A stretch of 64,000 bases of DNA from Desulforamulus ruminis DSM 2154. Lineage in GTDB: Bacteria; Bacillota; Desulfotomaculia; Desulfotomaculales; Desulfotomaculaceae. The stretch covers positions 2,988,120-3,052,119 of the forward strand of contig NC_015589.1 in assembly GCF_000215085.1 (NCBI RefSeq), written 5' to 3'. The notes below the pieces were generated by a model, which was not told the DNA's origin, did not search any database, and saw only the letters and a list, made by a program, of their open reading frames with translations. This document shows positions 1-64,000 of the stretch, piece after piece; the stretch's first letter is position 1, and the number at the start of each line of letters is the position of its first letter. The position numbers and the translations under genes were made by a program.

Positions 1-499
1 CATCCGCCCGGAGAGCTGCCGCCAGGGCCACCGCCGTTGTATCGGAACCTCCCCGGCCCAGGGTGGTAATATCTCCATCGGGATTAACCCCCTGAAAGCC
101 TGCCACTACTACCACCCGTCCCTGGTTCAGTTCTTCCCGAACCCTGCCGGTCTCGATGCGTAATATTTTGGCTTTGGTATGTACATCATCGGTATAGATA
201 CCAACCTGACCGCCGGTCAGGGAAACCACATCGGATCCCAAATCCCGGATGGCCATGGCTAGAAGAGCAATGGATATTTGTTCTCCGGTGGAAAGGAGCA
301 TGTCCATTTCCCGCTCAGGAGGATTGTTGGTAACCTGCTTCATTAAACTAATTAAATCGTCGGTGGTATCTCCCATGGCAGAAACCGCAACAACCACTTG
401 GTTTCCCTTCTGGTGCTCCTCCACAACCCGCCGGGCTACTCTCTTGATCCGCTCCGGGTCGCCCACCGAGCTTCCACCAAACTTTTTTACTACCAGCAT
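1..499 (-). CDS. lysC: Aspartate kinase, N-terminal part (runs off window)
   Basis: Aspartokinase phosphorylates L-aspartate, the first step towards lysine, threonine and methionine. The minus strand reads from an ATG at 499, with a GGCAGG-type ribosome site just upstream, and stays open to base 1, giving 166 residues. The start [12 protein letters not shown] carries the KFGGSS nucleotide-binding motif. Further motifs typical of the amino acid kinase fold follow: VVVVSAMG-like [18 protein letters not shown], and [23 protein letters not shown] near residue 135 onward. The C-terminal regulatory ACT domains lie outside the window. It is the last visible gene of the ACT-hom-thrB run, 56 bases after thrB, so it is likely co-transcribed. 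The paralogue (lysC or dapG type) cannot be told without the C-terminus. Confidence 0.93.
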
Positions 500-555
500 T
501 CTGTTAACCTGCCTCTCTGGTTTAGTCCTATGCTTTTCTACAAAAAATTATTAAA

Positions 556-1458
556 TCATATTATTTCAGCCCCGGCAACCGTGGGTTCCAGCACTTTTAC
601 CAGGCATTTTACACCAGCCGCGGCAAAGGAATTCTCCATGACCTGAGCCACCTGGGGATTGGGACCGTCCGTTAAGGCGATGACCGCCGGCCCGGCCCCG
701 CTAAGGGTTACATTCAGAGCCCCGGCCCGACGGGCATTGCTGATGACCTCCGTCATTCCCGGAACCAATTGGGAGCGGTAGGGCTGGTGCAGCAGATCCT
801 CCCCGGCCACTTGCAAAAGATCCAGCCTTTTTCCACACAGCGCTCCCACCAGCAGCGCAGAGCGGCTCAGATTAAAAACCGCGTCCTGTAAAGACACCGT
901 TTTAGGCAATACTTCTCTGGCCGCACGGGTAGACAACTTAAAATCCGGTACAGCCACAACGGTCGACAATCCATCCGGCGGGGTTATTTTTAACCAGTGT
1001 ACCTTCCCCTCCTGGACCACCGAGATAATAATTCCTCCCAGCAGGGCCGGGGCAACATTGTCCGGATGCCCCTCCAGTTCGGTGGCCAGGGCCAGCAACT
1101 TCTCCGGAGTAAAAGGATCCCCGGCCAAACGGTTGGCCGCCACCAGCCCTCCGACAATGGCCGAGGCGCTGCTGCCCAGCCCCCGGGCTGCGGGAATATG
1201 GTTGGTTAATTTGATGACTAAACCGGGGCAGGGCCGGCCCGCTTCCTGAAATAGTCTTTCCACTGCCTTGAAGACAATATTTCCCTCGTCTTTTCGGATA
1301 TCACCGGCCCCCTCGCCTTGAATCTCAATGGCCAGGCCTCCATCCGTCGGCGAGATTTCAACTTGGTTATAAAGTTTGAGAGCCATACCCAAACAATCAA
1401 AACCCGGGCCCATATTCGCCGTGGTGGCGGGTACGGTCACTTTTACGCTGTTATTCAT
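556..1458 (-). CDS. thrB: Homoserine kinase
   Basis: Cytoplasmic GHMP-family kinase that phosphorylates L-homoserine to O-phospho-L-homoserine in threonine synthesis. The 300-residue length is normal for the family. The N-terminus has VPATTANMGPGFDCLG, the first GHMP motif, and the ATP-binding motif PAARGLGSSASA is near residue 90. The C-terminal glycine-rich motif is LSGAGPAVIAL near residue 253. The ATG at 1458 lies 9 bases after the hom stop codon, so translation is probably coupled. Gene order ACT-hom-thrB-lysC points to one threonine operon. Confidence 0.96.
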   Translation of the reverse strand: MNNSVKVTVPATTANMGPGFDCLGMALKLYNQVEISPTDGGLAIEIQGEGAGDIRKDEGNIVFKAVERLFQEAGRPCPGLVIKLTNHIPAARGLGSSASAIVGGLVAANRLAGDPFTPEKLLALATELEGHPDNVAPALLGGIIISVVQEGKVHWLKITPPDGLSTVVAVPDFKLSTRAAREVLPKTVSLQDAVFNLSRSALLVGALCGKRLDLLQVAGEDLLHQPYRSQLVPGMTEVISNARRAGALNVTLSGAGPAVIALTDGPNPQVAQVMENSFAAAGVKCLVKVLEPTVAGAEII

Positions 1459-1467
1459 GGGGTTTTT

Positions 1468-2760
1468 TTATTCTTCTCCTTCTACCCGGATCATATTGGC
1501 GATTTCCAGCACCGATGAAAGTTGTTTTATATCCATCAAGGCGTCCTGTACATTTTGCTCCTGAACCCGGTGCGTAATCAATACCAGTTCCGCCGTATTG
1601 TCGGTGGCCTTCTGCAGAACCGACTTCAGGCTCACTTCTTTATTGCCGAATACCAGGGCAATGGAAGCTAAAACCCCTGGTTTATCCGCCACTTTCAAGC
1701 GAATATAATATTTGCTGAAGGTTTCTCCGATATCCAGCACCGGTTTCTTCTCAAAACAAGTGCAGCCGATAATTCCGGGTACATTCCGCACAATATCCCT
1801 GGCAGCGTCCATGATATCCGCCACCACCGCGCTGGCGGTTGGCAGTTCGCCGGCGCCCTTCCCGTAAAACATGGTGTCGCCAACGGCATTGCCACGGACG
1901 AAAACGGCATTAAATACATCCCCCACTGCGGCCAAGGGATGATCCTTGGGAATAAAGGTGGGGTGCACCCGGACCTCAACACCCTCCGACCGGGCTTTGG
2001 CAATGCCCAGCAGTTTAATCATATAGCCCAGCTCACTGGCATAGGCAATGTCGTCTACGGTAATTTTGGTGATTCCCTCGGTGTAAACCTGACTGAGGGG
2101 AATCCTGGTGTTAAAGGCAATGGAGGCCAGAATCGCAATCTTTCTGGCTGCGTCAAATCCTCCCACATCCGCCGTGGGATCCGACTCCGCGTACCCCTTG
2201 GCCTGGGCTTCGGATAGAACCTCTGCAAAGGGACTGCCTTCCTGAGTCATTTTGGTCAGCATGTAGTTAGTTGTTCCGTTAATAATGCCGAAAACCTCTT
2301 CAATCTGGTTGCCCGCCAGACTTTGTTTCAACGTACGGATGATGGGAATACCCCCGGCCACACTGGCCTCAAAAAGCAGGTCACATTGATTGCGCTGAGC
2401 TGCCGCGAACAACTGCTCACCATACTCAGCCACCATATCCTTGTTGGCGGTAACGACACTTTTACCCTGATTCAGGGCGGCCAAAACATAGTCCAGGGTA
2501 GGGTTAACCCCCCCCAATACTTCCACCACAATTTTTATTTCCGGGTCTTCAATAATGTCGGCCAGGCTGGTGGTCAGCATCGCTTCCGGCAATTCAACGC
2601 CGCGCTTTTTATCCAAACTTCGCACCAGCACCTTTTTGACTTCCAAACGAATGCCGGCCCTTTGCTGAATGCTTTCCTTATTTTCCTCCAGGATTTTATA
2701 AACGCCGCAGCCGACGGTTCCCAGGCCCAAAAGACCGATCTTAATCACTTTTTCTTCCAT
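1468..2760 (-). CDS. hom: Homoserine dehydrogenase with C-terminal ACT domain
   Basis: Reduces L-aspartate-4-semialdehyde to L-homoserine with NAD(P)H. The 430-residue protein starts with an ATG at 2760 and has the Rossmann motif GLLGLGTVGCGVYKIL. The catalytic region is visible in TANKDMVAEYG, EASVAGGIPIIRTL, GIINGTTNYMLTKM and the ESDPTADVGGFDAARK motif. A C-terminal ACT domain starts near residue 350 (KYYIRLKVADKPGVLASIA), which usually gives threonine feedback inhibition. Length and domain order match the Bacillus/clostridial monofunctional enzyme. It lies 29 bases after the ACT-domain gene. Confidence 0.97.
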   Translation of the reverse strand: MEEKVIKIGLLGLGTVGCGVYKILEENKESIQQRAGIRLEVKKVLVRSLDKKRGVELPEAMLTTSLADIIEDPEIKIVVEVLGGVNPTLDYVLAALNQGKSVVTANKDMVAEYGEQLFAAAQRNQCDLLFEASVAGGIPIIRTLKQSLAGNQIEEVFGIINGTTNYMLTKMTQEGSPFAEVLSEAQAKGYAESDPTADVGGFDAARKIAILASIAFNTRIPLSQVYTEGITKITVDDIAYASELGYMIKLLGIAKARSEGVEVRVHPTFIPKDHPLAAVGDVFNAVFVRGNAVGDTMFYGKGAGELPTASAVVADIMDAARDIVRNVPGIIGCTCFEKKPVLDIGETFSKYYIRLKVADKPGVLASIALVFGNKEVSLKSVLQKATDNTAELVLITHRVQEQNVQDALMDIKQLSSVLEIANMIRVEGEE

Positions 2761-2789
2761 CTTTTACGTGCTCCTTTCGCCAATCCAGT

Positions 2790-3239
2790 CTAGTTCTGTC
2801 CAAGCAGACGCACGTCCTGGACACCGCTGACTCCCCGGATAATTTTTAATAACTCCTCCAAATCCTGGTCCATCTCAGCAGTCTCAATGGACAGCGTGGC
2901 ATTGGCCAACCCCTGGAGGGGCAGATTCTGATTAATGGTCAAAATACTTCCTTTTACCGAAGCAATAATATTTAAAACCGTGGAAAGAACTCCCGACCTG
3001 TGCTCCAATAAAACAGCCAAAGTAACAATTTTACCCCGGCTCCACTGGTGAAAGGGAAAAACCTTATCTTTGTACTTATAAAAGGCGCTGCGGCTCAAAT
3101 CAACCTTTTCCACCGCCTCATTCACCGTATTGGCCGCTCCCTTAAGCAAGAGTTCCTTGGCCATAACGGTTTTAATAATCGCCTCGGGCAGTATACCCTC
3201 TTCTACCAGATAATATTTGGCATCTTTTTTATTCACCAC
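2790..3239 (-). CDS. pheB: ACT domain-containing protein (PheB/UPF0735 family)
   Basis: A 149-residue protein with an N-terminal helix-turn-helix-like part ([29 protein letters not shown]) and a C-terminal ACT domain ([21 protein letters not shown]). In Firmicutes this family (UPF0735, PheB) is usually upstream of hom/thrB and is thought to be regulatory; its exact role is not established. The start is one of two tandem GTG codons (3239 or 3236) after an AAGGAG site. It is the first gene of the threonine operon, preceded by a sigma-A-type promoter at 3290-3318. An amino acid-responsive regulator is an inference from the domains and context. Confidence 0.9.
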
Positions 3240-3289
3240 GGATCTCCTTGTGTCCTTTTTGGGTGTATATTTATCCTCACACAGTAGAC

Positions 3290-3318
3290 ATTATAGCATT
3301 CTCAAAGTAAGCCTACAA
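3290..3318 (-). promoter_or_regulatory. Sigma-A type promoter of the ACT-hom-thrB-lysC operon
   Basis: On the minus strand TTGTAG (3318-3313) and a perfect TATAAT (3295-3290) are separated by 17 bases. The predicted start near 3283 leaves a leader of about 45 bases before the first gene. No terminator hairpin is visible inside this leader. Confidence 0.7.
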
Positions 3319-3547
3319 TCCCCAATACCAATAAATTTGCTTATCTTTTTAAAATTAATTCTACCGAACCTATTTTTTCTCCTGCTGTCTTTTTCTATGA
3401 TCATTAAATTGGGTCTTTTCGCTTCCCCATGCAAGTACTTTATTAAAACAATGCTTTTTTCAAGAACAAAATAACTCGTATGTAGAAACGGGCTAAATCG
3501 AAAAATTGTATTGAACATTCTTGCTATTGCCTCTATTAATTCTAAAC

Positions 3548-3577
3548 TTGTAATGGAATTGTTTTATTTGATATAAT
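3548..3577 (+). promoter_or_regulatory. Plus-strand promoter with no downstream gene
   Basis: TTGTAA (3548-3553) and a perfect TATAAT (3572-3577) are spaced by 18 bases. No open reading frame follows before the terminator-like hairpin at 3640-3662. The AT-rich stretch 3319-3547 shows no gene or other signal that I can recognise. Confidence 0.5.
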
Positions 3578-3583
3578 ATTCAC

Positions 3584-3662
3584 AAGTTTATATTGTTTTT
3601 CATCATTTCCCCTTTGCATTGAGTGTGGTGCCCTTACTTCCCTCGCCAGAGGGTATTTTTTT
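3584..3662 (+). ncRNA. Candidate short RNA of about 75-80 nt
   Basis: The region starts about 7 bases after a TATAAT box and ends in the hairpin CCCTC-GCCA-GAGGG (3640-3653) followed by TATTTTTTT, a usable intrinsic terminator on the plus strand. No reading frame of note lies between. It does not look like a tRNA or any RNA family I recognise. Expression is not shown by sequence alone. Confidence 0.35.
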
Positions 3663-3671
3663 GCCCTGAAA

Positions 3672-3720
3672 TAAAATACCCCACAGAATTGGCCTGTAAC
3701 CAAATCTGTGGGGTATTTTA
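3672..3720 (-). terminator. Intrinsic terminator of spoIVA
   Basis: A perfect 16-base inverted repeat (3672-3687 with 3705-3720, 17-base loop) starts 9 bases after the spoIVA stop codon. The U-rich end of the stem continues into ATTTC on the minus strand. Confidence 0.8.
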
Positions 3721-3728
3721 TGGCTTTA

Positions 3729-5207
3729 TTAAATAATGATACAAATTAGACCTCCACTGCCTTCGTTGACAATTCTCTGTAAGGTCTCCTGCAATTTAAC
3801 CTGTGCGTTTTCCGGCATCCGGTGGAGTTTGTTTTGAATTCCTTCCCGCACCAAATCATGAAGGGTTTTGCCAAATATTTCGGATTCCCAGATTTTTTGA
3901 GGATTCTCATCAAACCCGGCCAACATATATTGAACCAGCTCTTCACATTGTTTCTCGGTTCCAATGATCGGTGTAATCTCGGTGGTGATATCCGCCCGTA
4001 TGACATGCAGGGAGGGGGCGCTGGCCTTTAGTTTAACTCCAAAACGGTTGCCCTGGCGAATTAATTCAGGCTCCTCCAGATTCATTTCATCCAGCCTGGG
4101 AGTCACCACGCCGTAGCCGGTTTCGCGGACTTCCAGCAAAGCATTGGACACCTTGTCATATTCGCGCTTAGCCACCGACAATTCTTTCATGATCCTGAAG
4201 ATGTTGTGATCTCCTTCAACAGGCAGGCCGGTTTCCTCGGATAATACCCGGTAGAACAGATCCGGCTGGGCCACCATGTCGATAGAGGCGGAACCGGTTC
4301 CCATATCCATATGCTTCAGGTTAACCTGATGGACAAAGTCATACCCGTCCAAACTGGTAACAGCGTTTTCAATGTCCCTTAGACGCCGGACATAGCGCAC
4401 GGTGTCTTTAACCGCATCTTCAAAACTTTGGCGCAGCCAGTGCTTGCTTTCCAATTCCTCGATCCAAAGGGGCAAACTAATGTTGACTTCGTTCACGGGG
4501 AATTCATAGAGAACCTGCTCCAGGATTTTTAAGATATCCTGCTGATTTAATTCGGCACAGTCCACGGGCAGCACCGGAACATCGTATTTTTCTTCCATTT
4601 CCGCCGCCATCTGTAAGGTTTCGGAAGCCTGGGGCTTGGTGGAGTTTAGTAAGATCACAAAGGGCTTATTGATGTCTTTTAATTCTTCCACCACCCGTTC
4701 TTCAGCATCAATATAATTTTCCCTGGGTATATCGGTAATGGTACCATCAGTGGTAACAACCACCCCAATGGTGGAGTGTTCGGAGATGACTTTGCGGGTA
4801 CCAATTTCAGCCGCCTCTTGAAAAGGAATGGGTTCTTCAAACCAAGGCGTGGTCACCATGCGGGGACCTTCTTCTTCTTCATAGCCCAAAGCACCTACCA
4901 CCCTGTAGCCAACACAGTCAACCAACCGCATTCTGACCTTCAAACCGGAGTTTACGGCGATGTCAACCGCCTCGTTGGGTACGAATTTGGGCTCGGTGGT
5001 CATAATGGTTCTTCCGGCCCCGCTCTGGGGAAGTTCATCCTTGGCCCGCTCTTTATCATATACATTTTTGATGTTAGGAATAACGGTCAATTCCATAAAT
5101 CTTTTTATAAACGTGGATTTACCGGTCCGGACACCGCCGACCACACCGAGGTAGATATCTCCCCCGGTCCGCTCCGCTATATCGCGGAAGATATCTAATT
5201 TTTCCAT
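3729..5207 (-). CDS. spoIVA: Stage IV sporulation protein A (coat morphogenetic ATPase)
   Basis: SpoIVA polymerises with ATP hydrolysis on the outer forespore membrane and forms the platform of the spore coat. The 492-residue length equals that of Bacillus SpoIVA. The N-terminus reads MEKLDIFRDIAERTGGD, and the Walker A motif GVRTGKSTFIKRF is near residues 25-38. The protein ends in the short hydrophobic tail GGLICIII, as expected for the conserved C-terminus that contacts SpoVM. The ATG at 5207 has a GGAGGAGGG ribosome site about 8 bases upstream. In the mother cell it is normally sigma-E dependent. It stands alone between a terminator and a 412-base non-coding stretch. Confidence 0.98.
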   Translation of the reverse strand: MEKLDIFRDIAERTGGDIYLGVVGGVRTGKSTFIKRFMELTVIPNIKNVYDKERAKDELPQSGAGRTIMTTEPKFVPNEAVDIAVNSGLKVRMRLVDCVGYRVVGALGYEEEEGPRMVTTPWFEEPIPFQEAAEIGTRKVISEHSTIGVVVTTDGTITDIPRENYIDAEERVVEELKDINKPFVILLNSTKPQASETLQMAAEMEEKYDVPVLPVDCAELNQQDILKILEQVLYEFPVNEVNISLPLWIEELESKHWLRQSFEDAVKDTVRYVRRLRDIENAVTSLDGYDFVHQVNLKHMDMGTGSASIDMVAQPDLFYRVLSEETGLPVEGDHNIFRIMKELSVAKREYDKVSNALLEVRETGYGVVTPRLDEMNLEEPELIRQGNRFGVKLKASAPSLHVIRADITTEITPIIGTEKQCEELVQYMLAGFDENPQKIWESEIFGKTLHDLVREGIQNKLHRMPENAQVKLQETLQRIVNEGSGGLICIII

Positions 5208-5619
5208 AAATGTTTTATCCCTCCTCCAAATATCATACGAATTATCAGGGAAAATTATATTGAAATACTACATCCCTCCCCCGCGATCATGGACCGTTGA
5301 AGACCGGAAACCAAACACTTTAGGCGGAAGGCAAACCTCCTACCTGAATTTTTTCCCAGTGGCATACATTAACATTATATATATATGAGCCTCTGTCCAA
5401 TTTATGACGATAATTTCCGCCTATCCTAAAATTTTCCTAACATATCTTGCACTTTCTATTGTTTAAAACATATTTGATATTTGTCCCTTTATGACTGGTT
5501 TAGAGATAAATTAGATTTAATTTTAATTTTTTTTTAAAAAAGCCCATTTGCCTGGAACCAAAATTCACTGGATTCCATATATTTACTGTAAATACCATAA
5601 ATATAAAGGAGCGATTTGC
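5208..5619. other. Non-coding interval between spoIVA and a divergent small gene
   Basis: AT-rich, with no open frame of note on either strand. It must hold the spoIVA promoter (minus) and that of the small gene at 5620 (plus). I could not assign either with confidence: a CGTATGAT-like sigma-E -10 element at 5232-5239 is too close to the spoIVA ribosome site. Confidence 0.5.
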
Positions 5620-5805
5620 ATGGGTTTTGGAATGGGTCCTGGAAAAGGCCCCCAAATAGATAAAAAACCGGAAAACCATTCTCCTGTAGGTCATAAACCC
5701 CCCCATGCCGAGAAACCAATGAAGCCTCAACAACCCAATAGTCCCTCCAAATCACCTCATCATGACCTCCCTTGGGCCAATCCCGGGCAAAAGAAAAAAC
5801 AATAA
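5620..5805 (+). CDS. Small Pro/His/Lys-rich protein of unknown function
   Basis: A 61-residue frame starts MGFGMGPGKGP at an ATG 10 bases after AAGGAG, a far better start than the upstream in-frame ATG at 5548. The protein has no hydrophobic segment. It is rich in proline, histidine, lysine and glycine (PHAEKPMKPQQP, SPHHDLPWANPG) and ends in a basic KKKQ tail. I do not recognise a family. Its place beside spoIVA and its low-complexity, disordered composition would fit a spore-associated protein, but that is inference. A terminator follows 3 bases after the stop. Confidence 0.55.
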   Translation: MGFGMGPGKGPQIDKKPENHSPVGHKPPHAEKPMKPQQPNSPSKSPHHDLPWANPGQKKKQ

Positions 5806-5808
5806 TAA

Positions 5809-5833
5809 AAAACAGGGCCTTGGGCCCTGTTTT
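5809..5833. terminator. Bidirectional terminator between convergent genes
   Basis: An 11-base stem (5809-5819 with 5823-5833, 3-base loop) is flanked by A-run and T-run, so it can work for the small plus-strand gene and for gpsA, which ends at 5835. Confidence 0.85.
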
Positions 5834-5834
5834 C

Positions 5835-6893
5835 TTATTGTTTTTCCTCTCTGCCTTGATCCATGGTGCAGCTTATTTTCTCCGATACAATTTCTTCCAT
5901 TTCCAGTTTCTTGCCCCGGCCCATCAGGTGCATCACCGCGGTGCGGGGCGAACAGTTTTCAAACAACACCCGGTAAATTTGTTCGGTAATGGGCATTTCC
6001 ACTCCCTGCTGTTTGGCCAGTTGCCAGGCTACCCGGGTTGTCCGGACGCCCTCAACCACCATTTTAACACTCTCCACCGCTTCCTCCAGGGTTTTACCCC
6101 GGCCAATTTCAATGCCGCATCTGCGGTTGCGGCTGTGCATGCTGGTGCAGGTAACAATCAAATCCCCTACTCCGGCAAGTCCCGCAAAGGTAAGCAGCTC
6201 CGCCCCCATACTGAAGCCTAAACGGGTTATTTCCGCCAATCCCCGGGTCATCATGGCCGCCTTGGTGTTGTCTCCATACTCCAGGCCATCGGCAATACCG
6301 GTGCCCAGGGCGATAATATTTTTTAAGGCTCCGCTCAATTCCACTCCGGTTACATCGGGATTGGTATAGATACGAAAATTTGTGGACATAAAAAGATCCT
6401 GCACATATTCTGCCGTGGCCAAATTACGGGAGGCAGCCACCACGGCGGTGGGTATGTTCCGTCCCACTTCTTCTGCATGGCTGGGTCCCGAAAGAACCGT
6501 ATAACGGTCCAGGGCAGCCTCTCCCACCTCCTGGGCAAAAACCTGGGAAAGTCTCAACAAGGTGCTTTCTTCCAGGCCCTTGGCCACATTGATGATTTGT
6601 GCCCCCGGCTGAAGGAAGGGGAGAGCTTTTTTCAGCAAGTCTCTGAAGCAATGGGAAGGAACTCCGAACACAACGGCCTCAGCCCCTTGCAGAACCCTTT
6701 CCAGGTCGGTATCTGCGGTGACTTTGGCGTGAAGAGGAATGCCCGGCAGATACCGGCTGTTTTCGCCATCATTGATTAAATCCGCCAGTTCCTGCCTGCG
6801 GGCCCATAAAACGGCGGAATAATCCTTCTGGGCCAATACCTGAGCCAGTGCGGTAGCCCAACTCCCGGCTCCAATCATTGCAATTTTGGACAT
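5835..6893 (-). CDS. gpsA: Glycerol-3-phosphate dehydrogenase [NAD(P)+]
   Basis: Reduces dihydroxyacetone phosphate to sn-glycerol-3-phosphate, the backbone of phospholipids; cytoplasmic. The 352-residue protein begins [18 protein letters not shown], the NAD-binding motif. Further family motifs are [14 protein letters not shown], the GPSHAEEVG block, and the catalytic region around [20 protein letters not shown] with the active-site lysine. An ATG at 6893 follows GGAGGG at the right distance. It sits 16 bases downstream of plsY, which uses its product, in the conserved der-plsY-gpsA-spoIVA order of spore formers. Confidence 0.97.
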
Positions 6894-6909
6894 TCACGAC
6901 CCTCCAAGA

Positions 6910-7503
6910 TTAGGATTTTTTTCCCCCGATTTTAAATTCCGTTCCGGTCACCAGCCTCTTAATATTGGGCCAGTGCTTAAAAACGGCAAAGGCTGCCACC
7001 ATTATGGCAAAAAATAAATACTTAGCATTATAATTGAAAGCAAATATCCAGAAGGGTAAGGAAACCGCCCCCAGGATGGAGGACAAGGAAACATAGCGGG
7101 AGAGGCCGAGGGTCAACACAAATACCAGTAAACTCATGAGAAGGGGAGCGGGAGCGACGGCCAGCATGGCCCCCGCACCGGTAGCGATAATTTTACCCCC
7201 TTTAAATCCCAGCCACACCGGCCAACTGTGCCCCATCATTACAGCCAGTGCCGCAGCCAAAAGAGTTAAATCGGCATTTTCCAGTTGTTTAGCCAGCAGT
7301 ACCGCCGACACACCCTTTAACATGTCCAGCAGCAGTACCAGCATTCCCGGTCCTTTGCCCAGTGTGCGCCAAACGTTGGTTGCCCCAATGTTGCCGCTGC
7401 CGTATTGGCGAATATCAATGCCTTTCCAGAAGCGGGCCAGCAGGTAGCCAAAGGGAATGGAACCAATTAAATAAGCCGCCAAAACAATGAACAATGTGGT
7501 CAT
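6910..7503 (-). CDS. plsY: Glycerol-3-phosphate acyltransferase PlsY
   Basis: Integral membrane enzyme that transfers the acyl group from acyl phosphate to glycerol-3-phosphate, the first step of phospholipid synthesis. The 197-residue form starts MTTLFIVLAAYLIGSIPFG at the ATG at 7503, ten bases after GGAGGAG. A longer frame with a TTG start at 7527 would bury that ribosome site. Conserved motifs are GSIPFGYL, YGSGNIGATNVWRTLG and GHSWPVWLGFKGGKIIATGAG. Several transmembrane segments are visible. Context with gpsA and der is typical. Confidence 0.95.
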   Translation of the reverse strand: MTTLFIVLAAYLIGSIPFGYLLARFWKGIDIRQYGSGNIGATNVWRTLGKGPGMLVLLLDMLKGVSAVLLAKQLENADLTLLAAALAVMMGHSWPVWLGFKGGKIIATGAGAMLAVAPAPLLMSLLVFVLTLGLSRYVSLSSILGAVSLPFWIFAFNYNAKYLFFAIMVAAFAVFKHWPNIKRLVTGTEFKIGGKKS

Positions 7504-7559
7504 GGTAAACAAACTCCTCCAACTCAACAGCAGCGCGGATTGAATTCATCCGCACCGGG

Positions 7560-8882
7560 TTAATCCTTGGCTTCCCTTCTGCGCAGAAAGAATCTCACAG
7601 GGGTCCCCTCAAAACCGTAGGTGGAGCGAACCTGGTTTTCCAAGTAGCGCTGGTAAGAAAAGTGCATTAGCTCCGGGTCATTCACGAACAGGATAAAGGT
7701 CGGAGGTTTGACCCCTCCCTGGGTAGCGTAAAATATTTTTAACCGGCGGTGCTTATCGGCCGGTGGCGGCGTGGCCTGGGTAGCCTCCCGGATCAGGTTG
7801 TTCAGATCCGCTGTGGGCACCCGTTTGCTGGCCTGCTCCACCACAAAATCAACCATCTCCAGCACCTTCGGCAGTCGCTGTCCGGTAAGGGCCGAGATAT
7901 AAAGAATGGGGCTGTAGCTCAGAAAGGGCAGCTCTTCCCGGAACTTTCTCTCAAATTTATTCATGGTCTTGTCATCTTTTTCAATGAGATCCCATTTGTT
8001 CGCCACCAGAATAATGGCTTTCCCTTTTTCATGGGCATAGCCTACAATTTTCTTGTCCTGTTCCGCCACACCTTCGGTAGCGTCAATGAGCATCAGGGTG
8101 ACGTCGCAGCGGTCCACAGCCCTCAGGGCCCGAACCACACTATATCTTTCGGTGGGTAAATCAATCTTTTTGCGTCTTCTCATTCCCGCGGTATCAATGA
8201 TGACATAATTCTTGCCGCCGCGTTCAAAGGGCGTGTCAATGGCATCCCGGGTGGTTCCGGGTATACTGCTCACGATCACTCGCTCCTCGCCTAAAATGGC
8301 GTTTACCAGGGAGGACTTACCTACGTTGGGCCGGCCAATCACAGCAATGCGTATGGTGTCCGGCGGGTAAGGATCTTCGTCGGGCTGGGGCAGCAGGGTT
8401 ATCAGTTGATCCAGCAGATCTCCGGTATTTAAACCCTCGGCAGCGGAAACAGGAATGGGGTCTCCCAGTCCCAACTGGTAAAAATCAAAATAGGAGATTT
8501 TGGACTGATCAAACTGTTCTACTTTGTTAGCTACCAGCAGCACCGGCTTATCGGTCCTGCGGAGCACTCCGGCCACTTCCTGGTCAATACTGGTTAAACC
8601 CTCCCTGGCATCCACCAGGAAAAGGATGGCGTCTGCTTCTTTGATGGCCAGCTCAGCTTGTTTTCTGATTTGTGCCGTGATCACGTCTTCAGCAAAATCC
8701 AAACCACCGGTATCCACCAAGGTAAACTCGCGACCCTGCCACTCGGCATCCTGATACAGGCGGTCCCGGGTTACTCCGGGCATATCTTCCACAATGGCAA
8801 TACGGGCTCCTACAATGCGGTTAAACAAACTGGATTTCCCTACATTGGGTCTCCCTACAATAGCTACAATGGGTTTTGGCAA
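7560..8882 (-). CDS. der: Ribosome biogenesis GTPase Der (EngA)
   Basis: Essential GTPase with two tandem G domains and a C-terminal KH-like domain, acting in assembly of the 50S subunit. The first G1 motif [12 protein letters not shown] is near residue 9 and the second [12 protein letters not shown] near residue 184; DTGG and DTAG are the two G3 motifs and NKVE and NKWD the G4 motifs. At 440 residues the length is normal. The start is a TTG at 8882 with an AGAAGGGGG site upstream. It lies in the plsY-gpsA-spoIVA direction. Confidence 0.97.
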
Positions 8883-8990
8883 GGGTTTTCCCCCTTCTCT
8901 TACAAATTCATATTATGTTAACTTACGTTGCCTGACAAATAAGCTTTTGAGGCTATGCCTTTCTTAAAGTTTCACCGGTTTTTTACACCT

Positions 8991-10304
8991 TTAATCTTGG
9001 CAGAGGATTTCCACCATCTCCCTGGGACCTTCCACCACCTCGATGGGCATCTGCAGTTCCTGGGAAACCTGGGTTACCGTAAAGTCGTCCAGAAATACTT
9101 CTTCTCCCTGGCGCAGCATCACCGAGGGCAAAATTAAAAGATCCCCCAGCTCTTTTCCCTTTAAAGCCTTAATGATATCCTGCCCGGTTAAGAGGCCGGT
9201 CACCGTTACGGTTTGTCCAAAAAAGGAATTGGCAATCACTTCCAAACTGATCTGCAAGCCCTGAATCCGGTTTAACCGCTCAACCACCGGCTTCATAATC
9301 AAGGACCCGGACACCCCGGTGACCATGGTGATGCTCCGGGAGGGTTCCATCCTTGAGGGAAGTTCCGGCTCAAGGGCATCCCATTCATCCAAAAACAGTC
9401 TGGACAAACCCACTCCGTTTTCCGTTTGTGGGAAATCAGCATACCTTTCGGCAAGGGGAATGGGTTTCCCTGCCAACAGGTAAAATTCATCGGAAGCATA
9501 AACAAAGGGGTAATCCCACCGCTCCATAAACCGGCGCTGGTAATTTTCAATGATGGCCACCACGTCCCCGGCCTCTTTCGGGCTGAAAGGTCTCAGATGA
9601 AACAGTCCGTCCCGGTATTTGGTTACCCCCACCGGCACAGCCGCCAGGGAATGCACCTGGGGCCAGAGGCCCGACAGATCCCGGATGCTCCTTTCCAGTT
9701 CTTGGCCGTCATTGATCCCCGGACACAATACCATCTGGGTATGCATGGTAATCCCCGCCTGGGCCAACTGCTGAAGCTGCTCCATAATTTTACCGGCATG
9801 CCGGTTGTTCAGCATCCGGCAGCGCAGTTCCGGGTTGGTGGTATGAACCGATATATAGAGAGGGCTTAATTTCTGCTGGATGATTCTTTGCAGTTCCGGA
9901 TCCCTCACATTGGTCAGGGAAACAAAGTTCCCCTGCCAAAAAGAAAGACGATAATCATCGTCCTTGACGTACAAGGTCTTACGCATGGCCGGGGCCATCT
10001 GATCCACAAAGCAAAAGAGGCAGCGATTATGACAGCGCCGGGTAGGTCCAAAGGAGTTCTCGCCAAAATCTAACCCCAGACCTTCCTCAGCGTCTTTCTC
10101 GATTTCAAACTCCCATACTTCACCCTGGCGGGTAATAATCTTAACCAATATTTCTTCAGCAAAACTTAAAAAACGGTAGTCCAAAACATCCCGGACCGGT
10201 TGGTCGTTAATGGTCAGGAGCTTGTCCCCCGGTTGAATTCCCAGTTCTTCGGCAATGCTTTGGGGTTCAACGGCATCAATGGATAATCCTTTTGGGTCTT
10301 TCAT
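8991..10304 (-). CDS. PDZ and radical-SAM DUF512 protein
   Basis: A 437-residue protein of the DUF512 family found next to der in many Clostridia. An N-terminal PDZ-like domain (VEPQSIAEELGIQPGDKLLTIND) is followed by a radical-SAM-like cluster CHNRCLFCFVDQ near residues 92-103 and the block YVKDDDYRLSFWQGNFVSLTN. The C-terminal DUF512 part contains TGVSGSLIMKPVVERLN. Its reaction is unknown; binding of an iron-sulfur cluster is inferred from the cysteine pattern. The ATG at 10304 has an AGGGAGA site. Confidence 0.9.
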   Translation of the reverse strand: MKDPKGLSIDAVEPQSIAEELGIQPGDKLLTINDQPVRDVLDYRFLSFAEEILVKIITRQGEVWEFEIEKDAEEGLGLDFGENSFGPTRRCHNRCLFCFVDQMAPAMRKTLYVKDDDYRLSFWQGNFVSLTNVRDPELQRIIQQKLSPLYISVHTTNPELRCRMLNNRHAGKIMEQLQQLAQAGITMHTQMVLCPGINDGQELERSIRDLSGLWPQVHSLAAVPVGVTKYRDGLFHLRPFSPKEAGDVVAIIENYQRRFMERWDYPFVYASDEFYLLAGKPIPLAERYADFPQTENGVGLSRLFLDEWDALEPELPSRMEPSRSITMVTGVSGSLIMKPVVERLNRIQGLQISLEVIANSFFGQTVTVTGLLTGQDIIKALKGKELGDLLILPSVMLRQGEEVFLDDFTVTQVSQELQMPIEVVEGPREMVEILCQD

Positions 10305-10368
10305 TTTTTGTCTCCCTATGGCTGTACTTCATCAATTATCCACCATCTGCCAACCTTTCGTCAAGAAA

Positions 10369-10551
10369 TTAGTGCTGGACGATCAGGTAGGTGCCGTTTT
10401 CCAAGTCGTGGACCGTGGCCTTTAAAATATTGGCCAGGTGACTGGCTAATTTTTCCCGCTCCTCTTCATCCCTGGCGATCATAATCGGCACATCGCCGCT
10501 CACAAAATCGGGCGCAATGGTAACTGCCGCTGCAATGGTAGCTTTGCCCAT
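10369..10551 (-). CDS. Capping complex subunit for YIEGIA
   Basis: A 60-residue protein beginning MGKATIAAAVTIAPDFVSGDVP, of the small family that accompanies YIEGIA-family membrane proteins in spore formers. It is cytoplasmic by appearance, with a single compact alpha/beta domain. The ATG at 10551 is preceded by AGAGAGGTGA. The gap to the YIEGIA gene is 17 bases, so the two are co-transcribed. The molecular function is not established. Confidence 0.8.
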   Translation of the reverse strand: MGKATIAAAVTIAPDFVSGDVPIMIARDEEEREKLASHLANILKATVHDLENGTYLIVQH

Positions 10552-10568
10552 TCCTGCGTCACCTCTCT

Positions 10569-11459
10569 TTAATCGGATGCATAACGGCCCGGCTTGGATT
10601 TCAGGGGCCTGGATGAGGCGCTTTCCAAAACCGGAGTTCGCTTAACCGCCTCAATTAAAGCCTTCATGTCCGGCTCGTTGGGTATTATATAAAAGCCTAC
10701 CTGTCCGGTATCCGGATCCTTTCTTAGCATGGGGGTAAACTCCGGCAGATCAATATCCTTTTTAGTGCCAAGAATGGTGGCCGATGTATGGGCGATGGCC
10801 AACCGTTGCCCCATATCGTGAATCGTAGCCCGGGCGTCATCATTTTTAGGCTTTATTAAGACCCCCAGCCCTTCCTTAACAATTTTCTCCCGCCTCTCTT
10901 TTAAACCGACGGACATAATGCTGATCTCTTCAACGTATAAAATGGTTCCCTTAAAATAGAGTCTGGCTGGAACCACTTCACAAATATTCCCGATGTTATC
11001 TCCGGTTTTCAGAAGCAGGCTGATTAGAATCAGCAAAAAGCCCCCGATGATCCCGGCCCAAAGACCAAGATACTGCGTTATTAAAGCGGTGGCGAAGGAA
11101 GTTCCCATTACTAAATAGTTTCTGGCCTCAAAGGTGCGGGCAATTCCTTCAATGTAATCCTTTCCTCGTTGAACCAGCTCGCTTTCTTCCAGGCTCTCCA
11201 GGGTTTGTCTTTCCATATTGCGAATCTCCCGGAACTGCTGGGCGGCCAGGGCCAGAAAGGTGAAGGCGGCGTAATCCGGTTTAACCAGGGCCGGAACGGC
11301 AATGCTCCCCAGGGCCGCCGCAATAAAACCCAGGGAAAGATGGGTCACAAAGCCATGGGGATAGCCGGGAAACTGCCGGTAGTCCACCCGCAGCAGAGCC
11401 AGCCGGGTAATAATGCCCGCAGCAATTGCCACAACCATAACAGAGGGGTATGAGTCCAT
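10569..11459 (-). CDS. YIEGIA family membrane protein (YphB-like)
   Basis: A 296-residue protein with hydrophobic segments near residues 5-20, 45-80 and 120-150, and the diagnostic motif KDYIEGIARTFEARNY near residue 100. This family is found in spore-forming Firmicutes; B. subtilis YphB is a member and has no established function. The C-terminal half is soluble and charged. The ATG at 11459 has AAGGAGG seven bases upstream. It is followed by its capping subunit gene and preceded by a terminator at 11485-11520, so its own promoter must lie in about 11460-11490 or transcription reads through. Confidence 0.85.
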   Translation of the reverse strand: MDSYPSVMVVAIAAGIITRLALLRVDYRQFPGYPHGFVTHLSLGFIAAALGSIAVPALVKPDYAAFTFLALAAQQFREIRNMERQTLESLEESELVQRGKDYIEGIARTFEARNYLVMGTSFATALITQYLGLWAGIIGGFLLILISLLLKTGDNIGNICEVVPARLYFKGTILYVEEISIMSVGLKERREKIVKEGLGVLIKPKNDDARATIHDMGQRLAIAHTSATILGTKKDIDLPEFTPMLRKDPDTGQVGFYIIPNEPDMKALIEAVKRTPVLESASSRPLKSKPGRYASD

Positions 11460-11484
11460 CCTTCTGCCTCCTTAATAAGGGGAT

Positions 11485-11520
11485 AAAAACTGCCGCCTCC
11501 CTGGGAAGGCGGCAGTTTTT
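11485..11520 (-). terminator. Intrinsic terminator after the spoIIP-like gene
   Basis: A perfect 13-base stem (11485-11497 with 11508-11520) has A and T runs on both sides. It is about 95 bases past the spoIIP stop and 25 bases ahead of the YIEGIA start. Confidence 0.8.
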
Positions 11521-11615
11521 ATCTTACCGTCCAAAAATGATTAGAATAAGCCGGTAAAGGAAACCATGGCTTCCGCCGGTATGATAAGGCTGACGGAAGC
11601 CAGGTTCTTGGTCCT

Positions 11616-12896
11616 TTAATCCTCGGTAACATCATTCCTGTGGTCAATAGCGGCCTGATTGGCCTCCTCAGTGGATTTTTTCCCGGCTCTGCCTTTCCCG
11701 GGCAATGGCTTCCGTACCAGCCGTTTTTTAATAGGACCCAGGTAATTGGTAAACTCCTTGCCAAAACCCGCCAGTCCCTCGCGAAGTCCCTTTAAGCTTC
11801 CGGAACTCATCAGCATAAACCCTCCTCCCAGCAGCAGTGACAGACCCACAATCCAACCCACGGCCTTCCATGCTCCGGAACCGGTCGCCCCTCCACCAGG
11901 GGTTACAGTGGGTCCCTGGCCGGTAGGGGCGGTGGGTCCTCCCTGTATCCCCAGCACTGCGGGAACCGCATCGGCAAAAAGGGCTACACCCCTTTCGGCC
12001 TCCTCTTTGGTATTGGTGTGGGTTCCTGCTTCAATCAAGATGGCGGTGGGCATCAGGTCCTGATTGTAGTTGCCCTTAGCCATAAAAATTTCCTTCACAA
12101 TTTTGGGATGAACCTTATTGGCGTAGGCCATCATTTTTCTGGCGAAATCAAGGTTTGCCTGCATATTGGGATTTTGCCGCCCCACTACAATTCGTAGTTT
12201 GCTTACGTCTTCATTGGAAACATTGGCCCGGTAGTAATCCGGATCAGGAATGCCGTCCCGGTGTACATCAATGAGGGCCATGGGGTTTTGCTTCAGCAAA
12301 TTCATAGCCGTACGGCGGGATCTCTGGTAAGCGGCATTGTCGTGGGGATCGTGGGGTGTCTTGTCATAAGCAACCTCGGTGCCGTTTTTCTCCCTCAGCC
12401 TCTGCACCAGGGTTTTGCCCACATCATAGATGCCTCCTTTAAAGGGAACACTTTCCGTACCGTCGGTGGGAACATAAGCTTCATCGGTGTGGGTATGGTA
12501 AACGCCCACCGTCCCCTGCTTGCGTGTGGCAGCCGCCATGGCCAAACGGTCGTCGGTCAAGAAGTCATTCCAGGCCAGGAAATCCTTATCCACACCCAGG
12601 GACTTGGCAAAGGCTTTATCTTTGTCCACCCTGGTTATGCGATAATGGTTTCCTTCGGAATTAATAATTTCATCCCCGGCAACCACCCCCCGGCATACCT
12701 GACTAATCACGTTTCCTTTCTCATCCGCAATTTTTACAGCGGTGCCAACCACATGGTCCACATCTTCCTGAGATACCACCGCAGCCTCGTTCCAGGCCGG
12801 CGCAACAGCGGATCCGGCAGTCAGATAATTGATCACTCCCAGACCCATCATCATCATGCCGATACCCAAAGTAAAAATAAATATTTTAGATCTCAC
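11616..12896 (-). CDS. spoIIP: SpoIIP-family protein (peptidoglycan amidase/endopeptidase)
   Basis: SpoIIP cleaves peptidoglycan during engulfment of the forespore. I chose the GTG at 12896 (426 residues), seven bases after GGAGGAGGG; the longer ATG frame from 12944 would overlap the upstream gene by 59 bases. There is an N-terminal membrane anchor (IFIFTLGIGMMMMGLGVIN). The zinc/catalytic motifs of the family are visible as YHTHTDEAYVPTDG, ALIDVHRDGIPD and ILIEAGTHTN. Unusually, a second hydrophobic segment (WIVGLSLLLGGGFMLM) follows a Pro/Gly/Thr linker near the C-terminus, with a basic tail after it. It overlaps the DUF1614 stop by 11 bases. Confidence 0.88.
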   Translation of the reverse strand: MRSKIFIFTLGIGMMMMGLGVINYLTAGSAVAPAWNEAAVVSQEDVDHVVGTAVKIADEKGNVISQVCRGVVAGDEIINSEGNHYRITRVDKDKAFAKSLGVDKDFLAWNDFLTDDRLAMAAATRKQGTVGVYHTHTDEAYVPTDGTESVPFKGGIYDVGKTLVQRLREKNGTEVAYDKTPHDPHDNAAYQRSRRTAMNLLKQNPMALIDVHRDGIPDPDYYRANVSNEDVSKLRIVVGRQNPNMQANLDFARKMMAYANKVHPKIVKEIFMAKGNYNQDLMPTAILIEAGTHTNTKEEAERGVALFADAVPAVLGIQGGPTAPTGQGPTVTPGGGATGSGAWKAVGWIVGLSLLLGGGFMLMSSGSLKGLREGLAGFGKEFTNYLGPIKKRLVRKPLPGKGRAGKKSTEEANQAAIDHRNDVTED

Positions 12897-13665
12897 TACG
12901 GTCTCCCTCCTCCCGTGCCTTATCTTTACGGTCTTCCCAGCCATCCGCTTTCTTTTCGTCCCGTTCCTTTTGCTTGAAACCCGGTTTCCTTAGTCCGGCC
13001 ACAAGAGCATCCGGCTTCCCTTCGGAGCTTGGGCCGCCCTGCAACCTTTCTCTGGCCTCACCGATGATGTCTGCCAGCAGGATCGCCAGTATTCCTGAGA
13101 TAACAATGGAATCAAAGGCCCCGGCACCGCCAATGCTCTTGGTGACATTGGTGGCATTGTTTTGTACATAATAAAAGTAATTGGCCACATCTGCCAGTAT
13201 CACGCCCAGCGTAGCCCCGATAAAGGCGCTTCTCCGGGAACGCCCTACGGCATAGGCAATGACCGCCGCTACGATGGGATAAACATAAATGACATCAATA
13301 AAACCAAAGTGGCCGGCGGGTTCGGGCAATCCGGTCATCATCCGGGAACCGATAAACCAGATGGCAATTCCTGTTAAAGCAGAAGCAATGAGTGCTCTGC
13401 TAACTTCCTTGCCGGTACCTGCCTTGACCAAAAGGTAGACCACCAACACCACCGGCACCAAGGCGCCACCCACATTAATCTCCAGAGGCACCGGTGTGCC
13501 GGGAATGGGAATATTAATGAAGCTCCCCACAATCAAAGCCAGGATCACCGCCAGGGTTCCTTTATCGGACAACCGCATACGGTCCAAAGCCCTTTGGGCA
13601 AATCCGAAGAAAACCAGCAAAGAAACAACAATCAAGACAATAAGTCCTATAGGAAAACCGTCCAT
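12886..13665 (-). CDS. DUF1614 family membrane protein
   Basis: A 259-residue polytopic membrane protein with about seven hydrophobic segments, starting MDGFPIGLIVLIVVSLLVFFG. The block GGAGAFDSIVISGILAILLADIIGE near residue 190 is typical of DUF1614. The C-terminal 50 residues are hydrophilic and highly charged (KQKERDEKKADGWEDRKDKAREEGD). The ATG at 13665 has a GAGGAGG site. It overlaps the following spoIIP-like gene, so the pair is translationally coupled; a role in sporulation is inferred from that. Function is unknown. Confidence 0.82.
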   Translation of the reverse strand: MDGFPIGLIVLIVVSLLVFFGFAQRALDRMRLSDKGTLAVILALIVGSFINIPIPGTPVPLEINVGGALVPVVLVVYLLVKAGTGKEVSRALIASALTGIAIWFIGSRMMTGLPEPAGHFGFIDVIYVYPIVAAVIAYAVGRSRRSAFIGATLGVILADVANYFYYVQNNATNVTKSIGGAGAFDSIVISGILAILLADIIGEARERLQGGPSSEGKPDALVAGLRKPGFKQKERDEKKADGWEDRKDKAREEGDRSEI

Positions 13666-13808
13666 CCCCTTACCTCCTCTTAAAATTATTTCCTAAGATA
13701 GATTTCCCCCGGGTAGTTAAATTATGCAGTTAGGGATAGAACCGGCCGGAGAGATTTACCAAGCGGCGATCAATTAAACAAAAATCGTTTTTTCAGGGAC
13801 CTGAAAAA

Positions 13809-13838
13809 CCCGAGGATAGATTAATTTCCATCCTCGGG
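13809..13838 (-). terminator. Intrinsic terminator in the leader of the DUF1614-spoIIP operon
   Basis: A 9-base stem (13809-13817 with 13830-13838) is followed by TTTTT on the minus strand. It lies about 145 bases upstream of the DUF1614 start and about 55-80 bases downstream of a minus-strand promoter. It may be an attenuator in the leader or the end of a short RNA. Confidence 0.65.
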
Positions 13839-13897
13839 CTTTCCATATAAATTTCTCAAGAAGAAGTGATCTTCAATGGTTTTTATCAAAATTTTGA

Positions 13898-13927
13898 ATT
13901 ATTAAAAAATTGAACTCTTTGTGTCAA
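13898..13927 (-). promoter_or_regulatory. Minus-strand promoter ahead of the leader terminator
   Basis: A perfect TTGACA (13927-13922) and AATAAT (13903-13898) are spaced by 18 bases on the minus strand. The predicted start near 13891 would give an RNA of about 85 bases if it stops at 13804. A second, sporulation-type promoter closer to the DUF1614 gene is possible (GCATA near 13725), but I cannot confirm it. Confidence 0.5.
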
Positions 13928-14262
13928 AATGAATCCTTGCAGTGCTAAAATTATTTTTTCAAAATCACTCAAAATACCTTCTATTCTCTAAATATCCGAT
14001 ATTAACAACCATTTGAGCAAAAAATTTGTCATTTCAATGATAATTTATTTGTCATTCAAACGACAAATAAACTTCAAAGCCAGTGCTATAACTATAATCG
14101 CTAGCAGTTTCGAATTCGAAACAAATTTTATTACCCCGGGTGTTTTACTTAAGTTGCAACGGAAAAGTGACAAGCTTGCCACAAGATCAGATTTTTTCTT
14201 GTCTCTGTGGTACTCTTCTGTAAAGACCGTACCCTCTGACAGAATAAAAGGAGGAGTAAAAA
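13928..14262. other. AT-rich non-coding interval upstream of the YeiH-type transporter
   Basis: Short frames exist on both strands, but none has a convincing ribosome site or protein-like composition. The last 15 bases hold the AAAGGAGGAG ribosome site of the gene at 14263. I see no riboswitch that I recognise. Confidence 0.5.
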
Positions 14263-15591
14263 ATGGCTGACACAAAACCCAGCGGTGGGTGGTCCGACCT
14301 ATATAAAAAGGAAGATTGGTGGGCTGTGTGGCTGGGACTTGGGCTTGTAATTATTGCCATTCTACTATGGTCTGCAGGCAATTCCATTAAAACCATTGCC
14401 GTGAGTGTTCCGGAATGGTCGGAATTTAGTACTGTTTTAGCACACCTGGGTGAAAAATTCGGCTCTTACGTGCTGTTATTTCTGGTATTCCTGGCGATTT
14501 TTTCTTTAGCCGTTAAAATTTTAGGCCATCCATTAAATCAGTTTATTCCGGGCTTTACCTTTGTCTTTGTTATGAGCGTCATTATTTCTGTTTTTGGCGC
14601 CTGGGACATGGCGGTGAAATACAATTTGGAAGCACCTCTGGTGGCCCTGGGCGTAGGAATGATCATCAGCAATACCCTGCCCATTCCCAGATGGCTGGAG
14701 GCCGCCTTGCGAACAGAATTCTATGTAAAAGTGGGTATTGTATTGTTGGGCGCCACCCTCCCCTTTACCTTAATTGTTCAAGCCGGTCCCTTGGCCTTTG
14801 GACAAGCAACCCTGATTGCGGTAACCACCTTCCTGACCATCTATTGGGCCGGCACCCGCCTCTTTGGCCTGGACCGGCGATTTGCGGCTACTCTGGGCGC
14901 CGGCGGCTCCATTTGCGGCGTATCGGCTTCCATCGCCATTGGAGGTGCTGTTAAAGCGGAAAAGCAGCACGTGTCGGTTTCCATTTCCCTGGTGGTTGTT
15001 TGGGCTATTATTATGATTTATTCACTGCCGATTCTCATTAAAATCTTTGACATTCCCTCCGGGCCCGCCGGAGCCTGGATCGGAACTTCGGAGTTTGCCG
15101 ATGCGGCGGGCATTGCTGCGGCGGCTGCCATCAACGAACAGGCTATTGCAACCTTTACTTTAATGAAGGTGGTTGGCCGGGATATGTTTGTGGGTATCTG
15201 GTGTTTTATCCTGGCCCTGATCTCCATTACTAAATGGGAAAAGCGCGAAGACGGAACCAAGCCGGATGCCAAAGAAATTTGGTATCGGTTCCCCAAGTTT
15301 GTGATTGGCTTCTTTATCGCCTCCGCTTTGGTAACGCTGGTTATTACCTCCGTGGATGCCGATAGCGCCAAGGCCATTACCGACAGCGTTATTAAACCCT
15401 TGAAGACCTTGCGAACCTGGGCCTTTATCTTCTGTTTCTTCGCCATCGGCCTCACCACCCGCTTCAGAGAGCTGACCGCCGTTGGCTGGAGACCCTTTGC
15501 CGCCTTTACCACCGGTGTACTGATTAACGTGCCTTTGGGTTACATCTTATCCGTACTGGTTTTTGGCAGCTATTGGATGTCTGTACAATAA
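14263..15591 (+). CDS. YeiH/UPF0324-type putative sulfate exporter family transporter
   Basis: A 442-residue integral membrane protein with about ten to eleven hydrophobic segments. Conserved blocks of the family (Cons_hypoth698, PF03601) are visible: LVALGVGMIISNTLPIP, KVGIVLLGATLPF, GAGGSICGVSASIAIGGAV and FADAAGIAAAAAINEQAIATFTLMKVVGRDM. Proteins of this family are annotated as putative sulfate/sulfonate exporters; the substrate here is not shown by sequence. The ATG at 14263 has an ideal GGAGGAG site. It is monocistronic, transcribed away from the DUF1614 operon and closed by a strong terminator. Confidence 0.88.
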   Translation: MADTKPSGGWSDLYKKEDWWAVWLGLGLVIIAILLWSAGNSIKTIAVSVPEWSEFSTVLAHLGEKFGSYVLLFLVFLAIFSLAVKILGHPLNQFIPGFTFVFVMSVIISVFGAWDMAVKYNLEAPLVALGVGMIISNTLPIPRWLEAALRTEFYVKVGIVLLGATLPFTLIVQAGPLAFGQATLIAVTTFLTIYWAGTRLFGLDRRFAATLGAGGSICGVSASIAIGGAVKAEKQHVSVSISLVVVWAIIMIYSLPILIKIFDIPSGPAGAWIGTSEFADAAGIAAAAAINEQAIATFTLMKVVGRDMFVGIWCFILALISITKWEKREDGTKPDAKEIWYRFPKFVIGFFIASALVTLVITSVDADSAKAITDSVIKPLKTLRTWAFIFCFFAIGLTTRFRELTAVGWRPFAAFTTGVLINVPLGYILSVLVFGSYWMSVQ

Positions 15592-15593
15592 CG

Positions 15594-15637
15594 AAACACA
15601 GACCCCCCGGGGAGTTATCCCCGGGGGGTCTGTGTTT
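15594..15637 (+). terminator. Strong intrinsic terminator of the YeiH-type gene
   Basis: A perfect 20-base stem (15594-15613 with 15618-15637) with a GTTA loop starts 2 bases after the stop codon. Its ends are AAAC/GTTT, so it can also serve the convergent gene ending at 15665. Confidence 0.9.
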
Positions 15638-15664
15638 ATAAAGTATAACGTTGTTTATAACGGT

Positions 15665-16033
15665 TTAAAGCATACCCCATTTACGGTTGTATTCAACCTT
15701 TAACACATATTCATCATCCCGAAAGCCCTTTTCCTTTAACAAAGCAATGGCCTCATTGAAATCCAGGGATTCGGTTTCCATAATAACCTGATCCTTTTTA
15801 CCCGTAACGGCCCAGTCACTATGGGCTGTTGTCAATATCTCCATCATGGCCGCAATGCGGTCCAGCCGGGAAGCTAAAAACTCACCCAGATTGCGCAGGG
15901 CCTCCGGCGTCACTTCCTTTGCTCCGGCCACAGCCTTAAGGGGCGGCTTTTCCCCGGGTTTCCATTCCCTTTTTTCGTAAAAGTCAAAAAAGAAACGAAC
16001 CAATTGGATGCAGGTGATGTTATCCTTATGCAC
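15665..16033 (-). CDS. Hypothetical protein, 122 residues
   Basis: A GTG at 16033 preceded by AAAGGGAG opens a 122-residue frame, MHKDNITCIQLVRFFFDFYEKR at its start. It is hydrophilic and mostly helical by appearance, with no signal peptide, membrane segment or metal motif. The C-terminal part (SLDFNEAIALLKEKGFRDDEYVLKVEY) looks like a compact alpha/beta unit. I do not recognise the family. It stands alone, convergent with the transporter and next to the left edge of the Rhs island. Confidence 0.7.
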   Translation of the reverse strand: MHKDNITCIQLVRFFFDFYEKREWKPGEKPPLKAVAGAKEVTPEALRNLGEFLASRLDRIAAMMEILTTAHSDWAVTGKKDQVIMETESLDFNEAIALLKEKGFRDDEYVLKVEYNRKWGML

Positions 16034-16130
16034 GGCAAATCTCCCTTTGTTGAATGTTCTTTTTTAATTATACACCCTTTTAAGGGCTTTTTATTTGTTT
16101 TAGGACCTATTTCTAAATAAGCGAAGTAAA

Positions 16131-16164
16131 AGAAGCCGGCTGCCGTTTCCGGCTGCCGGCTTCT
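16131..16164 (-). terminator. Terminator of the duplicated rpsA tail (copy A)
   Basis: A 10-base stem (16131-16140 with 16155-16164) encloses an inner GCCG/CGGC stem. The same structure, with small changes, follows the complete ispH-rpsA gene at about 26374-26404. Confidence 0.75.
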
Positions 16165-16175
16165 TTATTAAAGTT

Positions 16176-16489
16176 TTATTTTTCTTCCTGTTTAAACATG
16201 TCGCCAAAGACATCTCCCAGGGTGGGTCCGTTTTCTTCTTTGTTCTCTTCAACAACCGGTGCTGTTTCCTGCTTGTTCTGGCGGGGCTCCCGGGCCGGGC
16301 GGCCTTCACTGTTCACCTCGCGAATGGAAAGACGGATGCGTTTTTCCACAGGATCCACACTGAGGACCTTCACATTAACCTCTTCGCCTTCGCGGACCAC
16401 CTCATCGGGCTTAGCCACATGACGGTCCGCCAGGTGAGAAATGTGAACCAGTCCCTCAACCCCCGGCTCCAATTGAACAAAGGCGCCAA
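16176..16489 (-). pseudogene. Duplicated 3' end of the ispH-rpsA gene (remnant)
   Basis: This copies the last 104 codons of the ispH-rpsA gene at 26422-28461: residues GAFVQLEPGVEGLVHISHL through the FKQEEK terminus. I count 5 base differences in the 308 bases from 16182 to 16489, at a constant offset of 10246 and without gaps. Homology stops abruptly at 16489, in the middle of the fourth S1 domain. An open frame runs on to an ATG at 16520, but that start lies beside the hairpin at 16525-16572 and the added residues are not S1-like. A separate functional protein is therefore unlikely. The copy marks the left edge of the Rhs island. Confidence 0.85.
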
Positions 16490-16524
16490 CTATGACCGCC
16501 CCTTTGTCACCGTTACGCATAAAA

Positions 16525-16572
16525 AAGCCCTCTTACAGTAATTATTTTAATTATTCTACCATAAGAGGGCTT
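16525..16572 (-). terminator. Intrinsic terminator after the orphan immunity gene
   Basis: An 11-base stem (16525-16535 with 16562-16572) with a 26-base loop is followed by TTTT on the minus strand. It is about 50 bases past the stop of the gene ending at 16621 and abuts the duplicated rpsA tail. Confidence 0.75.
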
Positions 16573-16620
16573 CGAGAGTTTCAACCTGTTTTTAAATAAG
16601 ATAGTCTCATCCGAAATGGT

Positions 16621-16977
16621 TTATTCTTCTACATTTATCAAATAACTGTAAAATTCTTCGTGAAGGGCGGTTCTGCCTTTTAATGATTCTTTTGTCTCTT
16701 GATCCACTAAATCAATAGTAAATTTGTTAGCAAGATCATCACCACCATCTATCATAACCAAGATAGAGTGAATAGTTCCTTTGATAAGCTCATCTAGCAC
16801 AACCATAAAAGCATCCTTCTCTTCCCTAGAACTAATTCTTTCTTGTAAAATACGGTATTGTTCTTCTACGTCTGACCAGATAAGGTCAGAATTTTTTTCA
16901 AGACTATCTCTACCTGTATAAACCCAATAGTCTTTGATGGTTTTTAATTGTTCCAGCAATAGCTGTCTTTTATACAC
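16621..16977 (-). CDS. Probable immunity protein of the orphan Rhs toxin tip
   Basis: A 118-residue, acidic, soluble protein with no signal peptide. The GTG start at 16977 follows GAAGGTGA. It sits 17 bases behind the orphan toxin frame, the position where polymorphic toxin loci keep their cognate immunity gene. The sequence (QYRILQERISSREEKDAF, VMIDGGDDLANKFTIDLVD, TALHEEFYSYL) looks like the small alpha/beta immunity proteins of such loci, but I cannot name a family. Function is therefore inferred from position and size. Confidence 0.6.
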   Translation of the reverse strand: MYKRQLLLEQLKTIKDYWVYTGRDSLEKNSDLIWSDVEEQYRILQERISSREEKDAFMVVLDELIKGTIHSILVMIDGGDDLANKFTIDLVDQETKESLKGRTALHEEFYSYLINVEE

Positions 16978-16994
16978 TAACTATTCACCTTCCT

Positions 16995-17360
16995 TTATTC
17001 TTTGAACCAATACTGCCCATATCTTTCGTTTATATTTTTTGCAAAGTTTTGAATCTCCTTAGCTGTTGGGGTTCTCCCTAAACCTTTTTCCCATTTAGCC
17101 CACTCGTTTGTTATTTTGGAGTGTATCTTAGGGTCTACTCCCTTTAGATAAGTAACCTCATGTATATTGATCCCTGCTTTGCTCATAATGGCCTGATACT
17201 TTTGTGGCAAAGTATGATGTACCTGCCATCCTTTTGGTAAACCTGGGAACTTTTCTAAATATAGGCTCCTATAATTTGCGCTTGTTGCAAGTTTACTTGC
17301 CCCTTTCCCCAATATTTTTGAAACGATATTATTAATGCTCCCTGCGGGAAACAGTAACAA
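16995..17360 (-). CDS. Orphan Rhs C-terminal toxin domain (HNH/Endo VII-like)
   Basis: This frame carries a toxin-like domain joined to the Rhs junction sequence PELLLLFPAGS. The motif GWQVHHTLPQKYQAIM, followed by a histidine in DPKIHSKITNEW and a conserved tail ERYGQYWF, resembles the HHxxPQ-type nucleases of the HNH/Endonuclease VII superfamily seen at Rhs/CDI C-termini. A TTG at 17360 is the first possible start, but the frame is open upstream to about 17612, where a 4-base deletion breaks it from the Rhs core remnant. Whether it is expressed alone or is a silent cassette for recombination is unknown. The nuclease call is inference. Confidence 0.6.
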   Translation of the reverse strand: MLLFPAGSINNIVSKILGKGASKLATSANYRSLYLEKFPGLPKGWQVHHTLPQKYQAIMSKAGINIHEVTYLKGVDPKIHSKITNEWAKWEKGLGRTPTAKEIQNFAKNINERYGQYWFKE

Positions 17361-17702
17361 CAGTTCTGGTTCCGCATCGGGTGGAGGACCAATTAATGTA
17401 GCAGCCAGTTTTCCAGAGCTGTATCTCGAAATATCTGAGCTGGACTTCGTAACAGAAGATGATGAGTTAACACTTCCTGTCCCGCTTGACCCAGTCCCCC
17501 CATTCCATGGTTTGTAGACCCTGTCTCCACCGCCCGAGGTATTGGTTGCTGCCTGGCTGTAATCGGTGTAATCATCCCCTACGTTGGTCCCAATGATCTC
17601 TCCAAATCGATTATATATTTATGACCGCTTGGGTCGATATAAAGAAGAGGGTTATTGGCACAATAGGCATAGAGGTTAAAGGATAAAGGATTGACATATC
17701 CC
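17361..17702 (-). pseudogene. Remnant of the Rhs core/junction region
   Basis: This stretch is a close copy of 18385-18744 in the large Rhs gene. It encodes the end of the Rhs core (FNLYAYCANNPLLYIDPSGHK) and the Ser/Gly-rich junction. Relative to the intact gene 4 bases are missing near 17611-17620, so the core and the junction are in different frames. Homology begins abruptly near 17702, inside the Rhs-associated core. It is the usual footprint of a displaced 'orphan' Rhs tip. Confidence 0.8.
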
Positions 17703-17845
17703 CCTCCAATAACCACCGCAGCAAGGCAAAGCTTAAGGGCTTACCGCCTGCGCTTCACAGACAGCAAGCCCTGCCAGCTGCTTAATTAAAAATATTGTCT
17801 AACTTTTTGGGGTCACTTCAGAAAAGGAACGTCCTTTTCTATATT
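17703..17845. other. Spacer between the orphan tip and the Rhs immunity gene
   Basis: It has no reading frame of note. A 9-base hairpin (17820-17828 with 17832-17840) follows the stop of the gene at 17846. Its composition is less AT-rich than the flanks, and it may be the scar of the rearrangement that displaced the tip. Confidence 0.4.
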
Positions 17846-18031
17846 TTATAAAGGATAATTTACACAAGCTTCACATATCTTTTCAATTTCGTTATTTGAT
17901 TTTCTAAGTATTTTTTTAATTTCGATTAAATACTCCTCTTTTTTAGCCTTAATTAACTCATAGTTAATTTCTACACATTTTCCTTCTTCAATCTCTTTAT
18001 TCAATAAGGGGCAGAAATATTTTTCTGTCAT
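17846..18031 (-). CDS. Probable immunity protein of the Rhs toxin, 61 residues
   Basis: A small soluble protein, MTEKYFCPLLNKEIEEGKC at its start and CEACVNYPL at its end, with four cysteines that could bind a metal. Its ATG overlaps the Rhs stop codon (ATGA, 18028-18031), so it is made together with the toxin. Small 'CPLL.KEI..G.C' proteins often follow Rhs or YD-repeat genes whose C-terminus has an 'H..Q...RG' toxin domain, as here. Immunity function is inferred from overlap, size and that association. Confidence 0.65.
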   Translation of the reverse strand: MTEKYFCPLLNKEIEEGKCVEINYELIKAKKEEYLIEIKKILRKSNNEIEKICEACVNYPL

Positions 18032-21000
18032 TTCATTGCCTCCTTTAATACTTGATTGACTATTGTATCAAAGTGATTTTTACCATATGTTGTAATAATT
18101 TTTCCAGCTTTATCAACGACAACAACTGCATCACGTGAAACGTATGCGAAAGCATTTCCACCACGCTGAGATAATACAACAGTTGGATTATCTATAGTCC
18201 TTTTAATTATGTTTGTAGTAACACCACGTGTTATAGCTTGGTTAACTCCATGTGTTGAGAAGTCAGTTATCTTAATACCAGGATTTTTAACGACAGTTCC
18301 AAATTTACCATAAGACTTTCCTAAGTTAGCCACAGTATTAGCGGCAGAACCCGCCCCCTTAATAAGATTAGCAAAGTTCCCTCCAGGAAATAGTAATAGA
18401 AGTTCCGGTTTTGCATCGGGTAAAGGACCAATTAATGTAGCAGCCACCTTTCCAGAGCTGTATCTCGAAATATCTGAGCTGGACTTCGTAACAGAAGATG
18501 ATGAGTTAACACTTCCTGTCCCGCTTGACCCAGTCCCCCCATTCCATGGTTTGTAAACCCGGTCTCCACCGCCCGAGGTATTGGTTGCTGCTTGGCTGTA
18601 GTCGGTGTAATCATCTCCGACGTTGGTTCCAATGATCTCTCCAAATCGATTATATACATATTTATGACCGCTTGGGTCGATATAAAGGAGGGGGTTATTG
18701 GCACAGTAAGCATAGAGGTTAAAGGTTAAAGGATTAACGATATCGCCCTCATAGCTGTCCTTGTTGATAAACCGCCCAATGCTGGGGTCATAGTAGCGAG
18801 CCCTCAGGTAGTACAAACCGGTTTCCGCATCATAGATTTCCCCCGCATATTTGAACGGGTTCTTTACTTGTTCAGTTTGGCTTAGGATATTCCCCCATTC
18901 ATCATAACGGTATTCGTTGACAATATTCCCGTCGGAGTCTATGATCTGGCTGACATCGCCGTGGCCGTTATAAAGGTAATAGTATTCTTTTCCATTGGGT
19001 TCCTTTTTCACCAGTACACGGTCCGGTCCCCAAACGTAGTTGGCCGTCAGGGTATTGGATGCGTCGGATTCGGCAATAACTTCACCTTGGTTGTTGTAGT
19101 GGTAACGTGTGGTTTCTGTAGGCGTCACTTTTTTGGTTCTCAGACCGGTGGGTCCATATTGGAAGGCGGCTGCGTTGGTTCCGGTCTGCACACTAGTCAA
19201 CTGATCCCATTCGTTGTAGGCATAGTCAGTGTTTTCCAGGTTGATGGACCAGGTGTCGTTTTTAACGGTACTGCGATTGCCTCGGACATCATAGGCATAT
19301 TGGGTGATCTTTCCATCCGGCCGTTGAATCTCTATTAAGCGGTCCAACTTGTCATAGATGTAAGTTGTCGTTCCCAAAGCATCGGTAATGCCGGTAATAT
19401 TGCCGTTATTATCATAGGAGTAGGCGTACTGGGAAAGAGTCTGAGCCCCTTTGGTGCTGGTCAATTTGGTTAGTCGGTTAAGATCATTGTATTCGTAACT
19501 GGTTTTTAGGTAGCTGCCGTCCTTTAGTTTCGGATAGGTGACAGATTTTAACATTCCGTTGGGATAATATTCATATTTTGCATTGACTTCGTCCGATGTG
19601 TTGCTGGAGGCGCTGCCGTTGGTTTGTACCCTGGTTAAGCGGTTCTTGTTGTATCCATAGAGTGTCGTATGGGAGAACGGGTCTTGTACGCCGGTCAGGT
19701 TCCCTACTTTATCATAGGAAAAATAGGTTTTGTGTTCATACACTTCATTGTAAAGAACGGAATAATCTATTTGTCCCTTTGGATTGTAGTTAAATCCCTG
19801 CAGACGGACTAGCTGGGAATTGCTCAACTGTTCAATCCAGGATACGCCCAGCGGATTGTAATAGGTATAGGCAAAGGATGAAGTCGGGCCGTTTTTGGTT
19901 ATTTCCCGCCAATGGGCATCGTAGGTGTAGTGGAAGGTATTTTGGTTTAAATCCTTTCTTTGCTCCAGCAACCCTAGCGCATTGTACGCGAAAGGCTCTG
20001 CTGCCGAAGAGGGAGCGATCTTCTTGGTTAGCCGTGCCAATTCATCGTATTCCCTGGAGGTTACCCAGCTTTTTGTCCCATCGGTTTGTTTAATGGTTCT
20101 CAGTTCGCCCAGGGCGGTATATCCATATTCGGTAACTTGATTTAACGGATCTCTAATTTGCTGCAACCGGTCCAGCTTATCATAGGAATAAGTGGTGGTA
20201 CCATTATTCGGGTCGGTATGGGTCAGAATATTGCCGGCAATATCGTAAGTATAGTTTTCCGAAATGGCACCGACGGTATTGGGCCAGGATGGGAAGGCTT
20301 TCTTTTGGATTACTTGTCCCCATTGATCCAGGTAGGTTTCCACTACATTCTGCTTGGTAGTGGTGCCATTAGCCATAAAGTAGCTGGTTTGTTTTCTGGG
20401 AATCAGTTCATAATCCGTTTGATAGACATTGCCCAGGGGATCAACCGTTCTATATAGTCCACCCCAGGGGTTATAGGCATAGGTGCTGCTGTTTCCTTCG
20501 GCATCCACAACATAGTTGGGACGGGTCAGATCGTCATAGTGGTACTGGCTTTGTATCACCCAGGCGCCCCTTTGATAATCCCACAAATCCTGCAGGCGCA
20601 GGTTGCCAAAGCCGTCATAGAAAGTCTCAAGTTCATCATACTTGTTGGTTGTTCCGGTGGCAAGATCTTTGTAGAGAGTATAGGAGGTGATTCCGGTACC
20701 GATAAGATTTTTGTTGGTTGCGTCAAAGAAAGCAGAAGTAGCATAATCATATTCAAATTTCTGTTCTACTTCGTATGTCTTCTTATCGGAATTTGAATCA
20801 ACCGTGCTGTAGTTGGGAAGTTTTATGGATGTTACCCGGGCAAGATTATCGTAGGTGTAGGTTGTGGTTTTACCGTCATTGTCTGTTTCCGTTTGAGGCA
20901 ATCCAAGTAATAAATTATAGGTTCTGGTAGTCTTTGTTTCTTTGCTGCTGCCACCGGCGTCGGTATAAAATTCCTTAATTATAGTCGGGAAGGCCAATTT

Positions 21001-23100
21001 GGCTTCAGTTCCATAAATCATTATGGTTCTAGCGGTTTTACCGTTTTCCAGACTCTTGGTAATTGTGACTTGATCTCCCTCGGAGGTATTGCTGTAGGCA
21101 TAATTGGTGGTTTCACCGTTGGGATTGGTCGCAGTCAGAATTCTTCCCAGATCATTAAAGATTGTTGTTTCGGTTCGTAAGGTTGAAGTATTTTGATACC
21201 ATTTTCTTTCAGTAAGAAATTTATAAGTGGGATGGTATTGATAGGTCGTGGTGTATAATGCTTTAATGGAAGGATTATTCAATTGCTCTTGGGTTAAAGG
21301 TTGGGTTTCGCTGCTTAATCCTCCCCAATCATTATAGGTCTGGTCGATATAAAGCTTATTGGAAGTGCCGCCGCTGGAGTATTCGGCAATTTCCGTTCTG
21401 GTTGGTTTGAATTTATAGTTTGCATCATAGGCTAAATGAGAAATGATTTTCTTTTCTCCGTTGCTAGCCGTTGTTTCTGTTCGTAGTTTCTGTTTGGCAC
21501 CGTTAAAAACGGCCTTGGATTTTAAGCTCGTCCCGGCGGCGGTGGCTTCTGAGCTAAACTGATAACTTTCCGGCAGTGCTTCATCCCAGGGATAAGTGGG
21601 ATATCCGGTATAGTCGTTTACATACTGGTAATCAATGTGATTAAGGTCCCCGCTGGTAGATGCCTGACCGGTATTGGGGTCATACCTCCGTTCCTGGTCG
21701 TAACGTGATTTCACCCGATATCCTTGATAGGCGCCATCGGGTCCCAGGTTCCGTAAAACAGGACCTTCATAGTTATAGGTACTTTTTGAATGGGGATACC
21801 ATACATCTTTCAACCAGGCCAAAGTGGTATAAGCCTGGGATGAAGACAGATTTTTGGTGGTATACATAAATTTTGTCTCAGGGAAGTCATAATTGTATTT
21901 CGTTTCAAATCCTTCAGGGTCTGTGACGCTGTAGAGACGCACATCATACCATGTTTGTCCGGTATCCACTCGGTTAACTACAATTCTTTGTTTATTATAT
22001 TTAATAGATAGATTTTTACTCTTAGCGGGATCATTTACTTTGATAAAGATATTTTCCGATTCGCTGGTATTAATGGTGTTCTCATAGGTAAAATCTATGG
22101 TTCTGCCAATACTATCAACAATCTGTGATATAAACGGGTAATTCACGCCATGGATCGAACGGTTAATATGGGTAAATTTAATTTGATTACCAAACCGGTC
22201 TTTAACCCCAATGATTCTCCCATCCGCAGCGAAATAGGTTTTTCGCTGGTCTGAATTAACAAATACATATTGAGAGGACACTTGACCGTTACTGTATGAG
22301 GCATTGTCCTGGAGAAATTGAACATCTTTTCCCTGATAATTTTCCAGGTTGCTGTCTGTTGTGTCCGGAGTCATTCTTACACGGTAGGTCGCTCCTGTTC
22401 CATCATGAAAGAATAGCTCTTTCGACCCGTTGTTTTCTTCAATTTGTACGGATGGGAAGGCCAGGGACCAGCCATTACCGATATCGTATCTGGATCTTAG
22501 ATAATTGTATTTATCCGGATAGTTTTGAGTTGTAACCGTGTAGCTTTCATAGTAGATAACCTGGCTGTTATAGTAAATTCTGTAACTATAATAATAGATA
22601 TTGGGATTGGATGTATCGTTTAAATATGATTCTGCTACAGAAACAGCCTGTGAGGAGGTGGAATAAGGTCCAACCGTCTTGGTTCCCCATCTTTTATTAA
22701 TTTTGTCATAGGTGGTAATATCTGCATAATAGGCCGAGTAAGACTCTGTCCACGACTCGGATGAAGAAGTCACTTTGACCCGTTTGGTTCCAATCTCTGC
22801 CTGGGAAGAATTATAGATCCTGGCAATAGAAAGATCCAACCCGTCTTTTCCGGGCAAGGTTACATCCGTTTGTTTCAGAGTTAGTGACCCTGTCATAGGA
22901 TCCACCAGCTCAGTTGTGTTGTTCCTGTCGTTAAGCTGGGGTTTTTTTACTTCATTTACCTGCTGAGGTGTTACCAGTCCATTAATAACCCCTTCTAATT
23001 GCTGTATATTTACACTGGCATAAGCCGTTTGGCTGATTAAAATTACAATGAGAAGGCTAAAAAATACCGTTTTTATACCTTTTAACAGTTTATTCATCAC
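18028..23100 (-). CDS. Secreted Rhs/YD-repeat polymorphic toxin
   Basis: A 1690-residue secreted protein. A signal peptide (GIKTVFFSLLIVILISQTAYA) is followed by an N-terminal domain with DPMTGSLTLKQTDVTLPG and then many YD repeats such as YDKLDRLQQIRDPLNQVTEYGYT. These build the Rhs cocoon. The Rhs-associated core ends with GLYYLRARYYDPSIGRFINKD near residue 1433 and DPSGHKYVYN. A Ser/Gly-rich junction and PELLLLFPGG near residue 1571 precede the variable C-terminus. The last 90 residues (DFSTHGVNQAITRGV, NPTVVLSQRGGNAFAYV) look like a DUF4258/BECR-type RNase toxin; this is inference. The start is GTG/ATG at 23100/23097 after AGGAGGTGA. A small immunity gene overlaps the stop. Confidence 0.9.
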   Translation of the reverse strand: MMNKLLKGIKTVFFSLLIVILISQTAYASVNIQQLEGVINGLVTPQQVNEVKKPQLNDRNNTTELVDPMTGSLTLKQTDVTLPGKDGLDLSIARIYNSSQAEIGTKRVKVTSSSESWTESYSAYYADITTYDKINKRWGTKTVGPYSTSSQAVSVAESYLNDTSNPNIYYYSYRIYYNSQVIYYESYTVTTQNYPDKYNYLRSRYDIGNGWSLAFPSVQIEENNGSKELFFHDGTGATYRVRMTPDTTDSNLENYQGKDVQFLQDNASYSNGQVSSQYVFVNSDQRKTYFAADGRIIGVKDRFGNQIKFTHINRSIHGVNYPFISQIVDSIGRTIDFTYENTINTSESENIFIKVNDPAKSKNLSIKYNKQRIVVNRVDTGQTWYDVRLYSVTDPEGFETKYNYDFPETKFMYTTKNLSSSQAYTTLAWLKDVWYPHSKSTYNYEGPVLRNLGPDGAYQGYRVKSRYDQERRYDPNTGQASTSGDLNHIDYQYVNDYTGYPTYPWDEALPESYQFSSEATAAGTSLKSKAVFNGAKQKLRTETTASNGEKKIISHLAYDANYKFKPTRTEIAEYSSGGTSNKLYIDQTYNDWGGLSSETQPLTQEQLNNPSIKALYTTTYQYHPTYKFLTERKWYQNTSTLRTETTIFNDLGRILTATNPNGETTNYAYSNTSEGDQVTITKSLENGKTARTIMIYGTEAKLAFPTIIKEFYTDAGGSSKETKTTRTYNLLLGLPQTETDNDGKTTTYTYDNLARVTSIKLPNYSTVDSNSDKKTYEVEQKFEYDYATSAFFDATNKNLIGTGITSYTLYKDLATGTTNKYDELETFYDGFGNLRLQDLWDYQRGAWVIQSQYHYDDLTRPNYVVDAEGNSSTYAYNPWGGLYRTVDPLGNVYQTDYELIPRKQTSYFMANGTTTKQNVVETYLDQWGQVIQKKAFPSWPNTVGAISENYTYDIAGNILTHTDPNNGTTTYSYDKLDRLQQIRDPLNQVTEYGYTALGELRTIKQTDGTKSWVTSREYDELARLTKKIAPSSAAEPFAYNALGLLEQRKDLNQNTFHYTYDAHWREITKNGPTSSFAYTYYNPLGVSWIEQLSNSQLVRLQGFNYNPKGQIDYSVLYNEVYEHKTYFSYDKVGNLTGVQDPFSHTTLYGYNKNRLTRVQTNGSASSNTSDEVNAKYEYYPNGMLKSVTYPKLKDGSYLKTSYEYNDLNRLTKLTSTKGAQTLSQYAYSYDNNGNITGITDALGTTTYIYDKLDRLIEIQRPDGKITQYAYDVRGNRSTVKNDTWSINLENTDYAYNEWDQLTSVQTGTNAAAFQYGPTGLRTKKVTPTETTRYHYNNQGEVIAESDASNTLTANYVWGPDRVLVKKEPNGKEYYYLYNGHGDVSQIIDSDGNIVNEYRYDEWGNILSQTEQVKNPFKYAGEIYDAETGLYYLRARYYDPSIGRFINKDSYEGDIVNPLTFNLYAYCANNPLLYIDPSGHKYVYNRFGEIIGTNVGDDYTDYSQAATNTSGGGDRVYKPWNGGTGSSGTGSVNSSSSVTKSSSDISRYSSGKVAATLIGPLPDAKPELLLLFPGGNFANLIKGAGSAANTVANLGKSYGKFGTVVKNPGIKITDFSTHGVNQAITRGVTTNIIKRTIDNPTVVLSQRGGNAFAYVSRDAVVVVDKAGKIITTYGKNHFDTIVNQVLKEAMK

Positions 23101-23114
23101 TCCACGCTCACCTC

Positions 23115-23951
23115 CTATTTCCGATTTATTTCTGCGTGATACCCTTTAATTAATTCTTTTACCGGAACGTTTACTTCTTGGGAGATCATCTCCATTTTCT
23201 CGATCATATCTTCGGATAACCCTTTCGTATCCTGTTCCGTTAAGCCATACTTGTCCATTTTCTCTTTAGAAATCTTTCCGTGCAGCCTGGGGTTTTTAAT
23301 AATATTTTTTAACCCTTCTTCCCCGTTTTGCTTATAAGACTTCGTTAATTCTTCAATGGAGGAAACCATCTGCTGGTCATACATGGCAAGTAGTGTAAAT
23401 TGTTCTTCTTCAGAGAAGCCTTGATCTTCAAGCTGTTTAGATTCTTTTGGATATTTGCTTTTAAATTTAGTAATAAATTTTTCTGCCCTCTCCGTAAAAA
23501 GCTTTTTCTCGACTTCCTCCCAGTTTTTATCAAGTTCTTTTTTCCTTTTCAATAAATTTTTCGGCTCTTCATGAATCTTGTTGGCTAGTTCATCCGCTTT
23601 AAAAATATCTGATACGGAGTAACCTTCTTGTATCAGGTTTGCCAATTCTTCACCTTCAATGTGATAGGTGTCTTCTTTGAAAGCATCGCCGCTTTCTAAG
23701 GATTCTCTCTGCCCTTGATACAGCACTCCATCTCCATTAGTGATTTCCAGCAGAATGTCACCCATAGGACTATCAATACCTCTATTCAATTCTTTTACCA
23801 CTTGCTTCCCAGGAGTGCTTTTTAATAAAGGACTGTCCGACAGGTTTGCCTTTTTCATAAACTCACCGGCAATTCCTATTGACAGAAAACTCATACTGGA
23901 CAAAATAAAACTAAAGCACAAAATAAGTGCCAATATTTTTTTCTTTTGCAT
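23115..23951 (-). CDS. Secreted protein of unknown function in the Rhs locus
   Basis: A 278-residue protein with a signal peptide (KILALILCFSFILSSMSFL). The mature part is very rich in Lys and Glu and strongly helical, probably partly coiled coil (KNLLKRKKELDKNWEEVEKKL). Short motifs such as GEELANLIQEGYSVSDIFKADELANK resemble the helical segments that often precede Rhs cores in Firmicutes. The ATG at 23951 follows GGGGAGG; the stop lies 14 bases before the Rhs start. It is probably exported with the Rhs protein. I do not recognise a family. Confidence 0.75.
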   Translation of the reverse strand: MQKKKILALILCFSFILSSMSFLSIGIAGEFMKKANLSDSPLLKSTPGKQVVKELNRGIDSPMGDILLEITNGDGVLYQGQRESLESGDAFKEDTYHIEGEELANLIQEGYSVSDIFKADELANKIHEEPKNLLKRKKELDKNWEEVEKKLFTERAEKFITKFKSKYPKESKQLEDQGFSEEEQFTLLAMYDQQMVSSIEELTKSYKQNGEEGLKNIIKNPRLHGKISKEKMDKYGLTEQDTKGLSEDMIEKMEMISQEVNVPVKELIKGYHAEINRK

Positions 23952-24006
23952 TTTATATCCTCCCCTATATGCTGTTCATTTTTTATAACCATAAAAACGT
24001 TGCTTG

Positions 24007-25236
24007 TTATTGGGACGGTCTTCTTTTAGACAGCAGGTTCCCATTGTTATCGTAGACTAATTGAAAAACAGGAATCCCGTTTTGGAGAACATTTACAAGC
24101 CGTCCGTCGTCGTCATACCCATATTCATATGAACTGTTTAACTGCCCAACTGATAATCGCGCCTTTACACTACCTCCGGCATATCCGCCCAACTTAATGT
24201 AATAAGTTACCCCCGCTTTCATCTCCCACTTAATTTCAGAGTAGGGAGTACTGTTCGCATCATCATTATAGGTTAGTCGATTTAATAGAGTGGCATCACT
24301 GTACAGATAAAGTACGGTGTCATATTGCTGACCTGTTCCTCCGTAAAGGCCGGTGTAAATGCGATAATTACCCGAAGCGGCCGGAGTAAATCGATAGTAC
24401 CCATATTCATATACCGGTATGGACACATCGATGGGATTGTTCATTTGCAGATCTACGAAATTTCGGACAGCCTTTGTAACAGTAATTCTTGTTCGAACAC
24501 GTTCCCCGTTATATCCCATTAATTTGATGTAATAGCTTGTCCCAGCAGGCATCTCTCGCTTTATCTCGGAGAAAGATGTTCCGTTATAATCATCATTGGC
24601 TCCAATCAGCTTGGTTAAATTCTCATCACTGTAAAGATATAAAACGGTATCGCCGGAACCGTTACTGCTTGAACCGCCGTAGTAATCGGTAAAAATTCGA
24701 TAGAAATCCGGTGTACTGGGTGTAAATTTATATACTTTATATTCTCCCTGCGGTATATCCACATCAATCGGTGTATTTAAGGAAATTGTCACAGGTGAAA
24801 CATAGACATAGGTTGCCGTTAACCTGGCATGGACAGCATCACTGGCACTATAGGTTCTTAATTTAACGTAATAACTGACGCCAGACGTAAGGCCCAGTAT
24901 AATCTCGGAAAAAGATGTTCCATTTGCATCATCATTGTAGGCAATTCGCTGTGTAAGGTTAGCATCAGAATACAGTTCAAGTACTGTATCGTTTGAACTC
25001 CCAGTGCCCCCGTATGGGCCGGTAAAAATTTTATGAGTTCCTGTGTTTGTCGGAGTAAACCGATAAACTTGACTCTGACCTGCAGGCAGATTTACATCAA
25101 TGGGTGTATTTAATAAAAGATCCATTGTAGATTGTATGCCTACCTCATTGGCTTGATAGAGCCTTTCACCTTCAACCCCTTCATTTGAAAGCTGCTGTAG
25201 GAATTCTTCAATCCAATAATGATATACAGCTTCCAA
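24007..25236 (-). CDS. Pre-peptidase (PPC) repeat and YD-motif protein, downstream part of a split gene
   Basis: This frame codes for three bacterial pre-peptidase C-terminal-like beta domains of about 115 residues. Each has the pattern IDV..P.G....Y.FTP, TVL.LYSD..L...I..NDD and SYY.KL (roughly residues 35-145, 150-265, 268-380). They are followed by a single YD unit, YGYDDDGRLVNVLQNG, with NNGNLLSKRRPSQ at the end. The only available start is a TTG without a ribosome site. It is in the same frame as the upstream ORF 25252-26103, separated by one TAA, so the two are most likely one gene with a nonsense codon. Alone it would lack a signal peptide. Confidence 0.75.
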   Translation of the reverse strand: MEAVYHYWIEEFLQQLSNEGVEGERLYQANEVGIQSTMDLLLNTPIDVNLPAGQSQVYRFTPTNTGTHKIFTGPYGGTGSSNDTVLELYSDANLTQRIAYNDDANGTSFSEIILGLTSGVSYYVKLRTYSASDAVHARLTATYVYVSPVTISLNTPIDVDIPQGEYKVYKFTPSTPDFYRIFTDYYGGSSSNGSGDTVLYLYSDENLTKLIGANDDYNGTSFSEIKREMPAGTSYYIKLMGYNGERVRTRITVTKAVRNFVDLQMNNPIDVSIPVYEYGYYRFTPAASGNYRIYTGLYGGTGQQYDTVLYLYSDATLLNRLTYNDDANSTPYSEIKWEMKAGVTYYIKLGGYAGGSVKARLSVGQLNSSYEYGYDDDGRLVNVLQNGIPVFQLVYDNNGNLLSKRRPSQ

Positions 25237-25251
25237 TTTATTAAAGTCATA

Positions 25252-26103
25252 TTACTTGTCTTGAAAATATTCATTAATTTTTGTCTCTAATGATCCGTAG
25301 ACCTCTTCAGTAACGCTCTGAGATTCGTCTGAAATTGACGATGAAAATTGCGGATTCTCGATAGAAACATCATCCTTCTGACTTTGCTCAGGTACGATTT
25401 CTTCTGAAACACCCAATGACTGTAGATTCTCAATAGTTTCATCATTTTCACTTTTCTCAGTCTTTTCTTCCTCAGACATATAAACTTCTTCAACAACGCT
25501 TGATGATTTCTCGAAAAGCTGAGATGAATCCATGTCTTCCATTGTCAAATCATTTTTACTATACTCAAAGTTAGTCTCCTCAGTCATATTCACTTCTTTA
25601 ACAAGCTCAAACTCCTCTGGTAGTTGATGTAACTCTAAATTGACAATGAGCAAATCGTTATATTTTTGCTCAATTTGTTTTGCCAAAGGGATATTCCCTT
25701 CTCTTATGGCGTATTCTTTCAATCTAAGAAGTTTCTTGCTCAAATCCAAAAGTTTAATATCCTTATATTTAATTGAAAAAGACGTGGTTGGCTGGACCGG
25801 TAACGTGCCCAAGTCTGCAGTCGACTTCTCTGTCTCTTCTTCTGTTGCGCGGGGGACTGCCATGGGTTCGGATAATATCCCGTCAGTTTCATCTATTAAG
25901 TTACTTAAAGGATCCATACTTGGAGGCTCTAAATCAGTTTCTACTTCTAAGTCTTTATTTTCTGTGGAACTGTCAATGACACTCTCTTCCTGTAAGTCTA
26001 CTTGAGTACTATCATCTAAAGATGCTAGCCCCATACAAGGAAGACTTATTAATTGAAAAACCAGAGATAAAATCAATAAAATACTTAATAATCCTTTTCT
26101 CAT
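25252..26103 (-). CDS. Secreted low-complexity protein, upstream part of a split PPC/YD gene
   Basis: A 283-residue frame with a clear signal peptide (GLLSILLILSLVFQLISLPC), which may be a lipobox-type site because cysteine follows. It then has an acidic Ser/Glu-rich region and a helical part near residues 115-160 (DLSKKLLRLKEYAIREGNIPLAKQIEQKY). An ATG at 26103 follows AAGGAGGGG. The frame ends in a TAA at 25252-25254 and continues open in the same frame into the PPC/YD domains. Without that codon the protein would be 698 residues, with export signal, linker, three PPC domains and a YD tail. It is the first gene of the Rhs island in the direction of transcription. Confidence 0.7.
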   Translation of the reverse strand: MRKGLLSILLILSLVFQLISLPCMGLASLDDSTQVDLQEESVIDSSTENKDLEVETDLEPPSMDPLSNLIDETDGILSEPMAVPRATEEETEKSTADLGTLPVQPTTSFSIKYKDIKLLDLSKKLLRLKEYAIREGNIPLAKQIEQKYNDLLIVNLELHQLPEEFELVKEVNMTEETNFEYSKNDLTMEDMDSSQLFEKSSSVVEEVYMSEEEKTEKSENDETIENLQSLGVSEEIVPEQSQKDDVSIENPQFSSSISDESQSVTEEVYGSLETKINEYFQDK

Positions 26104-26370
26104 TTAAACCCCTCCTTACAAAGTTAAAATTTTTTACAACTACTCCCTCATGCATCCCTCCTTTGAGATATAATTAGAACAAAAAATCGACAATTTATCC
26201 TATTTTTAAACTAGATAATATACAAAAAATTTATATTATTTACTTATTATACAAATAATATAATCTTTCACTAGATCAATTCCCTATTATGCCTGAATCT
26301 TACCCTAAGTTGCCTATATAGTTATCACAAAAATATTTTTATATTTTGGGAGATCAGTTGTTTCAACAAA
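26104..26370. other. AT-rich non-coding interval, likely promoter region of the Rhs operon
   Basis: Very AT-rich compared with the housekeeping genes around it. A minus-strand TTGTCG near 26195 with a TATAT-rich element downstream could be the operon promoter, but spacing is poor. No gene is seen. Confidence 0.4.
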
Positions 26371-26373
26371 AAG

Positions 26374-26404
26374 AAACCGGCTGCCGTTTCCGGCTGCCGG
26401 TTCT
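26374..26404 (-). terminator. Terminator of ispH-rpsA (copy B)
   Basis: AACCGGC/GCCGGTT (26375-26381 with 26396-26402) encloses an inner stem with a TTTC loop and is followed by TTTCTTTTT on the minus strand. It is homologous to the hairpin at 16131-16164. Confidence 0.75.
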
Positions 26405-26735
26405 CATTACTGATTACATTTTTACTTTTCTTCCTGTTTAAACATGTCGCCAAAAACATCTCCCAGGGTGGGTCCGTTTTCTTCTTTGTTCTCTTCAACA
26501 ATCGGTGCTGTTTCCTGCTTGTTCTGGCGGGGCTCCCGGGCCGGGCGGCCTTCACTGTTCACCTCGCGAATGGAAAGACGGATGCGTTTTTCCACAGGAT
26601 CCACACTGAGGACCTTCACATTAACCTCTTCTCCTTCGCGGACTACCTCATCGGGCTTGGCCACATGACGGTCCGCCAGGTGAGAAATGTGAACCAGTCC
26701 CTCAACCCCCGGCTCCAATTGAACAAAGGCGCCAA
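26374..26735 (-). repeat. Direct repeat bounding the Rhs island (copy B; copy A at 16131-16489)
   Basis: The segment covers the terminator and the last 308 coding bases of ispH-rpsA. Copy A has about 98% identity over 16182-16489; the terminators are homologous with small insertions and deletions. The two copies are in the same orientation and 10246 bases apart, exactly bracketing the Rhs/toxin genes. Confidence 0.88.
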
Positions 26736-28461
26736 AAGAGGCCAGGCGAACCACTTTGGCCGGAAAGACTTTGTCCACGGGATACTTCTCTTCAATGTTA
26801 TCCCAGGGATTGGGCAGAATTTGTTTCAGCCCCAGGGAAATTTTTTCATTTTCCCGGTCCACTTTCAACACCATTACTTCCAGCTCATCGCCAGCCTTAA
26901 CGACTTCCGAGGGGTGGTTAATACGATGCCAGCTCATTTCGGAAATATGCAGCAGGCCGTCCAGTCCGCCCAGGTCCACAAAGGCGCCAAACTGGGTCAA
27001 CCGGCGTACAATCCCTTTAACGGTTTGACCTTCTTCCAGGGTCTCCAAAAGCTCTTCCCGCTTGCGGGCATATTCTTCTTCCAGAACCGCTTTCCGGGAG
27101 ATGACAACCTTTTTGCGTTGTTTATTCATTTCAATCACCCGAACGCTGATTTTCTCATTCAGGTATTTGGAAAGATCTTCAACATACCCGCGGTCCACCA
27201 GAGAAGCCGGCATAAAGGCGCGAACCCCTACATCCACCAGCAATCCGCCTTTGACCACCTCACGGACCGTTCCCTGGATAATGGTGCCCTTTTCCATGGC
27301 TTCTTCCAGGCCGCCCCAGGCCTTTTCAGCATCGGCCCGTTCTTTGGATAGGATTAACCGGCCTTCATTGTCTTCGGATTTAATAACCACGCATTCTATC
27401 TCATCCCCCACCTTAACAACATCCTGGGGATTATCTACACCATAGCAGGCCAGTTCTTTGCGGGGAACAACCCCTTCGGATTTAGCCCCCACATCCACCA
27501 TGACTTCGTCCATTCCTATCTGGACAACCACTCCCTTAACCAACTCTCCGGCCCGGGGAGATTTTACCTCCATCGCATCCTGCATGGCTTCCTCGCCATT
27601 CATCTGGTCCATTTCGTTCATCCTTCTTTTTACCTCCTCTATAATTGCGTCAGGTGTTGAAGCACCCGCTGTCAGCCCACAAGTTCCAGCTTCCCTGAAC
27701 CAATCTTCCTGTAGTTCTTGGGCTGATTCCACATGATAGGTAGGGGTGCCGGTTTCCTGACAAATTCTGGCCAATTTTTTGGTATTGGCGCTTTCTTTGC
27801 CGCCGACCACAATCATCACGTCCACCGTTTTAGCCAGCTCCAGAGCAGCCTGCTGGCGTTCCCCCGTGGCATGACAAATGGTGTTGCGCGCGTCCACTTG
27901 CAGCCCCTGTTTTTGAAGAGCTTCAACCACCGCCTGATAGTTCGCCAGTGGTTGTGTTGTCTGGGCTACCAGGCCAACCCGATGATCCTCCACCGGATTG
28001 ATCTCTTCAGCACCTTCAATTACGATGCCTTTCCCCTTTGTCCAGCCCAGAATTCCCTGGACCTCCGGATGGCCCGGATCCCCCAGGATATAGACCGGCA
28101 GACCCTGCTCAGCCATTTCCCGGGCATATCTTTGGGCCCGGGCAACAAAGGGACAGGTTGCATCCATAATTCTTACGTCTTTTTCCTGTGCTTCCTGCAA
28201 TATGTCGGGGCCCACACCGTGGGAACGAATAATCACGGTGCCTCCCTCGTTTTGTGGCAATACGGTAATTTCTTTAATTCCCCTGTTAGCCAGGTCCTTC
28301 ACCACCTGAGGATTATGAATAAGGGGCCCCAGGGTATATATTGGACCTTCATTCTCCTCTGCAGTGGTTAAAGCCAGTTCAATGGCTCGTTTAACTCCAT
28401 AGCAGAACCCCGCTTTGCTGGCTAACCTGACCTCCAAAAGATCACCTTCTATCTTGAGCAA
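26422..28461 (-). CDS. ispH: IspH-ribosomal protein S1 fusion
   Basis: A 679-residue bifunctional protein. Residues 1-285 are 4-hydroxy-3-methylbut-2-enyl diphosphate reductase, the last step of the MEP isoprenoid pathway; the three cluster cysteines are in AGFCYGVKRA, MDATCPFVARA and NTICHATGERQ. Residues about 300-645 are four S1 RNA-binding domains, for example VKGIVRRLTQFGAFVDLG and AKVVRLASFGAFVQLEPGVEG, as in 30S protein S1. This fusion is known from many Clostridia. The tail is Glu/Gln-rich and ends FKQEEK. It is downstream of plsC and cmk, the usual context. Its 3' end is duplicated at 16176-16489. Confidence 0.97.
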   Translation of the reverse strand: MLKIEGDLLEVRLASKAGFCYGVKRAIELALTTAEENEGPIYTLGPLIHNPQVVKDLANRGIKEITVLPQNEGGTVIIRSHGVGPDILQEAQEKDVRIMDATCPFVARAQRYAREMAEQGLPVYILGDPGHPEVQGILGWTKGKGIVIEGAEEINPVEDHRVGLVAQTTQPLANYQAVVEALQKQGLQVDARNTICHATGERQQAALELAKTVDVMIVVGGKESANTKKLARICQETGTPTYHVESAQELQEDWFREAGTCGLTAGASTPDAIIEEVKRRMNEMDQMNGEEAMQDAMEVKSPRAGELVKGVVVQIGMDEVMVDVGAKSEGVVPRKELACYGVDNPQDVVKVGDEIECVVIKSEDNEGRLILSKERADAEKAWGGLEEAMEKGTIIQGTVREVVKGGLLVDVGVRAFMPASLVDRGYVEDLSKYLNEKISVRVIEMNKQRKKVVISRKAVLEEEYARKREELLETLEEGQTVKGIVRRLTQFGAFVDLGGLDGLLHISEMSWHRINHPSEVVKAGDELEVMVLKVDRENEKISLGLKQILPNPWDNIEEKYPVDKVFPAKVVRLASFGAFVQLEPGVEGLVHISHLADRHVAKPDEVVREGEEVNVKVLSVDPVEKRIRLSIREVNSEGRPAREPRQNKQETAPIVEENKEENGPTLGDVFGDMFKQEEK

Positions 28462-28476
28462 TGATTTTTGATCAGC

Positions 28477-29058
28477 TTATTTATTCAATAAAGCGGCGAC
28501 TTGTCCCATTGCCTGCTCGCTTAACTTCTCCAGTTCTTCTTTCCCGGGCCGGTTATGCCACACCTCCGGCAGATAAATGGGTTCACCCACCAAAACAACA
28601 ATTTTAGTAAAAAACCCCTTTGTGCCTTTAAGCGCTATCGGGAGTATGGGAACATCGGCCTTAACCGCCAGCAGGGCGGCCCCAATATGAGGCTTTTGCA
28701 ATTCGCCGGATTTGCTCCTGGTGCCTTCGGGGAATATCCCCAGCACCTCTCCGGACTGAAGTAATTCCAGTGCTGTCCGGATCGCCTGCCGATCCGATTT
28801 ATCCCGGTGTATTGGAAAGGATTTTAATTGTCTTAAAAACCAGCCGATAATACTAATTTTAAACAACTCTATCTTGGCCATAAAATGAATGGGTCTGGTT
28901 AAGGCGCACCCCACCACAACGGGATCCAGGTTGCTGACGTGGTTGCTGACAACCACCACCCCTCCCCGCTGAGGCAGATGCTCAACCCCAATCACCTGCC
29001 ATCTACGCCAAATGAGAAGGATCAGCCGGATCACCCTCCAGAGAAAAGAGTATATCAT
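28477..29058 (-). CDS. plsC: 1-acyl-sn-glycerol-3-phosphate acyltransferase
   Basis: Membrane-associated acyltransferase that makes phosphatidic acid from lysophosphatidic acid. The 193-residue protein has the catalytic VVSNHVSNLDPVVVG (the HX4D box) near residue 36 and the substrate motif GIFPEGTRSKSGEL near residue 108. An N-terminal hydrophobic stretch anchors it. The ATG at 29058 follows AGGAGG, 9 bases after the cmk stop; it precedes ispH-rpsA by 15 bases. The order cmk-plsC-ispH/rpsA is typical of Clostridia. Confidence 0.93.
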   Translation of the reverse strand: MIYSFLWRVIRLILLIWRRWQVIGVEHLPQRGGVVVVSNHVSNLDPVVVGCALTRPIHFMAKIELFKISIIGWFLRQLKSFPIHRDKSDRQAIRTALELLQSGEVLGIFPEGTRSKSGELQKPHIGAALLAVKADVPILPIALKGTKGFFTKIVVLVGEPIYLPEVWHNRPGKEELEKLSEQAMGQVAALLNK

Positions 29059-29067
29059 GGCAACCTC

Positions 29068-29748
29068 CTACAATTCCCCTTGCTTAATCTCAGCAACAAT
29101 TCGATGAACCACTTCCTCCACGGTCATACCGGAACTGTCAATAATGATGGCGTCTCCGGCGGGAACCAGCGGGGACACCGTCCGGTTGCTGTCCAGTTGA
29201 TCTCTTTCCCGAATTTCCTCGGTTAATGCGGTTATGTCGATGGTATAACCTTTATCCATTAATTCCTTTGCCCGTCTGCGGGCTCGTTCCTCTGCAGAGG
29301 CCGTGAGAAAAAACTTCGCCTGGGCCCGGGGCAACACAACGGTGCCAATATCACGCCCATCCATCACAACACCGGTTTCCTCGGCCAACCTCCGCTGTTG
29401 CTCCACCAAAACTTCTCTTACGCCCGGTACCATGGCAACCAAAGAGACACTGCGGGATACTTCGGGAGTCCGTATTTCTTCGGTCACGTCCTCGCCATCC
29501 AAAAAGACTCTTTGGGGGGTGGCCCCCACCAAATCAATCCTGGACTGCCGGGCTAATCCGGTTAACTCCTCCTGCCGGTCCAAATCCACTTCCCCGCGCA
29601 AAGCCTTGAGAGTCACGGCCCGGTACATAGCTCCGGTATCGATATACACCAGGTTTAACCGGTTGGCCACCTGTTTAGCCACCGTGCTTTTTCCCGCCCC
29701 CGCAGGTCCGTCAATGGCTACGCTTAATTTATCCAATTTATTATACAA
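29068..29748 (-). CDS. cmk: Cytidylate kinase
   Basis: Phosphorylates CMP and dCMP with ATP. The 226-residue protein has a P-loop (IDGPAGAGKSTVAKQVA) at residues 12-28, DTGAMYRAVTLKA, the GRDIGTVVLP block near residue 131 and the RARRRAKEL lid. The start is a TTG at 29748 about nine bases after GCGGGGG; no ATG is available near. The aroA terminator lies upstream, so it probably has its own promoter. Confidence 0.95.
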   Translation of the reverse strand: MYNKLDKLSVAIDGPAGAGKSTVAKQVANRLNLVYIDTGAMYRAVTLKALRGEVDLDRQEELTGLARQSRIDLVGATPQRVFLDGEDVTEEIRTPEVSRSVSLVAMVPGVREVLVEQQRRLAEETGVVMDGRDIGTVVLPRAQAKFFLTASAEERARRRAKELMDKGYTIDITALTEEIRERDQLDSNRTVSPLVPAGDAIIIDSSGMTVEEVVHRIVAEIKQGEL

Positions 29749-29830
29749 GAAGCAAAACCCCCGCAGTAAACCTAAAATACCTATAGGATTTTCGACATCG
29801 GGCTAGAAATTCCTTTATTTTAAAGAAAAA

Positions 29831-29859
29831 AGCCAGGAGAGGAAAATACTCTCCCGGCT
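29831..29859 (-). terminator. Intrinsic terminator of aroA
   Basis: An 11-base stem (29831-29841 with 29849-29859, one G-U pair) ends in TTTTTTC on the minus strand and starts 4 bases after the aroA stop. Confidence 0.85.
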
Positions 29860-29862
29860 GTA

Positions 29863-31152
29863 TTATTCTACCGCTAAAAATTTTAATGCATGGGCAAAGC
29901 CCGGAAAGCTTACATCAACACAATGGGCCCCTTCAATAGTGGTGGGACGGGAAGCGCCTAACCCGGCCACCGCCATGGCCATGGCAATCCGGTGGTCTCC
30001 GTAGCTTTGGGCTACCGTTCCCTGCAGGGGTTTTCCTCCTTGGACGATCAATCCGTCCGGAAGTTCTTCGATATCGGCCCCAAACTTCTTGAGTTCTTCG
30101 GCCACTGTGGCAATACGGTTGCTTTCCTTTACCTTGAGCTCTGCCGCATCCTTAATCACGGTGGTTCCTTCGGCGTAAGCCGCGGCCACCGCCAGTACGG
30201 GGATTTCATCAATCAGCCGGGGGATCAGTTCTCCGGAAATTTCGGTCCCTTTTAAACCCGTTCCCCGGACCCGGATATCTGCCACCGGTTCCCCGCTTTG
30301 CATCCGAATATTCAGCAGCTCCAGATTGGCCCCCATCTTCCGGAGCACCTCCAGCAGGCCATCCCGGGTGGGGTTAATGCCTACGCCGGTAACCGTAATG
30401 TCCGACCCTGGCAGGATTGCCGCCGCCACCAGGGGAAAGGCGGCGGAAGAAATATCGCCGGGAACCCTCACTTTGTTCCCCCTAAGCTGGGGCCGCCCCT
30501 GCAGGGTGACGGTGTTTCCGGTGCGCAAAAGCTGCACGCCAAAACTCTCAAGCATGCGCTCGGTATGATCCCGGGAAGGCGCCGGCTCGGTCACGGTTGT
30601 TTCCCCTTCCGCAAAAAGTCCCGCCAGCAGCACGGCCGATTTGATCTGGGCGCTGGCCACAGGGGACTGAAAAGCAATGGGTTTTAGAGTTCCTCCCCGC
30701 ACGGCCAGAGGCAGAAAACGGTTTTCTTGCCGCCCCAGAAAGCTGGCTCCCATGTCGGAAAGAGGTTTGGTTACCCGGGCCATGGGGCGATTGCGCAGGG
30801 AACCGTCTCCGGTCAGGATACTGCAAAAAGGCTGTCCCGCCAGAATTCCCAACAGCAGACGGGTAGTGGTTCCGGAGTTTCCGGCATCCAGTACATCGGC
30901 CGGTTCCTTCAGCCCCTCCAGTCCAACTCCCTGAATGGTCAGACGGCCCTTATCCGGACCTTTTATCTGAACGCCCAAGGCCCCGAAACATTTTACCGTA
31001 GCAAGACAATCCTCGCCCATAAGAAAGTTTTCCACTTCGGTGGTTCCCCGAGCCAGGGCGCCAAGCATCACGGCCCGGTGGGAAACGGACTTGTCCCCGG
31101 GGACAGAAATTTCTCCCGATAATTTTTTAACCGGATTAACGATTAATTCCAT
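29863..31152 (-). CDS. aroA: 3-phosphoshikimate 1-carboxyvinyltransferase (EPSP synthase)
   Basis: Sixth step of the shikimate pathway: joins phosphoenolpyruvate to shikimate-3-phosphate. The 429-residue protein has the N-terminal VPGDKSVSHRAVMLGALA, LDAGNSGTTTRLLLG near residue 88 and RPMARVTKPLSDMGA near residue 122; DEIPVLAVAAAYAEG and YGDHRIAMAMAVAGL follow. It starts at an ATG 4 bases after the tyrA stop and shares an operon with tyrA. Confidence 0.97.
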   Translation of the reverse strand: MELIVNPVKKLSGEISVPGDKSVSHRAVMLGALARGTTEVENFLMGEDCLATVKCFGALGVQIKGPDKGRLTIQGVGLEGLKEPADVLDAGNSGTTTRLLLGILAGQPFCSILTGDGSLRNRPMARVTKPLSDMGASFLGRQENRFLPLAVRGGTLKPIAFQSPVASAQIKSAVLLAGLFAEGETTVTEPAPSRDHTERMLESFGVQLLRTGNTVTLQGRPQLRGNKVRVPGDISSAAFPLVAAAILPGSDITVTGVGINPTRDGLLEVLRKMGANLELLNIRMQSGEPVADIRVRGTGLKGTEISGELIPRLIDEIPVLAVAAAYAEGTTVIKDAAELKVKESNRIATVAEELKKFGADIEELPDGLIVQGGKPLQGTVAQSYGDHRIAMAMAVAGLGASRPTTIEGAHCVDVSFPGFAHALKFLAVE

Positions 31153-31156
31153 CTTC

Positions 31157-32032
31157 TCACCGCTTTTTCAAATATGTTCTATTTTCGGGCAAGGCGGCCC
31201 GGACATTCCGGGCTCGTTCCAGCCCGTATACAAGCTGTTGCGAATCAAAATTTTCAATGGCCTGCTCCATCTCCTCCAGTTGTCCGCGGAACTGCCGCAG
31301 GGTTTCCAGAACCCTGTCCCGGTTGGTCAGCAGGATATCCCGCCACATGGAGGCATTGGAGGCAGCAATGCGGGTGGTGTCCCGGAACCCGCCGCCGGCC
31401 AGCTTCAACAATTGGTCCGGGTTCGGCTCCGCCGTGACGGTATTCACCAGGGTGGCGGCCAGGAGATGGGGTAAATGGCTGATGGCCGCCACCGCCCGGT
31501 CATGATCCCCCGCCGCCATTTCCACCGGGTTGGCACCGATGCCTTGAATCAGTTTTTTTAACTTGTCTAAAACCAGGGGATGGGTATGGGGATCCGGGGT
31601 TAAAACATAGGAAGCTCCTTCAAATAAATCCTCCCGGGCTCCGGCAACCCCGGCCACCTCCAGGCCCGCCATAGGATGTCCCCCCACCAGATAGACCCCT
31701 TCAGGCACCATCTTGCGGGCACGCTCCAGCAGCCGCCCTTTGACGCTTCCCACATCGGTTACAATGGTTCCCGACGTAAGGTAGGGAATGGCCATTTCTA
31801 ACACACCCAGTGTCACACCTATGGGCGCGGCCAGTATAAAAAGCTCGGCACCCGGCAGGACCTCTGCCAGCACGCCGGCCCGGTGAACGGCTCCCAGCCT
31901 TTCAGCCAGAGCCAGATTCTCAGCCGCCGGATCAACGCCGACCACTTCCCGGGCCAGATTTCTCCGGATCATGGCCAGCCCCAGGGACCCTCCGATTAAC
32001 CCGACCCCGGCAATCACAACTTTATTGAACAA
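31157..32032 (-). CDS. tyrA: Prephenate dehydrogenase
   Basis: Oxidatively decarboxylates prephenate to 4-hydroxyphenylpyruvate for tyrosine. The 291-residue protein starts with the NAD motif VVIAGVGLIGGSLGLAM; DVGSVKGRL near residue 92 and the active-site GGHPMAGLEVAG near residue 115 are typical. It has no C-terminal ACT domain, so tyrosine regulation may differ from B. subtilis TyrA. The start is a TTG at 32032 after AGGAGG. A nested palindromic repeat lies between it and aroF. Confidence 0.95.
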   Translation of the reverse strand: MFNKVVIAGVGLIGGSLGLAMIRRNLAREVVGVDPAAENLALAERLGAVHRAGVLAEVLPGAELFILAAPIGVTLGVLEMAIPYLTSGTIVTDVGSVKGRLLERARKMVPEGVYLVGGHPMAGLEVAGVAGAREDLFEGASYVLTPDPHTHPLVLDKLKKLIQGIGANPVEMAAGDHDRAVAAISHLPHLLAATLVNTVTAEPNPDQLLKLAGGGFRDTTRIAASNASMWRDILLTNRDRVLETLRQFRGQLEEMEQAIENFDSQQLVYGLERARNVRAALPENRTYLKKR

Positions 32033-32078
32033 AGAAAAACCTCCTAGGAAGGTCTCGCCTCATACTGTTTTTCTCTGA

Positions 32079-32231
32079 GGTCCCGTTGTTCGCCTAATTG
32101 GCATTTCCCCGGGTCCTGTCGTTCGTAATTCAGGCCATTCTTCTTGAGTGTTGGTCTTGACCCAAAAGAAATGCATTCCTACGAACGACGGGACCCCAAA
32201 GGAATACTTCCCTGGAACGAACAACAGGACC
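32079..32231. repeat. Nested palindromic repeat, copy 1
   Basis: The outer arms 32079-32092 and 32218-32231 (14 bases, one mismatch) enclose inner arms 32111-32127 and 32180-32196 (17 bases, one mismatch). All arms are variants of GGGTCCTGTTGTTNG and its complement. The element lies between the stop of aroF and the start of tyrA. Confidence 0.85.
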
Positions 32232-32251
32232 CTAAAGAAATACCCTTCAGG

Positions 32252-33274
32252 CTAGTTTCCTCCCACTTTTCGACCAAAAACCCCGGCCACGGATTTCAGA
32301 TCCTGCATCAGGGACTGGAAGTTGGTGGGTGTTAGGGACTGAGGCCCGTCACAAAGGGCTTCGGCAGGGTTGGGGTGAACTTCAATCAATAAGCCGTCCG
32401 CACCGGCTGCCACCGCTGCCGCAGCCATGGGCGGCACAAACCGCCATTTACCAATGGCATGGCTGGGATCCACGATAATGGGCAGGTGGGAAAGGTGTTT
32501 TACCACCGGTATGGCCGCCAGGTCCAGCGTATTGCGGGTAAAGCTTTCGTAGGTCCGAATGCCTCTTTCGCACAAAATGACATTATAGTTGCCCCCGGCC
32601 ATAATATACTCCGCCGCCATCAACCATTCTTCAATGGTGGCCGAAACTCCCCGTTTCAACAAAACCGGCTTATCCACTTTGGCCACTTCCCGCAGCAGGA
32701 AGAAATTTTGCATATTCCGGGTGCCAATTTGCAAAATATCCGCATACTCCGCAATCATGGGCAGGGTGCTGGCATCCATCACCTCGGTTACAACTTTCAA
32801 GCCGGTTTTTTCCCTGGCCTCAGCCAAAAGTTTTAGCCCTTCTTCCTCCAAGCCCTGGAAGGAATAGGGCGAGGTGCGAGGTTTAAAAGCGCCCCCGCGC
32901 AGCAGGGTGGCCCCGGCCTCTTTGACCAGCCGGGCTGCTTCCAACAACTGTTCCCGGCTTTCTACGGCACAAGGCCCGGCCATGACATGAATTTCCTCGC
33001 CCCCAATGGCAATATCCCCCACTCTGACAATGGTTCCTTCTTCTTTAAAGGCCCTGCTGGCCAGTTTGTAGGGTTGTAAAATGGGGACCACGCTCTCAAC
33101 TCCCGGCATGGCTGCCAAAGCCAGATCGCCCATGCGGGTTCGATCTCTAATGGCACCAATGATGGTTCTTTCCACTCCCTGGGACAGGTGGATTTGAAAA
33201 CCTGCCCGCTTCAATCTTTCCAAAACTGCATCCGTTTTATTTTCATCCGCTTTAGGGCTCATGACAATAATCAT
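32252..33274 (-). CDS. aroF: 3-deoxy-7-phosphoheptulonate synthase (DAHP synthase)
   Basis: First step of the shikimate pathway: condenses phosphoenolpyruvate and erythrose-4-phosphate. I chose the ATG at 33274 (340 residues, [12 protein letters not shown]), seven bases after AAGGAGG; the longer frame to 33298 starts within the leader. An N-terminal ferredoxin-like regulatory domain (residues 1-70) precedes the class I-beta TIM barrel with [50 protein letters not shown] and [13 protein letters not shown] terminator-like hairpin is in the 5' leader, which points to attenuation. Confidence 0.96.
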
Positions 33275-33340
33275 TGTTGTTCCTCCTTGATAAACCAATT
33301 GCTATCATCTATCTACCATAATATATCCATCAACAACAAA

Positions 33341-33363
33341 AAGACACCCAAGAAAGGTGCCTT
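33341..33363 (-). terminator. Leader terminator (candidate attenuator) of aroF
   Basis: On the minus strand AAGGCACC pairs with GGTGTCTT (33363-33356 with 33348-33341, 7-base loop, one G-U) and is followed by TTTTGTTGTT. It is about 65 bases ahead of the aroF start. A competing upstream stem is possible between GTGCCT (33382-33377) and AGGCAC (33362-33357), which would break the terminator. Confidence 0.6.
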
Positions 33364-33394
33364 AGTCCTTAAAAACAGGCACAGCCATCCCTCC

Positions 33395-33466
33395 TTACCA
33401 TTCTTCCGTTCTACTTTTTACTCTGGGAATAAAAAACACCATTGCCAACCATTCTACAAATTCCAT
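33395..33466 (-). CDS. Candidate leader peptide ahead of aroF
   Basis: A 23-residue frame MEFVEWLAMVFFIPRVK...EEW starts at an ATG six bases after GGGGTGAT. It has three Phe (two adjacent) and two Trp codons, the second directly before the stop. A second tiny frame, MAVPVFKD (33362-33388), follows and its stop lies in the left arm of the terminator. Leader peptides rich in the regulated amino acids are the hallmark of ribosome-mediated attenuation. The promoter position is not certain: a TTGCCA/TAACAT pair at 33493-33465 would start inside this frame. Confidence 0.35.
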   Translation of the reverse strand: MEFVEWLAMVFFIPRVKSRTEEW

Positions 33467-33520
33467 GTTATCATCACCCCGGTCAAATGGCAATGATCCT
33501 TTGAAAAATCGGTGATTTTT

Positions 33521-33550
33521 TTGTGTTTTTTACCAGGGGAATGTTACAAT
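33521..33550 (+). promoter_or_regulatory. Possible promoter of the aminotransferase gene
   Basis: TACAAT at 33545-33550 with a weak TTGTGT at 33521-33526 (18-base spacer). The predicted transcript starts about 25 bases before the gene. Confidence 0.4.
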
Positions 33551-33582
33551 AGATAGGAAACCCCAATGAAAGGAGTTAAACA

Positions 33583-34767
33583 ATGGTCCTATCTGATAAA
33601 GTGGCTTCCTTTTTAAGCCGGTCTTCCTGGATACGGAAAATGTTCGAGGAAGGAGACCGCCTGCGTAAAATTCACGGGGCAGACAAAGTCTTTGACTTTA
33701 CTCTGGGAAATCCTTCTGTGGAGCCCCCGGAGAAATTTCATGAGGAATTAAAAAAGCTGGCCTTCAATCCCCTGCCCGGCATGCACCGCTATATGAGCAA
33801 CGCCGGTTACCCCGAAACCCGCCAGGCCATTGCGGAGGTTCTTACGGAACAGTCCGGACTTTCCTTTAATGCCAATCATGTGATTATGACCGTTGGGGCC
33901 GGCGGCGGCCTAAACATCATTCTCAAAGCCATACTAAATCCCGGGGACGAAGTGATTGCTTTAGCGCCTTATTTTGTTGAATACGGATTTTACGCAGATA
34001 ACCATGGCGGCGTATTAAAAGTTGTGCCCACCACAACCGGCTTTTTGCCGGACCTGGAGGCGCTGGAAGCCGCCATGGGGCCAAAAACCAGAGCTATTAT
34101 TATAAACTCTCCCAATAATCCCACCGGAGTGGTTTACCCCCCTGAAATATTGGCCTCGCTAAACCAATTGGTGGAAAGAAAATCCCGGGAAACCGGACGT
34201 GCCATCTTTGTGTTGTCCGATGAACCCTACTCCAAAATTGTTTTTGACGGTATTCAGGTTCCCTCGGTTTTTCGCTATATTACCAATGCCCTGCTGGTTA
34301 CCTCGCACAGTAAGGACCTGGCTCTGCCCGGTGAACGCATCGGTTACGTGGCGGTGAATCCCAACATCAACGGGGTGGACCAGCTCATCGAAGGGCTTGT
34401 CTTTTGTAACCGGACTCTGGGCTTTGTCAACGCCCCTGCTTTAATGCAGCGTTTAGTAGCCGGACTGCAGCGGGAATCCGTTGATATTGCGGAGTATCAG
34501 GAAAAACGGGACCTCTTATACCATCATCTAACCTCTCTGGGTTTTGAAATGGTTAAGCCCCAGGGCGCCTTCTATCTCTTCCCGAAATCCCCCCTGCCGG
34601 ACGATATTGAGTTTACTCAAAGGGCCCTGGCCCATAACCTGCTGGTAGTCCCCGGCAGCGGCTTCGGATGTCCGGGCTATTTCAGGCTGGCCTATTGTAT
34701 TGATGCCGAAATTATTAAAAAATCCCTGCCCGCCTGGACAACCCTGGCCAAGGAACTTGGTATCTAA
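33583..34767 (+). CDS. Pyridoxal phosphate-dependent aminotransferase, class I/II
   Basis: A 394-residue fold-type I aminotransferase of the aspartate/aromatic group. Visible motifs are FDFTLGNPSVEPPE, MTVGAGGGLNIILKA, INSPNNPTGVVYP near residue 172 and the PLP-binding lysine in SHSKDLALPGERIGY near residue 246. The arginine of the carboxylate site is in GYFRLAYCID near the C-terminus. Position next to aroF, tyrA and aroH suggests phenylalanine/tyrosine transamination, but aspartate or alanine are possible substrates. ATG at 33583 after AAAGGAG. Confidence 0.92.
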   Translation: MVLSDKVASFLSRSSWIRKMFEEGDRLRKIHGADKVFDFTLGNPSVEPPEKFHEELKKLAFNPLPGMHRYMSNAGYPETRQAIAEVLTEQSGLSFNANHVIMTVGAGGGLNIILKAILNPGDEVIALAPYFVEYGFYADNHGGVLKVVPTTTGFLPDLEALEAAMGPKTRAIIINSPNNPTGVVYPPEILASLNQLVERKSRETGRAIFVLSDEPYSKIVFDGIQVPSVFRYITNALLVTSHSKDLALPGERIGYVAVNPNINGVDQLIEGLVFCNRTLGFVNAPALMQRLVAGLQRESVDIAEYQEKRDLLYHHLTSLGFEMVKPQGAFYLFPKSPLPDDIEFTQRALAHNLLVVPGSGFGCPGYFRLAYCIDAEIIKKSLPAWTTLAKELGI

Positions 34768-34824
34768 TGGGAAAGCGACTTCCCCTTTGTTTCAGTCCTT
34801 CAAATTAAATACTTTGCAAGCAAG

Positions 34825-34859
34825 AAAACCGAACCCGCTGCCGTCGGGTCCGGTTTTTT
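34825..34859 (+). terminator. Intrinsic terminator of the aminotransferase gene
   Basis: AAAACCGAACCCG (34825-34837) pairs with CGGGTCCGGTTTT with one internal mismatch, and a T run follows. Confidence 0.8.
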
Positions 34860-35118
34860 GTTTGTCCCCATAAATGCTCCCGATCATTCAGCAGCTTATC
34901 ATCATACACTGCAATGGACTCATGATCCCTGCCTATTCTAATATTGGCGTCCCGGAATGGAAAATAATGGTAATATAAATTGACTCTATATCAGCATCAT
35001 AAAAGACATAAACCTTATTTTTCTAAGATCATATTCACAAGTTTTTTGTAACACCTAAAAGGCACCTGCCGTATTATGAAACGAGGGTAAATCAAAAAAA
35101 TGCAAAGGAGGATTTATC
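34860..35118. other. Non-coding interval with promoter of the small membrane protein cluster
   Basis: No gene is seen. CACC near 35049 and CGTATTAT near 35068 resemble a mother-cell sigma-K type promoter, but the match is imperfect. The AAAGGAGG ribosome site of the gene at 35119 ends the interval. Confidence 0.4.
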
Positions 35119-35232
35119 ATGGGAGATTATTACGGAGGCGGATACAATAACAATTTTGTTTTTATTGTATTCTTAATCCTGATTCTGCTTTTCTTCAGTA
35201 ACGGTTTTTACGGCTACAGTGCAGAAAAATAA
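35119..35232 (+). CDS. Tiny YjcZ-like membrane protein A
   Basis: A 37-residue protein with an ideal AAAGGAGG site. A Tyr/Gly/Asn-rich head (MGDYYGGGYNNN) is followed by one hydrophobic helix (FVFIVFLILILLFF) and a short tail SNGFYGYSAEK. This layout is that of the YjcZ family of tiny sporulation-associated membrane proteins. Two related frames follow on the same strand. Role in the spore is inference from family resemblance. Confidence 0.7.
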   Translation: MGDYYGGGYNNNFVFIVFLILILLFFSNGFYGYSAEK

Positions 35233-35283
35233 TCCATCCTTCAAGGGATTATAACGCTTGATTCAAATGGCAGAGGCTGCGCA

Positions 35284-35349
35284 GTGAATGGATCATTAAG
35301 TTTAATTTTATTGTTCTTCGGTAACGGTTTCTATGGCTTAAAAAAATAA
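35284..35349 (+). pseudogene. Degenerate copy of a tiny YjcZ-like protein
   Basis: From a GTG at 35284 the frame reads 21 residues, with SLILLFFGNGFYGLKK matching the end of the neighbour at 35119 (LILLFFSNGFYGYSAEK). The Gly-rich head is lost and there is no good ribosome site, so it looks like a truncated tandem duplicate. Confidence 0.6.
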
Positions 35350-35401
35350 AACTTAGGGTTGCTTGATAACAACAAATATTTTAATTGGAGGAGGTTATAC
35401 A

Positions 35402-35512
35402 ATGGGTTACAACGTAGGTGGTTGCGGCGGCAACAGCTCCCTTTTTTGCATCCTGATCATCCTGCTTCTGCTTTGCAGTTGCGGAAACAGTTTCTACGGT
35501 GCAGATCAGTAA
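35402..35512 (+). CDS. Tiny YjcZ-like membrane protein B
   Basis: A 36-residue protein after a GGAGGAGG site. It has a Gly/Asn head (MGYNVGGCGGNSS), one hydrophobic helix (LFCILIILLLLCSC) and the tail GNSFYGADQ, the same architecture as the gene at 35119. Four cysteines are unusual for the group. Ends in a strong bidirectional terminator. Confidence 0.7.
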   Translation: MGYNVGGCGGNSSLFCILIILLLLCSCGNSFYGADQ

Positions 35513-35520
35513 GTAGTCGC

Positions 35521-35568
35521 TAAGCAAGAAAGGTCCGGGGTTTAAAAACCCCGGACCTTTCTTGCTTA
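35521..35568. terminator. Bidirectional terminator overlapping the aroH stop codon
   Basis: A 23-base perfect inverted repeat (35521-35543 with 35546-35568). Its right arm contains the aroH stop codon (35566-35568), and it also closes the plus-strand small-protein cluster. Confidence 0.9.
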
Positions 35569-35934
35569 GCCCACTAAATCAGGCCTTAATTGAACTGCCC
35601 GGCCTAAATAAACATGTTTGATCTCCGATTGGGACCTGCCGGTATTTATATGTATCAGTACACGAATACATTTCGGCAAGGCCCCTGCCACATTTACTTC
35701 CGAGGTGCACATTAAGGGCACTGAAGTCCAGCCCAGGGCCCGGGCGGCCTTCGCCGGGAACTCTGTGTCCAGATCCTGGGTTACAGTAAAAAAGGCACTG
35801 CAGATATCCTCGGTATCTAAGTGGTTTTCCTGCACAATTTTTTCCAGCAGTTCTTGCGTTGCTTCTAATATTTGCTGACTTTCATTCCGTTCTACCGTAA
35901 TAGCACCCCGTATTCCCCTGACCACGGTCCCCAT
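35566..35934 (-). CDS. aroH: Chorismate mutase, AroH type
   Basis: Converts chorismate to prephenate, the substrate of tyrA nearby. The ATG at 35934 (122 residues, MGTVVRGIRGAITVERN) is placed seven bases after GGAGG; the frame to 35949 starts inside that site. Family motifs are RGIRGAITV, FTVTQDLDTEFPAKAAR and the CIRVLIHIN strand near the C-terminus. Length matches B. subtilis AroH (127). It follows a HutP-family gene by 17 bases. Confidence 0.95.
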   Translation of the reverse strand: MGTVVRGIRGAITVERNESQQILEATQELLEKIVQENHLDTEDICSAFFTVTQDLDTEFPAKAARALGWTSVPLMCTSEVNVAGALPKCIRVLIHINTGRSQSEIKHVYLGRAVQLRPDLVG

Positions 35935-35951
35935 CCTACCAACCTCCATTT

Positions 35952-36374
35952 TTATAGACTTGATACTGCACGGTGACCCAAACCAATGGCAACCTCATCC
36001 AGATGCAGCAACCCTACTCCAAAGAAAACCGCAACACTGATGTGATCTGCCTGGCGGGCGATACCGATTTTGCCACCTACATTTAATCCTACAGCCTTCT
36101 GCATAATCATCGACAGGGCTTCCCGGGTGGCCCCGGCCACCGCACCCTCATCCGCATGAACTTCTTTAATAACCCCTTCTCTTTTGGCTGCCACAACCGC
36201 CCTTTCAATGATCCGGTTGACGGAAGAAATAAAATCTCCGCCGTAATCCACGGCCGCTGTGCGGATTCCATCGTTTAAAAATTTGTTTTTATATTCTTTT
36301 TCTTGGTCTCTGGTCTCTGTCATGGCCATTTCAATGGCCACTCTGGCTACTTTCCTGCTCCCGTGGAGAATCAA
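35952..36374 (-). CDS. HutP family protein
   Basis: A 140-residue protein with a TTG start at 36374, eight bases after AAGGAG; a GTG at 36383 would be too close to that site. Blocks typical of HutP are VARVAIEMAMTET near the N-terminus and GKIGIARQADHISVAVFFGVGLLHLDEVAIGLGHR at the end. B. subtilis HutP is an RNA-binding antiterminator of the histidine utilisation operon. No hut genes are present here, so another target is likely. Its own leader has a promoter and a terminator-like hairpin. Confidence 0.85.
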   Translation of the reverse strand: MILHGSRKVARVAIEMAMTETRDQEKEYKNKFLNDGIRTAAVDYGGDFISSVNRIIERAVVAAKREGVIKEVHADEGAVAGATREALSMIMQKAVGLNVGGKIGIARQADHISVAVFFGVGLLHLDEVAIGLGHRAVSSL

Positions 36375-36396
36375 GCATAACACTCCTTAACAAAAA

Positions 36397-36418
36397 TAGC
36401 ACTCCTACCGGAGTACTA
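36397..36418 (-). terminator. Hairpin with U run in the leader of the HutP-family gene
   Basis: On the minus strand TAGTACTCC pairs with GGAGTGCTA (36418-36410 with 36405-36397, 4-base loop, one G-U) followed by TTTTTG. It is between the promoter at 36451-36479 and the start codon, with UAG triplets in and near the hairpin. Confidence 0.6.
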
Positions 36419-36450
36419 TTACCATATTTTATCCCTGTAGGATTGTTTTG

Positions 36451-36479
36451 ATTATATTATAATCGTGGTTCAATTGCAA
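36451..36479 (-). promoter_or_regulatory. Sigma-A type promoter of hutP-like/aroH
   Basis: TTGCAA (36479-36474) and TATAAT (36456-36451) with a 17-base spacer on the minus strand. Confidence 0.7.
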
Positions 36480-36485
36480 TGTTGC

Positions 36486-36953
36486 CTATTTCTGATGGGA
36501 CAATTTTATTTTATCCAAAAGAATAACCGTTTGCTTACCCACTGTTTCCGTACCTTTCCGGGGCCAAAGCACCCGGCTGGACACATCCGCGATTCTTATA
36601 CGAACCGAATGCTGGTAAAAGGTGGTATCCACCTCCACCACATCTCCGTTTTCCACCGGAACCGTGACATAAGGATGAGAAAAATCTCCTTTCATTTGAC
36701 CGTTTACCAATACCTTGGCTTTAGGCAGGGTTGAGAAATTAACTAATTGAAGGACCAGTGTATTCTCCGGTAAGGGATCATGACTTAAAACGGTCTCTGC
36801 ATCCGAGCCCACTCGAAGGACCACCTTCCTTAAAGGAGAAGGCGCAATGAAGGATTGATAAATAACCATCAGTAAAAAGGCTGTTATCATAAAGCCAAAT
36901 AAATATTTGCTAACTTTGTTTACCCGCAGCCACAGGCTGTTAAAGTTATTCAT
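36486..36953 (-). CDS. Membrane-anchored protein of unknown function
   Basis: A 155-residue protein with one N-terminal transmembrane helix (YLFGFMITAFLLMVIYQSFI) and a beta-rich extracytoplasmic part of about 115 residues (VVLRVGSDAET, VLVNGQMKGDFSHPYVTVPVENGDVVEVD). The body looks like an immunoglobulin-like or carbohydrate-binding beta sandwich, but no family is recognised. ATG at 36953 after GGAGGCGGTGAT. It is the last gene before the promoter region of the hutP-like gene. Confidence 0.75.
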   Translation of the reverse strand: MNNFNSLWLRVNKVSKYLFGFMITAFLLMVIYQSFIAPSPLRKVVLRVGSDAETVLSHDPLPENTLVLQLVNFSTLPKAKVLVNGQMKGDFSHPYVTVPVENGDVVEVDTTFYQHSVRIRIADVSSRVLWPRKGTETVGKQTVILLDKIKLSHQK

Positions 36954-37009
36954 ATCACCGCCTCCTACTGTGCTACTATATGCGGTGACATGGTAATTAA
37001 TTCCTGCCG

Positions 37010-37468
37010 CTAGCGGCTGTTATATTTTCTGTCCAATAAAGTCCGGTACACTCTCATTTCTTCCGCCACCCGAAACAGCAGCCTTTCCACATCGTAGCGT
37101 GTAAGGACCAGATTGGCAGGCTCTACAATCTCTATTTTCCGAAAATCATCTCTGGCAATAAAGCGAACCACGTCTTCCAGGGTTTCCGCCCGGATCACCA
37201 GCAGCACCGGGGCATAGGCCGCTTCGCTGTTCAGCAGCTCGTCCTGGACCACATAAACTTCGGAACTTACATCAATATCCTCGATTTGAATCCCTTGAAT
37301 GGGTACATTTCTAAAGATGGCCACCTGCTGTTCCCTTATATCTTCGGCAGCTTTATCGCTGGGTTTTCCTCCAAATAAAAGCCGGCCCGGTTTGCCAACT
37401 CCTTTAAAATCAAGTCGAACCTTAACCTTTATCGGCCGGTAGGATAGCTCTTCACTGGGCAGATTCAA
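37010..37468 (-). CDS. Hypothetical protein, 152 residues
   Basis: The TTG at 37468 has a strong GAGGAGGT site six bases upstream, whereas the ATG at 37498 has none, so I prefer the shorter form starting MNLPSEELSYRPIKVKV. The protein is soluble, with a beta-rich N-terminal half (VKVRLDFKGVGKPG, FRNVPIQGIQIEDIDVSSEVYVVQ) and a helical C-terminus (RLLFRVAEEMRVYRTLLDRKY). No family recognised. It may be spore-associated like its neighbours. Confidence 0.7.
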   Translation of the reverse strand: MNLPSEELSYRPIKVKVRLDFKGVGKPGRLLFGGKPSDKAAEDIREQQVAIFRNVPIQGIQIEDIDVSSEVYVVQDELLNSEAAYAPVLLVIRAETLEDVVRFIARDDFRKIEIVEPANLVLTRYDVERLLFRVAEEMRVYRTLLDRKYNSR

Positions 37469-37533
37469 TGGAATACCTCCTCGCCTTTGCTTAACCATAA
37501 ATTCGATTCAGCGAGGAAAAATCCTGCAAACAT

Positions 37534-37773
37534 TTACCAATAGATTTCTGAAGAACCACAGATAGGACAACGATCAAAATAGGTCTTGGGATCTTCAAAG
37601 GCTTCCTGGGCGTCGTCCAGACTGGCCCCTTGACATTCCATGGTGATTAATTGACCTTCCGGGCTAAAATTACCGAATAAACCGTAGGGAGGAGCTGCAG
37701 CGGTATCCGAACTGGGCGGGATTTTGCTGCTGGCAAGGCTCTGATGATTTCCACAATTGGCACAATAAGGCAT
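37534..37773 (-). CDS. Small zinc-ribbon-like protein
   Basis: A 79-residue protein with two CxxC pairs, CANC at residues 4-7 and CPIC at residues 69-72, that could bind one zinc ion. Between them is a low-complexity linker and a helix (SLDDAQEAFEDP). ATG at 37773 after GGAGG. No family recognised. It lies between rluB and the hypothetical gene at 37010. Confidence 0.75.
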   Translation of the reverse strand: MPYCANCGNHQSLASSKIPPSSDTAAAPPYGLFGNFSPEGQLITMECQGASLDDAQEAFEDPKTYFDRCPICGSSEIYW

Positions 37774-37844
37774 AACGATTCCTCCGACAATATCATTTCA
37801 TTCTGCTGATAATATTGCCTTAAAGGAGCTTCCCTATGCCCGGC

Positions 37845-38720
37845 TTATTTAAACCTCTGACGAGGACCTGTTTTTCCTGCAGTTCCTTTATCGAACCGGG
37901 GACCTCTGGTACTTTTAGCAGCCCCAGCCTTCTTTCTCCGATCCCCGGAGACTCCGGTGAAGGTCCTGATCCCCTTCCCTAAAGGGGCAGACTCCGCCTT
38001 TATCCCGGCCAGCGCCATAACTTCCCGCAGCTCGTTATGAGTTAAAGGCCGGTATTGACCCGGCTTCAGGTCCCCCAAAACCAGCGGGCCCATTTGCACC
38101 CTGCGCAGGCGCACCACCGGATGGCCAATCTGTTCGCACATCCGTCTAACCTGGCGGTTTCTTCCTTCGTGAATGCGGATTTCCAATAGGGCCCTGTTAT
38201 CCAGAATATTGGTCAGCCTCACTTCCGCCGGAGCCGTAAGCCCATCCTCCAGTTGGATTCCCTTGGTTAAAGACTCCAGTTTTTCCGGCTCAGGAATTCC
38301 TTCCACCCTGGCCATATAGGTTTTCTTCACCCGGTGTTTGGGATGGGTAAAAGCCTGGGTTAATTCCCCGTCGTTGGTCAATAACAGCAGCCCCTCGGAG
38401 TCATAATCCAGCCGCCCCACAGGGTAGACCCTCTGGGGAATGCCCTCCAGGAGATCCATTACGGTTTTGCGGCCCCTTTCATCCTTAAGGGTGGTCACGT
38501 AACCCCTTGGTTTATTTAAAAGATAATACACTTTTCTCTCCGGGGGAGGGATTACCTTCCCGGACACTTCAATCACATCCTTGGCGGCATTCACCTTGGT
38601 TCCCAATTCCGTTATCACTTTACCATTCACTTTTACTTTTCCGTTCAAAATCAATTCTTCGGAATGACGGCGGGAAGCCATCCCCGCCTTGGCCAGTACC
38701 TTTTGCAGCCTTTCTTCCAT
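37845..38720 (-). CDS. rluB: 23S rRNA pseudouridine synthase RluB/RsuA family
   Basis: The start MEERLQKVLAKAGMASRR at 38720 matches the usual N-terminus of the family (291 residues); the frame to 38750 adds ten residues without family match. An S4 RNA-binding domain (residues 1-60) is followed by the catalytic domain with YPVGRLDYDSEGLLLLTNDGEL, which holds the active aspartate, and HEGRNRQVRRMCEQIGHPV. A basic Arg/Lys/Gly tail closes the protein. It follows spmAB, the usual place in spore formers. Confidence 0.94.
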   Translation of the reverse strand: MEERLQKVLAKAGMASRRHSEELILNGKVKVNGKVITELGTKVNAAKDVIEVSGKVIPPPERKVYYLLNKPRGYVTTLKDERGRKTVMDLLEGIPQRVYPVGRLDYDSEGLLLLTNDGELTQAFTHPKHRVKKTYMARVEGIPEPEKLESLTKGIQLEDGLTAPAEVRLTNILDNRALLEIRIHEGRNRQVRRMCEQIGHPVVRLRRVQMGPLVLGDLKPGQYRPLTHNELREVMALAGIKAESAPLGKGIRTFTGVSGDRRKKAGAAKSTRGPRFDKGTAGKTGPRQRFK

Positions 38721-38823
38721 GGTTCTGTTTAATCCCCTTTTGCAGCGCAATTTTTAAAGCCACACTTAAGCTTATCATACCCGGACGGCCAAAGTCCATT
38801 TTAGCCTTATTCTGACATTCTAT

Positions 38824-38920
38824 CAGGTCTTGTTGCTGGCCTCATAAGCACTATTTTAGGGTCTTGCAGTCTCTCCACAGGACCCTAAGGCATTTCCTTT
38901 AAGTCCAACAACAGGATCCT
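38824..38920. repeat. Nested palindromic repeat, copy 2
   Basis: The outer arms 38824-38839 and 38904-38920 are imperfect; the inner arms 38856-38866 and 38878-38888 pair over 11 bases with one G-U. The arms are diverged forms of GGGTCCTGTTGTTNG. It lies between the spmB stop and the rluB start. Confidence 0.75.
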
Positions 38921-38955
38921 TAAAGATGTCCCTTAAGTCAAGCCCTTCAGTCAAT

Positions 38956-39486
38956 CTAAAACATCATGTGGCAAATAAGAATCGACGCCACCAGGGTGGT
39001 AAAATCCGCGGCTAGGCCGGAAGCAACCGCATAGCGGTATTTTCGTATGCCCACCGAACCGAAATATAAGGTTAAGACATAAAAGGTGGTGTCACTGCTG
39101 CCCTGCATGGTGGAAACCAGCCGTCCCACAAAGCTGTCGGGTCCATGGGTCTTAATTAACTCCGTGGCGATCCCCAGGGCAGCTCCTCCGGAGAGGGGAC
39201 GCATAATGGCATGGGGAATAATTTCAGCGGGAATCCCCACCACGTCCAGAAGGGTTGAGAGGGTGGAAGTTAACAACTCCATGGCTCCGGAAGCACGAAA
39301 AACGCTCACTGCCACCAGCATGGCGGTAAGAAAGGGAATGGTTTTTATAGCTGTAGAAAATCCGGCCTCAGCACCTTCCACAAAAGTCTCAAACACCGGC
39401 ACTTTTTTAAAAAAAGCCGCCAGGGGAATCAGCAGCAGCATCAACGGAATGGCCCAGCGGGAAATCTCATTAATCACCTCGTACAT
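38956..39486 (-). CDS. spmB: Spore maturation protein B
   Basis: Integral membrane protein needed for normal spore core dehydration. The 176-residue protein has several hydrophobic helices and the family blocks FETFVEGAEAGFSTAIKTIPFLTAMLVA, RPLSGGAALGIATELI and GSSDTTFYVLTLYFGSVG. It starts 4 bases after the spmA stop with a GGGGGTGA site. Confidence 0.95.
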   Translation of the reverse strand: MYEVINEISRWAIPLMLLLIPLAAFFKKVPVFETFVEGAEAGFSTAIKTIPFLTAMLVAVSVFRASGAMELLTSTLSTLLDVVGIPAEIIPHAIMRPLSGGAALGIATELIKTHGPDSFVGRLVSTMQGSSDTTFYVLTLYFGSVGIRKYRYAVASGLAADFTTLVASILICHMMF

Positions 39487-39490
39487 GTCT

Positions 39491-40081
39491 TCACCCCCTG
39501 TTTCTATACAGGCTGCGCAGAATCCGGTCGGCCAAAATGGCCACGGTCATGCCGCAGAGAGTGGCAAAGATGGTTGTCCCCACAACCGCGGTAGGATCTT
39601 GGCTCCCATACAGCAGGCGGATACCAATGATGGTGGTGGGGATTAAGGTGATGCACCCGGTGTTGATGGCTAGAAAAGTGCACATGGCCTCGGATGCGGT
39701 ATCAGGACGCTGTTTATTCAGTTTCTGCAGTTCCTGCATGGCAATCAGGCCCATGGGCGTAGCCGCATTTCCCAGACCCAGAATATTTGCGCTCAGGTTC
39801 ATGACAATAGCCCCCATAGCAGGGTGGTCCTTGGGCACACTGGGAAACAAAAAAGCCGTGACCGGTCTAACCAACCGGGCCAAAGCCTGAATTAATCCGG
39901 CTGCTTCAGCCAATTTCATGATACCAAGCCAGAAGGTGATAATGGCAATGAGGCTCAGCGAAGTCTTTACAGCCACCTGAGCTCCATCCAGGGCGGCTTT
40001 GGTAACCACTTCAATATGTCCCTGGGCACCGGCCACAAGAATTCCAAATACCATCATACTCAACCAAACATAGTTTACCAA
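39491..40081 (-). CDS. spmA: Spore maturation protein A
   Basis: Partner of SpmB in the spore membrane; nucleoside-recognition-type fold. The 196-residue protein has four to five hydrophobic segments and the conserved stretches LGIMKLAEAAGLI, IVMNLSANILGLGNAATPMG and FLAINTGCITLIPTTIIGIR. Start is a TTG at 40081 after GGGGGGAG. Confidence 0.95.
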   Translation of the reverse strand: MVNYVWLSMMVFGILVAGAQGHIEVVTKAALDGAQVAVKTSLSLIAIITFWLGIMKLAEAAGLIQALARLVRPVTAFLFPSVPKDHPAMGAIVMNLSANILGLGNAATPMGLIAMQELQKLNKQRPDTASEAMCTFLAINTGCITLIPTTIIGIRLLYGSQDPTAVVGTTIFATLCGMTVAILADRILRSLYRNRG

Positions 40082-40133
40082 TGTTCTCCCCCCTTGTCCT
40101 CTTACTCCTGATATTATGAGGGGGGATGTCCCA

Positions 40134-41882
40134 TTAGAACTGCTGGTCCACCGGCAGACAAACGGAGAAGCAGGTTCCCTCTCCTTCTTTGCTGGTTACC
40201 TCCAGCCGTCCCCGGTGCCGGTCCACAATGCTGTAGGAAATGGAGAGACCCAGCCCGGTTCCTTTATCCTTGGTGGTGAAAAAAGGGGTTCCGATCTTAT
40301 CCAGGTCCTCCGGCGGAATTCCCGGGCCATCATCAATGACTTGAATACAAATTACATTTTCCTTCGGGTCATATCGGGTGGCCAGTGTAAGAGTGCCTCC
40401 TTGCTTTAGGGCCTGCAGGGCATTTTGCGACAGGTTCAGCAGCACCTGTTTTATTTGGTTTACATCCATTACGGTGGAAGGGATACTCTGGAGGTCGGTT
40501 TTTACTTTGGTCCCCTGCAGAAAGGCCTGGGACTCAAAGATACGGGCAAAATTTAAAACCAATTCGTTAGCCGAGCAAAGCTGCTTTTGGGCCGGTGCGG
40601 GCCTGGCCAACTGAAGAAAATTATTAATTACACTGTCTGCCTGGTCGATCTCCTGAATCATAATTTCCATATATTCATTAAAAGGAATCTGCTCGTCACC
40701 CATTCGTTCTTTAATCAACTGGGCAAAACCCCGTACAGAGGTCAGGGGGTTGCGGATTTCATGGGCCATTCCGGCGGCCATTTGTCCCACCACCGCCAGT
40801 TTTTCCTGTTCTCTCATCCGTGCATCCTGGCGGCGTATTTCCGTTACATCCGTATAAATGCCAATGGCGCCGCTAACCTCATTATTTTCATCGTAGATTA
40901 CACTGGTATTGACCAGCAGGTTCTTTTCCCGGGGACCGTTGCTACAAGTGCAATCAATATTGGCAAAAGCTTTTCCTTCCTGAATGGTGCGGATCAAGAT
41001 GGGAGTCCCCAGGGGGCAAGTGTGGTAAAAGGCTTGCACCGGCCCCCCCACAATCTGCTCGGCAGACAGGTCCCATATTTTTTCCGCCGCTTTATTGAAA
41101 AAGACCACGGTACAGTCCTTATTTAAGATTAAAACCCCTTGTGACATATCGTTAAAGATAATTTCACTCTGCTGAATCACTTGACTCAGATTTTTTCTAA
41201 CTTCCTGAAGTTGTTTTTCCATCATCGCTTGCTTTAATCCGGCTTCCACCGCCTTGGCCGCCGCCGCCAGCAAACTAAAGGTATAGGGACTTTCAAAACC
41301 GCAGGGAGTGCCCACCGTGAGCACGGCAATGACCTCCCCGTTGGCGCCAAAAATCGGCGCCCCTACGCAGGACCAGCGGTGGAAGGCCTGTACGAAGTGC
41401 TCCGGGCCAATGATTGCCAAAGGGGTCTTGGTAACCAGCACGGTGCCAATGGCCGTGTTGCCTATTTGATCTTCAGCCGCACATATGCCGGGAAAGAAAG
41501 GAAAGGGCAGGCCTGCCGCTTCTGTTTCTTTATCCGCCTGAACTTCCAGCAGATGGCCGTCCTGGTCTGACACACAAATGAAATAATTTGAACTGTGGGT
41601 GCTGACAGTGGTTTTAATCGTTGAAAAGTGGTGTTCCAGCAGTGAAAGGACATCTTGGAGTTGGCGTTTTTTCTCATACAGTTCTTCATGGGTTAATCTT
41701 TTTAAGTCTTTAAAGGCATAGGGGTTAATATTATAATTAACGCACCGTTGCCAAGCTTTATAAGTCTCTGTGAATATCTTATTAGAATCAACAGGTATTC
41801 CACTAACAAAGCTCTTCCATTTCGTATATAGTAAAGACTGATTAAGATGAGGAACCGAGACTAGTTTGTCCAACTCTTTCAT
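40134..41882 (-). CDS. PAS-domain sensor histidine kinase with DhaR/AcoR-like N-terminal sensor
   Basis: A 582-residue soluble kinase. Residues about 20-215 resemble the N-terminal GAF-type sensor of sigma-54 activators of the AcoR/DhaR group (GICAAEDQIGNTAIGTVLV, HRWSCVGAPIFGANGEVIAVLTV). Then come a PAS domain (residues about 240-350), a HisKA box AGMAHEIRNPLTSVRGFAQL near residue 375 and an HATPase domain with DDGPGIPPEDLDKIGTPFFTTKDKGTGLGLS. There are no transmembrane helices. No response regulator gene is adjacent, so the partner is elsewhere, possibly the Spo0 phosphorelay; that is inference. ATG at 41882 after GGAGG. Confidence 0.9.
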   Translation of the reverse strand: MKELDKLVSVPHLNQSLLYTKWKSFVSGIPVDSNKIFTETYKAWQRCVNYNINPYAFKDLKRLTHEELYEKKRQLQDVLSLLEHHFSTIKTTVSTHSSNYFICVSDQDGHLLEVQADKETEAAGLPFPFFPGICAAEDQIGNTAIGTVLVTKTPLAIIGPEHFVQAFHRWSCVGAPIFGANGEVIAVLTVGTPCGFESPYTFSLLAAAAKAVEAGLKQAMMEKQLQEVRKNLSQVIQQSEIIFNDMSQGVLILNKDCTVVFFNKAAEKIWDLSAEQIVGGPVQAFYHTCPLGTPILIRTIQEGKAFANIDCTCSNGPREKNLLVNTSVIYDENNEVSGAIGIYTDVTEIRRQDARMREQEKLAVVGQMAAGMAHEIRNPLTSVRGFAQLIKERMGDEQIPFNEYMEIMIQEIDQADSVINNFLQLARPAPAQKQLCSANELVLNFARIFESQAFLQGTKVKTDLQSIPSTVMDVNQIKQVLLNLSQNALQALKQGGTLTLATRYDPKENVICIQVIDDGPGIPPEDLDKIGTPFFTTKDKGTGLGLSISYSIVDRHRGRLEVTSKEGEGTCFSVCLPVDQQF

Positions 41883-41969
41883 TTTAAAAAACCTCCACCT
41901 ATATTTAGGAACTTATGGATATTTTCGACATAATATACAATTCCCCTTTAAGAAATTTCGAAAAAAATA

Positions 41970-41991
41970 AAAAGTGGGTTGCCCCACTTTT
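41970..41991 (-). terminator. Intrinsic terminator after gerW
   Basis: AAAAGTGGG pairs with CCCACTTTT (41970-41978 with 41983-41991), followed by TATTTTTTT on the minus strand. Confidence 0.85.
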
Positions 41992-42007
41992 ATCATTATC
42001 AAAACTT

Positions 42008-42430
42008 TTATACAATTGGTTGATTTTGCACGGTTGCCGTATGGTCCCGGTTAAACATACCCTGAATTTGATTCAGCATTTGGGGCGCCACATCGATCAG
42101 CCGGTCGAATAGGGCATGATTGTCGTCTACAGGTAGCAGGCGTATCTGACCGTTCCCTACCACTAAAAAGCCCATGGGCTGTACGGATACCCCGGCACCA
42201 CTTCCCCCTCCAAAGGGAGAACTGGGTCCCTCTCCTTCTTTTCTTACACTGCCATTGGCTCCATATTCCCCGCCACCGGCGGCAAAGCCGCAGGCCACTC
42301 TGGATATAGGAATAATGACGCTGCCGTCGGGTGTCTCCACGGGATCACCCACCACTGTATTAACATCAACCATTTCCTTGATACTCTCCATGGCAGTTTT
42401 CATCAGATCTGCTATGGGATGCTCTGCCAA
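42008..42430 (-). CDS. gerW: GerW family sporulation protein (YtfJ)
   Basis: A 140-residue protein of the YtfJ/GerW family, required for normal spore germination in Bacillus. It starts HPIADLMKTAMESIKEMVDVNTVVGDPVETPDGSVIIPIS-like, and the Gly-rich stretch SPFGGGSGAGVSVQPMGFLVVG is characteristic. The TTG start at 42430 is six bases after GGGGGGTGA and lies inside the DUF2953 gene, overlapping it by 65 bases. Confidence 0.92.
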   Translation of the reverse strand: MAEHPIADLMKTAMESIKEMVDVNTVVGDPVETPDGSVIIPISRVACGFAAGGGEYGANGSVRKEGEGPSSPFGGGSGAGVSVQPMGFLVVGNGQIRLLPVDDNHALFDRLIDVAPQMLNQIQGMFNRDHTATVQNQPIV

Positions 42431-43073
42431 AGTGTTTCACCCCCCGTCTATATACCATTTTTATCAAAATTTTTATGCCTGTAACCATAATATGACCAAC
42501 TCGAATTTTAAATATGCAGTCAAAAGAGGTTGAAAAACCTTGTTTTCTAAAGTCAGGTTCCACTTTTAGCACCGGTTTTTCTCCTTTGGCGGAGACCCGG
42601 TGAAAAAGATAAGCCGTTATTCCGCCCATGGCAGCCCAAATCAGGCCGGTTAACAACCCGGTGGCTGCAGCGTCCGGCGTGCCAATGCGGATGGTCCAGA
42701 AAAAACGCTGCAAATGGATGCGACGCAGAAACCGTTCAATATCGTTTTTGATATTCTGCAGCAAAAGCCACCATTCACGAAATTTAGCAATGGCTTCTTC
42801 CAGGCTTTCTATTTTAAACTCTCCGGGCTTCCCGGCGATTTCCCGGGAGGCTTTTCCGCCGGTTTCCAATTCTGTACGGGTTTTCAGCGAAACCCCGGAC
42901 TTCTCCTTTTGAAAGATGAGCACCGGAAGTTCTAATTTGTAATGGATCAGCCCGGCAAAAAGAAAAAACTCCAGACTGACGGTATCATCTTCCTCTTGGC
43001 GAAAATATTTCAGATGAACCTTTATCTTTGACAGGAGCACCAAAGCCAGCAACAGCCCCAAGCCCAACAACAA
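42366..43073 (-). CDS. DUF2953 domain protein (YtfI-like)
   Basis: A 235-residue protein with an N-terminal hydrophobic helix (LLLGLGLLLALVLLSKIKV) and a DUF2953 region with TIRIGTPDAAATGLLTGLIWAAMGGI and VEPDFRKQGFSTSFDCIFKIRVGHIM. In Bacillus ytfI and ytfJ are adjacent, as here. The start is uncertain: TTG codons near 43073 and a CTG a little upstream, 10 bases after AAAGGAG, are the options. The C-terminal 20 residues overlap gerW and are probably not conserved. Confidence 0.85.
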   Translation of the reverse strand: MLLGLGLLLALVLLSKIKVHLKYFRQEEDDTVSLEFFLFAGLIHYKLELPVLIFQKEKSGVSLKTRTELETGGKASREIAGKPGEFKIESLEEAIAKFREWWLLLQNIKNDIERFLRRIHLQRFFWTIRIGTPDAAATGLLTGLIWAAMGGITAYLFHRVSAKGEKPVLKVEPDFRKQGFSTSFDCIFKIRVGHIMVTGIKILIKMVYRRGVKHFGRASHSRSDENCHGEYQGNG

Positions 43074-43159
43074 ATAAACAGTTAACAGACTTTGGTCACT
43101 CCTTTCCGGCTATGCTGCATTCCTCGGGGCTGGCTGGTAGCCTCTGCAGTATTTCTCCT

Positions 43160-43296
43160 GGTCCTGTTGTTAGCCTATTACTGTATTTCAAAGGGTCCTG
43201 TTTTTTAACGGCCTATTAACAGGACCTGTCAGGAATGCCCTTAAAGCCAGCAGCAGGACCCCGGATAATTACTTTTTAGTCTAACAACCAGACCCC
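43160..43296. repeat. Nested palindromic repeat, copy 3
   Basis: The outer arms 43160-43174 and 43246-43260 (three mismatches, G-U compatible) enclose inner arms 43194-43202 and 43218-43226 (9 bases, perfect). A third unit is at 43279-43296. It lies between the lipoprotein stop and the DUF2953 gene. Confidence 0.8.
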
Positions 43297-43316
43297 TGAA
43301 GCCCAACCCCGAAGTC

Positions 43317-44174
43317 TTAGGGCGCTCCAGGGGTTTCCGGGGTATTCGCAGGCAGGATGGTTACCGGAACAGAAACATTATCCTTTTCCAAACCGTCTTC
43401 CCCGGTTACAAAGGCTTCCACCGTTCCCTTTTCCTCACGGACCGGAGAAGTAAAATTGATGGTGGTGTTAAAATTCCCCCCCACCGGTTGCAGGGGCTTT
43501 TCCACCAGGGTCATGCCGTTAGCGCCTTTCAGGCGAACCCGGACCGTGCCGTCCACCCCACCGGCACTGCCGGAAATCTGCAGCGGGCTCTTTATTTGAT
43601 CGCCCGCTTTGGGAGCATCTAATTTCAGTCCTTTTTCCGTTACCGGAGTGCTTGCGGCTCCTGTATTCTTCGGTGCCGCGGGAGCCGGTGCCACCGGCGC
43701 GGGAGCCTTGGCAGCTTCTTTGGCAATTTCAAACCCAAGGGCTTTCACCGTTCTGTCCAGAGTAAAAGAGGCTACCAGCGGTTTGGCCGTGCTGTTTTTC
43801 TGCTCGGAGGAAACACCGGACAAATATTTTAAGCGGACATTGACCCAATCAAAATCATTGGCCGGAACCCTCCGTTCAATTTCAGAGATCTGTACGCTGT
43901 TGCCGGCGGGCAATTGATCCTGGCTGACAACTATATAATTGGTTCCGTTCACAGCGGTCCAGGTGGCAAAATGCTTTTCATTCAGGTTTTTTGCCAGGGC
44001 TTGTACAATTTCCGGAGCCTTTTCAAACTCAACCATTTGAAAAGAAATTTTGGAAACCTCGGGTACAATAATGGTTTTGGGCTGCGTTTGAACGTCCGGC
44101 TTTTTGGCCGCAGTACATCCAAGGGGTACTAAGAGAACAAGCATTAAACACAAAAAAATTTGACCTCGGCGCAT
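43317..44174 (-). CDS. Lipoprotein with PrcB-like and Gmad2 spore-germination domains
   Basis: A 285-residue exported lipoprotein: the signal FLCLMLVLLVPLGCTAAKK has a lipobox ending at Cys-20. The N-terminal half (QMVEFEKAPEIVQALAKNL, NYIVVSQDQLPAGNSVQI) resembles PrcB-type domains. After an Ala/Pro linker with repeated APVAPAPAAP comes an Ig-like Gmad2 domain (GLKLDAPKAGDQIKSPLQIS, FVTGEDGLEKDNVSVPVTI), a domain linked to spore germination. Function is inferred from domain. It lies upstream of DUF2953-gerW. Confidence 0.85.
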   Translation of the reverse strand: MRRGQIFLCLMLVLLVPLGCTAAKKPDVQTQPKTIIVPEVSKISFQMVEFEKAPEIVQALAKNLNEKHFATWTAVNGTNYIVVSQDQLPAGNSVQISEIERRVPANDFDWVNVRLKYLSGVSSEQKNSTAKPLVASFTLDRTVKALGFEIAKEAAKAPAPVAPAPAAPKNTGAASTPVTEKGLKLDAPKAGDQIKSPLQISGSAGGVDGTVRVRLKGANGMTLVEKPLQPVGGNFNTTINFTSPVREEKGTVEAFVTGEDGLEKDNVSVPVTILPANTPETPGAP

Positions 44175-44270
44175 GGCAATCCCTCCAAAAGGTTTTTACT
44201 ATATTTTTAACAATTTTTGGAGAAATATGCGTATTAAGCCAAACTTTGCAGACCTGCTTTAAAGAAAAAC

Positions 44271-44307
44271 AGGGTATTTGTCCACGGTCTGTGAGGACAA
44301 ATACCCT
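44271..44307 (-). terminator. Intrinsic terminator of scpB
   Basis: A perfect 13-base stem (44271-44283 with 44295-44307) starts directly after the scpB stop codon and is followed by GTTTTTCTTT. Confidence 0.9.
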
Positions 44308-44853
44308 TTATTCCGGCTCGATCCCTTCTACTAGAAATTCTTCCAGGGATGGAAGCTGGCTGATATCCTTTAAGCCAAAATATTTTAAAAACTCCAAGGT
44401 TGTGCCATAGAGCACCGCCCGGCCCGGTCCCTCCCGGCGTCCCTTTTCTTCGATTAAATTCCGCTCCAGCAGAGTATTAATGGGTGAATCCACCTTCACT
44501 CCGCGGATCATCTCGATCTCCGCCCGGGTAATGGGCTGGCGATAGGCAATGATGGCCAGGGTTTCCACTCCTGCCTGGGACAGGCCTGTACTGCCCCGCT
44601 GGCGGTATAACCGCTCCACATAGGGAGCATATTCCGACCGGGTACACATCTGCCAGGTTCCGGCCACTTCCGCCAGTTTTAAACCTCCCGGTCTGCCAGC
44701 GTATTCTGCCGCCAACTCCTGCAGCAATTCCTCCGCGTCAGCCGGTTCTACCTCGGCGATGCGGGCCAGGGTTTGCACCGTCAGGGGTTCACTGGCTACA
44801 AAAAGCATCACTTCCAGGGCTGCCTTCACTTGGTCTCTAAATAATACCGTCAA
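44308..44853 (-). CDS. scpB: Segregation and condensation protein B
   Basis: Winged-helix subunit of the SMC-ScpA-ScpB condensin. The 181-residue protein shows VKAALEVMLFVASEPLTVQTLA, YRQPITRAEIEMIRGVKVDSPINTLLERNLIEEKGRREGPGR and GTTLEFLKYFGLKDISQLPSL. The start codon TTG at 44853 overlaps the scpA stop by 4 bases after GAGGAGG. Confidence 0.96.
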   Translation of the reverse strand: MTVLFRDQVKAALEVMLFVASEPLTVQTLARIAEVEPADAEELLQELAAEYAGRPGGLKLAEVAGTWQMCTRSEYAPYVERLYRQRGSTGLSQAGVETLAIIAYRQPITRAEIEMIRGVKVDSPINTLLERNLIEEKGRREGPGRAVLYGTTLEFLKYFGLKDISQLPSLEEFLVEGIEPE

Positions 44854-45605
44854 TCGTACGCCTCCTCAGAAAGCCCTTTATCCTGGCGGAAAATTATGAT
44901 GTCACCGCCGGGTTCCTGTTGAACCGCCCGGATCTGGCCCATCCTTAACAGCTCCAAAATAGCCAGGAAAGTCACGATGATCTCCGTACGGTTACTTTCC
45001 CCCTGAAAGATTTTGGAAAAGGAAAGACCCTGGGGATATAATACCAGCATCGCCTGCAGTTGACGCATTTTATCGGGTACCTGAATCTCTTCACGGGTGA
45101 TTTCTCCCGGAATGGATAATTGAACCCCCGCCCGCTGCAAAACCTTTTGCAGGGCCTGAAACAGATTGTCCATGGATAACCCGCCCAGGGGGTCTTTAGG
45201 TTTAAACAAATGCTGGTACATCTCAATGGAATTATTGCGAACGTAGATCCTGCCTACCTGCCTTTCCTGGGTCCTCAGGTAGGAAGCCACTTCTTTAAAC
45301 TTGCGGTACTCCAGAAGCCTCAATACCAATTCCTCTCTGGGGTCCGGCCCGTCCTCCGTTTCCGCTTCAGGACCGCCGGAACGCGGCAGGAGCATCCTGG
45401 CTTTAATGGATAGAAGGGTGGCGGCCATCACTAAAAATTCGCTGGCTACATCCATATCCAACTGCTCCATTTGGCCTAAATAGGTTAAGTACTGGGAGGT
45501 AATTTGGGCAATGGGTATGTCATAAATATTTACCTGATCTTTGTCAATCAGGTGCAGCAAAAGATCCAGGGGGCCTTCAAAGGCTGAGAGCTTCACCGCA
45601 TACAT
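44850..45605 (-). CDS. scpA: Segregation and condensation protein A
   Basis: Kleisin subunit of the bacterial condensin. The ATG at 45605 (251 residues, MYAVKLSAFEGPLDLLLHLIDKDQVNIYDIPIA) is the family's normal start; the frame to 45650 adds 15 residues encoded in the short repeat upstream. MDVASEFLVMAATLLSIKARMLLP and the C-terminal IVTFLAILELLRMGQI winged helix are typical. GAAGGA lies 10 bases upstream. Confidence 0.95.
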   Translation of the reverse strand: MYAVKLSAFEGPLDLLLHLIDKDQVNIYDIPIAQITSQYLTYLGQMEQLDMDVASEFLVMAATLLSIKARMLLPRSGGPEAETEDGPDPREELVLRLLEYRKFKEVASYLRTQERQVGRIYVRNNSIEMYQHLFKPKDPLGGLSMDNLFQALQKVLQRAGVQLSIPGEITREEIQVPDKMRQLQAMLVLYPQGLSFSKIFQGESNRTEIIVTFLAILELLRMGQIRAVQQEPGGDIIIFRQDKGLSEEAYD

Positions 45606-45662
45606 TAACTCATCCGTCCTTCGCCTCAAGGGTTTTTCTTTTTGCCTCAAGGGTTTTTCTTT

Positions 45663-45794
45663 GGGGTCCTGTTGTTAGCTTATTCTGTCTTGCTCTCAGG
45701 TCCTATATAACCTCTACAGGACCTGAGAGCATTACACCTAAAGGCTAACAACAGGACCCCTTAAGCACTACCTTGAGGCTAGCAACAGGACCAT
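45663..45794. repeat. Nested palindromic repeat, copy 4 (best conserved)
   Basis: The outer arms 45663-45679 and 45744-45760 are a perfect 17-base inverted repeat (GGGGTCCTGTTGTTAGC). They enclose a perfect 13-base inner repeat, 45692-45704 with 45718-45730. A further unit GGCTAGCAACAGGACC lies at 45778-45792. The element occupies the gap between the trpS stop and scpA. Confidence 0.9.
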
Positions 45795-45807
45795 TCAGGA
45801 ATGCCCA

Positions 45808-46797
45808 CTAGCCAAAGATTGCTTTCCGGACCTCCTGCAGGGTGGCTCCGGCAGCCGTCCGGGCTCTTTCGGCTCCGTCCTTTAGCACTTCTTCAATGTA
45901 ACCCTTTTGAGACAGCACCTTTTCCCTGCGTTCACGAATGGGTCCCAGCTCCTGATCCAAAACTGCGGATAACTGCTTTTTACAGGCCACACAGCCCATG
46001 CTTCCGGACCGGCAGTCCGCCTCAATGCCCTCCAGCAGTTGACCGTTATAAATCCGGTGGAACTTGTGCACCACACAAACCTCGGGATTGCCCCGATCGG
46101 TCTTGCGGATGCGGTTGGGGTCGGTAATCATCTGGTTCACGCTTTTCTTAATCTCGTCGGGATCCGCTCCCATGGAAATATAATTATGATAACTTTTGCT
46201 CATTTTTGCCCCGTCAAGACCGGGCAAAACAGCCAGTTCCCGGTTGATAATCCCCTGGGGCTCCGGAAATACCGGTTTGAAGAGATGATTAAAACGCCGG
46301 GCCGTTTCCCGGGTCAACTCCACATGGGGCAGTTGGTCTTCTCCCACCGGCACCGCATTGGCCTTATAAACTAAAATATCCGCCGCCTGCAGCAAGGGAT
46401 AGCCCAGGAAACCGTAAGTGTTGATATCCTTGCCCATTTCCCCCAGCTTTTTAATCTGATCTTTATAGGTAGGCACCCGCTCCAGCCAGGATAAGGGCAT
46501 GATCATGGAAAATAAAAGGTGCAGCTCCGCATGCTCTTGAACCTCGGATTGACTGAAAATCACACTTTTTTCCGGGTCAAGGCCCGCAGCCAGCCAGTCG
46601 GCTACCATTTCCCGGGTATTGGGCCGGATTTCTTTGGCCTCCTCCCAGCCGGTGGTGAGAGCGTGCCAGTCCGCCACCATAAAAAAGCAATGATAGAGGT
46701 CCTGCAATTGTACCCAGTTATTCAGCACGCTGTGATGGCCCAGATGCAAGCGACCGGTGGGACGCATACCGCTTAAAATGGTTCCTTTTTTCGTCAT
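45808..46797 (-). CDS. trpS: Tryptophan-tRNA ligase
   Basis: Charges tRNA(Trp). The 329-residue class I synthetase has the HIGH-type motif GRLHLGHHSVLNNW near residue 14 and the KMSKS loop AKMSKSYHNYI near residue 197. Length and sequence are typical. The ATG at 46797 follows AAGGAG. No T-box leader is visible in the 22-base gap to the M50 protease gene, so it is probably transcribed with it. Confidence 0.97.
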   Translation of the reverse strand: MTKKGTILSGMRPTGRLHLGHHSVLNNWVQLQDLYHCFFMVADWHALTTGWEEAKEIRPNTREMVADWLAAGLDPEKSVIFSQSEVQEHAELHLLFSMIMPLSWLERVPTYKDQIKKLGEMGKDINTYGFLGYPLLQAADILVYKANAVPVGEDQLPHVELTRETARRFNHLFKPVFPEPQGIINRELAVLPGLDGAKMSKSYHNYISMGADPDEIKKSVNQMITDPNRIRKTDRGNPEVCVVHKFHRIYNGQLLEGIEADCRSGSMGCVACKKQLSAVLDQELGPIRERREKVLSQKGYIEEVLKDGAERARTAAGATLQEVRKAIFG

Positions 46798-46819
46798 GTC
46801 CTTTCTCCTTTTAAACCTG

Positions 46820-47440
46820 TTATGATGAAAAGCCGGCCACCAGCATGGCCAGTAAATTTAATAAATTCATAATGGGATCAATAAAAAATCGTAATACCGG
46901 GCTGAGAATGCCCAGGAAAATTAATAAGAACAGGATGGGTGTGCCATATTGCTCCAATTGGTAGAGCCACTGCTGACGGCCGGGTAAAATACCGGCCAGG
47001 ATTTTTGAGCCGTCCAAAGGCGGAATGGGTAAAAAGTTAAACACAGCCAGCAGCACATTGATATAAATAAAATTGTAAAAAATAAACAGGGTATTCCCGG
47101 AGGGTTTTAGAAAGCCCAGAACAATCACCGCCAGTACCGCCAGGGAGAGATTGCTTAGGGGCCCTGCCAGGGAAACCAGCATCATTCCCTGTTTACGGTT
47201 TTTAAAATGCCAGGGATTTACGGGCACCGGTTTGGCCCAGCCAAAACCCGCCACCATCAACAAAATGGTACCCAGAGGGTCCAGATGCCGGATGGGATTT
47301 ACGCTCAGCCTGCCTTCGTCCCGGGCGGTATTATCCCCCAGTTTAAAGGCTACGGCCGCATGGGCAAATTCATGCAAAGGCAAAGCGATTAAAATAATAA
47401 TAACCTTTGCAATAATACTCCCTACAGAAAAATCAAACAC
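46820..47440 (-). CDS. Site-2 protease family (M50) membrane metalloprotease
   Basis: A 206-residue integral membrane protein. I chose the GTG at 47440 (VFDFSVGSIIAKVI), preceded by AAAGGGA and overlapping the upstream stop by 8 bases; the ATG frame from 47527 would overlap by 95. The zinc motif is LPLHEFAHAAVAFKLGD, and the third ligand is in FNFLPIPPLDGSKIL. The family (YwhC-like rhomboid-size M50) often lies next to trpS and scpA. The substrate is unknown. Confidence 0.9.
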   Translation of the reverse strand: MFDFSVGSIIAKVIIILIALPLHEFAHAAVAFKLGDNTARDEGRLSVNPIRHLDPLGTILLMVAGFGWAKPVPVNPWHFKNRKQGMMLVSLAGPLSNLSLAVLAVIVLGFLKPSGNTLFIFYNFIYINVLLAVFNFLPIPPLDGSKILAGILPGRQQWLYQLEQYGTPILFLLIFLGILSPVLRFFIDPIMNLLNLLAMLVAGFSS

Positions 47441-50165
47441 GGGGCTTCGTCCCTTTCGTTTTACCGTTATTACGAAAAACCGTCCGGTTTTCTTGGGCAT
47501 TGTTTCCTTTGGGTTTCTTGGGCTCAATTTTGGGGGCGTTATGCTGTATTAGATAATTGCGCGCGTATTCCAGTTCTTCCTCCCTGGTTTGCACCAGGCC
47601 GTCCAATCTCGCCCGCCAGACGGCATCCAAGGCCCGCCGGTACATGGGTCCCGGCTGGAAACCCATGGCTCGGATATCTTTACCATTTACGGAAGGTTTA
47701 TTTTTATGCACCGATTCCATCACCAGCCGGAAACGCCGGATGGCGTTCTTATCTTCCAGCAGGGTTAGAAACAACGGGTAGGCTTCCCGGGGCAGGGTCT
47801 GCACACTTTTAGTCAGTTCCGAAAGGGGAACATCCCCGGTGGCGGACAGGCTTTTCAGGGCCCTCCGCCAGTGGGCAATGACATCCAGCACTTTGTCGGT
47901 TTGCCTTCGTCCCAGGAAATAACGCTGGCAGATTTCAAAGGCTGTCTCTTGGGTAGTCCAATGGAGGATGGCCAGAAAGTAAGGCAGCCATCTTTCAGCG
48001 GGTTCCGCCCAGCCCCAATTGCGTAAAATCATCAGGGCCTGGGGCATTTCACTGATAACGGGCTGTACCTCCCAGAAGGTGATCTCAGGGAAAAGATAGT
48101 CCCAGACACCCAATTCGGACATACGGTCCATCATGTCTTCCGGGTCCGCTTCCTCCAGAATACTCTTTAATTCCCCCCACATGCGCTCGGTGGACAACCG
48201 GGCCAGCACCTTTTCCCGCACCGCCTCTTTAATCAGACGGAGGGTCTGGGGTTCAATGGCCATATCATAGCGCTGTTCAAAACGGATGGCCCGCAAAATG
48301 CGGGTAGGGTCCTCAATAAAACTGAGGTTATGCAGCACCCGCACCGCCCCGATCTGCAGATCCTCCCGGCCGTTAAAATAATCCACCAGTTCTCCGAAGC
48401 GTTCCGGGTTCAAGGCCACGGCCATGGCGTTAATGGTAAAATCCCGGCGGTACAGATCATGTTTAAGAGAAGATTGTTCCACCTGGGGCAGCGCTGCGGG
48501 ATATTCGTAATATTCTACCCGGGCGGTCACGACATCCACCCAATATCCGTCCTGAAAAACAATCTCGGCGGTGCCGAACTTTTCATGGGCCCGCACCCGG
48601 CCCCCGATGGTTTCAGCCAGTTTATGGGCCAGCTCAATGCCCTTGCCCTCCACCACCAGGTCCACATCCAGGTTTTCTACCTTGAGCAAAACATCCCTTA
48701 CCAGTCCGCCCACGGCATAAACCTGATAACCCATGCTCCGGGCCGTCTCTCCGGCCCGGGTCAGGATGTTCAAAATGCGCTGAGGCAGCACCCGGTGCAT
48801 GTCGGGACGAATGTTGGTACTGGCTGCGGTATATTTTTTCTGATTGGTATAGGTGGTGGTATAACGTCCTTTAAAACCTTCATGGAGGGTTTGCAGGACA
48901 TCGGTTCTGGAGATAATGCCCACCACCCGGTCTCCTTCCACCACCGGCAGCCGGCCGATATCCTTTTCAATCATCAATTCCTGTACTTCATTAATATTCA
49001 TGCCGCCATCCACGGTAATCACGTTCACCGTCATATACCCCTTAACAGGAGCGTGGCCCAGACCGTGATGGGTGGCTTTCTCCACATCCCGGCGGGAGAT
49101 GACGCCTACCAGTTTGCCGTCTTTAATAACCGGCAGGCCGGTATGCCCATAGCGGAGCATAATTTTACCCGCCTCTTCAATGGTGGTCTCCGGAAAGACC
49201 ATTTTTACGGGGCTGGACATAATATCTCGCACGGTCAGGGGCGGCCGGACTCTTTCTTTAATAATTTCCAGCAGGCTGGCGGCAACTTCATCCACCGTTT
49301 GATCTTTCACCGTAGCGGAAGCGGCCGCAGGGTGGCCCCCACCGCCAAAACACTCCATTACTTCCTTGCAGTTGATCTTTTCCTTGAGGGCGCAGCGCCC
49401 CACCATGTGAATCCGGTCTTCCATTTCCACAATGGTAAAGACCGCATCAATTTGCTCGATCTCAGCCAATTTATGAGTCAGCAGATTCAGTCCGCCAATA
49501 AATTCATCTACATTGCCCCGGGCAATCAAAATTTTATTGCCGTTAATATGATGATGCTCAGCCGAAACCAACAGCTTTTTCAGCAGGGCCTTTTGGTCCG
49601 GAGTCAGGGGGCGGCCTAAAAAGTCCGCCACCACCGCCAGATTGGCTCCTTGTTCCAGCAAAAAGGCGGCGGCCCGGATATCTCTGGGGGTGGTGTTGGT
49701 AAACACCAGGCAGCCGGTATCCTCGTAAATCCCCAGGGCCATGATGGTGGCTTCCAGGGGAGTGATCTCCAAGCCTTTGGACCGGATACGCTCAATTAAC
49801 AGAGTTGTACAGGCCCCAATGGGCTCCACAACCTCCACCTTGCCCTTTACATCCCCTTCTGCTCTGGGATGATGATCAAAGATATGGACCTCCACCTGGG
49901 GACGGTTAAACAATTCCTTTAACTTGGAAACTCTGCCGGGACTCTTGGTATCCACCATAATCAACCGCTTGACTTGGTCGATATTAATGTCTTTGATGGT
50001 ACGAATATGCTTGAGGGTGTCCTTATGCAGGGCTAAAAATTCCTCCACATTCCGGGAAAGCTTTCCCGGGAAGACCAGCGCCGCTCCGGGATAAAGCTTT
50101 TGGGCAGCAACCATGGAGGCTAAACCGTCCAGATCCGTATTGACATGCGCCGTTATAATCTCCAA
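47433..50165 (-). CDS. cca: DHH-CBS-CCA nucleotidyltransferase fusion
   Basis: A large tRNA nucleotidyltransferase/poly(A) polymerase family protein. From the TTG at 50165, eight bases after GGGGGT, it has 910 residues beginning MEIITAHVNTDLDGLASM. Residues 1-300 are a DHH phosphoesterase-like domain (VNTDLDG, IFDHHPRAEGD, GGGGHPAAA). Then come two CBS domains (residues about 310-430), and a class II nucleotidyltransferase head with YAVGGLVRDVLLKVENLDVDLVVEGKG, RDFTINAMAVAL and the EDPTRILRAIRFEQRY block. The role is probably CCA or A addition to tRNA ends. The open frame continues to 50417, but that part runs through the lysA terminator. Confidence 0.93.
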   Translation of the reverse strand: MEIITAHVNTDLDGLASMVAAQKLYPGAALVFPGKLSRNVEEFLALHKDTLKHIRTIKDINIDQVKRLIMVDTKSPGRVSKLKELFNRPQVEVHIFDHHPRAEGDVKGKVEVVEPIGACTTLLIERIRSKGLEITPLEATIMALGIYEDTGCLVFTNTTPRDIRAAAFLLEQGANLAVVADFLGRPLTPDQKALLKKLLVSAEHHHINGNKILIARGNVDEFIGGLNLLTHKLAEIEQIDAVFTIVEMEDRIHMVGRCALKEKINCKEVMECFGGGGHPAAASATVKDQTVDEVAASLLEIIKERVRPPLTVRDIMSSPVKMVFPETTIEEAGKIMLRYGHTGLPVIKDGKLVGVISRRDVEKATHHGLGHAPVKGYMTVNVITVDGGMNINEVQELMIEKDIGRLPVVEGDRVVGIISRTDVLQTLHEGFKGRYTTTYTNQKKYTAASTNIRPDMHRVLPQRILNILTRAGETARSMGYQVYAVGGLVRDVLLKVENLDVDLVVEGKGIELAHKLAETIGGRVRAHEKFGTAEIVFQDGYWVDVVTARVEYYEYPAALPQVEQSSLKHDLYRRDFTINAMAVALNPERFGELVDYFNGREDLQIGAVRVLHNLSFIEDPTRILRAIRFEQRYDMAIEPQTLRLIKEAVREKVLARLSTERMWGELKSILEEADPEDMMDRMSELGVWDYLFPEITFWEVQPVISEMPQALMILRNWGWAEPAERWLPYFLAILHWTTQETAFEICQRYFLGRRQTDKVLDVIAHWRRALKSLSATGDVPLSELTKSVQTLPREAYPLFLTLLEDKNAIRRFRLVMESVHKNKPSVNGKDIRAMGFQPGPMYRRALDAVWRARLDGLVQTREEELEYARNYLIQHNAPKIEPKKPKGNNAQENRTVFRNNGKTKGTKPRV

Positions 50166-50361
50166 TCCATTTACCCCCAAATCAAGTTCTAAAACCAATA
50201 AATACATTAAATTATAACATATGCCATAAAAATAAAAAATACTTCGCGGGCGCACAGCCCGAAACAGCAAGAAAAGCGCGCCAAAAGAATAGGCAGACAA
50301 CAAAACAAACAACCGGCTCATAGAATCCGTATTATCCGTGTTCATTATTTCTAAAAAATAA

Positions 50362-50405
50362 GGGGTTGTTGCCAAAGGAAACTGTGTTTCTTTGTCAACA
50401 ACCCC
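50362..50405 (-). terminator. Intrinsic terminator of lysA
   Basis: GGGGTTGTTG pairs with CAACAACCCC (50362-50371 with 50396-50405), extended inward by CAAAG..AAAC/GTTTCTTTG. CTTATTTTTT follows on the minus strand. Confidence 0.85.
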
Positions 50406-50452
50406 CGTTATGTTCATATAAGTTTCTTCCTTTTTCCCCAGTCCCGGGATTC

Positions 50453-51793
50453 TTACCGGGAGGAGGCCAGTTTCATCACCGAACTGCGCAAACGTTCGGG
50501 AATCACGTCGTTGCGGATTAAATCGGTATAGTCTTCCCGTTTGACAATCACATCGGCCTTGCCTTCGGACACCAGCACCATGGCCGGGCGAGGCAGCCGG
50601 TTGTAATTCATGGACATGGAATAATTATAAGCTCCGGTACTGGCTACCACCAAGAGATCCCCGGCTTGAGGGGCGGGCAGCTCAATATCCCAGATTAACA
50701 TGTCTCCGGACTCGCAGCACTTGCCGGCGATGGAAACCTTTTCTTCTACTTCTTCCAGCATGCGGTTGGCGATATAGGCCTCATACTTGGATTGATAAAG
50801 GGCCGGACGAGGATTATCTCCCATGCCCCCGTCTACGGCAACATATTTGCGAATTCCCGGAATATCCTTGATGGCTCCCACGGTATAAAGGGTGCTTCCG
50901 GCGGGCCCGGAGATAGATCTTCCCGGTTCCACAATCACCCGGGGAACCGGCAGGTCATAGGATGCCGCCCTTTCCTGCAGGGCTCTCATCATCACATCGG
51001 CGTATTCCTTAACCGGCCGGGGCTGGTCGCCGTTAAAATAATAAATTCCCAGTCCCCCGCCCAGGTTCAGTTCTTCCGCCAGGTAATCGGTTTCCCGGTA
51101 GACGGTGTGTATAAAGTCCATCATGGTCTCGGCCGCATGGGCGTAGGAGTCCAGTTCAAAAATCTGAGACCCGATATGGCAGTGAAAGCCCTTTAATTCA
51201 ATATGGGGAAGTTCCAGGCAATACTTCACGCCCGCCATGGCGGAACCGTTTTCAATGACCAAACCAAACTTGGAATCAATCTGCCCGGTTTTAATGTACT
51301 CGTGGGTATGAGCCTCTACGCCGGGACTTAAACGCAGGATAATTTTCGCCCGGGTCTGCGCCTCACCGGCCAGTTCATTCAATCGTTCCAGTTCATAAAA
51401 ATTATCCACCACGATGCGGCCTACTTTGTATTCCAGGGCCAGCCGCAATTCCTCCGTAGACTTATTATTGCCATGAAAGTAGACACGCCCCATGGGGAAG
51501 CGCGCTGTGGCCGCGGTATAGAGTTCACCGCCGGAGACCACATCCAATCCTAACCCTTCCTGCTCCACCATATGGCAAACCGCAAGATTGGAAAGAGTTT
51601 TACTGGCATAAATCACTTCCACACCATGTTCTTCGGTAAAGGCCCGGTAATAGGCCCGGCAATTTTGCCTGAACAGCGCCTCGTCGATGACATAAAGGGG
51701 GGTTCCGAACCTCTTCGCCAGCTCCACCGTATCACAACCGCCAATTTCAAGATGACCGTTTTTATTCACTTTCATTGTGCCCTGTAATTTCAT
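50453..51793 (-). CDS. lysA: Diaminopimelate decarboxylase
   Basis: Last step of lysine synthesis: decarboxylates meso-diaminopimelate, PLP-dependent fold-type III. The 446-residue protein has the PLP lysine in VIYASKTLSNLAV near residue 62, GLDVVSGGELYTA, GFHCHIGSQIF, LNLGGGLGIYY and VEPGRSISGPAG, and CCESGDMLIWD near residue 358. ATG at 51793 after AGGAGGAG. Single gene with its own promoter and a leader hairpin. Confidence 0.97.
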   Translation of the reverse strand: MKLQGTMKVNKNGHLEIGGCDTVELAKRFGTPLYVIDEALFRQNCRAYYRAFTEEHGVEVIYASKTLSNLAVCHMVEQEGLGLDVVSGGELYTAATARFPMGRVYFHGNNKSTEELRLALEYKVGRIVVDNFYELERLNELAGEAQTRAKIILRLSPGVEAHTHEYIKTGQIDSKFGLVIENGSAMAGVKYCLELPHIELKGFHCHIGSQIFELDSYAHAAETMMDFIHTVYRETDYLAEELNLGGGLGIYYFNGDQPRPVKEYADVMMRALQERAASYDLPVPRVIVEPGRSISGPAGSTLYTVGAIKDIPGIRKYVAVDGGMGDNPRPALYQSKYEAYIANRMLEEVEEKVSIAGKCCESGDMLIWDIELPAPQAGDLLVVASTGAYNYSMSMNYNRLPRPAMVLVSEGKADVIVKREDYTDLIRNDVIPERLRSSVMKLASSR

Positions 51794-51891
51794 AAAATTC
51801 TCCTCCTAAACCATATTACGATAAACATGGTACTATTTGTTCATTATCCGGTCTTCCTAATTATGGCAGTTTCTTTACAAAGTTATGAAAA

Positions 51892-51917
51892 GCGACCGCA
51901 AGCATTTCTTGGGTCGC
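51892..51917 (-). promoter_or_regulatory. Hairpin in the lysA leader
   Basis: GCGACC pairs with GGTCGC (51892-51897 with 51912-51917), followed by TTTTC on the minus strand, about 12 bases after the predicted transcript start. It may be a weak attenuator. The leader is too short for a lysine riboswitch. Confidence 0.4.
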
Positions 51918-51935
51918 CGATTTTACACTGGGTAA

Positions 51936-51965
51936 ATTATAACATGGCGAAAAAATAGGGGTCAA
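51936..51965 (-). promoter_or_regulatory. Sigma-A type promoter of lysA
   Basis: TTGACC (51965-51960) and TATAAT (51941-51936) with an 18-base spacer on the minus strand. Confidence 0.7.
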
Positions 51966-52002
51966 GCCGGCCTCCAGGATGAATGCTGTATACTTGAATA
52001 AC

Positions 52003-52044
52003 ATTAAAAGTTCCCTGCCGCCGAAGCAGCAGGGAACTTTTAAT
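52003..52044. terminator. Bidirectional-type terminator at the end of the gene at 52040
   Basis: A perfect 16-base stem (52003-52018 with 52029-52044) whose right arm includes the stop codon of the small gene; TTAAT follows on the minus strand. Confidence 0.85.
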
Positions 52045-52207
52045 TTACTTTTTCTTTTTCAGTGTTGGCCGGTTGGTTTCTATGGTTACGTTTTTTAGTC
52101 GCTTTTGTGCCAGGAGCAATCTCACCGGGTTTGCCGTATTTAGCCCAAAGTTCTTTTAGTTCCTCAGGAGATAGAACATAGTCGTGAATCTTATTGTCGG
52201 AAGACAT
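52040..52207 (-). CDS. Small basic protein of unknown function, 55 residues
   Basis: The ATG at 52207 lies 7 bases after GAGAGGGGTG, so I use MSSDNKIHDYVLSPEELKEL as the start and not the upstream frame to 52285. The N-terminal half is a likely helix (SPEELKELWAKYG) and the C-terminal half is basic and disordered (KATKKRNHRNQ). No family recognised. Confidence 0.65.
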   Translation of the reverse strand: MSSDNKIHDYVLSPEELKELWAKYGKPGEIAPGTKATKKRNHRNQPANTEKEKVN

Positions 52208-52320
52208 AAAAAAACACCCCTCTCCACACTGGGTTTTGTGAGGACCCAGGCTCTTAATTTTACACCGGAAAGGGTAAGAATTCAATAGGTAATTTAATAC
52301 AGGGTAAAAAATGCCTATGG

Positions 52321-52578
52321 CTATTGTTTATAACTCTCCACCGGTTTTAAGTTGCAGGTTCCGCTATTAAAGTATAAAATCCATCGCTTGGCCTGGGATA
52401 CCCGTTTCTCCAATTCCCGGACCATAGGCAGCAGTTCTTGATTGGAATACTGAGCCTGGGGGCGATGTTGAAAAACATCCTTTAGTATTTTTTCTATTTG
52501 TTCAGCACTATAACCAAGAGCCTGCATGGAAAGCACGGCCCGTTCAATTCTCCATAACAATTCCCTGCGGTCCGCCAC
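52321..52578 (-). CDS. Hypothetical helical protein, 85 residues
   Basis: A GTG at 52578 after AAAGGGA opens an 85-residue frame. It is mostly helical (ELLWRIERAVLSMQALGYSAEQIEKILKDVF) with a short C-terminal part carrying one cysteine. No membrane segment or known domain. A TATAAT box at 52634-52639 lies about 60 bases upstream. Single gene. Confidence 0.65.
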   Translation of the reverse strand: MADRRELLWRIERAVLSMQALGYSAEQIEKILKDVFQHRPQAQYSNQELLPMVRELEKRVSQAKRWILYFNSGTCNLKPVESYKQ

Positions 52579-52633
52579 AAAAACACGTCCCTTTCTTCAA
52601 CTCCAGCCAGTTACAAGCAAAATCTTTTATTAT

Positions 52634-52662
52634 ATTATACAAAAATTTCGCTAATATTTTAA
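52634..52662 (-). promoter_or_regulatory. Possible promoter of the gene at 52321
   Basis: TTAAAA (52662-52657) and a perfect TATAAT (52639-52634), 17-base spacer, minus strand. Confidence 0.45.
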
Positions 52663-52738
52663 GTATATTTAAAAGTCATTTTTGTAATATAATTTTATAC
52701 TGGCTTTTGGTGAAGAAAATAAACTCCAGGAACCGAGT

Positions 52739-54901
52739 TTAGGACTCCTTCTTCATGGTTAAGGCCACCCGCCCCCGCTCTACATCCACGGACAAAACGC
52801 GAACATCCACCACATCGCCCACCGAGACCACATCCAGGGGATGCCGGAACCGAGAGTTCCCCAGTTCTGAGCGGTGAACCATACCGTCATTTTTTAAACC
52901 GATGTCCACAAAAACTCCAAAATCCACTACGTTCCGTACGGTTCCTTTCAATTCCATGCCGCATTTTAAATCCTCAATTTTTAAAATATCCGTCCGGAAA
53001 AGGGGGCCCGGCAGATCTTCCCGGGGATCTCTTCCGGGCCGCAGCAGCCCGTCAATAATATCCCGCAGGGTCGGCGCCCCTGTTTCCAGCGCCTCTGCCA
53101 TTTCTTCGCAATTAACCCGGGACAGTTGCTCGCGGATTTCCGGCGTTCCGATATCCTGTTCACGGAGACCGATTTGGCGCAGCAGCTTCTTTACCACCGG
53201 GTAGGATTCAGGATGGATTCCCGTCCGGTCTAAGGGCTTGGCGCCCTCCGGAATACGCAAAAAACCAACGCTTTGTTCAAAGGCTTTGGGACCTAGTCGG
53301 GGTACTTTTTTGAGTTGGGTTCGTTCACTAAAGCTGCCGTTTTCTTCCCGGTATTTAACAATATTCACCGCCACCGCGGCATTGATTCCCGAAACGTAGG
53401 ATAAAAGAGACGGGGAAGCGGTGTTCAAATCAACCCCCACCAGGTTAACGGCCGATTCAACCACTCCTTTAAGGCTGTCTTCCAGTTTTTTAGGCGCCAC
53501 ATCATGCTGATACTGCCCGACTCCAATGGAGCGGGGTTCAATCTTTACCAGTTCGGCCAAAGGGTCCTGCAGACGCCGGGCAATGGAAGCGGCACTGCGC
53601 TGGGCCACATCCAGCCCGGGGAATTCTTTGGCTGCCAGTTCCGAAGCGGAATAGACGCTGGCTCCGGCCTCATTGACAATAATATACTGAATCTGCTGCC
53701 AGCCTTCCTGACGGATTAAATCCGCCACAAATTGTTCTGTTTCCCGGGAAGCGGTGCCGTTGCCAATGGCGATAATATCCACGCCGTATTGACTTACCAG
53801 ACGGCTGACTTCGCGGCTGGCTTCAACAATCTTCTTTTGCGGGGGAGTGGGATAAAAAACCCCCACCTCCAGCATTTTCCCGGTATCGTCCACCACCGCC
53901 CACTTGCAGCCGGTTCGGTAAGCCGGATCCAATCCCAGCACCACTTTCCCTTTAACCGGCGGCTGCAGCAGCAACTGCCGCAGATTTTTGGAAAATACAT
54001 TGATGGCCTGTTCCTCCCCGGCTTCGGTTAAACGATTGCGAATATCCCGTTCCAGGGACGGGGCCAGCAGTCTGCGGTAACCGTCCTTGACCGCTTCCTG
54101 CAATACTTCCGCGGCTCCCGAACGGGCCGGTATCCAGCGTTGGTTAAGACGTCCCAGGATCATTTCCTCAGTTACTTCCAGCCTTACCTTTAAAACCTCT
54201 TCCCTTTCACCCCGGTTAATGGCCAGCGCCCGGTGGGGCGGAACGGATTTAACCGGTTCCCGGTGCTCGTAATACATGCGGTAAACCCCCCGGGGATCCT
54301 TGCTCTCGTCCTTAACCTCGGTAACCAATTCCCCCCGCTGAAAGGTAATCTCCCGGACCCAGCCCCGGGTTTCCGGCTCATCGGAAACCATTTCCGCAAT
54401 AATGTCCATGGCCCCCTGCAGGGCCTCTTCGGCACTGCCCACACCCAGGTCGGCCTGGATATAAGATTGGGCTTCCTGCAGAGGAAGCGCCCCTTCCTGC
54501 ACCGTGAGCAGCCACTGGGCCAGCGGCTCCAACCCCTGTTCCCTGGCCACGCTGGCCCGGGTTTTCCGCTTAGGCCGGTAAGGCTGATACAGGTCCTCCA
54601 CTGCCGTAACCGTTTCCGCAGCCAGAATGGCTTCCTTTAACTCAAGGGTCAGCTTGCCTTGCTCCTCAATGGAATGAATAACCTCTTCCTTCCGTTTCGC
54701 CAGGTTGCGGAGGGAGGTAAGCCTTTCGTCTATTTTACGAATCTGCACCTCATCCAGTTCTCCGGTTACTTCTTTGCGATAGCGGGCAATGAAGGGAATG
54801 GTGTTTCCCTCATCCAAAAGCCGGGCCGTTTGTTCAACCTGCCCCAAGCCCACTGCCAGTTCCCGGGCGATTTGCCTGAACATGCTTGAATCATTCTGCA
54901 T
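52739..54901 (-). CDS. tex: Tex family RNA-binding transcription accessory protein
   Basis: A 720-residue Tex protein. The N-terminal helical domain has TIPFIARYRKEVTGELDEVQIRKI; the YqgF-like domain has GLDPAYRTGCKWAVVDDTG near residue 325; helix-hairpin-helix segments include LSYVSGINAAVAVNIVKYREENG. The C-terminal S1 domain (residues about 640-715) begins MELKGTVRNVVDFGVFVDIGLKNDGMVH. Tex influences transcription and RNA-related processes in bacteria. ATG at 54901 after AGGGGAAAG. An IS3 element sits about 180 bases upstream of its start. Confidence 0.96.
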   Translation of the reverse strand: MQNDSSMFRQIARELAVGLGQVEQTARLLDEGNTIPFIARYRKEVTGELDEVQIRKIDERLTSLRNLAKRKEEVIHSIEEQGKLTLELKEAILAAETVTAVEDLYQPYRPKRKTRASVAREQGLEPLAQWLLTVQEGALPLQEAQSYIQADLGVGSAEEALQGAMDIIAEMVSDEPETRGWVREITFQRGELVTEVKDESKDPRGVYRMYYEHREPVKSVPPHRALAINRGEREEVLKVRLEVTEEMILGRLNQRWIPARSGAAEVLQEAVKDGYRRLLAPSLERDIRNRLTEAGEEQAINVFSKNLRQLLLQPPVKGKVVLGLDPAYRTGCKWAVVDDTGKMLEVGVFYPTPPQKKIVEASREVSRLVSQYGVDIIAIGNGTASRETEQFVADLIRQEGWQQIQYIIVNEAGASVYSASELAAKEFPGLDVAQRSAASIARRLQDPLAELVKIEPRSIGVGQYQHDVAPKKLEDSLKGVVESAVNLVGVDLNTASPSLLSYVSGINAAVAVNIVKYREENGSFSERTQLKKVPRLGPKAFEQSVGFLRIPEGAKPLDRTGIHPESYPVVKKLLRQIGLREQDIGTPEIREQLSRVNCEEMAEALETGAPTLRDIIDGLLRPGRDPREDLPGPLFRTDILKIEDLKCGMELKGTVRNVVDFGVFVDIGLKNDGMVHRSELGNSRFRHPLDVVSVGDVVDVRVLSVDVERGRVALTMKKES

Positions 54902-55142
54902 TCATATCTTTCCCCTGTCCTTTTATTTGTGGTAAGGTAAATTTTTTCGACGTCCTGCCAAAACCTTCCTTCTTCTGTAAGGAAATACTCCGCCGATTCA
55001 TTAAGCCCTTACTAGCGAAAAATTCTGCGCAAAGTCAAAAATAAAGGGCTGCGCAATTCAACCATTCCGGTTTTTTTGATATGCTCCCCATATGGTAGAC
55101 AGGTTAAATAAAAAAACCGGCTATCATGAGGGGAGCATTTTA

Positions 55143-55823
55143 ATGTCAAAAATAAATCAATACAAAGCAGCAGAGATAGCAATACTACAGGAACTTGAAA
55201 CAGGTCAGGCTACCTGTGTAGAGATAGCTAAAAAATATGATATTAGTGTGACTACCTTGGTTAAATGGCGACATCGTTATGAATTGTACGGATATGAAGG
55301 GCTAGAAATAAAAACCCATTTTAATAAATATTCACCAGAACTTAAACTTCAAGCCGTTCAGGATTACCTTTCGGGCGAATACTCACAGTATCAAATTATA
55401 GATAAGTATAAAATAGCAAGTCGGACACAACTGGCAAGGTGGATTAACAAGTATAATAATCATAGCAGTTTTAAATCCTACCCATCGGAAGGAGCCAAGG
55501 CTATGACTAAAGGGCGCACTACCAGTTGGCAAGAACGGATTGAGATGGTCCTATACTGTCTTTCTCATAACCATGATTACCAAAACACCTCAGAGAAATA
55601 TCAAGTTTCATACCAGCAGGTTTATCAATGGGTTAAGAAATATGAAGCAGGTGGAGAAGAGGCCTTAAAGGATAGACGGGGACGGAAAAAAGCACCGGAA
55701 GAATTAAGTGAGACCGATCGGCAAAGGCTTGCTATGAAAAAACTAGAATACGAAAACGAGCGACTTAGAGCAGAAAATGCCCTGTTAAAAAAGTTACAGG
55801 AACTCGAAAGGAGGAGGTTTTAA
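55143..55823 (+). CDS. IS3-family transposase OrfA
   Basis: A 226-residue protein with two helix-turn-helix units (residues about 10-50, CVEIAKKYDISVTTLVKWRHRY; and about 130-175, TSEKYQVSYQQVYQWVKKYE). The C-terminal helix/leucine zipper (ENERLRAENALLKKLQELE) is typical of OrfA. The ATG at 55143 is preceded by AGGGGAG; the longer frame from 55092 would start in the end sequence. Ends with the frameshift signal A AAA AAG at 55787-55793. Confidence 0.88.
   Translation: MSKINQYKAAEIAILQELETGQATCVEIAKKYDISVTTLVKWRHRYELYGYEGLEIKTHFNKYSPELKLQAVQDYLSGEYSQYQIIDKYKIASRTQLARWINKYNNHSSFKSYPSEGAKAMTKGRTTSWQERIEMVLYCLSHNHDYQNTSEKYQVSYQQVYQWVKKYEAGGEEALKDRRGRKKAPEELSETDRQRLAMKKLEYENERLRAENALLKKLQELERRRF
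55787..55793 (+). other. Programmed -1 frameshift heptamer of the IS3 element
   Basis: The heptamer A AAA AAG lies 28-36 bases ahead of the orfA stop. The orfB frame is -1 relative to orfA and open through this point, so slippage would give an OrfAB fusion transposase. Confidence 0.7.
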
Positions 55824-55897
55824 GCCAAATCCGGCATCAGAAGATTTATGACGCGATTCAAGCGGTACAAGGAGAAGAGCATTTTAGTCTAGTCTTA

Positions 55898-56701
55898 TTG
55901 TGTGAAATGGCGCAGATTTCACGTTCAGGCTATTACAAATGGTTAAAGCGAAAAGTAAGTCCTCGCGAACAAGAAAATCAGCAACTCATGCAAGCGATGC
56001 TCCTGCTCTACGAGAAGGTTGAAGGCATTTATGGGTACCGTCAATTAACCATCAATTTAAGACGGGAAACCCATCAGTCGATTAACCCGAAGAGGGTCTA
56101 TCGCCTCATGAAGCTTGCTGGAATTCAATCCGTCATCCGTAGAAAGAAAAAGAAATACATTCGATCAACTCCTGGGCAGATCGCAGAAAATCTTTTAAAC
56201 CGCCAGTTCACAGCAGAGGAATCGAATGAAAAGTGGTTGACGGATGTAACTGAATTCAAATACGGAAAGGGTCAAAAAGCGTATCTCAGTGCGATTCTCG
56301 ATTTACATGATAAATCCATCGTATCCTATGTTTTAGGCCATTCGAATAACAACCGTCTTGTTTTCGAGACCCTGGACTTGGCTCTTCAAGCGGCACCCGG
56401 CAGCACACCCATAATTCACAGTGATCGGGGTTTTCAGTATACCTCCTGGGGCTTCAAGAAACGACTAGAAGCTTATGGCTTAACTCAGAGTATGTCTCGG
56501 GTTGGCAAGTGTATTGATAACGGACCGATGGAAGGCTTCTGGGGAACGCTTAAGTGTGAGAAGTATTATCTACATAAATATCAAACCTTTGAAGCTCTTA
56601 AGAAGGACATTGATGATTACATCTATTTTTATAATTATGAGAGGTTACAGGCCAAGTTAAACAGCCTTAGTCCGATGGAAGTTCGAACCAAGGCTGCCTA
56701 G
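55898..56701 (+). CDS. IS3-family transposase OrfB (DDE integrase core)
   Basis: The catalytic part of the transposase: an HTH_21 region (EKVEGIYGYRQLTINLRRE) and an integrase core. The DDE residues are visible in WLTDVTEFKYGKGQ, IIHSDRGFQYTSWGF and NGPMEGFWGTLKCEKYY. The C-terminal YNYERLQAKLNSLSPMEVR is typical. A TTG at 55898 is the first usable start, but the frame is open from the frameshift site near 55790, so it is probably expressed as the OrfAB fusion. Confidence 0.93.
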   Translation: MCEMAQISRSGYYKWLKRKVSPREQENQQLMQAMLLLYEKVEGIYGYRQLTINLRRETHQSINPKRVYRLMKLAGIQSVIRRKKKKYIRSTPGQIAENLLNRQFTAEESNEKWLTDVTEFKYGKGQKAYLSAILDLHDKSIVSYVLGHSNNNRLVFETLDLALQAAPGSTPIIHSDRGFQYTSWGFKKRLEAYGLTQSMSRVGKCIDNGPMEGFWGTLKCEKYYLHKYQTFEALKKDIDDYIYFYNYERLQAKLNSLSPMEVRTKAA

Positions 56702-56780
56702 TTTATTTTTATTTTTTGTCCTGTCTACTTGTCGGGGGGCAGTTCATTTTGCCGCAGCCCTTTCTCTTTCCCTTTTCAAT

Positions 56781-57767
56781 TTACCCGCAGTTTCCTGCCA
56801 GTTCCCCGGCGGCCAGGGCATTGGACCACTTGCCGCAGCGATCTCCCCAGCGGGCGATAATATTCCCTGCTTCGCTCATTTCAAGGACTTCACAAAGATT
56901 GGGACACCCGTCGCACTCAAAGGTTCCGGCCCGGTATTCCATATCCGCCACGCCAAAGCCCTTAAAACGGGTAGGAACGCCCTTGGCCACCGCATCCCTG
57001 GCCAGCAGGGCCGAGCCCACCGCTCCCATGACGTTGAAATGCTTGGGAATCTGAACCTCCAGGCCCAAAGCCCGTTCAAAGGCTTTGCGCATACCGGCGT
57101 TGGCTGCAACCCCGCCCTGGAAAACCACCGGGGCTAAAATTTCTTTTCCTTTGCCCACATTGTTTAAATAATTCCGCACCAGGGCCTCACAAAGACCGGC
57201 CAGAATATCGTCCAGGTTAAAACCCATCTGTTGTTTGTGAATCATGTCCGACTCGGCAAATACCGCACAGCGTCCGGCAATCCGCACCGGTGTGGTGCCC
57301 TTCAGGGCCAAGTCCCCAAATTCCTCAATGGCAATATTTAAACGACTGGCCTGCTGGTCCAAAAAACTTCCGGTTCCCGCCGCACAGACGGTGTTCATGG
57401 CAAAGTCCGCCACCACGCCGTTGCGCAGGATAATGATCTTACTATCCTGTCCGCCGATTTCCAAAACCGTCTGAACCCCCGGAACCATATGAGAGGCAGC
57501 CACCGCATGGGCGGTAATTTCATTCTTCACCGCATCGGCGCCCACCACCACTCCGGTGAGCTGCCGGCCGCTGCCGGTAGTCCCCACACCACGGATGACG
57601 GTATTTTGGGGCAGCCTTTCGCGAATTTGCCTGAGGCCCTTTTGTACCGTGGCCACCGGCTGGCCGTTGGTGCGCAAATACAGACTTTCGTGCACCCGGG
57701 TCTCTTCATCCATGAAAATAATATTGGTACTTACAGATCCTACGTCAATACCCAGATACCCTTTCAC
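56781..57767 (-). CDS. Acyl-CoA dehydratase activase (BcrAD/BadFG/HgdC type)
   Basis: A 328-residue ATPase of the ASKHA fold that reduces radical-type (R)-2-hydroxyacyl-CoA dehydratases or benzoyl-CoA reductases. GIDVGSVSTNIIFMDEE at the N-terminus is the phosphate-1 motif, EIGGQDSKIIILRNGVVADFAMNTVCAAGTGSFLD near residue 98 holds the family's second motif and a cluster cysteine, and GRCAVFAESDMIHKQQ has the other cysteine. A short extra C-terminal domain has CDGCPNLCEV. The gene's last coding base overlaps the next one's first. The two downstream-type partners are not classical dehydratase subunits. Confidence 0.88.
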   Translation of the reverse strand: MKGYLGIDVGSVSTNIIFMDEETRVHESLYLRTNGQPVATVQKGLRQIRERLPQNTVIRGVGTTGSGRQLTGVVVGADAVKNEITAHAVAASHMVPGVQTVLEIGGQDSKIIILRNGVVADFAMNTVCAAGTGSFLDQQASRLNIAIEEFGDLALKGTTPVRIAGRCAVFAESDMIHKQQMGFNLDDILAGLCEALVRNYLNNVGKGKEILAPVVFQGGVAANAGMRKAFERALGLEVQIPKHFNVMGAVGSALLARDAVAKGVPTRFKGFGVADMEYRAGTFECDGCPNLCEVLEMSEAGNIIARWGDRCGKWSNALAAGELAGNCG

Positions 57768-58867
57768 TAGGATAATAAAGCCTCCTTCTGTTCATTCTTT
57801 CTATAAAGCAAATCCACAAAGGCTTCCAGCCGGGTAACCAGGCCCGCCTCGCCGGCATGTTCGTCGATAATCAAGGTCATTAAAGGCATCCCTTTATCCT
57901 CGCTGACCTTTGGCAAGATGCTCTGGGCCACAATTTCCGGCATACAGGTAAAGGGCAAAACCTGAATGGCGCCGTGGAAACCCTCCTGGGCGTACCAGAC
58001 GGCGCTGCCGACGGTTTCCTCGCCATGGCCGCCCACAAAGTGGTTCAAATACGGCGGGGCGACTTTTTTAAATCGCGCGGTGCTGCGTGCATTCTTTACC
58101 AGGCCCATAAACAGGTGATCATTAATCCATTCGCTCAGCATGATGGAGCGATCCACTTCCACCCCCAGCCTGCCCAGATGCCGCTCAATATTGACATTGG
58201 CAAAGGGCTCCAGGAGGGTATAAATTTCACCGATTAAAGCCACCTTTAAGACAGTTCTGTTGCTATCCACCGAAATGGCGGAAAACCTCGCCTTGGCTTC
58301 ATTCAAGGCGGCTGCCAGGGACTCCGGTGTTTTGGCCTGATCAATCTCCTGGATGCCTTGCTCCACCGCCCGGTCTGTAGCCCCGGTCCTTAGCTCCCGG
58401 GGTCTGGTATAATAGGACATTCTTTCGATTTCATCCACTGCCTTGGCTTTTAGATAACCAAAGCGAATGGCCTTAATTACCTGCAGCCAGGAACGCTGAC
58501 CGGTAATTTCCCGGATTCGCCCCAGCAGTTCTCCAATATGCCTTTCCGGAGGCTCCATAACCACCAGCTTGTAGCCCACCTGCAGATCCTTTAATATTTC
58601 ATGTTCCACATAGGCATAATAACCAAACCGGCAGGGTCCGCAGCCACCGGCCATCATGATGGTGTCCGCGCCTAATTCTTTAGCCTCTAAAAAATTTCCG
58701 ATATTTAGCTTCAGAGGCAAACAGGCAAATTCCGGAGAATGCTTGGCTCCCAGCGTCAGCGTCCGTTTACTGCAGGGGGGCGGCACAATCACTTCGATGC
58801 CCAGATATTCCAGCATTCCTTTGAGAGATACATAAGTGTAACCCATATGCGGAAACGTTACTTTCAT
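57767..58867 (-). CDS. Acyl-CoA dehydratase activase-related protein (DUF2229-like)
   Basis: A 366-residue cytoplasmic protein. Motifs include KHSPEFACLPLKLNIGNFLEA near residue 46, with cysteine, and MAGGCGPCRFGYYAYVEHEIL near residue 75, probably for a [4Fe-4S] cluster. The C-terminal half has EETVGSAVWYAQEGFHGAIQVLPFTCMPEIVAQ and LIIDEHAGEAGLVTRLEAF. It is related to 2-hydroxyglutaryl-CoA dehydratase-like proteins (HgdB fold) and the activase gene follows directly. The substrate is unknown. Its ATG overlaps the previous stop by 4 bases. Confidence 0.82.
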   Translation of the reverse strand: MKVTFPHMGYTYVSLKGMLEYLGIEVIVPPPCSKRTLTLGAKHSPEFACLPLKLNIGNFLEAKELGADTIMMAGGCGPCRFGYYAYVEHEILKDLQVGYKLVVMEPPERHIGELLGRIREITGQRSWLQVIKAIRFGYLKAKAVDEIERMSYYTRPRELRTGATDRAVEQGIQEIDQAKTPESLAAALNEAKARFSAISVDSNRTVLKVALIGEIYTLLEPFANVNIERHLGRLGVEVDRSIMLSEWINDHLFMGLVKNARSTARFKKVAPPYLNHFVGGHGEETVGSAVWYAQEGFHGAIQVLPFTCMPEIVAQSILPKVSEDKGMPLMTLIIDEHAGEAGLVTRLEAFVDLLYRKNEQKEALLS

Positions 58868-59844
58868 ACAACCGCTCTCCTCCAGCGCACCATATCCAAA
58901 AAGGCTTCCATGCGGGTGACAATTCCGGCTTCACCGGTATGCTCATCCAGGTTGATATTCATAAAGGGTACCTTGCCGTTTCGCCGGATATACCGCTCAA
59001 TGAGTTCCCCGGTCATGGAATCGGGCCCACAAGCAAAGGCGGCCACATGAATGATGCCGTCCACCGACTGTTCATGATCAAAGATCAAGGCCCCGCCGGT
59101 AACCCTCCTGGAAAGGGTCCAAAAAAGCTTTTTCGGCAGCCTGCCAACGCCCTGGTTCACCTTTTCCTCACTGATATGATCCGCGGTCAGCACCCGTGCT
59201 CCGGATTCTCTGAGCCGGTGAATGATATTCATACTGATAAAGGGATCATAAATATTATAGGGATGACCAATCACCGCCACGGTCAGATCCTCCTGTCCGG
59301 AACCCGGGGCCGGGGTCTTCCCGTTTAAGGCGCTCAAGGCTTCCTCAGGCAATAAACCCTGTTCCAGCAGCCCAACATATTGCCTGTGAGTAGCCAGGGC
59401 GCTGCGGTAAGCCAGCCAGGACTGTAAGGACCCTTTTCCAAAATAAGCTCCCACCTCATGAATAAAACGGTGAATATCCTGATCTTTGTTTCTTACATTA
59501 ATCGCCGTATCAATCAAAGGAGGCAGGTCGCTTACATTCTGCCGGATCATGTCCGGAAAACCTAGAAACTTGGGACAAATATATTCTCTCCGGGCAACAC
59601 TGACCATGCGGGGCAAAAAGAGGACGTCCACCCCTTTATCCACCAGATCCTGCACATGCCCAAAGGCCAGCTTGATGGGCAAACAAGCCTCATCAACACA
59701 AAGTTGCACGCCCCTGGTTAAAATACCTTTGGTGGTACGGCCGGAAACAACCACTTCCGCACCCAGTTGTTCTAAAAATTTTTTCCATAAAGGAAAATAA
59801 TAATAATACAGCAAAGCCCTGGGTATCCCGACCCGGACCGGCAT
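58864..59844 (-). CDS. Acyl-CoA dehydratase activase-related protein
   Basis: A 326-residue protein paralogous in layout to its neighbour: MPVRVGIPRALLYYYYFPLWKKFLEQL-type start, CVDEACLPIKLAFGHVQDL near residue 50 with two cysteines, FACGPDSMTGELIERYI, and a final LDEHTGEAGIVTRMEAFLD block. It heads the three-gene unit transcribed towards 56781. In many Clostridia such proteins form a single long activator fused to the activase domain, here split into three. Specific function unknown. Confidence 0.8.
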   Translation of the reverse strand: MPVRVGIPRALLYYYYFPLWKKFLEQLGAEVVVSGRTTKGILTRGVQLCVDEACLPIKLAFGHVQDLVDKGVDVLFLPRMVSVARREYICPKFLGFPDMIRQNVSDLPPLIDTAINVRNKDQDIHRFIHEVGAYFGKGSLQSWLAYRSALATHRQYVGLLEQGLLPEEALSALNGKTPAPGSGQEDLTVAVIGHPYNIYDPFISMNIIHRLRESGARVLTADHISEEKVNQGVGRLPKKLFWTLSRRVTGGALIFDHEQSVDGIIHVAAFACGPDSMTGELIERYIRRNGKVPFMNINLDEHTGEAGIVTRMEAFLDMVRWRRAVV

Positions 59845-59921
59845 AATACCCCTCCTTCAAAAACACATTCATAAGCTAGTATTGGCAAAATGGTAAATGA
59901 ATATGCTTTCCAAAGCAAATT

Positions 59922-59930
59922 TGCTATAAT
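59922..59930 (+). promoter_or_regulatory. Extended -10 promoter element
   Basis: TGC-TATAAT (59922-59930) lies about 55 bases before the gene at 59984. The -35 region is weak; a TGAATA at 59898-59903 might instead serve a sporulation sigma factor. Confidence 0.4.
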
Positions 59931-59983
59931 ATTCCTAAATGTTTTTTGATATATTCTTTGATGAACATTAGAGGAGGAAAAGA

Positions 59984-60229
59984 ATGATGAATAATAGCTG
60001 TACTACCTGCAGTTCAGGCAGTCCCGGCGGTATCTCCGTGGGCAGTGGGGATCGGGTTGTTGAACTGATCCGGGTTTTGGGCATCGAGGAAGCCAACCGG
60101 CTGTTAACCCGGGATTATGCCTTTATCAGCATGTATTACCATCCCACAGAGCAACAGGAGGTTTACATCTTGGCAAAATTAAAACCTGCCGCCCAAAGCC
60201 GGCAGCCCATCGGGTTTATTCCTAAGTAA
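59984..60229 (+). CDS. Hypothetical protein, 81 residues
   Basis: ATG at 59984 (a second in frame three bases on) after GAGGAGG. The N-terminus is Cys/Ser/Gly-rich (NNSCTTCSSGSPGG), then a compact domain with GDRVVELIRVLGIEEANRLL and YAFISMYYHPTEQQEVYILAKL. No membrane segment. No family recognised. A strong terminator follows; a small convergent gene is on the other side. Confidence 0.65.
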   Translation: MMNNSCTTCSSGSPGGISVGSGDRVVELIRVLGIEEANRLLTRDYAFISMYYHPTEQQEVYILAKLKPAAQSRQPIGFIPK

Positions 60230-60251
60230 AATTTTAGTCTGTAAAGATAAA

Positions 60252-60303
60252 TGAAAGGGCTGTCTCCGGCAGGTTTGCAACCTACCTTGAGACAGCCCTT
60301 TCA
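60252..60303. terminator. Terminator between convergent small genes
   Basis: A perfect 15-base stem (60252-60266 with 60289-60303) with an inner AGGTT/AACCT stem. Confidence 0.85.
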
Positions 60304-60305
60304 CC

Positions 60306-60464
60306 TTAGGACTTCATCTTATTCTTTTTGGAGGCTTTACCCTGCTCGGTTACACCCAGTTCAGCACCCATTTCTTCCATCATGTACTTCCCTGCGGAAC
60401 CGTTTACATTGGCCCCAACCTGTGGGGTTTTGGCGGAAGTCCCCTTAGCAGCTTTGTTTTTCAA
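60306..60464 (-). CDS. Small basic protein, weakly like a small acid-soluble spore protein
   Basis: A 52-residue frame from a TTG at 60464, nine bases after AAGGGGG. It is rich in Lys, Ala and Gly. The stretch NGSAGKYMMEEMGAELGV recalls the NGS.GG.MV..M block of alpha/beta-type small acid-soluble spore proteins, but the match is partial and the rest differs. The stop is followed by the terminator at 60252-60303. Spore role is a guess; coding status is supported by the ribosome site and composition. Confidence 0.5.
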   Translation of the reverse strand: MKNKAAKGTSAKTPQVGANVNGSAGKYMMEEMGAELGVTEQGKASKKNKMKS

Positions 60465-60706
60465 GATGATAGTCCCCCTTCAAAGTAGATTTGGGATCCT
60501 GCTATTATCCTTCCGTACAAAGGGACAAATTATTGCACGGATTTATTTGAAATAATTAGCTTAAATCTCAAATAACCCCTTCCCTTGCTCCAATCTTTTC
60601 TGCCCACTTTTGCCAGATACATACTTTGGAAAAATAAACAACATAAAACAGGTATTTGTGGTAATGCTAACAATGGTTTTAAAATTTATTCCAGGAGGGA
60701 TCCATC

Positions 60707-60931
60707 ATGACTGTTGGAAGCAAAATGCACCAAACGCTGGCCAGCCTTGAAGGAGCTGCGGCAAATTTAAAAATGTTTGCGCTGGACACACAGGATCAAA
60801 CAGCAAAACAAATGTTCAATGATATGAACAAACAGCTTGAATCCATGTGCGAATCCTTACAGGGACGGGTCAATTACATTGAAAAGGAAGAACCTCAATA
60901 CAAAGTAAGTCAGCCACAACAACAGCAATAG
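60707..60931 (+). CDS. DUF1657 domain protein
   Basis: A 74-residue helical protein, MTVGSKMHQTLASLEGAAANLK at the start, with FALDTQDQTAKQMFNDM and GRVNYIEKEEPQYKV: the DUF1657 family of spore-forming Firmicutes, often next to spoVA-type genes. No membrane segment; Gln-rich tail. ATG at 60707 after AGGAGG. A terminator follows 11 bases after the stop. Function unknown. Confidence 0.85.
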   Translation: MTVGSKMHQTLASLEGAAANLKMFALDTQDQTAKQMFNDMNKQLESMCESLQGRVNYIEKEEPQYKVSQPQQQQ

Positions 60932-60942
60932 CCTTCTGCACC

Positions 60943-60979
60943 GAAGAACCGCCTGCTCCTATAGATCAGGCGGTTCTTC
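60943..60979 (+). terminator. Intrinsic terminator of the DUF1657 gene
   Basis: A perfect 13-base stem (60943-60955 with 60967-60979), GAAGAACCGCCTG and its complement. Confidence 0.75.
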
Positions 60980-61108
60980 TAGCTCCATATAAGATATCCA
61001 TTAAATTTTTTATTTCCTATGCTAAAATTTCCCACGATATTGTAGCCTTCGGGATTTATAAATCATATTATACAATTAGAAGCCGGCTTCTTCGCAATCA
61101 CCCTCTCA

Positions 61109-61140
61109 GAAACCCTCCGTTGGATGCAACGGAGGGTTTC
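61109..61140 (+). terminator. Second plus-strand terminator without a gene before it
   Basis: A perfect 14-base stem (61109-61122 with 61127-61140), GATG loop, followed by ATTTTTCTTT. The 130 bases between the two terminators hold no reading frame; a short RNA or a fail-safe terminator are both possible. Confidence 0.7.
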
Positions 61141-61249
61141 ATTTTTCTTTGTAACTTTTCAGTATGCTTCCATTTTTGGAGTATCCGATAAGCAAGGAGG
61201 GCGCCTCACTGCGAAGCAAGTTCCGGAAAATTTTCATCTTATTTTTCAA

Positions 61250-62308
61250 TTAATCCACTAAAACCACCGGCTTAATTAAATCTTTTGGCTTATCTTTCAT
61301 TAGTAACAAGGCTTTTTCACAGTTTTCAATCCCTTTAAATACGTGCGTTACTAATTTGCCGGGGTCAAGACGGTTATATTTTACAAGATCAATTAACATT
61401 TCCATTCTACGACGTCCACCGGGGCATAAGCCGCCTCTGATCGTTTTATGAGCCATGCCGCAACCCCACTCAAGGCGCGGAATGGGTAAAGATTCCCCTT
61501 CCCCATGATAATTAATATTAGAGATGGTTCCGCCCGGTTTTGTTATTTTTACCGCTTGGGCCATAACTTCGGGTTTTCCTCCGGCAATGATGGTTGCATC
61601 CACACCCTTGCCGTCTGTCAGTTTTAATATCTGCTCAACAATATCACCGTCTCGGTAGTTTACAATATCGGTGGCTCCATAGAAGCGGGCCGCTTCTATA
61701 CAGACGGGCCTGCTGCCTACAGCGATAATCCGGCCTGCGCCACTAAGTTTTGCACCGGCCACACCCATTAATCCTACCGGGCCAATACCAACAACAGCCA
61801 CCGCAGCGCCTAACTGAATGTCTGCATTCTCGGCCCCGTGCAGACCGGTGGTTACCATATCGGGAATCATAACCGCTGTCTCAAGGAGTATATCATTGGG
61901 CAAAAGGGCCAGGTTCATATCCGCATCGTTCACATGGAACAATTCAGCCATGGAACCGTCTTTGACATTGGAGAATTTCCAACCGGCCAACATCCCGCCG
62001 GAATGCTGGTGAAATCCTGCCGCAGCCTCAAGGGTCCGCCAGTCCGGGGTAATGGCAGGAACCACTACTCGGTCCCCTGGGATAAAATCTTTTACTTCAC
62101 TGCCTACTTCCACCACTTCACCAACGGCTTCATGGCCTAGAATCATATTGTATCTTTCCCCGATGGCACCTTCAAAAACCGTGTGAATATCCGACGTACA
62201 AGGAGCAATAGCTAAAGGACGGCAAATTGCATCATAGGGGCCGGCCACCGGTTTAGCAGTCTCTATCCACCCCACCTCACCGATACGAAGCATCGCAAAA
62301 CCCTTCAT
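61250..62308 (-). CDS. adh: NADP-dependent secondary alcohol dehydrogenase
   Basis: Zinc enzyme of the medium-chain family that interconverts secondary alcohols and ketones. The ATG at 62308 follows GGAGGTGC and gives exactly 352 residues, as in Thermoanaerobacter brockii ADH. The sequence is close to that enzyme as I recall it. Catalytic zinc ligands fall at Cys-37, His-59 and Asp-150 with Glu-60 beside, as expected. The Rossmann motif is VVGIGPVGLMGVAG and SRPVC is the NADP-site loop. The longer frame to 62434 lacks a ribosome site. It ends about 110 bases from the terminator at 61109 and has a long leader region. Confidence 0.93.
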   Translation of the reverse strand: MKGFAMLRIGEVGWIETAKPVAGPYDAICRPLAIAPCTSDIHTVFEGAIGERYNMILGHEAVGEVVEVGSEVKDFIPGDRVVVPAITPDWRTLEAAAGFHQHSGGMLAGWKFSNVKDGSMAELFHVNDADMNLALLPNDILLETAVMIPDMVTTGLHGAENADIQLGAAVAVVGIGPVGLMGVAGAKLSGAGRIIAVGSRPVCIEAARFYGATDIVNYRDGDIVEQILKLTDGKGVDATIIAGGKPEVMAQAVKITKPGGTISNINYHGEGESLPIPRLEWGCGMAHKTIRGGLCPGGRRRMEMLIDLVKYNRLDPGKLVTHVFKGIENCEKALLLMKDKPKDLIKPVVLVD

Positions 62309-62716
62309 TAAAGCACCTCCAAATATTTTATAATCTAGTTTCATGAGACTTAAACCAGCTATACCCGTGTACCACCCCCGTTCTAATGCTCTTAGCGCAA
62401 TTTGATGAAGGCTTATGCTCCTGCTGTCCAACACATCATTGACAATGACCTTGGGTATGTCCTTAGAACCAACGTGAAAAATGTCTTCTTGTCTGTACCG
62501 GCAATATTTACTTAATTTTCCAACTGTTATAATAATTATCCCATAGTATCCCGCTCCTGTCGCCCTGCTACCGGGTTGTTCTCCGGTCTACGAACAGATG
62601 GTTCTTGGCCCGTCAAAAACTATAAAATTACATGGCAACAAATAACCCTAACAGATGGTTTTCTCCTGTATGCTGTATACAATGAGTACCACCTGATCGG
62701 GTAGTTAAATAAAAAA
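62309..62716. other. Non-coding interval upstream of adh with a direct repeat
   Basis: No gene is seen. AACAGATGGTT occurs twice (62593-62603 and 62650-62660), 57 bases apart, possible operator sites for the adh or two-component genes. AT-rich ATTATAA runs near 62530 could be promoter elements but have no convincing partner. Confidence 0.4.
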
Positions 62717-62739
62717 CCCAGAATATCGTATATCCTGAG
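62717..62739 (-). terminator. Intrinsic terminator of the response regulator gene
   Basis: CTCAGGATAT pairs with ATATTCTGGG on the minus strand (62739-62730 with 62726-62717, two G-U pairs, 3-base loop), followed by TTTTTTATTT. Confidence 0.75.
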
Positions 62740-62775
62740 TATTCATTAAAAATATTCAATTGGATTCCTTTAGCA

Positions 62776-63417
62776 CTATATAATCCCCTTCTCTAACAGC
62801 TTTGCCACCAGGACAATGCGGTTATGAACCTCCATTTTCCGCATGATATTTTGTATGTGAAACTTAATGGTGTTCTCACTGAGATATAACTGTTCGGCAA
62901 TTTCCCGGTTGGTTAAACCCTTGGCCACAAACCGGGCAATGGCGATTTGCTGCTCCGTTAAAGGAGAAGGAGTTTCATGCTGGTTTGGTACATCCTTTAG
63001 CTTGTTTACGATACAGGCAGCAACCTGTGAATCAATGACGGTTTCCCCCCGAACCACCGCCCTTATGGCCCTTTGCAAGGCAAAAATCTCCACGTTTTTA
63101 ATAAGGAACCCTTTCGCCCCTGCCATCATGGCTTGGACGATATAATCCTCCTGCTCGGCGTAGGCCGTTAAAATGATGGTTTTGATCTCCGGATATAGCT
63201 TAGTAAGGGTTCTGCAAATTTCAATCCCTCTTTCCTCGGGCATACGTTCATCAAGCAGGATTACGTTGGGTTGTTTGGTTCTTATTAACTCCAATAATTC
63301 CTTGCCTCCCGAGGCCTCCCCTATCACATCAAAGTCAGGCTCCCTTTGCAAGGTTAATTTAAGACCTTCTCGAACGATTTCGTGGTCGTCCACAATAATA
63401 ATGGAAATTGCTTTCAT
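62776..63417 (-). CDS. NarL/LuxR-family response regulator
   Basis: A 213-residue regulator. The receiver domain has IIIVDDHEIVREG, the phospho-acceptor Asp in NVILLDERMPEERG near residue 55 and the conserved Lys in GAKGFLIKN near residue 103. The LuxR-type HTH near residues 150-210 reads LTEQQIAIARFVAKGLTNREIAEQLYLSENTIKFHIQNIMRKM. It is cytoplasmic and DNA-binding. Its ATG is 1 base from the kinase stop codon; target genes are unknown, the adjacent adh being a candidate. Confidence 0.94.
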   Translation of the reverse strand: MKAISIIIVDDHEIVREGLKLTLQREPDFDVIGEASGGKELLELIRTKQPNVILLDERMPEERGIEICRTLTKLYPEIKTIILTAYAEQEDYIVQAMMAGAKGFLIKNVEIFALQRAIRAVVRGETVIDSQVAACIVNKLKDVPNQHETPSPLTEQQIAIARFVAKGLTNREIAEQLYLSENTIKFHIQNIMRKMEVHNRIVLVAKLLEKGII

Positions 63418-63418
63418 C

Positions 63419-64000
63419 TCAGTCAGCTCCTTCTACTGGGATTACAGCAAAAATTTCTGTCCCTTTAGGATCTAACTTTCGTATTTTTAAAGTTCCATTA
63501 ATGAATTCGGTGCGCTGCATCATATTTTTTAAACCAAATTTATTTTTTCCCTGCAGCGTCTCCATGAAGTTTTTGGAGATACCAACGCCATTGTCCATAA
63601 CAGCGATCTCGATTCTTCGATCCTTATAGGACAAATATATTTTAATTTCCGTAGCGGAGGCATGTCTTAAAGCATTGACCAATGCCTCTTGAACGATACG
63701 AAAAGCAATATTTCTAACTACGCCGGGAAGTTGAGGCATGGTCCCGGAGGTTTGCACATAAATTCTTACGGACCCGGCCTGATTTAAGTCACGGACTAAG
63801 CTTTCAATACTTTCCTGCAGACTGTAGGATGCCTCCATAGAAGCAAATTCGCCTACCACTTTACGAATCTCTTTAACCGCCTTGTGTACTAAGTCCTCTA
63901 AAAACTTAAGCTTTGCATATACCGGTGATTCAGACGAAAGTTCATTGAAACACCATTCAAAATGTAAGCCGATGGCAAAAAGTATTTGCAGTACGTTATC
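63419..64000 (-). CDS. Sensor histidine kinase, C-terminal part (runs off window)
   Basis: The minus-strand frame is open from 63419 to the window end, 193 residues without a start. The visible part has the region just before and in the HATPase domain of NarX/DesK-type kinases: VVGEFASMEASYSLQESIESLVRDL, FRIVQEALVNALRHASATEIKIYL (N box) and IEIAVMDNGVGISKNF (G1 box), then KNKFGLKNMMQRTEFINGTLKI. The phospho-accepting histidine and the input domain lie outside the window. Pairs with the adjacent response regulator. Confidence 0.9.
   Translation of the reverse strand, partial: DNVLQILFAIGLHFEWCFNELSSESPVYAKLKFLEDLVHKAVKEIRKVVGEFASMEASYSLQESIESLVRDLNQAGSVRIYVQTSGTMPQLPGVVRNIAFRIVQEALVNALRHASATEIKIYLSYKDRRIEIAVMDNGVGISKNFMETLQGKNKFGLKNMMQRTEFINGTLKIRKLDPKGTEIFAVIPVEGAD

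What the first reader, a model, noticed from the sequence alone, without database searches (positions are those of the whole stretch)
16621..17702. Displaced orphan toxin tip plus immunity gene sharing the Rhs junction sequence
A fragment of the Rhs core and junction (17361-17702) copies 18385-18744, then diverges exactly after PELLLLFPAG into a different, HHxxPQ-type toxin domain with its own immunity candidate. A 4-base deletion cuts it from the core. Rhs loci in proteobacteria keep such silent tips for exchange by recombination; here the same is seen in a spore former.
Basis: partly seen in the sequence, partly recalled or inferred. Interest (0 to 1): 0.75.

Follow-up and report, generated by a model that had tools for sequence, protein, structure and literature searches.

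The report
Orphan Rhs toxin tip with immunity gene
Next to its working contact-killing (Rhs) gene, this rumen sulfate-reducing spore former keeps a silent spare toxin tip (probably a DNA-cutting enzyme) with its own protective gene, cut off from a former second Rhs gene; it is a clean new case of an arrangement already known in many bacteria.

Summary
[quoted passage not shown] It diverges just after PELLLLFPAG into a different tip, followed 17 nt later by a 118-codon gene. The tip is best read as a divergent HNH/DUF2380-like nuclease; this is inferred.

Two corrections. The 4-bp deletion is real but does not sever the tip: homology stops at a 120-bp remnant of an IS3-family transposase and nothing of the core lies beyond it. 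And the arrangement is not new for spore formers: a congener and other loci found here show the same, and toxin cassettes in firmicutes are in the literature. Core-side codon differences are 12 synonymous to 1 non-synonymous, so the fragment was recently part of a working Rhs gene. A 107-bp identical run hints at exchange between the copies. New member of a known kind.

The parts
16621..16977 (-). Orphan immunity gene candidate, 118 codons, GTG start
   Evidence: Conserved next to the tip in L003 (55%), L004 (52%), L005 (59%) and L082 (59%); AAAGGAAGG at 16996-16988 lies 10 nt before the GTG; third-position differences exceed first/second
16995..17339 (-). Orphan toxin tip (unique part), WQVHHTLPQ...DPKIH...ITNEW domain, divergent DUF2380/HNH-like nuclease candidate
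   Evidence: 66-73% identical tips in three species plus 57% in L082; DUF2380 E = 6.6e-4, below gathering score
17340..17702 (-). Fragment of Rhs core end, DPSG region, serine-rich linker and junction PELLLLFPAG, homologous to the main gene
   Evidence: 90.6% identity to 18367-18750
17410..17516 (-). 107-bp run identical between orphan and main gene; possible exchange tract
   Evidence: Permutation P = 0.0014 over all sites, 0.017 over third positions
17616..17622 (.). Site of the 4-bp deletion relative to the main gene (frameshift in the orphan's core remnant)
   Evidence: BLASTN alignment; sequence comparison
17703..17823 (+). 3' end of an IS3-family transposase gene plus its right terminal sequence, fused to the end of the orphan core fragment
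   Evidence: 90% identical second remnant at genome position 1,950,354; rve_2 E = 0.004 here and 3e-7 in the other copy; IS3 family transposase under the plasmid match in Brevibacillus
17846..18031 (-). Main immunity gene candidate, 61 codons, overlaps the main rhs stop codon
   Evidence: 49% identical homologue directly after the homologous Rhs tip in L086
18031..18378 (-). Main Rhs tip (different toxin; weak DUF4258)
   Evidence: 45% identical tip at the end of a frame with RHS core in L086; Pfam DUF4258 E = 0.15 only
18028..23100 (-). Main Rhs gene, 1690 codons, N-terminal signal-like sequence, RHS/YD repeats
   Evidence: RHS_repeat 6e-44; Rhs_assc_core 1e-24
18367..18750 (-). Main-gene copy of the shared junction block

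Best explanation
The region is an orphan Rhs toxin/immunity module: the 3' end of a former second Rhs gene, with its own tip and immunity gene, left downstream of the main rhs/immunity pair after its 5' part was lost at an IS3-family insertion. The tip most likely is a metal-dependent nuclease of the HNH/DUF2380-like kind that would be carried into neighbouring cells on the end of an Rhs protein, and the 118-residue protein would neutralise it. In its present state the tip is silent (no start codon, no export part, a truncated and frameshifted core remnant), while the immunity gene keeps a ribosome-binding site and could be translated from read-through of the Rhs operon. Because 17340-17616 is colinear and in phase with the main core, homologous recombination there could put this tip on the main gene in place of the present one. 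Shown: anatomy, homology, conserved pairing, attachment to RHS repeats elsewhere, IS remnant, absence of the island in congeners. Inferred: nuclease activity, neutralisation, expression, exchange.
For: Shared junction at 90.6% with abrupt divergence after PELLLLFPAG. Pair conserved in four other contigs in the same order. Cytobacillus L005: 20 RHS repeats, pre-toxin TG domain, then this tip and the immunity gene; Paenibacillus popilliae L003: pretoxin HINT domain, then this tip and the immunity gene. Invariant WQVHH..P and DP..H...TN shared with a group of toxin C-termini; 8 of 12 alignment members match PF01844 HNH, and the profile matches solved Cas8f-HNH fusions, E = 0.0018. A DUF2380 protein, pMF1.20, cuts DNA in vitro and is inhibited by its partner (PMC6091211). 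Core-side codon differences 12 synonymous to 1 non-synonymous. Homology ends at the IS3 remnant. The frame relation is a coordinate fact: offset 1039, which is 1 mod 3, with main stop at 18028 (1 mod 3) and tip stop at 16995 (0 mod 3).
Against: The tip's own best family score is below the curated cut-off (19.6 against 26.3 bits). The AlphaFold model is poor (pLDDT 64) and finds no fold match; the immunity model is worse (pLDDT 51). No toxicity, expression or exchange has been measured. With only two IS3 remnants in the genome and no intact copy, the order of insertion and deletion is a reconstruction.
Confidence: 0.88

Rival explanations
1. Decaying relic: the orphan is simply the remains of a second Rhs gene destroyed by an IS3-associated deletion, with no present role for tip or immunity gene.
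For: Truncation exactly at an IS remnant, a frameshift already present in the core remnant, no translation start for the tip.
Against: Tip and immunity frames are intact over 300 and 354 coding bases, the immunity gene keeps a ribosome-binding site, and a 107-bp identical run suggests exchange with the main gene. Recent orphaning would also leave them intact, so this is not excluded.
Confidence: 0.35
2. Immunity keeper: the module is retained because the orphan immunity protein protects against neighbours that use this tip; the tip is a passenger.
For: Intact immunity gene with a ribosome-binding site, co-directional with the main operon. Poole et al. found the orphan immunity protein made but not the orphan toxin in E. 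coli EC93 (PMC3150448).
Against: The toxin part is also intact, which immunity alone does not explain; only one strain of this species was searched.
Confidence: 0.35
3. Acquired cassette: the tip, immunity gene and a short core stretch arrived as a ready-made module by recombination, not by decay of a tandem full-length Rhs gene.
For: Cassettes with short junction homology are common (PMC3482391); P. popilliae L003 shows a second module sharing only 58 bp of junction.
Against: Here the homology runs 360 bp into the core and stops at the IS remnant, not at a junction motif, and core differences are almost all synonymous, as expected of a gene that was working.
Confidence: 0.25

Closest known systems
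Orphan rhs-CT/rhsI module of Salmonella Typhimurium LT2 (PMC3967940)
   Same: Downstream of main rhs and its immunity gene, shares several hundred bp of core with it (522 bp at 95% there, 384 columns at 90.6% here), lacks start and export parts, carries its own immunity gene
   Different: Here in a spore former with a Sec-type Rhs; truncated at an IS3 remnant and frameshifted in the core remnant; recombination not shown
Orphan cdiA-CT/cdiI and rhs-CT/rhsI modules (PMC3150448) and polymorphic-toxin cassettes (PMC3482391)
   Same: Silent alternative toxin tips with cognate immunity genes next to a full-length toxin gene
   Different: Only one module here; different delivery protein family from CdiA
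DUF2380 / SitA6 nuclease toxins of myxobacteria (PF09533, TIGR02269; pMF1.20, PMC6091211)
   Same: HHxxPQ motif region, paired immunity protein, remote sequence match
   Different: Scores below curated cut-offs; not a lipoprotein; 118-residue immunity protein without a Pfam match
Truncated lrhA (Rhs) genes of Listeria seeligeri (PMC10327511)
   Same: Partial Rhs genes in a firmicute suggested as templates for tip diversification
   Different: Type VII secretion context; different toxin

Membership tests
[quoted passage not shown]
   Main rhs 18028-23100(-), main immunity 17846-18031(-), orphan 16621-17702(-)
Orphan rhs-CT/rhsI module | Retains a fragment of the conserved core homologous to the main gene, then diverges at the junction | tested here: met
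   90.6% over 384 columns; divergence after PELLLLFPAG
Orphan rhs-CT/rhsI module | Lacks translation start and export signals | tested here: met
   First possible start is TTG 17360 inside the junction; 207-codon open frame without upstream start
Orphan rhs-CT/rhsI module | Followed by its own immunity gene, specific to this tip | tested here: met
   Same pair in L003, L004, L005 and L082; no other match to the immunity profile in 398 genomes of the phylum. Pairing is what was tested; specific neutralisation was not
Orphan rhs-CT/rhsI module | Same tip found on an Rhs protein elsewhere | tested here: met
   L005 frame with 20 RHS repeats ending in this tip
Orphan rhs-CT/rhsI module | Tip is toxic and neutralised by the immunity protein | not testable with these tools
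   Needs expression
DUF2380 / SitA6 lipoprotein toxins | Score above curated cut-off | tested here: not met
   PF09533 19.6 against 26.3 bits; TIGR02269 13.3 against 85.75 bits
DUF2380 / SitA6 lipoprotein toxins | Lipoprotein delivery and double-CXXCG immunity neighbour | tested here: not met
   Tip sits behind RHS or HINT parts; the immunity protein has no Pfam match
HNH endonuclease superfamily | Direct match of the tip to an HNH profile | tested here: inconclusive
   No direct Pfam HNH match; 8 of 12 members of alignment A3 match PF01844 and the A3 profile matches Cas8f-HNH at E = 0.0018; the aligned motif HH..P / DP..H is invariant
HNH endonuclease superfamily | Beta-beta-alpha metal fold | tested here: inconclusive
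   Model pLDDT 64; no fold match

The most novel reading that the evidence does not exclude
The locus is a live two-tip switch in an anaerobic endospore former: main and orphan tips exchange through the in-phase 277-bp homology, with recent gene conversion leaving the 107-bp identical run, while the orphan immunity protein is always made, so that cells can change toxin without being exposed to the new tip.
Probability: 0.2. Interest if true: 0.45.

Novelty: new member of a known kind. Interest (0 to 1): 0.27.

Why it matters
It is an orphan tip in a strictly anaerobic spore former, far from the enterobacteria where tip switching was studied, with a clear cause of truncation and an intact toxin/immunity pair whose immunity protein has no Pfam family. 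It gives a testable pair (nuclease tip, 118-residue immunity protein) and a natural place to ask whether Rhs loci of spore formers switch tips as Salmonella does.

Tried and rejected
Structure route: AlphaFold of the tip (12 rows, pLDDT 64) and of the immunity protein (4 rows, pLDDT 51) were too poor; Foldseek against the PDB gave nothing. Sequence search of the immunity profile against solved structures gave only chance hits. PHROGs and PADLOC gave no usable match. Plasmid and phage collections hold no tip homologue; one Priestia plasmid holds a short immunity-like stretch. Promoter-like sites were at chance level (6 found, 6.0 expected); one lies across the 4-bp deletion, but no start codon follows, so I do not build on it. 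The tip profile in 398 genomes of the phylum found only the own copy plus remote relatives, and the immunity profile only the own copy, so the module's close relatives are scattered: Cytobacillus, Paenibacillus, a Chloroflexi MAG and a virus-labelled contig, where binning may be wrong. Considered and rejected: chance similarity (E = 2e-152) and an unrelated toxin-antitoxin pair (the junction and DPSG region are Rhs).

Full report
Where it is. The window lies at 2,988,120-3,052,119 of a one-contig genome of 3,969,014 bp. That is the published length of the chromosome of Desulfotomaculum (now Desulforamulus) ruminis DLT, a rumen sulfate-reducing spore former (PMC3569383); the identification rests on this length.

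The observation. The main Rhs gene (18028-23100, minus strand, 1690 codons) has RHS/YD repeats and an Rhs-associated core and begins with a signal-like stretch. Downstream of it and of a 61-codon gene (17846-18031) lies a second copy of the core end and junction, 17328-17706 against 18367-18750: 348 of 384 columns identical, with a 4-bp gap and a 1-bp gap. Both copies read PELLLLFP(A/G)G and then part. The orphan continues into a ~115-codon tip (stop at 16995) and, 17 nt on, a 118-codon gene (16621-16977) with AAAGGAAGG ten bases before its GTG. The tip's frame is open for 207 codons but has no usable start.

It is a toxin/immunity module. A scan of 84,980 species' genomes with the tip found close homologues in Paenibacillus popilliae (L003), a Chloroflexi MAG (L004) and Cytobacillus massiliigabonensis (L005), and a more distant group mainly in Bacillales and cyanobacteria. 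In all three close cases a homologue of the 118-residue protein follows directly (55, 52 and 59% identity). A virus-labelled contig (L082) holds the pair too (52-57% and 59%). In L005 the tip ends a 1435-codon frame with 20 RHS repeats and a pre-toxin TG domain; in L003 it follows a pretoxin HINT domain. An in-frame stop separates the L005 RHS frame from an upstream frame with a signal-like N-terminus; I did not read through it. Codon-position differences in both genes against relatives are highest at third positions, as for selected coding sequence.

What the tip may do. Its best family is DUF2380/SitA6, at scores below the curated cut-offs. Aligned with the distant group (A3), WQVHH-x-LP, DP-x-H and TN are invariant. 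Eight of the twelve members match Pfam HNH, and the A3 profile matches solved Cas8f-HNH fusions at E = 0.0018 over this motif. A DUF2380 protein, pMF1.20, cuts DNA and is inhibited by its partner (PMC6091211). I therefore infer a metal-dependent nuclease of HNH-like kind. The structure models were too weak to test it.

How it was displaced. The homology to the main core ends at 17702-17706, where the sequence becomes the 3' end of an IS3-family transposase gene read on the plus strand, followed by its right end (17703-17823). A 90% identical second remnant lies at 1,950,354 in the genome; neither the genome nor eight congeners hold more. The translated end matches Pfam rve_2 (0.004 here, 3e-7 in the other copy), and the matching plasmid stretch in Brevibacillus is annotated as an IS3 family transposase. 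So the cut is the loss of everything upstream at an IS3 insertion; the 4-bp deletion only frameshifts the last ~85 bp of core. On the core side of the linker (17517-17695) 12 differing codons are synonymous and 1 is not. The two copies thus diverged while both were translated under constraint, which fits a former second working Rhs gene better than a long-dead fragment. Nearer the toxin, differences are 6 synonymous and 4 not.

Signs of exchange. Between these lies a run of 107 identical bases (17410-17516); random placement of the 26 differences gives such a run with P = 0.0014, or 0.017 if only third positions are used. Sites are not independent, so this is suggestive only. The colinear part, 17340-17616, is in phase with the main gene (offset 1039, stops at 18028 and 16995), so a crossover there would keep the frame and remove the present tip and its immunity gene. 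I did not construct that product. Koskiniemi et al. reported such recombination in passaged Salmonella (PMC3967940); Poole et al. discuss the loss of immunity it brings (PMC3150448). Here it is inferred.

Surroundings. In eight congeners rpsA is followed by homologues of the 12886 and 11616 genes, and where the fetched stretch reaches far enough also of the 10569 and 8991 genes, without this island. In D. ruminis the stretch 13666-26421 lies between, with the last ~360 bp of rpsA present twice (16128-16489 and 26369-26735, 95.6%). The two copies are closer to each other than to any congener (72-76%). This fits integration by recombination at the rpsA end or a local duplication; I did not settle which.

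How common it is. One congener (G001) holds an array: three long Rhs core ends at 92-93% identity with different continuations, plus shorter pieces, on one 14-kb contig, and more on another. L081, in the same phylum, holds two core copies at 92% with different continuations, one of them a remote relative of this tip. L003 and L004 repeat their own junctions downstream (58 bp at 88%, 154 bp at 74%). The main tip with its 61-codon gene is also a conserved pair behind an Rhs core in L086. Zhang et al. describe such cassettes across phyla, firmicutes included (PMC3482391), and truncated lrhA genes in Listeria seeligeri were proposed as templates for diversification (PMC10327511). The finding is real and tidy but not a new kind.

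Verdict. Orphan Rhs toxin/immunity module: 0.88. Nuclease tip: about 0.75. Exchange with the main gene at some time: about 0.4. Present function (store, immunity or relic) is open; the rival probabilities overlap because they concern present use or origin, not identity.

Noticed in passing
window 16128-16489 and 26369-26735: The 3' end of the ispH-rpsA fusion gene is present twice (95.6%), flanking the whole Rhs island; eight congeners have no island between rpsA and the next gene.
   Followed up: partly
window 14263-16033: A YeiH-like gene and a 122-codon gene next to the island are absent behind rpsA in congeners but sit together elsewhere in one of them (G005, 86% and 66% identity).
   Followed up: partly
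L002 (genome C1:3349673-3350017): A stand-alone frame of 258 codons with a signal-like N-terminus ends in a distant HHxFPQ domain, a possible second nuclease toxin in the same genome.
   Followed up: no
L068 (G001:C25): A congener contig with three long Rhs core ends, several different tips and immunity-like genes: a longer orphan array.
   Followed up: partly
window 24007-25236: Gene upstream of rhs with DVUA0089-family repeats ending in a YD-like piece; a repeat-plus-YD protein also occurs beside Rhs fragments in G001 (L069 4575-6212).
   Followed up: no
window 17610-17637: The 4-bp deletion brings a TATAAT and a TCGACC to 16-nt spacing (10 of 12 promoter match); hits in the region are at chance number.
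   Followed up: no
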